A stretch of DNA of 8,761 nt from a bacterium (lineage in GTDB: Bacteria > ARS69), in NCBI GenBank assembly GCA_025774865.1, contig JALGZO010000383.1:1-8761 (forward strand), written 5' to 3'. Shown in pieces: positions 1 through 8,761 of the stretch (its first letter is position 1; the number at the start of each line of letters is the position of its first letter). The translations under genes and the position numbers were made by a program. Under the pieces are notes generated by a model. That model was not told where the DNA came from and made no database searches. It saw only the letters and a list, made by a program, of their open reading frames with translations.

Positions 1-94
1 GCCCCATGGTGGAGCGGGACGGGTCGGGAATTCCTGATTGCGCGGCGGTAGCGTTCACCAGAATCATCGCCGACGCGATCCAGATGTTTCTCAT
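1..94 (-). CDS. N-terminus of an exported protein of unknown function (partial, cut by left edge)
   Basis: An ATG at 94-92 opens 31 codons that stay open to the window edge. A good Shine-Dalgarno (GGGGAGA) lies 7 nt upstream. The peptide starts MRNIWIASAMILVNATAAQS: a short basic n-region (Arg2), a hydrophobic core over about residues 4-17, and small residues fitting signal peptidase I (Ala15-Thr16-Ala17 or Thr16-Ala17-Ala18). The visible mature part continues GIPDPSRSTMG, polar and Pro-rich. The product is therefore predicted to leave the cytoplasm; no domain can be recognised from so little. It sits about 190 bp beyond the end of nfnA, in the same direction but with its own candidate promoter, so it is probably not part of the redox operon. 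It is too short at the edge to show up as a long reading frame; the call rests on the RBS plus the signal peptide. Confidence 0.6.
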   Translation of the reverse strand, partial: MRNIWIASAMILVNATAAQSGIPDPSRSTMG

Positions 95-101
95 GGAATC
101 G

Positions 102-108
102 TCTCCCC
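102..108 (-). promoter_or_regulatory. Ribosome binding site of the exported-protein gene
   Basis: GGGGAGA on the minus strand, 7 nt before the ATG at 94-92. It supports the start of the partial gene at the left edge. Confidence 0.5.
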
Positions 109-119
109 GGCCCACTCAG

Positions 120-147
120 ATTAACCCCGCGCGTCCGGCGGGGTCAA
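120..147 (-). promoter_or_regulatory. Candidate sigma-70-type promoter for the exported-protein gene, with an inverted repeat in its spacer
   Basis: On the minus strand TTGACC (147-142; 5 of 6 matches to the -35 consensus) is followed after 16 nt by GTTAAT (125-120; 4 of 6 matches to the -10 consensus). This would place a transcript start near position 110-114 and a leader of about 20 nt before the ATG at 94. The spacer is mostly the GC-rich inverted repeat at 120-148. The rest of 95-284 shows only short GC-rich self-complementary segments (for example 163-173 and 246-262) and no gene. The promoter is inferred from consensus match and position only. Confidence 0.35.
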
Positions 148-148
148 T
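120..148 (-). repeat. Inverted repeat/hairpin between nfnA and the next gene (possible weak terminator or operator)
   Basis: A perfect 7-bp stem (ACCCCGC at 124-130 against GCGGGGT at 138-144) encloses a 7-nt loop. After one mismatch, three further pairs (ATT 120-122 with AAT 146-148) extend it. Read on the minus strand it is followed by TTAATCTG and not by a U-run, so it is a poor intrinsic terminator for the redox operon. It overlaps the candidate -35 and -10 boxes, so an operator role is equally possible. Confidence 0.35.
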
Positions 149-284
149 CGGATGACGCCCGCGAGCGCCGCTCAGCCTCGCCGCCCGGCCGGTTCCAGGG
201 AGGGATCGAGGCAGCAAGGTCTCGTCCTAATGAGGAGCCTCTCCCTCGCGACTGCAGCGCGATCTAGTTTTCGGACACTGCGGG

Positions 285-1115
285 CTAGTATGTGCGCGTT
301 TCGAACTCGGAAAGGGAACGTACTTCTTCGACCAGGTAGGACCGGCGGCGGGAGGTCAGCTCCTCCCAGTCCACCTCGTGACCATCGAAGTCCGGACCAT
401 CCACACATGCGAACTTTGTTTCGCCACCCACTCTGCACCGGCATACCCCGCACATGCCCGTGCCGTCGATCATGATCGGATTGAGACTGACAATGGTCTT
501 GATCTCGTGCGGGCGCGTCGTCTCGCTGGTCTTCATCATCATGAAGGTACAGCCCAACGCAACGACCCGATCGATGTGCTCACCGTCACGGATGAGACTT
601 TCAAGCACGTCGGCGACCCGGCCCTCGCGATCGCACGATCCCCCGTACGTAGTGAGCACAAGGCGATCCGTACACTCACGGTACTTGTCCTGCCAGTAGA
701 GAAGGTTCTCGCTTCGCGCTTCCATGAGCCCGATAACGCGGTTCCCGGCCTTCTTCATTGCTCTGGCCACCGGGAAAACCGCGCCGATACCGTAACATCC
801 CATGGCAACGACCACGGTGCCGTACCTGTCGATCTCCATGGAGTTGCCCAGAGGACCGACGCACGCCTCGATCTCGTCGCCGCCTTGGAGCTGGGCGAGT
901 CTGTGTGTCGAGGCGCCCACGGTCATGAACACCATGCTGACGATTCCCGTCTCCTCATCCCAGTCGGCGGCGGTCAAGGGAATGCGTTCCCCCACCTCGT
1001 CGATCTTGATGATCACGAAGTTGCCGGGCTCCAGCTTCCGGACCACGTCGGGAGCCTCGACTCGCAGGAGATGAAGATTGGGGACGACACGCGTACGCTC
1101 GATCACCTTGCGCAT
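285..1115 (-). CDS. nfnA: NfnA-like FAD/[2Fe-2S] subunit (sulfide/dihydroorotate dehydrogenase-like ferredoxin-NAD(P) reductase)
   Basis: 276 residues, close to the usual NfnA/PyrK-family length. An FNR-like beta barrel occupies about residues 1-95, with the FAD-binding signature RIPLT (44-48). A Rossmann-type NAD-binding half spans about 98-200. The C-terminal [2Fe-2S] motif follows the characteristic SLNPIMIDGTGMCGVCRC: Cys222, Cys225 and Cys237, with Asp217 as a possible fourth ligand (NfnA clusters are reported with Asp plus three Cys) and an additional Cys227. In the family this subunit binds NAD(H) and passes electrons to the NfnB bifurcating flavin. The start is ATG, with a strong AGGAGGAG site 5 nt upstream and only 9 nt after the nuoG stop; it is the last gene of the operon. 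Odd points: the usual GGxGIAP nucleotide loop reads GCYGIGAVFP (106-115), and the usual GP before the Met run reads GCTFMMM (188-194), so the NAD site may be altered. Its usual partner NfnB is encoded four genes upstream instead of next door. Family assignment is confident; the exact acceptor is not known. Confidence 0.9.
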   Translation of the reverse strand: MRKVIERTRVVPNLHLLRVEAPDVVRKLEPGNFVIIKIDEVGERIPLTAADWDEETGIVSMVFMTVGASTHRLAQLQGGDEIEACVGPLGNSMEIDRYGTVVVAMGCYGIGAVFPVARAMKKAGNRVIGLMEARSENLLYWQDKYRECTDRLVLTTYGGSCDREGRVADVLESLIRDGEHIDRVVALGCTFMMMKTSETTRPHEIKTIVSLNPIMIDGTGMCGVCRCRVGGETKFACVDGPDFDGHEVDWEELTSRRRSYLVEEVRSLSEFETRTY

Positions 1116-1118
1116 GGG

Positions 1119-1126
1119 CTCCTCCT
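1119..1126 (-). promoter_or_regulatory. Strong ribosome binding site of nfnA overlapping the nuoG stop codon
   Basis: AGGAGGAG on the minus strand lies 3-5 nt before the nfnA ATG and shares bases with the nuoG TAG stop (1127-1125). Ribosomes finishing nuoG can reinitiate directly on nfnA. This fixes the nfnA start. Confidence 0.65.
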
Positions 1127-3614
1127 AGATCCTCTCGATCCGCACGGCGCAGATCTCTTCCGGGGCCTTGCTGTCGGGATCGAAGACGCCGTCGAGGACG
1201 GTCATGAGAGAGCCTTCGCCCCCACGGGCGACCATTCGGGCAACGCCTTCTCGAGCGCGCTCCGACACCGCGGCGTGGGCTGACACCTTTCCCCGGCGGG
1301 AGACGATGCTCACCGGCATGCCCGTCTCGACTCCCATCGCCTCCGCGTCGTGGGGACTCAGGGATACCGTGCCGGCCGGTTCGATCCTCCGAAGACCGGG
1401 GACGTGGGACGCGAGAGGCGTGGCCCGGTACGTGTACTCGTCGAGCTCCGCGATCAACAGGAACGGGTAGTCCTTGTCGGGTATCTCCGTCTTCGGAGTA
1501 CGTACCCGTCTGACGTCGACCGGTGCCCGCACTTTTCTGCCCGCCTGCTCGTGACCGAAGAAGGCGCCGTTCCCATCGAGCGCGTCGTGCGTGGCGCCCC
1601 CGTAGAAGGGAACGGTCTCGGCAACCTCGGCCATGACCGCGGAAGGCTGCTCGTGCTCGAAACCGGCCTTCTCCAGCTTTCCGGCCAGCCGGGAGAGTAC
1701 CTCGCAGTCGGACATCGCTCCCAGCGTGCGGCGTGCGGCCGCTCTCACTCGCTGCACGCGACCTTCCATGTTCGTGTACGTCCCGTCCACCTCGGCGAAG
1801 CTCGAGACGGGGAACACGACATCGGCGATCTCGAGCGCCTCACTCGGCGGGAACAGATCCTGAACGATCACGAATCCCGCATCGTACTTTCCCGGGGACA
1901 GGTCTTCGCCCATCAGATAGAGAAGGTCCAGCCCTCCCTCCCGGGCGGCCGTGTGAACCTCGGGCACCGTCATTCCGTCACACCCGAAGAACGCCGCCAT
2001 CTCGATGGCGCCGCGGTCGTTCGCCGCGCTCAGGAGCGGAAGCACCTTGGCGCCGAGCGCGCGGGCCACGGCGGAGATCAGATTCCCGTTCCTCGTCCCC
2101 TCCCGGCGGCGCATCACACCGCTTCCGAACAGGACGAGGACGGATCCCTTCTTCTTGGCGTCCTCGAGGACATCTGCGGCCCTCTCGACGTCCTCGGGGA
2201 CAGCCGCGCTCTCGCCCCCCATCCGCGCGGACAGCGAGTCGAGCACCTGGCGCTCCCCACCGGGCTCGTATTGGATCTCGCAGGTCGCGAGGCCAGACAG
2301 CACTGTCTCGTGGGGGCTCATCAGGACGAGACTCGTTCCGCCCTCCCGGATCGCCCGCTTCAGCTTCTCCGCCAGCACCGGATGCGAGAAGGAAGGATCG
2401 GCGCCGATGACGAGCACCGCCGCGGCGTCGGTCAAATCGGAGATCCGGGCGGGCTCTGACCCGTTGCCGTGGCCATTGAGCAGCGGCCCGTAGGAGAGCC
2501 TCACCGAGCTGTCCACGTTGCGGGTCTCGAGCACGTCGCGCGCGAACTTGTGCGCGTAGTAGATGCTCTCGTTCGTGCAACTGCCCGAGTACAGCAGGGC
2601 CGAGCGCTCCGGTTTGGCCCGCCGGATGCCCTCGGCGGCCGCGTCCAGCGCCGTCTGCCACGGCACTTCGACGAGGTCACCGTTCCGGCGGATCATGGGG
2701 CTTTTCGGCCTCTTGATGCTCCGAACGAACTCGACCACGGAGAAGCGTCCCCGGACGCAATTGTCACCTTGATTGACGGGGCCGTCCCGACGCGGAAGCG
2801 CCTCGATCACGCCGTCGTGCTTGACGCCGAGGTCGAACTGGCAACCGACGCTGCAGAAGGAACACGTGGTCTGCACGTGCTGGTCCGCCGCTCCGTCCCA
2901 ACGACGAACGCGTTCCGACAGGGAGCCGGTCGGACACGCGTCCACGCACGATCCGCAGAAGCGGCAGCCCGACTCGAGCAGGGTGCGGTTGAACGCCGTA
3001 CCCACGCGCGCCTCGCTACCCCGGTAGACGAAGTCGAGCGTGTTCGTCCTCCCGATCTCCTCGCAGGCCCTCACGCAGCGCCCGCACAGGATGCAGAGAT
3101 TGTCGTCCCGGTCGATGAACGGGTCACGCCGGTCGATGGGCAGACCCCGATACAGCGAAGGAACCGTGATCTCGGGGCCGGCATCCCCGAAGACGTGCTG
3201 CACCACCTGCCGTAGCTCGCACATGTATCCCTTGGGGCAGAAGTTGCAGCCCGTCGTCGCTTCGGCCCGGCCGGTGCACTCGTGGTGAGTCCAGCATTCG
3301 TGCCGTTCCTCACAGACCAGGCACGCCGAGGGATGCTCGCACAGCAGGAGCTCCAGGACACCCCTGCGCAGCTTCTGGATTGCGTCCGTATTCGTCCGGA
3401 CAACCATGCCGTCCTGCGCCGTCGTGATGCAGGCGGGATGGGAACCGGGCCTTCCCTCGATCTCCACCACGCACAACCGGCAGCCGCCGTAGGGTCTGAG
3501 GTCCGGGTGATCGCACAGGGTCGGCACGTAGACTTCGGCCTTCCGGGCCGCATCCAGAATGCGGGCGCCCTCCTCCACCTGCGCCTTGCGCCCGTCGATC
3601 TGCAAATCGATCAT
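1125..3614 (-). CDS. nuoG: NuoG/FdhA-like iron-sulfur subunit with degenerate molybdopterin-oxidoreductase domain
   Basis: 829 residues from the ATG at 3614, which overlaps the nuoF stop (ATGA) and has GAGGTG 8 nt upstream; an upstream in-frame extension is a shadow of nuoF. Domains in order: plant-type [2Fe-2S] ferredoxin (Cys34, 45, 48, 62); His-Cys [4Fe-4S] motif (His94, Cys98, 101, 107); an extra Cys set (113, 123, 126, 132); a two-cluster ferredoxin (Cys174/177/180/184 and 217/220/223/227); formate-dehydrogenase-type [4Fe-4S] (Cys251, 254, 258, 286); a molybdopterin oxidoreductase domain from about 300 to 690; and a C-terminal dinucleotide-binding domain ending AVRIERI. In FdhA, N-V-D-x-x-x-R-x-(Sec/Cys)-His carries the catalytic residue; here these are Ser374 and Tyr375, and the conserved Lys after the last cluster Cys is Arg288. 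Formate oxidation is therefore not expected. The likely role is electron wiring beside NuoE/NuoF in a soluble complex, as in HydA or NuoG. Whether any molybdopterin binds is unknown. Confidence 0.88.
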   Translation of the reverse strand: MIDLQIDGRKAQVEEGARILDAARKAEVYVPTLCDHPDLRPYGGCRLCVVEIEGRPGSHPACITTAQDGMVVRTNTDAIQKLRRGVLELLLCEHPSACLVCEERHECWTHHECTGRAEATTGCNFCPKGYMCELRQVVQHVFGDAGPEITVPSLYRGLPIDRRDPFIDRDDNLCILCGRCVRACEEIGRTNTLDFVYRGSEARVGTAFNRTLLESGCRFCGSCVDACPTGSLSERVRRWDGAADQHVQTTCSFCSVGCQFDLGVKHDGVIEALPRRDGPVNQGDNCVRGRFSVVEFVRSIKRPKSPMIRRNGDLVEVPWQTALDAAAEGIRRAKPERSALLYSGSCTNESIYYAHKFARDVLETRNVDSSVRLSYGPLLNGHGNGSEPARISDLTDAAAVLVIGADPSFSHPVLAEKLKRAIREGGTSLVLMSPHETVLSGLATCEIQYEPGGERQVLDSLSARMGGESAAVPEDVERAADVLEDAKKKGSVLVLFGSGVMRRREGTRNGNLISAVARALGAKVLPLLSAANDRGAIEMAAFFGCDGMTVPEVHTAAREGGLDLLYLMGEDLSPGKYDAGFVIVQDLFPPSEALEIADVVFPVSSFAEVDGTYTNMEGRVQRVRAAARRTLGAMSDCEVLSRLAGKLEKAGFEHEQPSAVMAEVAETVPFYGGATHDALDGNGAFFGHEQAGRKVRAPVDVRRVRTPKTEIPDKDYPFLLIAELDEYTYRATPLASHVPGLRRIEPAGTVSLSPHDAEAMGVETGMPVSIVSRRGKVSAHAAVSERAREGVARMVARGGEGSLMTVLDGVFDPDSKAPEEICAVRIERI

Positions 3615-5509
3615 GACACCATCACCTCGGCGGGGGATTTCTTGACCACGGCCCCGACCTTCGGGGGGCAGACGGCGAGGCAGGTGCCGCAGCGCATGCA
3701 CTTCACGTCGTCGATCACGTGCACGTTCTTGTGCTGTCCCGTGATCGCTCCGACCGAGCACTCGTCGATGCAGATGCCGCAACCCACGCATCCCTCGGTG
3801 ATCTCGAAGGTCACGAGGTCCATGCAGCGGAGCGCCGGGCAGCGCTTCTCGTGGACGTGTGCCTCGTACTCGTCGCGGAAGTAGCGCAAGGTGGTCAGCA
3901 CGGGGTTCGGTGCCGTCTGCCCGAGCCCGCAGAGCGAGGTCGCCTTGACCGTCAGCGCCAGTTCCTCGAGCTTCACGAGATTCTCCGGGGTACCCTCCCC
4001 CCGTTTGATCTTCGCCAGGATGTCCACCATCTGCCGCGTCCCGATCCGGCACGGCGTGCACTCGCCGCAGGACTCACTCTGCGTGAAGCTGAGGAAGTAG
4101 TGGGCGACGTCCACCATGCACGTCGTCTCGTCCATCACGATCATGCCGCCCGACCCCATCATCGAGCCCACTTCGATCAGGCTCTCGAAGTCGACGGGAA
4201 GATCCAGGTGCTCCGCGGGGATGCATCCGCCGGACGGCCCACCCGTTTGCACCGCCTTGAACTTCTTGCCGTCGGGAATTCCGCCGCCGATGTCCTCCAC
4301 GATCTCCCTCAGGGTGATCCCCATCGGCACTTCGACGAGACCCGTGTTGTTGATCTGGCCGACCAGCGAGAAGATCTTGGTCCCCTTGCTCTTCTCGACC
4401 CCGATCTTGGCGTACTCGGCTGCACCCTGGCGGATGATCACCGGCACGTTCGCCCAGGTCTCCACGTTGTTGATGCTCGTCGGTTGACCCCACAGCCCGC
4501 TCTGCACGGGATACGGGGGCCTGGGCCGCGGCATGCCGCGCCGCCCTTCGACCGACGCGATCAGGGCCGTCTCTTCGCCGCAGACGAAGGCACCGGCCCC
4601 CCGGCAGATCCTCACCTCGAAATCGAATCCCGTTCCCAGAATGTCCTTGCCGAGAAACCCGCGCTCCTGCGCCTGCTCGATCGCGATCCCGACGCTCTCG
4701 ATCGCTGCGGGGTACTCCATCCGTACGTAGAAGTGACCCTGTCGCGCTCCCATCGCGTACGCGCCGATGATCATCCCTTCCAGAACGCTGTGCGGATTCC
4801 CTTCCAGAACGCTGCGATCCATGTAGGCGCCCGGGTCTCCCTCGTCCGCGTTGCAGATGATGTGCTTCACGTCACCCGGCGCACTCCGGCAGCGTTCCCA
4901 CTTGACGCCGGTCGGGAAACCGGCCCCGCCCCGGCCCCGCAGCCCAGCGGTCTTGATCTCCTCGATCACCTCGTCCGGCTGCTTTTCCGTGAGTACGGCA
5001 ACGAGCGCCTCGTAACCTCCGAGAGCGATGTAATCGTCGATCTGCGTGCAATCGATGAACTTGTTGCTGGCCAGAAGCGTGCGGGTCTGCTTCTTGTAGA
5101 AGGGAATCTCGCTCTCGAGCTCGACCTTCTCCTCCGTTCCCGGGTCCACATACAGAAGTCGCTCGATCACGTCGTTGCCGAGTACGGACTGCTCGACGAT
5201 CTCCACTGCATCCTCGGGCTTGACCTTGCAGTAGCAGATTTCGCTGGGAGTCAGGACGACGAGAGGGCCCTGCTGGCAGAAGCCATGGCAACCCGATCGC
5301 CGGAGTCCCACCTTCTTCTTCAGGCGGTGCTTCGCGAGGAGGGTCTCCAGGGCCTCCGTCAGCGCGCGGGCCTTCGACGGGGCGCAGCTCGGTCCGCCGC
5401 ACACGCTGATCCACTTCTTCACGGACTCGATTCTCTTACGCGCCGCGTTCTTCGCCGCCTCGAAGTCGGCCGCGCTGCGAATTCGTCCTACTGCCGCTTG
5501 CGCGCTCAC
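3611..5509 (-). CDS. nuoF: NuoF/HydB-type NADH-binding FMN iron-sulfur subunit
   Basis: 632 residues from the GTG at 5509, matching the long HydB/HndC/Bfu type of NuoF and longer than complex I NuoF. Order: thioredoxin-like [2Fe-2S] domain (Cys37, 42, 74, 78); NADH-binding glycine loop GRGGAGFPTG (192-201); FMN-binding NADEGDPGAY (220-229); an SLBB region with a GGPSGG motif; the N3-type [4Fe-4S] site CGECTPC (481, 484, 487) plus Cys527; and a C-terminal two-[4Fe-4S] ferredoxin (Cys574/577/580/584 and 604/607/610/614). In the family it exchanges electrons between NAD(H) and iron-sulfur chains, and in bifurcating hydrogenases this subunit carries the key flavin. The GTG start overlaps the nuoE stop (GTGA) and has GGAGGGGG upstream; the frame stays open to 6040, but that part lies antisense-frame over nuoE and lacks family sequence. 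The first ferredoxin motif ends Cys584-Ser in place of Cys-Pro. The cluster context (POR, Nfn subunits, no hydrogenase) points to ferredoxin/NAD coupling. Confidence 0.93.
   Translation of the reverse strand: MSAQAAVGRIRSAADFEAAKNAARKRIESVKKWISVCGGPSCAPSKARALTEALETLLAKHRLKKKVGLRRSGCHGFCQQGPLVVLTPSEICYCKVKPEDAVEIVEQSVLGNDVIERLLYVDPGTEEKVELESEIPFYKKQTRTLLASNKFIDCTQIDDYIALGGYEALVAVLTEKQPDEVIEEIKTAGLRGRGGAGFPTGVKWERCRSAPGDVKHIICNADEGDPGAYMDRSVLEGNPHSVLEGMIIGAYAMGARQGHFYVRMEYPAAIESVGIAIEQAQERGFLGKDILGTGFDFEVRICRGAGAFVCGEETALIASVEGRRGMPRPRPPYPVQSGLWGQPTSINNVETWANVPVIIRQGAAEYAKIGVEKSKGTKIFSLVGQINNTGLVEVPMGITLREIVEDIGGGIPDGKKFKAVQTGGPSGGCIPAEHLDLPVDFESLIEVGSMMGSGGMIVMDETTCMVDVAHYFLSFTQSESCGECTPCRIGTRQMVDILAKIKRGEGTPENLVKLEELALTVKATSLCGLGQTAPNPVLTTLRYFRDEYEAHVHEKRCPALRCMDLVTFEITEGCVGCGICIDECSVGAITGQHKNVHVIDDVKCMRCGTCLAVCPPKVGAVVKKSPAEVMVS
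3621..3628 (-). promoter_or_regulatory. Ribosome binding site of nuoG inside the end of nuoF
   Basis: ATCACCTC on the plus strand, read as GAGGTGAT on the minus strand. It starts the interval of 8 nt from GAGGTG to the ATG at 3614-3612. It selects this ATG over the longer open frame and supports coupling through the ATGA overlap. Confidence 0.5.
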
Positions 5510-5976
5510 CGGGGACCCCCTCCGAACTCCGTGATCAACGCCGAGACATCCCGAACTCCCACGTGGGCCCGATAGTTGCCGTCCACGACGACGACCGGGC
5601 CGATGGCACAGCATCCGAGGCAGTTGACGGTTTCGAGCGTGAACTGACCATCGAGCGTCGTTTCGCCGGTTCGGATTTCCAGTCGCCGCTCGAATTCCTC
5701 GGCCACCGGCGCGCCCCCGCGGACGTGACACGCGGTTCCGAGGCACACCGACGCGACGTGCCGCCCGCGCGGCGCGAACGTGAAGGCCTTGAAGAAGGTG
5801 GCCACCCCGTAGACCTTGGAGAGGGGAACGCCCAACTCGCGGGACACGACCTCGAGGCTCTCTTCCGGGAGATAGTTGTAGGCGGCCTGCACGTTCTGCA
5901 GGACCGAGATCAGTGCCGCCTCGTCCTTGCCGTGCTCCTCCGTGATTCTCTTGACCGCGGCGACCGTCTCTGTCAT
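5506..5976 (-). CDS. nuoE: NuoE-like [2Fe-2S] thioredoxin-fold subunit
   Basis: 156 residues, the normal NuoE/HydC/HndA length. The N-terminal helical bundle (about 1-70) includes the conserved segment NYLPEESLEVVSRELGVPLS and the YGVATFF stretch. The thioredoxin-like [2Fe-2S] domain follows, with Cys78 and Cys83 (C-x4-C) and Cys119 and Cys123 (C-x3-C, in NCLGCC), the standard four ligands. In complex I and in bifurcating HydABC-type enzymes this subunit docks on NuoF beside the FMN. The ATG at 5976 overlaps the nfnB stop (ATGA) with a moderate GGGGGAA site 5 nt upstream, and its own stop overlaps the nuoF GTG. Assignment is secure; it must act with the adjacent NuoF. Confidence 0.95.
   Translation of the reverse strand: MTETVAAVKRITEEHGKDEAALISVLQNVQAAYNYLPEESLEVVSRELGVPLSKVYGVATFFKAFTFAPRGRHVASVCLGTACHVRGGAPVAEEFERRLEIRTGETTLDGQFTLETVNCLGCCAIGPVVVVDGNYRAHVGVRDVSALITEFGGGPR
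5516..5523 (-). promoter_or_regulatory. Ribosome binding site fixing the GTG start of nuoF
   Basis: GGAGGGGG on the minus strand with the GGAGG core 9 nt before the GTG at 5509-5507. This, and the start of recognisable NuoF-family sequence just downstream, favour the GTG over the much longer open frame reaching 6040. Confidence 0.6.
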
Positions 5977-7364
5977 GCCGGTTCCCCCGAAAGCCTCTTG
6001 TGGATTGCGGCCGCGGCCTTCTTGCCGTTGCCCGCCGCATCGATGACCGTCGCCGACCCGGTCACGATGTCCCCCGCCGCGTAGACCCGGTCCATCGAGG
6101 TCTCGCCCGTTTCCTCATCCACGATGAGCCCGCCCCAGCGCTCGGTGTCGAGCTCCGGCGTGCACCCCGCGATGAGCGGGTTGGGGCTCGTCCCGATCGC
6201 CACCACGAAAGCGTCGCACTCCATCGTGAACGTCTCCCCGGTAGGCACCGGCCGCGCGCGACCCGACGCATCCGGCTCCCCGAGCTTCATCTTCTCCAGC
6301 ACGATCTCCTTCACGAATCCCCGGTCGTCACCGTGGATCTCCACCGGTGTCGTGAGCCAGTGGAATTGGACGCCCTCCTCGACGGCGTGCTCGTACTCCT
6401 CGATCCGCGCGGTCATCTCCTTGATCGTCCGCCGGTAGACGATGATCGCGTCCTCGGCGCCGAGCCTCATCGCGCTGCGCACCGAGTCCATGGCGACGTT
6501 GCCGGCGCCCACCACGATCGTTCGCCGCCCGGCTCGGGCGGGCGTGTCGTATTCGGGGAACCGATACCCGCTCATCAGGTTGACTCGGGTCAGAAACTCG
6601 TTCGCCGAGTAGACCCCGGTCAGGTTCTCACCGGGAATCTTCAGGAACGACGGCAGTCCTGCGCCCGTACCGAGGAAGACGGCGGCGTACTCCGCGAGCA
6701 GCTCCTCCAGCGTCACGACCTTACCGACGACGACGTTGCACTCGATCTCGACGCCGAGCCGCCTCAAGCCGTCGATCTCGAAGTCGAGGATGTGGTTCGG
6801 CAGGCGGAACTCCGGGATCCCGTAGCGAAGGACGCCGCCCGGTTGGTGAAGCGCCTCGAAGATCTTGACCGAGTAGCCGAGCCGGGCGAGGTCTCCCGCC
6901 ACCGTCAATCCGGCGGGGCCGGAACCGACGATGGCGATCTTCTCCGGCTTGAGCTCGGGCAGCTCCTCGCTGATCCTGCCGACCTCCATTTCCCAGTCGG
7001 CGAGGAAACGCTCGAGGAAGCCGATCCCGACGGGGCTAAACCGCTTGCCCAGGTGGCAGCACTTCTCGCACTGTGTTTCTTGGGGACACACCCGTCCGCA
7101 CACCGCCGGAAGGCTGTTGACCGCTTTGACCGCCCGCAACGCGTCCTCGAACTGCCCCTCCTGGATCAAGTGCGCCATCTTCTGTATCGGGACATTGACG
7201 GGACAGCCGAGCTCGCAGTCGGGCTGCTGGCATTCGAGGCACCGTCCTGCTTCGAAGATCGCCCGGGGCGCGTCGTAGCCCTGATTGACCTCGTGGAAGA
7301 CCGCACGGCGTTCCACAGGGTCCAGCATCGGCATTTCGGTCTTGCTACGCGCTTTTATCGACAT
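5973..7364 (-). CDS. nfnB: NfnB/GltA-type NADPH-binding FAD iron-sulfur oxidoreductase
   Basis: 463 residues, typical of NfnB and the homotetrameric GltA (glutamate synthase small-subunit-like) family. The N-terminal double-cluster domain has Cys42, 45, 50, 54 followed by Pro, and Cys89, 93, 99 and 102/103 around CGRVCPQETQC; in NfnB structures a Glu in CPQE is a cluster ligand, here Glu96. The FAD-binding loop GSGPAG is at 147-152; the NADP(H)-binding loop GAGNVA at 286-291 is followed by VYRR, a common NADPH-type signature; and a C-terminal FAD motif AAGDI lies near 431-435. NfnB holds the bifurcating FAD and reduces NADP+ using NADH and reduced ferredoxin together with NfnA. No glutamate synthase large subunit is visible, whereas an NfnA homolog ends the same operon, so NfnB is the better name; databases may call it gltA. 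The ATG start has GAGGG 6 nt upstream and lies 29 nt after the POR stop. Confidence 0.92.
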   Translation of the reverse strand: MSIKARSKTEMPMLDPVERRAVFHEVNQGYDAPRAIFEAGRCLECQQPDCELGCPVNVPIQKMAHLIQEGQFEDALRAVKAVNSLPAVCGRVCPQETQCEKCCHLGKRFSPVGIGFLERFLADWEMEVGRISEELPELKPEKIAIVGSGPAGLTVAGDLARLGYSVKIFEALHQPGGVLRYGIPEFRLPNHILDFEIDGLRRLGVEIECNVVVGKVVTLEELLAEYAAVFLGTGAGLPSFLKIPGENLTGVYSANEFLTRVNLMSGYRFPEYDTPARAGRRTIVVGAGNVAMDSVRSAMRLGAEDAIIVYRRTIKEMTARIEEYEHAVEEGVQFHWLTTPVEIHGDDRGFVKEIVLEKMKLGEPDASGRARPVPTGETFTMECDAFVVAIGTSPNPLIAGCTPELDTERWGGLIVDEETGETSMDRVYAAGDIVTGSATVIDAAGNGKKAAAAIHKRLSGEPA

Positions 7365-7370
7365 CGTCGT

Positions 7371-7375
7371 CCCTC
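7371..7375 (-). promoter_or_regulatory. Ribosome binding site of nfnB
   Basis: GAGGG on the minus strand, 6 nt before the ATG at 7364-7362, in the 29-nt gap after the POR gene. No promoter or terminator is evident in that gap, so nfnB is read through from the POR gene. Confidence 0.45.
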
Positions 7376-7393
7376 AGTCGGCGCCCCTCGCGG

Positions 7394-8761
7394 TCACAAG
7401 AGCGGGTTCGCGTGCATCGCCTTGAGTCTGGCCCAGCGCCGCTCGACCTCCGCTTCGCCCGCCTCGAGCATCGCGTGGTTCTCTTCCTTGAGGAGGTGTC
7501 TCGTCTTGCCCATCATGCCGAGGTAGTCCCGGAGCGGAATGCGCCGGCCGACGGCCTCGGGGTCGTAGGTGATGTTCGTCTCGCCTCTTTCCACCTCGTA
7601 CAGCGGGAAGAAACAGCTATCGACGGCAGCCTGCATGACCGCGGTGCCGACATCGTCTTCCGTCCGCCAGTTGAGCGGACAGAACGAGAGCACCTTCCCG
7701 TACACCAGGCCCTCGTGCTTCGCGTACCACTGGGCCTTGGCCGCCTTCTTGATGAGGTCCTGCGGGTATCCGTCGACACCGCTGAACACGTACGGGATGT
7801 GCGTGGCCGCCATGATCTGGATCGTGTCCTTGTGCTGGTACTGCTTGCCGACCTGCTTGGGACCCACGTTGCTCGTGCTCGTGCGGTGTCCCAGGGGCGT
7901 CGAGTAGGAGAGCTGCGCACCGGTGTTCATGTACCCCTGGTTGTCGTACTCGAGGATGATGATCCGATGGTTCCGGTTCGCGGTGCCGATCGTCGGCCCC
8001 ATCCCGATGTCCATCCCCCCGTCACCCGTCACCATGACGAACGTGATGTCGGGGTCCTCGCCGAACTCACCGCGCCGCAGGCGCTCGTGGTACATCTCCG
8101 CCAACCCCGCGAGCGTGGGCGCGCCGTTCTGGAAGAGGTTGTGGAGGTACGTCACACGGTGCGAGGTGAGGGGATAGCCCGTCGTCACGACCATGCTGCA
8201 GCCGGTCTGGAACAGCACCACCACGTTCCCCTCGATCCCCATGAAGAACTGGCGGAACGAGGAGAACGCCCCGCAACCGGGGCACGCGCCGTGGCCCGGC
8301 GCCACCCGACTGGGAACGGTCGTGAAGCTGTGCATCGGTGCCAGCTCCACCTCGAGCTTCCCGGTCTCGGGATCCGGCTCGACCTTGACCAGCCCCTGGC
8401 TCGTCTCTTCCTTCGTGAGGGGCGGCAGCTTTGGCTCCATGACCACGCTCGGATCACCGGGCGTCGCTCCATGGTAGTCGAAGCGCTTTTCCACCTTGCC
8501 CGTCTTGGCCGCCTCCAACGCCATCCGGAACCACTCCTCGGCGTCCTCCCGGTAGAAGTCCAGCCCGCCAAGACCGTAGACCCGGCTGATGCAGAGGGAG
8601 CTGTTCTCGGGATCGTCCTTCAGGGCGGCCTTCACCTCGTGGCTCATGTTGCCGCCGCCTGAGCCATAGGAATCGGCACGATCCCCGATCACGACGACCT
8701 TCACGTCCCTCAGCGACCCCTGCACTTCGGCAATGGGGAACGGACGGATTACGGTCGGGCT
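7394..8761 (-). CDS. porB: Pyruvate-type 2-oxoacid:ferredoxin oxidoreductase, fused alpha (C-terminal part)-beta chain, partial
   Basis: The reading frame is open to the window edge, so the 5' end is missing; 455 residues are visible. The first about 90 are the end of a PorA alpha chain: TVIRPFPIAE, then KVVVIGDRADSYGSGGGNMS and the YGLGGLDF segment. A linker of about 60-70 residues leads into a complete PorB beta domain starting at GHGACPGCG. Its [4Fe-4S] ligands are the CPGC pair, a Cys exactly 25 residues later (TGCS) and a late Cys (LSFCPLNW), matching D. africanus PFOR spacing. The thiamine diphosphate motif runs from GDGGMDIG to YDNQGYMNTGAQ. The TTGYP and HNLFQNGAPT segments resemble pyruvate-type more than 2-oxoglutarate-type enzymes. 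It makes acetyl-CoA, CO2 and reduced ferredoxin from pyruvate and CoA, or the reverse. A GTG at 8725 could be read as a start, but alpha-chain homology continues upstream of it. The gamma and delta parts are presumably encoded to the right or N-terminally. Confidence 0.9.
   Translation of the reverse strand, partial: SPTVIRPFPIAEVQGSLRDVKVVVIGDRADSYGSGGGNMSHEVKAALKDDPENSSLCISRVYGLGGLDFYREDAEEWFRMALEAAKTGKVEKRFDYHGATPGDPSVVMEPKLPPLTKEETSQGLVKVEPDPETGKLEVELAPMHSFTTVPSRVAPGHGACPGCGAFSSFRQFFMGIEGNVVVLFQTGCSMVVTTGYPLTSHRVTYLHNLFQNGAPTLAGLAEMYHERLRRGEFGEDPDITFVMVTGDGGMDIGMGPTIGTANRNHRIIILEYDNQGYMNTGAQLSYSTPLGHRTSTSNVGPKQVGKQYQHKDTIQIMAATHIPYVFSGVDGYPQDLIKKAAKAQWYAKHEGLVYGKVLSFCPLNWRTEDDVGTAVMQAAVDSCFFPLYEVERGETNITYDPEAVGRRIPLRDYLGMMGKTRHLLKEENHAMLEAGEAEVERRWARLKAMHANPLL

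Follow-up and report, generated by a model that had tools for sequence, protein, structure and literature searches.

The genes nuoE, nuoF, nuoG, nfnA and nfnB probably encode one soluble five-subunit NADPH/NADH/ferredoxin bifurcating complex of the Bfu (HydABC-like) family, as judged from sequence comparison. The genes lie in the window (the whole stretch of DNA analyzed, 8,761 nucleotides, which is the whole of contig C387), and nuoEFG and nfnAB were found together in 18 other loci (19 with the window), so that chance is ruled out as the source of their association. The main text of the open-access papers searched describes neither a nuoEFG-nfnAB module nor any Bfu core joined by both Nfn subunits, and we therefore regard the module as a Bfu form new to that literature.

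The window carries six minus-strand genes in the order porAB-nfnB-nuoE-nuoF-nuoG-nfnA, with gaps of 29, -4, -4, -4 and +9 nt along the operon. Open reading frames, Pfam/NCBIfam matches and the raw sequence all agreed with the order, strand and gaps given in the initial annotation. The genes, all on the minus strand, are as follows.

7394..8761, minus strand: PorAB (fusion of the PorA C-terminal part to PorB), 5' end cut by the contig; PFOR_II and TPP_enzyme_C domains and a PorB family match
5973..7364, minus strand: NfnB (NfnL), 463 aa, NADPH/FAD subunit with two [4Fe-4S] sites, of standard Nfn type and exchangeable
5506..5976, minus strand: NuoE/HydC/StnA-type [2Fe-2S] subunit (BfuC), 156 aa; PF01257, E 1e-44
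3611..5509, minus strand: NuoF/HydB/StnB-type subunit (BfuB), 632 aa, GTG start; assigned by Pfam and closest PDB chain (7t2r_B)
1125..3614, minus strand: NuoG-like scaffold (BfuA), 829 aa; assigned by Pfam and closest PDB chain (6tg9_A)
285..1115, minus strand: NfnA (NfnS), FAD and [2Fe-2S] subunit of a module-specific clade, 276 aa; match to 5jca_S, fused to NuoG in L118 and L174

The closest PDB chain of NuoF was the bifurcating HydB of NiFe-HydABCSL (7t2r_B, 799 bits), followed by StnB and HydB chains, with complex I NuoF well below. Pfam assigned to NuoF an N-terminal thioredoxin-like [2Fe-2S] domain, a 51K FMN/NAD domain, an SLBB domain, a [4Fe-4S] domain and a C-terminal 2x[4Fe-4S] domain, the last of which is characteristic of bifurcating BfuB. 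The Pfam domains, the HydB and StnB chains and the cluster cysteines (kept in nearly all of the 19 loci) mark NuoF as a BfuB. Homologues of BfuC and BfuA are encoded with it by nuoE and nuoG, which overlap or adjoin nuoF and are conserved in the module loci, where NuoE C78, C83, C119 and C123 are also conserved. Module NuoFs were mixed with others in a quick tree and formed no single clade, and NuoF was dropped as a clade marker. Three features of NuoF and NuoG bear on the assignment of the core.

3668..3790, minus strand: NuoF C-terminal 2x[4Fe-4S] domain, residues 574-614; Fer4 matches span 567-617, and the cysteines are kept in 18-19 loci
3213..3293, minus strand: NuoG insertion with an extra CxxCx5C (C123, C126, C132), present in 19/19 module loci and absent from Sec-FDH relatives
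2490..2495, minus strand: NuoG S374-Y375 in place of the catalytic Sec/Cys-His of formate dehydrogenase (FDH), from alignment with Sec-FDH loci and Rhodobacter capsulatus FDH (RcFDH)

The closest PDB chain of NuoG was the alpha subunit of RcFDH (6tg9_A, 316 bits, most of the length), and StnC (8oh5_C) was also matched. NuoG carries a [2Fe-2S] site, a His-Cys3 [4Fe-4S] site, a 2x[4Fe-4S] site and an FDH-type [4Fe-4S] site, all with invariant cluster ligands, and a decayed molybdopterin domain. The catalytic Sec/Cys-His is also lost in the other module NuoGs, and related FDH loci carry Sec (TGA)-His. A formate dehydrogenase is ruled out by the loss of these residues and by a pterin domain that is cut still shorter in L118 and L172-L174; a hydrogenase is ruled out by a NuoG C-terminus of pterin type, and no hydrogenase gene, H-cluster domain or NiFe subunit was detected in the six-gene window by Pfam or NCBIfam. 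Module NuoG is, as predicted from its sequence, an inactive FDH-like scaffold. RcFDH, the NAD-dependent enzyme FdsABG (6tg9), is the closest solved relative of NuoG; the module differs from it in having Ser and Tyr for the catalytic Cys/Sec and His, a shorter pterin domain in several members, and bifurcating C-terminal clusters on NuoF, which RcFDH lacks. The view in the initial annotation that NuoEFG form a Bfu-type core with neither a competent hydrogenase nor a competent formate dehydrogenase is supported. The CxxCx5C insertion of NuoG follows the His-Cys3 site and precedes the ferredoxin-like domain, and the Stn-type loci L048 and L099 have a GltD domain inserted at the same point (after residue ~98-100 and before ~127-154). 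The AlphaFold model of NuoG was poor in the Fe-S part (mean pLDDT 69.8) and for that reason was not used for cluster geometry.

The 19 module loci, many of which are metagenome assemblies, are spread over about ten bacterial families plus Aminicenantes, TA06, Stahlbacteria and one Thorarchaeote. Among 80 NuoF (Bfu) loci from named genomes, nfnA was present in 5 (Aminicenantes L036 and L041, TA06 L052, Stahlbacteria L055 and Thorarchaeota L056), and these were the ones with a full-length module-type NuoG. A profile of module NuoG separated its members from other proteins of 386 genomes by a clear score gap, and 14 of those with the insertion, counting the window, were examined further. In all 14, nfnA adjoins nuoG or is fused to it, and nfnB was also seen in 13; in L170 the contig stops inside nfnA. 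Insertion-type NuoG lacking an adjoining nfnA was not found among the profile members of the 386 genomes, and nfn genes were absent from two formate dehydrogenase loci used as controls. NuoG and NfnA are single open reading frames in L118 and L174 (849 and 834 aa; G002, of the window's family, and G260, of another family), and these fusions are sisters in the NfnA tree and may go back to one fusion event.

NfnA was closest to NfnS (5jca_S), and its AlphaFold model confirms the fold only. The module NfnAs form one clade (support 100/100) against 26 standalone NfnAs, and the correlation of distance matrices was best for NuoG-NfnA (Mantel r 0.82). Three positions separate module from standalone sequences.

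795..797, minus strand: NfnA C107, in the dinucleotide-binding GGGxG loop; Cys in 19/19 module loci, Gly in 26/26 standalone NfnAs
720..722, minus strand: NfnA E132; Glu/Asp in module loci, Gly in 26/26 standalone NfnAs
549..551, minus strand: NfnA C189, in the GPxxM loop; Cys in 19/19 module loci, Pro in 26/26 standalone NfnAs

In place of the standard NfnA loops (GGGxG, GxR and GP), all 19 loci carry C-E/D-C. The same division appeared in the 32 best NfnA loci, a set partly overlapping the first, in which all C-E-C NfnAs had a module NuoG as neighbour and no G-G-P NfnA did; L220 has a G-G-P NfnA with a different NuoG-like neighbour. The [2Fe-2S] ligands D217, C222, C225 and C237 are kept in 19/19. 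In the predicted model C107 and C189 each come directly after one of the parallel strands on the side where the nucleotide binds, in the loops that bind the dinucleotide in ferredoxin-NADP reductase relatives. The C-E/D-C pattern is a simple sequence marker of the module and predicts an altered nucleotide chemistry, and NAD(H) may not be a substrate of module NfnA, given these loops. They complicate a reading in which the enzyme simply joins the NADH and NADPH pools, a point missed in the initial annotation. Its proposal that the Nfn subunits are partners of NuoEFG gains support from synteny in 19 loci, the two NuoG-NfnA fusions, the module-confined NfnA clade and the module-specific residues.

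NfnB gives a different picture. Its closest chains were true NfnL (4ylf_B, 527 bits; 5jca_L, 509 bits), with the GltD part of StnC at 297 bits. The FAD and NADPH folds, two cluster sites and the CPQE Glu region of NfnAB enzymes are all present, and the cluster cysteines and Glu96 are conserved. Comparison of module with standalone NfnBs gave no module-specific columns, and the module NfnBs are not one clade, with 7 label changes on the tree; NfnB was on these grounds rejected as a co-evolving subunit. The window NfnB is the sister of standalone NfnB L179 (60% identity, support 100/100), away from the other module NfnBs, and NfnA and NfnB distances correlated with Mantel r 0.63, or 0.78 without the window. 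No second Nfn-type NfnB was found in the window's assembly. Repeated exchange of NfnB probably accounts for the odd gene order of the window, for which loss of the nfnB after nfnA and arrival of another upstream of nuoE is the simplest explanation.

The order nuoE-F-G-nfnA-nfnB was found in every other locus whose contig holds both ends. The separation of nfnB from nfnA by nuoEFG, which had been read as a sign of joint assembly, is real but peculiar to the window; elsewhere the two genes are adjacent and follow nuoG wherever both are on the contig, and the window NfnB being the sister of a standalone Nfn speaks against that use of the split. The synteny search suggested with it recovered nuoEFG-nfnAB in the 18 loci, and not the six-gene order, with nfnB after nfnA where the contig reaches that far and no por genes adjoining any of them.

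In the complex that we favor, NuoE and NuoF would form the core, exchanging NAD(H) at the FMN and ferredoxin at the C-terminal [4Fe-4S] pair, and the Fe-S chain of NuoG would wire this core to a complete NfnAB, with NfnA attached to NuoG. NfnB would bring in NADP(H). We infer the assembly of all five subunits, NADP(H) as the third substrate, the direction of the reaction and an electron route from NfnB through NuoG to NuoF, the last because Stn runs NADPH electrons via GltD and the NuoG clusters to the FMN of its HydBC-like core (PMC10482914). The net reaction would be reversible and resemble those of Stn and Nfn (NADH + 2 reduced ferredoxin + 2 NADP+ -> NAD+ + 2 NADPH), and the POR co-transcribed here would feed it reduced ferredoxin. 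NfnA, tethered to NuoG, could serve NAD(H) at a second site, or its altered loops could accommodate a different acceptor. Several points run counter to this proposal: NfnB, exchanged repeatedly, may bind only as the ordinary Nfn partner of NfnA; the module NuoFs likewise form no single clade; a full NfnAB bifurcates alone, which makes NuoEFG look redundant for the proposed reaction; and the changed loops of NfnA may no longer take NAD(H).

A rival reading is two separate enzymes in one operon, an ordinary NfnAB and an independent NuoEFG (Bfu) with some other third substrate, co-regulated because ferredoxin and NAD(P)H are handled by both. It is favoured by the fact that NfnAB is known to be a complete enzyme by itself (PMC6405883) and by an NfnB that resembles ordinary standalone ones and has often been exchanged. 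NuoG-NfnA fusions exist, however, the NfnA clade and its residues are confined to the module, and the insertion-type NuoGs of the profile search all have an adjoining nfnA, so we regard two separate enzymes as unlikely. A somewhat less doubtful reading, still on the improbable side, is that NfnA abandoned ordinary NAD(H) chemistry and that its cysteine pair is a redox-active dithiol or a metal site for an acceptor X, giving NADPH/NADH/ferredoxin/X coupling, possibly with two serial bifurcation sites. C107, E/D132 and C189 are (near-)invariant in 19/19 module loci and absent from 26/26 standalone NfnAs, the FAD and [2Fe-2S] ligands are intact, and both cysteines lie at the nucleotide edge of a predicted fold that matches 5jca_S; however, Glu/Asp at position 132 is equally compatible with NAD(H) binding. 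Taken furthest, this would be a four-substrate machine in which the Nfn FAD and the Bfu FMN and Fe-S centres are joined by a dead FDH scaffold and NfnA passes electrons through its new cysteine pair to the further acceptor, a view to which we likewise give only a small chance.

The initial annotation had proposed a wider supercomplex, in which POR, NfnAB and NuoEFG make up one pyruvate-ferredoxin-NAD(H)-NADP(H) machine. The single operon, with POR 29 nt upstream, suggests it, Por-Bfu enzymes have been proposed (PMC9304861), and in 12 loci of the NuoF set other Bfu cores have por genes in front of them. In those 12 loci, however, NuoG is short and different and nfnA is absent, and por genes adjoin 0/18 of the other module loci. 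POR is found in the window only rather than conserved with the Bfu core as in Por-Bfu, which rules it out as a conserved subunit and makes the supercomplex very improbable. POR is best read as an operon neighbour outside the conserved module, a co-transcribed supplier of reduced ferredoxin.

The five-subunit complex that we favor has its nearest counterparts in Stn/Nfn-Bfu (Sporomusa ovata StnABC, PDB 8oh5; Thermococcus sibiricus Nfn-Bfu), with which it shares a HydBC-like core, a NuoG/FDH-like subunit whose pterin domain is inactive and a GltD/NfnB-type NADPH module. It differs in having a separate complete NfnB (NfnL type) and an NfnA, which Stn lacks (PMC10482914), and in that GltD lies inside the Stn NuoG where module NuoG has the extra CxxCx5C; assignment to Stn/Nfn-Bfu type 1 would call for GltD inside BfuA, and here nfnB is a separate gene and nfnA is present in all 19 loci. 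NfnAB (NfnSL, 4ylf/5jca) has in common with the module the NfnB cluster cysteines and Glu96, the NfnA Asp/Cys [2Fe-2S] ligands and the fold, whereas module NfnA forms a separate clade with C-E/D-C for G-G-P and is linked to or fused with NuoG. The main text of the Bfu classification (PMC9304861) covers Nfn-Bfu (GltD inside BfuA), Por-Bfu, Fdh-Bfu, Bam-Bfu and others. With types 2/3 and their extra subunits (NiFe-HydABCSL, Fdh-Bfu, Por-Bfu, Bam-Bfu), the module shares the BfuBC core, a BfuA-like NuoG and added third-substrate subunits, but these subunits here would be NfnAB, a combination absent from that main text.

Nfn and Bfu/Stn, which are unrelated bifurcating enzymes, were described as alternatives (nearly mutually exclusive in acetogens, according to the Stn papers), and the conserved module holds both. 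If the proposal is true, the complex would be the second case of two bifurcating modules in one enzyme, after Bam-Bfu, for which such a joining is proposed. The module with its NuoG-NfnA fusions also suggests how GltD could have come to sit inside NuoG in Stn.

Upstream of the window, the operon is continued by contig C744 (L130) of the same assembly, which shares a 229 bp overlap (4 mismatches) with the window end and, given these few mismatches, may be a strain variant. On C744 lie a gene for a DHODH-like protein (PRK07565), porG fused to porD, and the PorA half of the PorA-PorB fusion. With this missing 5' part added, the POR has all its subunits, as porGD and porAB fusions. PorAB is part of a 2-oxoacid:ferredoxin oxidoreductase whose substrate is probably pyruvate. 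The upstream neighbours of the module differ among loci, and in two genomes it is preceded by a HydS-like Fe-S protein, as in hydrogenase operons.

Upstream of the nuoE-nuoF-nuoG-nfnA-nfnB module, a HydS-like Fe-S protein is encoded at loci L167 and L168, a histidine-kinase-like ATPase at L167, and DRTGG genes at L165 and L167. Because the same kinds of genes accompany bifurcating hydrogenases, these neighbours hint at redox regulation common to both systems. Beside the six operon genes, the window holds the start of one further gene:

Window 1-93, minus strand: start of a gene (MRNIWIASAMILVNATAAQ...), signal-peptide-like, truncated by the contig end.

The genome of the window also carries:

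L131 (G000:C765) 2026-6449: second 2-oxoacid oxidoreductase cluster.

A GltD-like protein with 44% identity to NfnB sits between its subunits, and the gene organisation resembles that of phenylglyoxylate dehydrogenase.

Two module loci contain in-frame stops within otherwise intact genes, each of which may reflect sequencing error, a split gene or readthrough:

L056:1160-1162 (Thorarchaeota): TGA in NuoF.
L055:8752-8754 (Stahlbacteria): TAA in NuoG.

At L220 (G354:C138), NfnAB of the standard G-G-P type adjoins a NuoG-like gene of another type, apparently an independent nfn-nuoG neighbourhood.

The porA/porB genes lie immediately 5' of Bfu cores with short NuoG (Por-Bfu type) at 12 loci:

L010, L019, L049, L061, L063, L064, L066, L068, L071, L075, L086, L087: Por-Bfu-type loci.

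Their hosts (Dehalococcoidia, other Chloroflexi, SAR324 and deltaproteobacteria) span a broader range than that given in PMC9304861, which names Chloroflexi and syntrophic Proteobacteria.

NuoF-GltD fusion proteins of ~1000-1100 aa, with a GltD/NfnB-like domain in place of the NuoF-like subunit's C-terminal 2x[4Fe-4S], were directly observed at L042, L044 and L178 (L021/L178, in G028), and were assigned by ORF length and match range in the remaining cases (L078, G005:C61, G042:C3, G025:C36 and G044:C76). This NADPH wiring differs from that of Stn.
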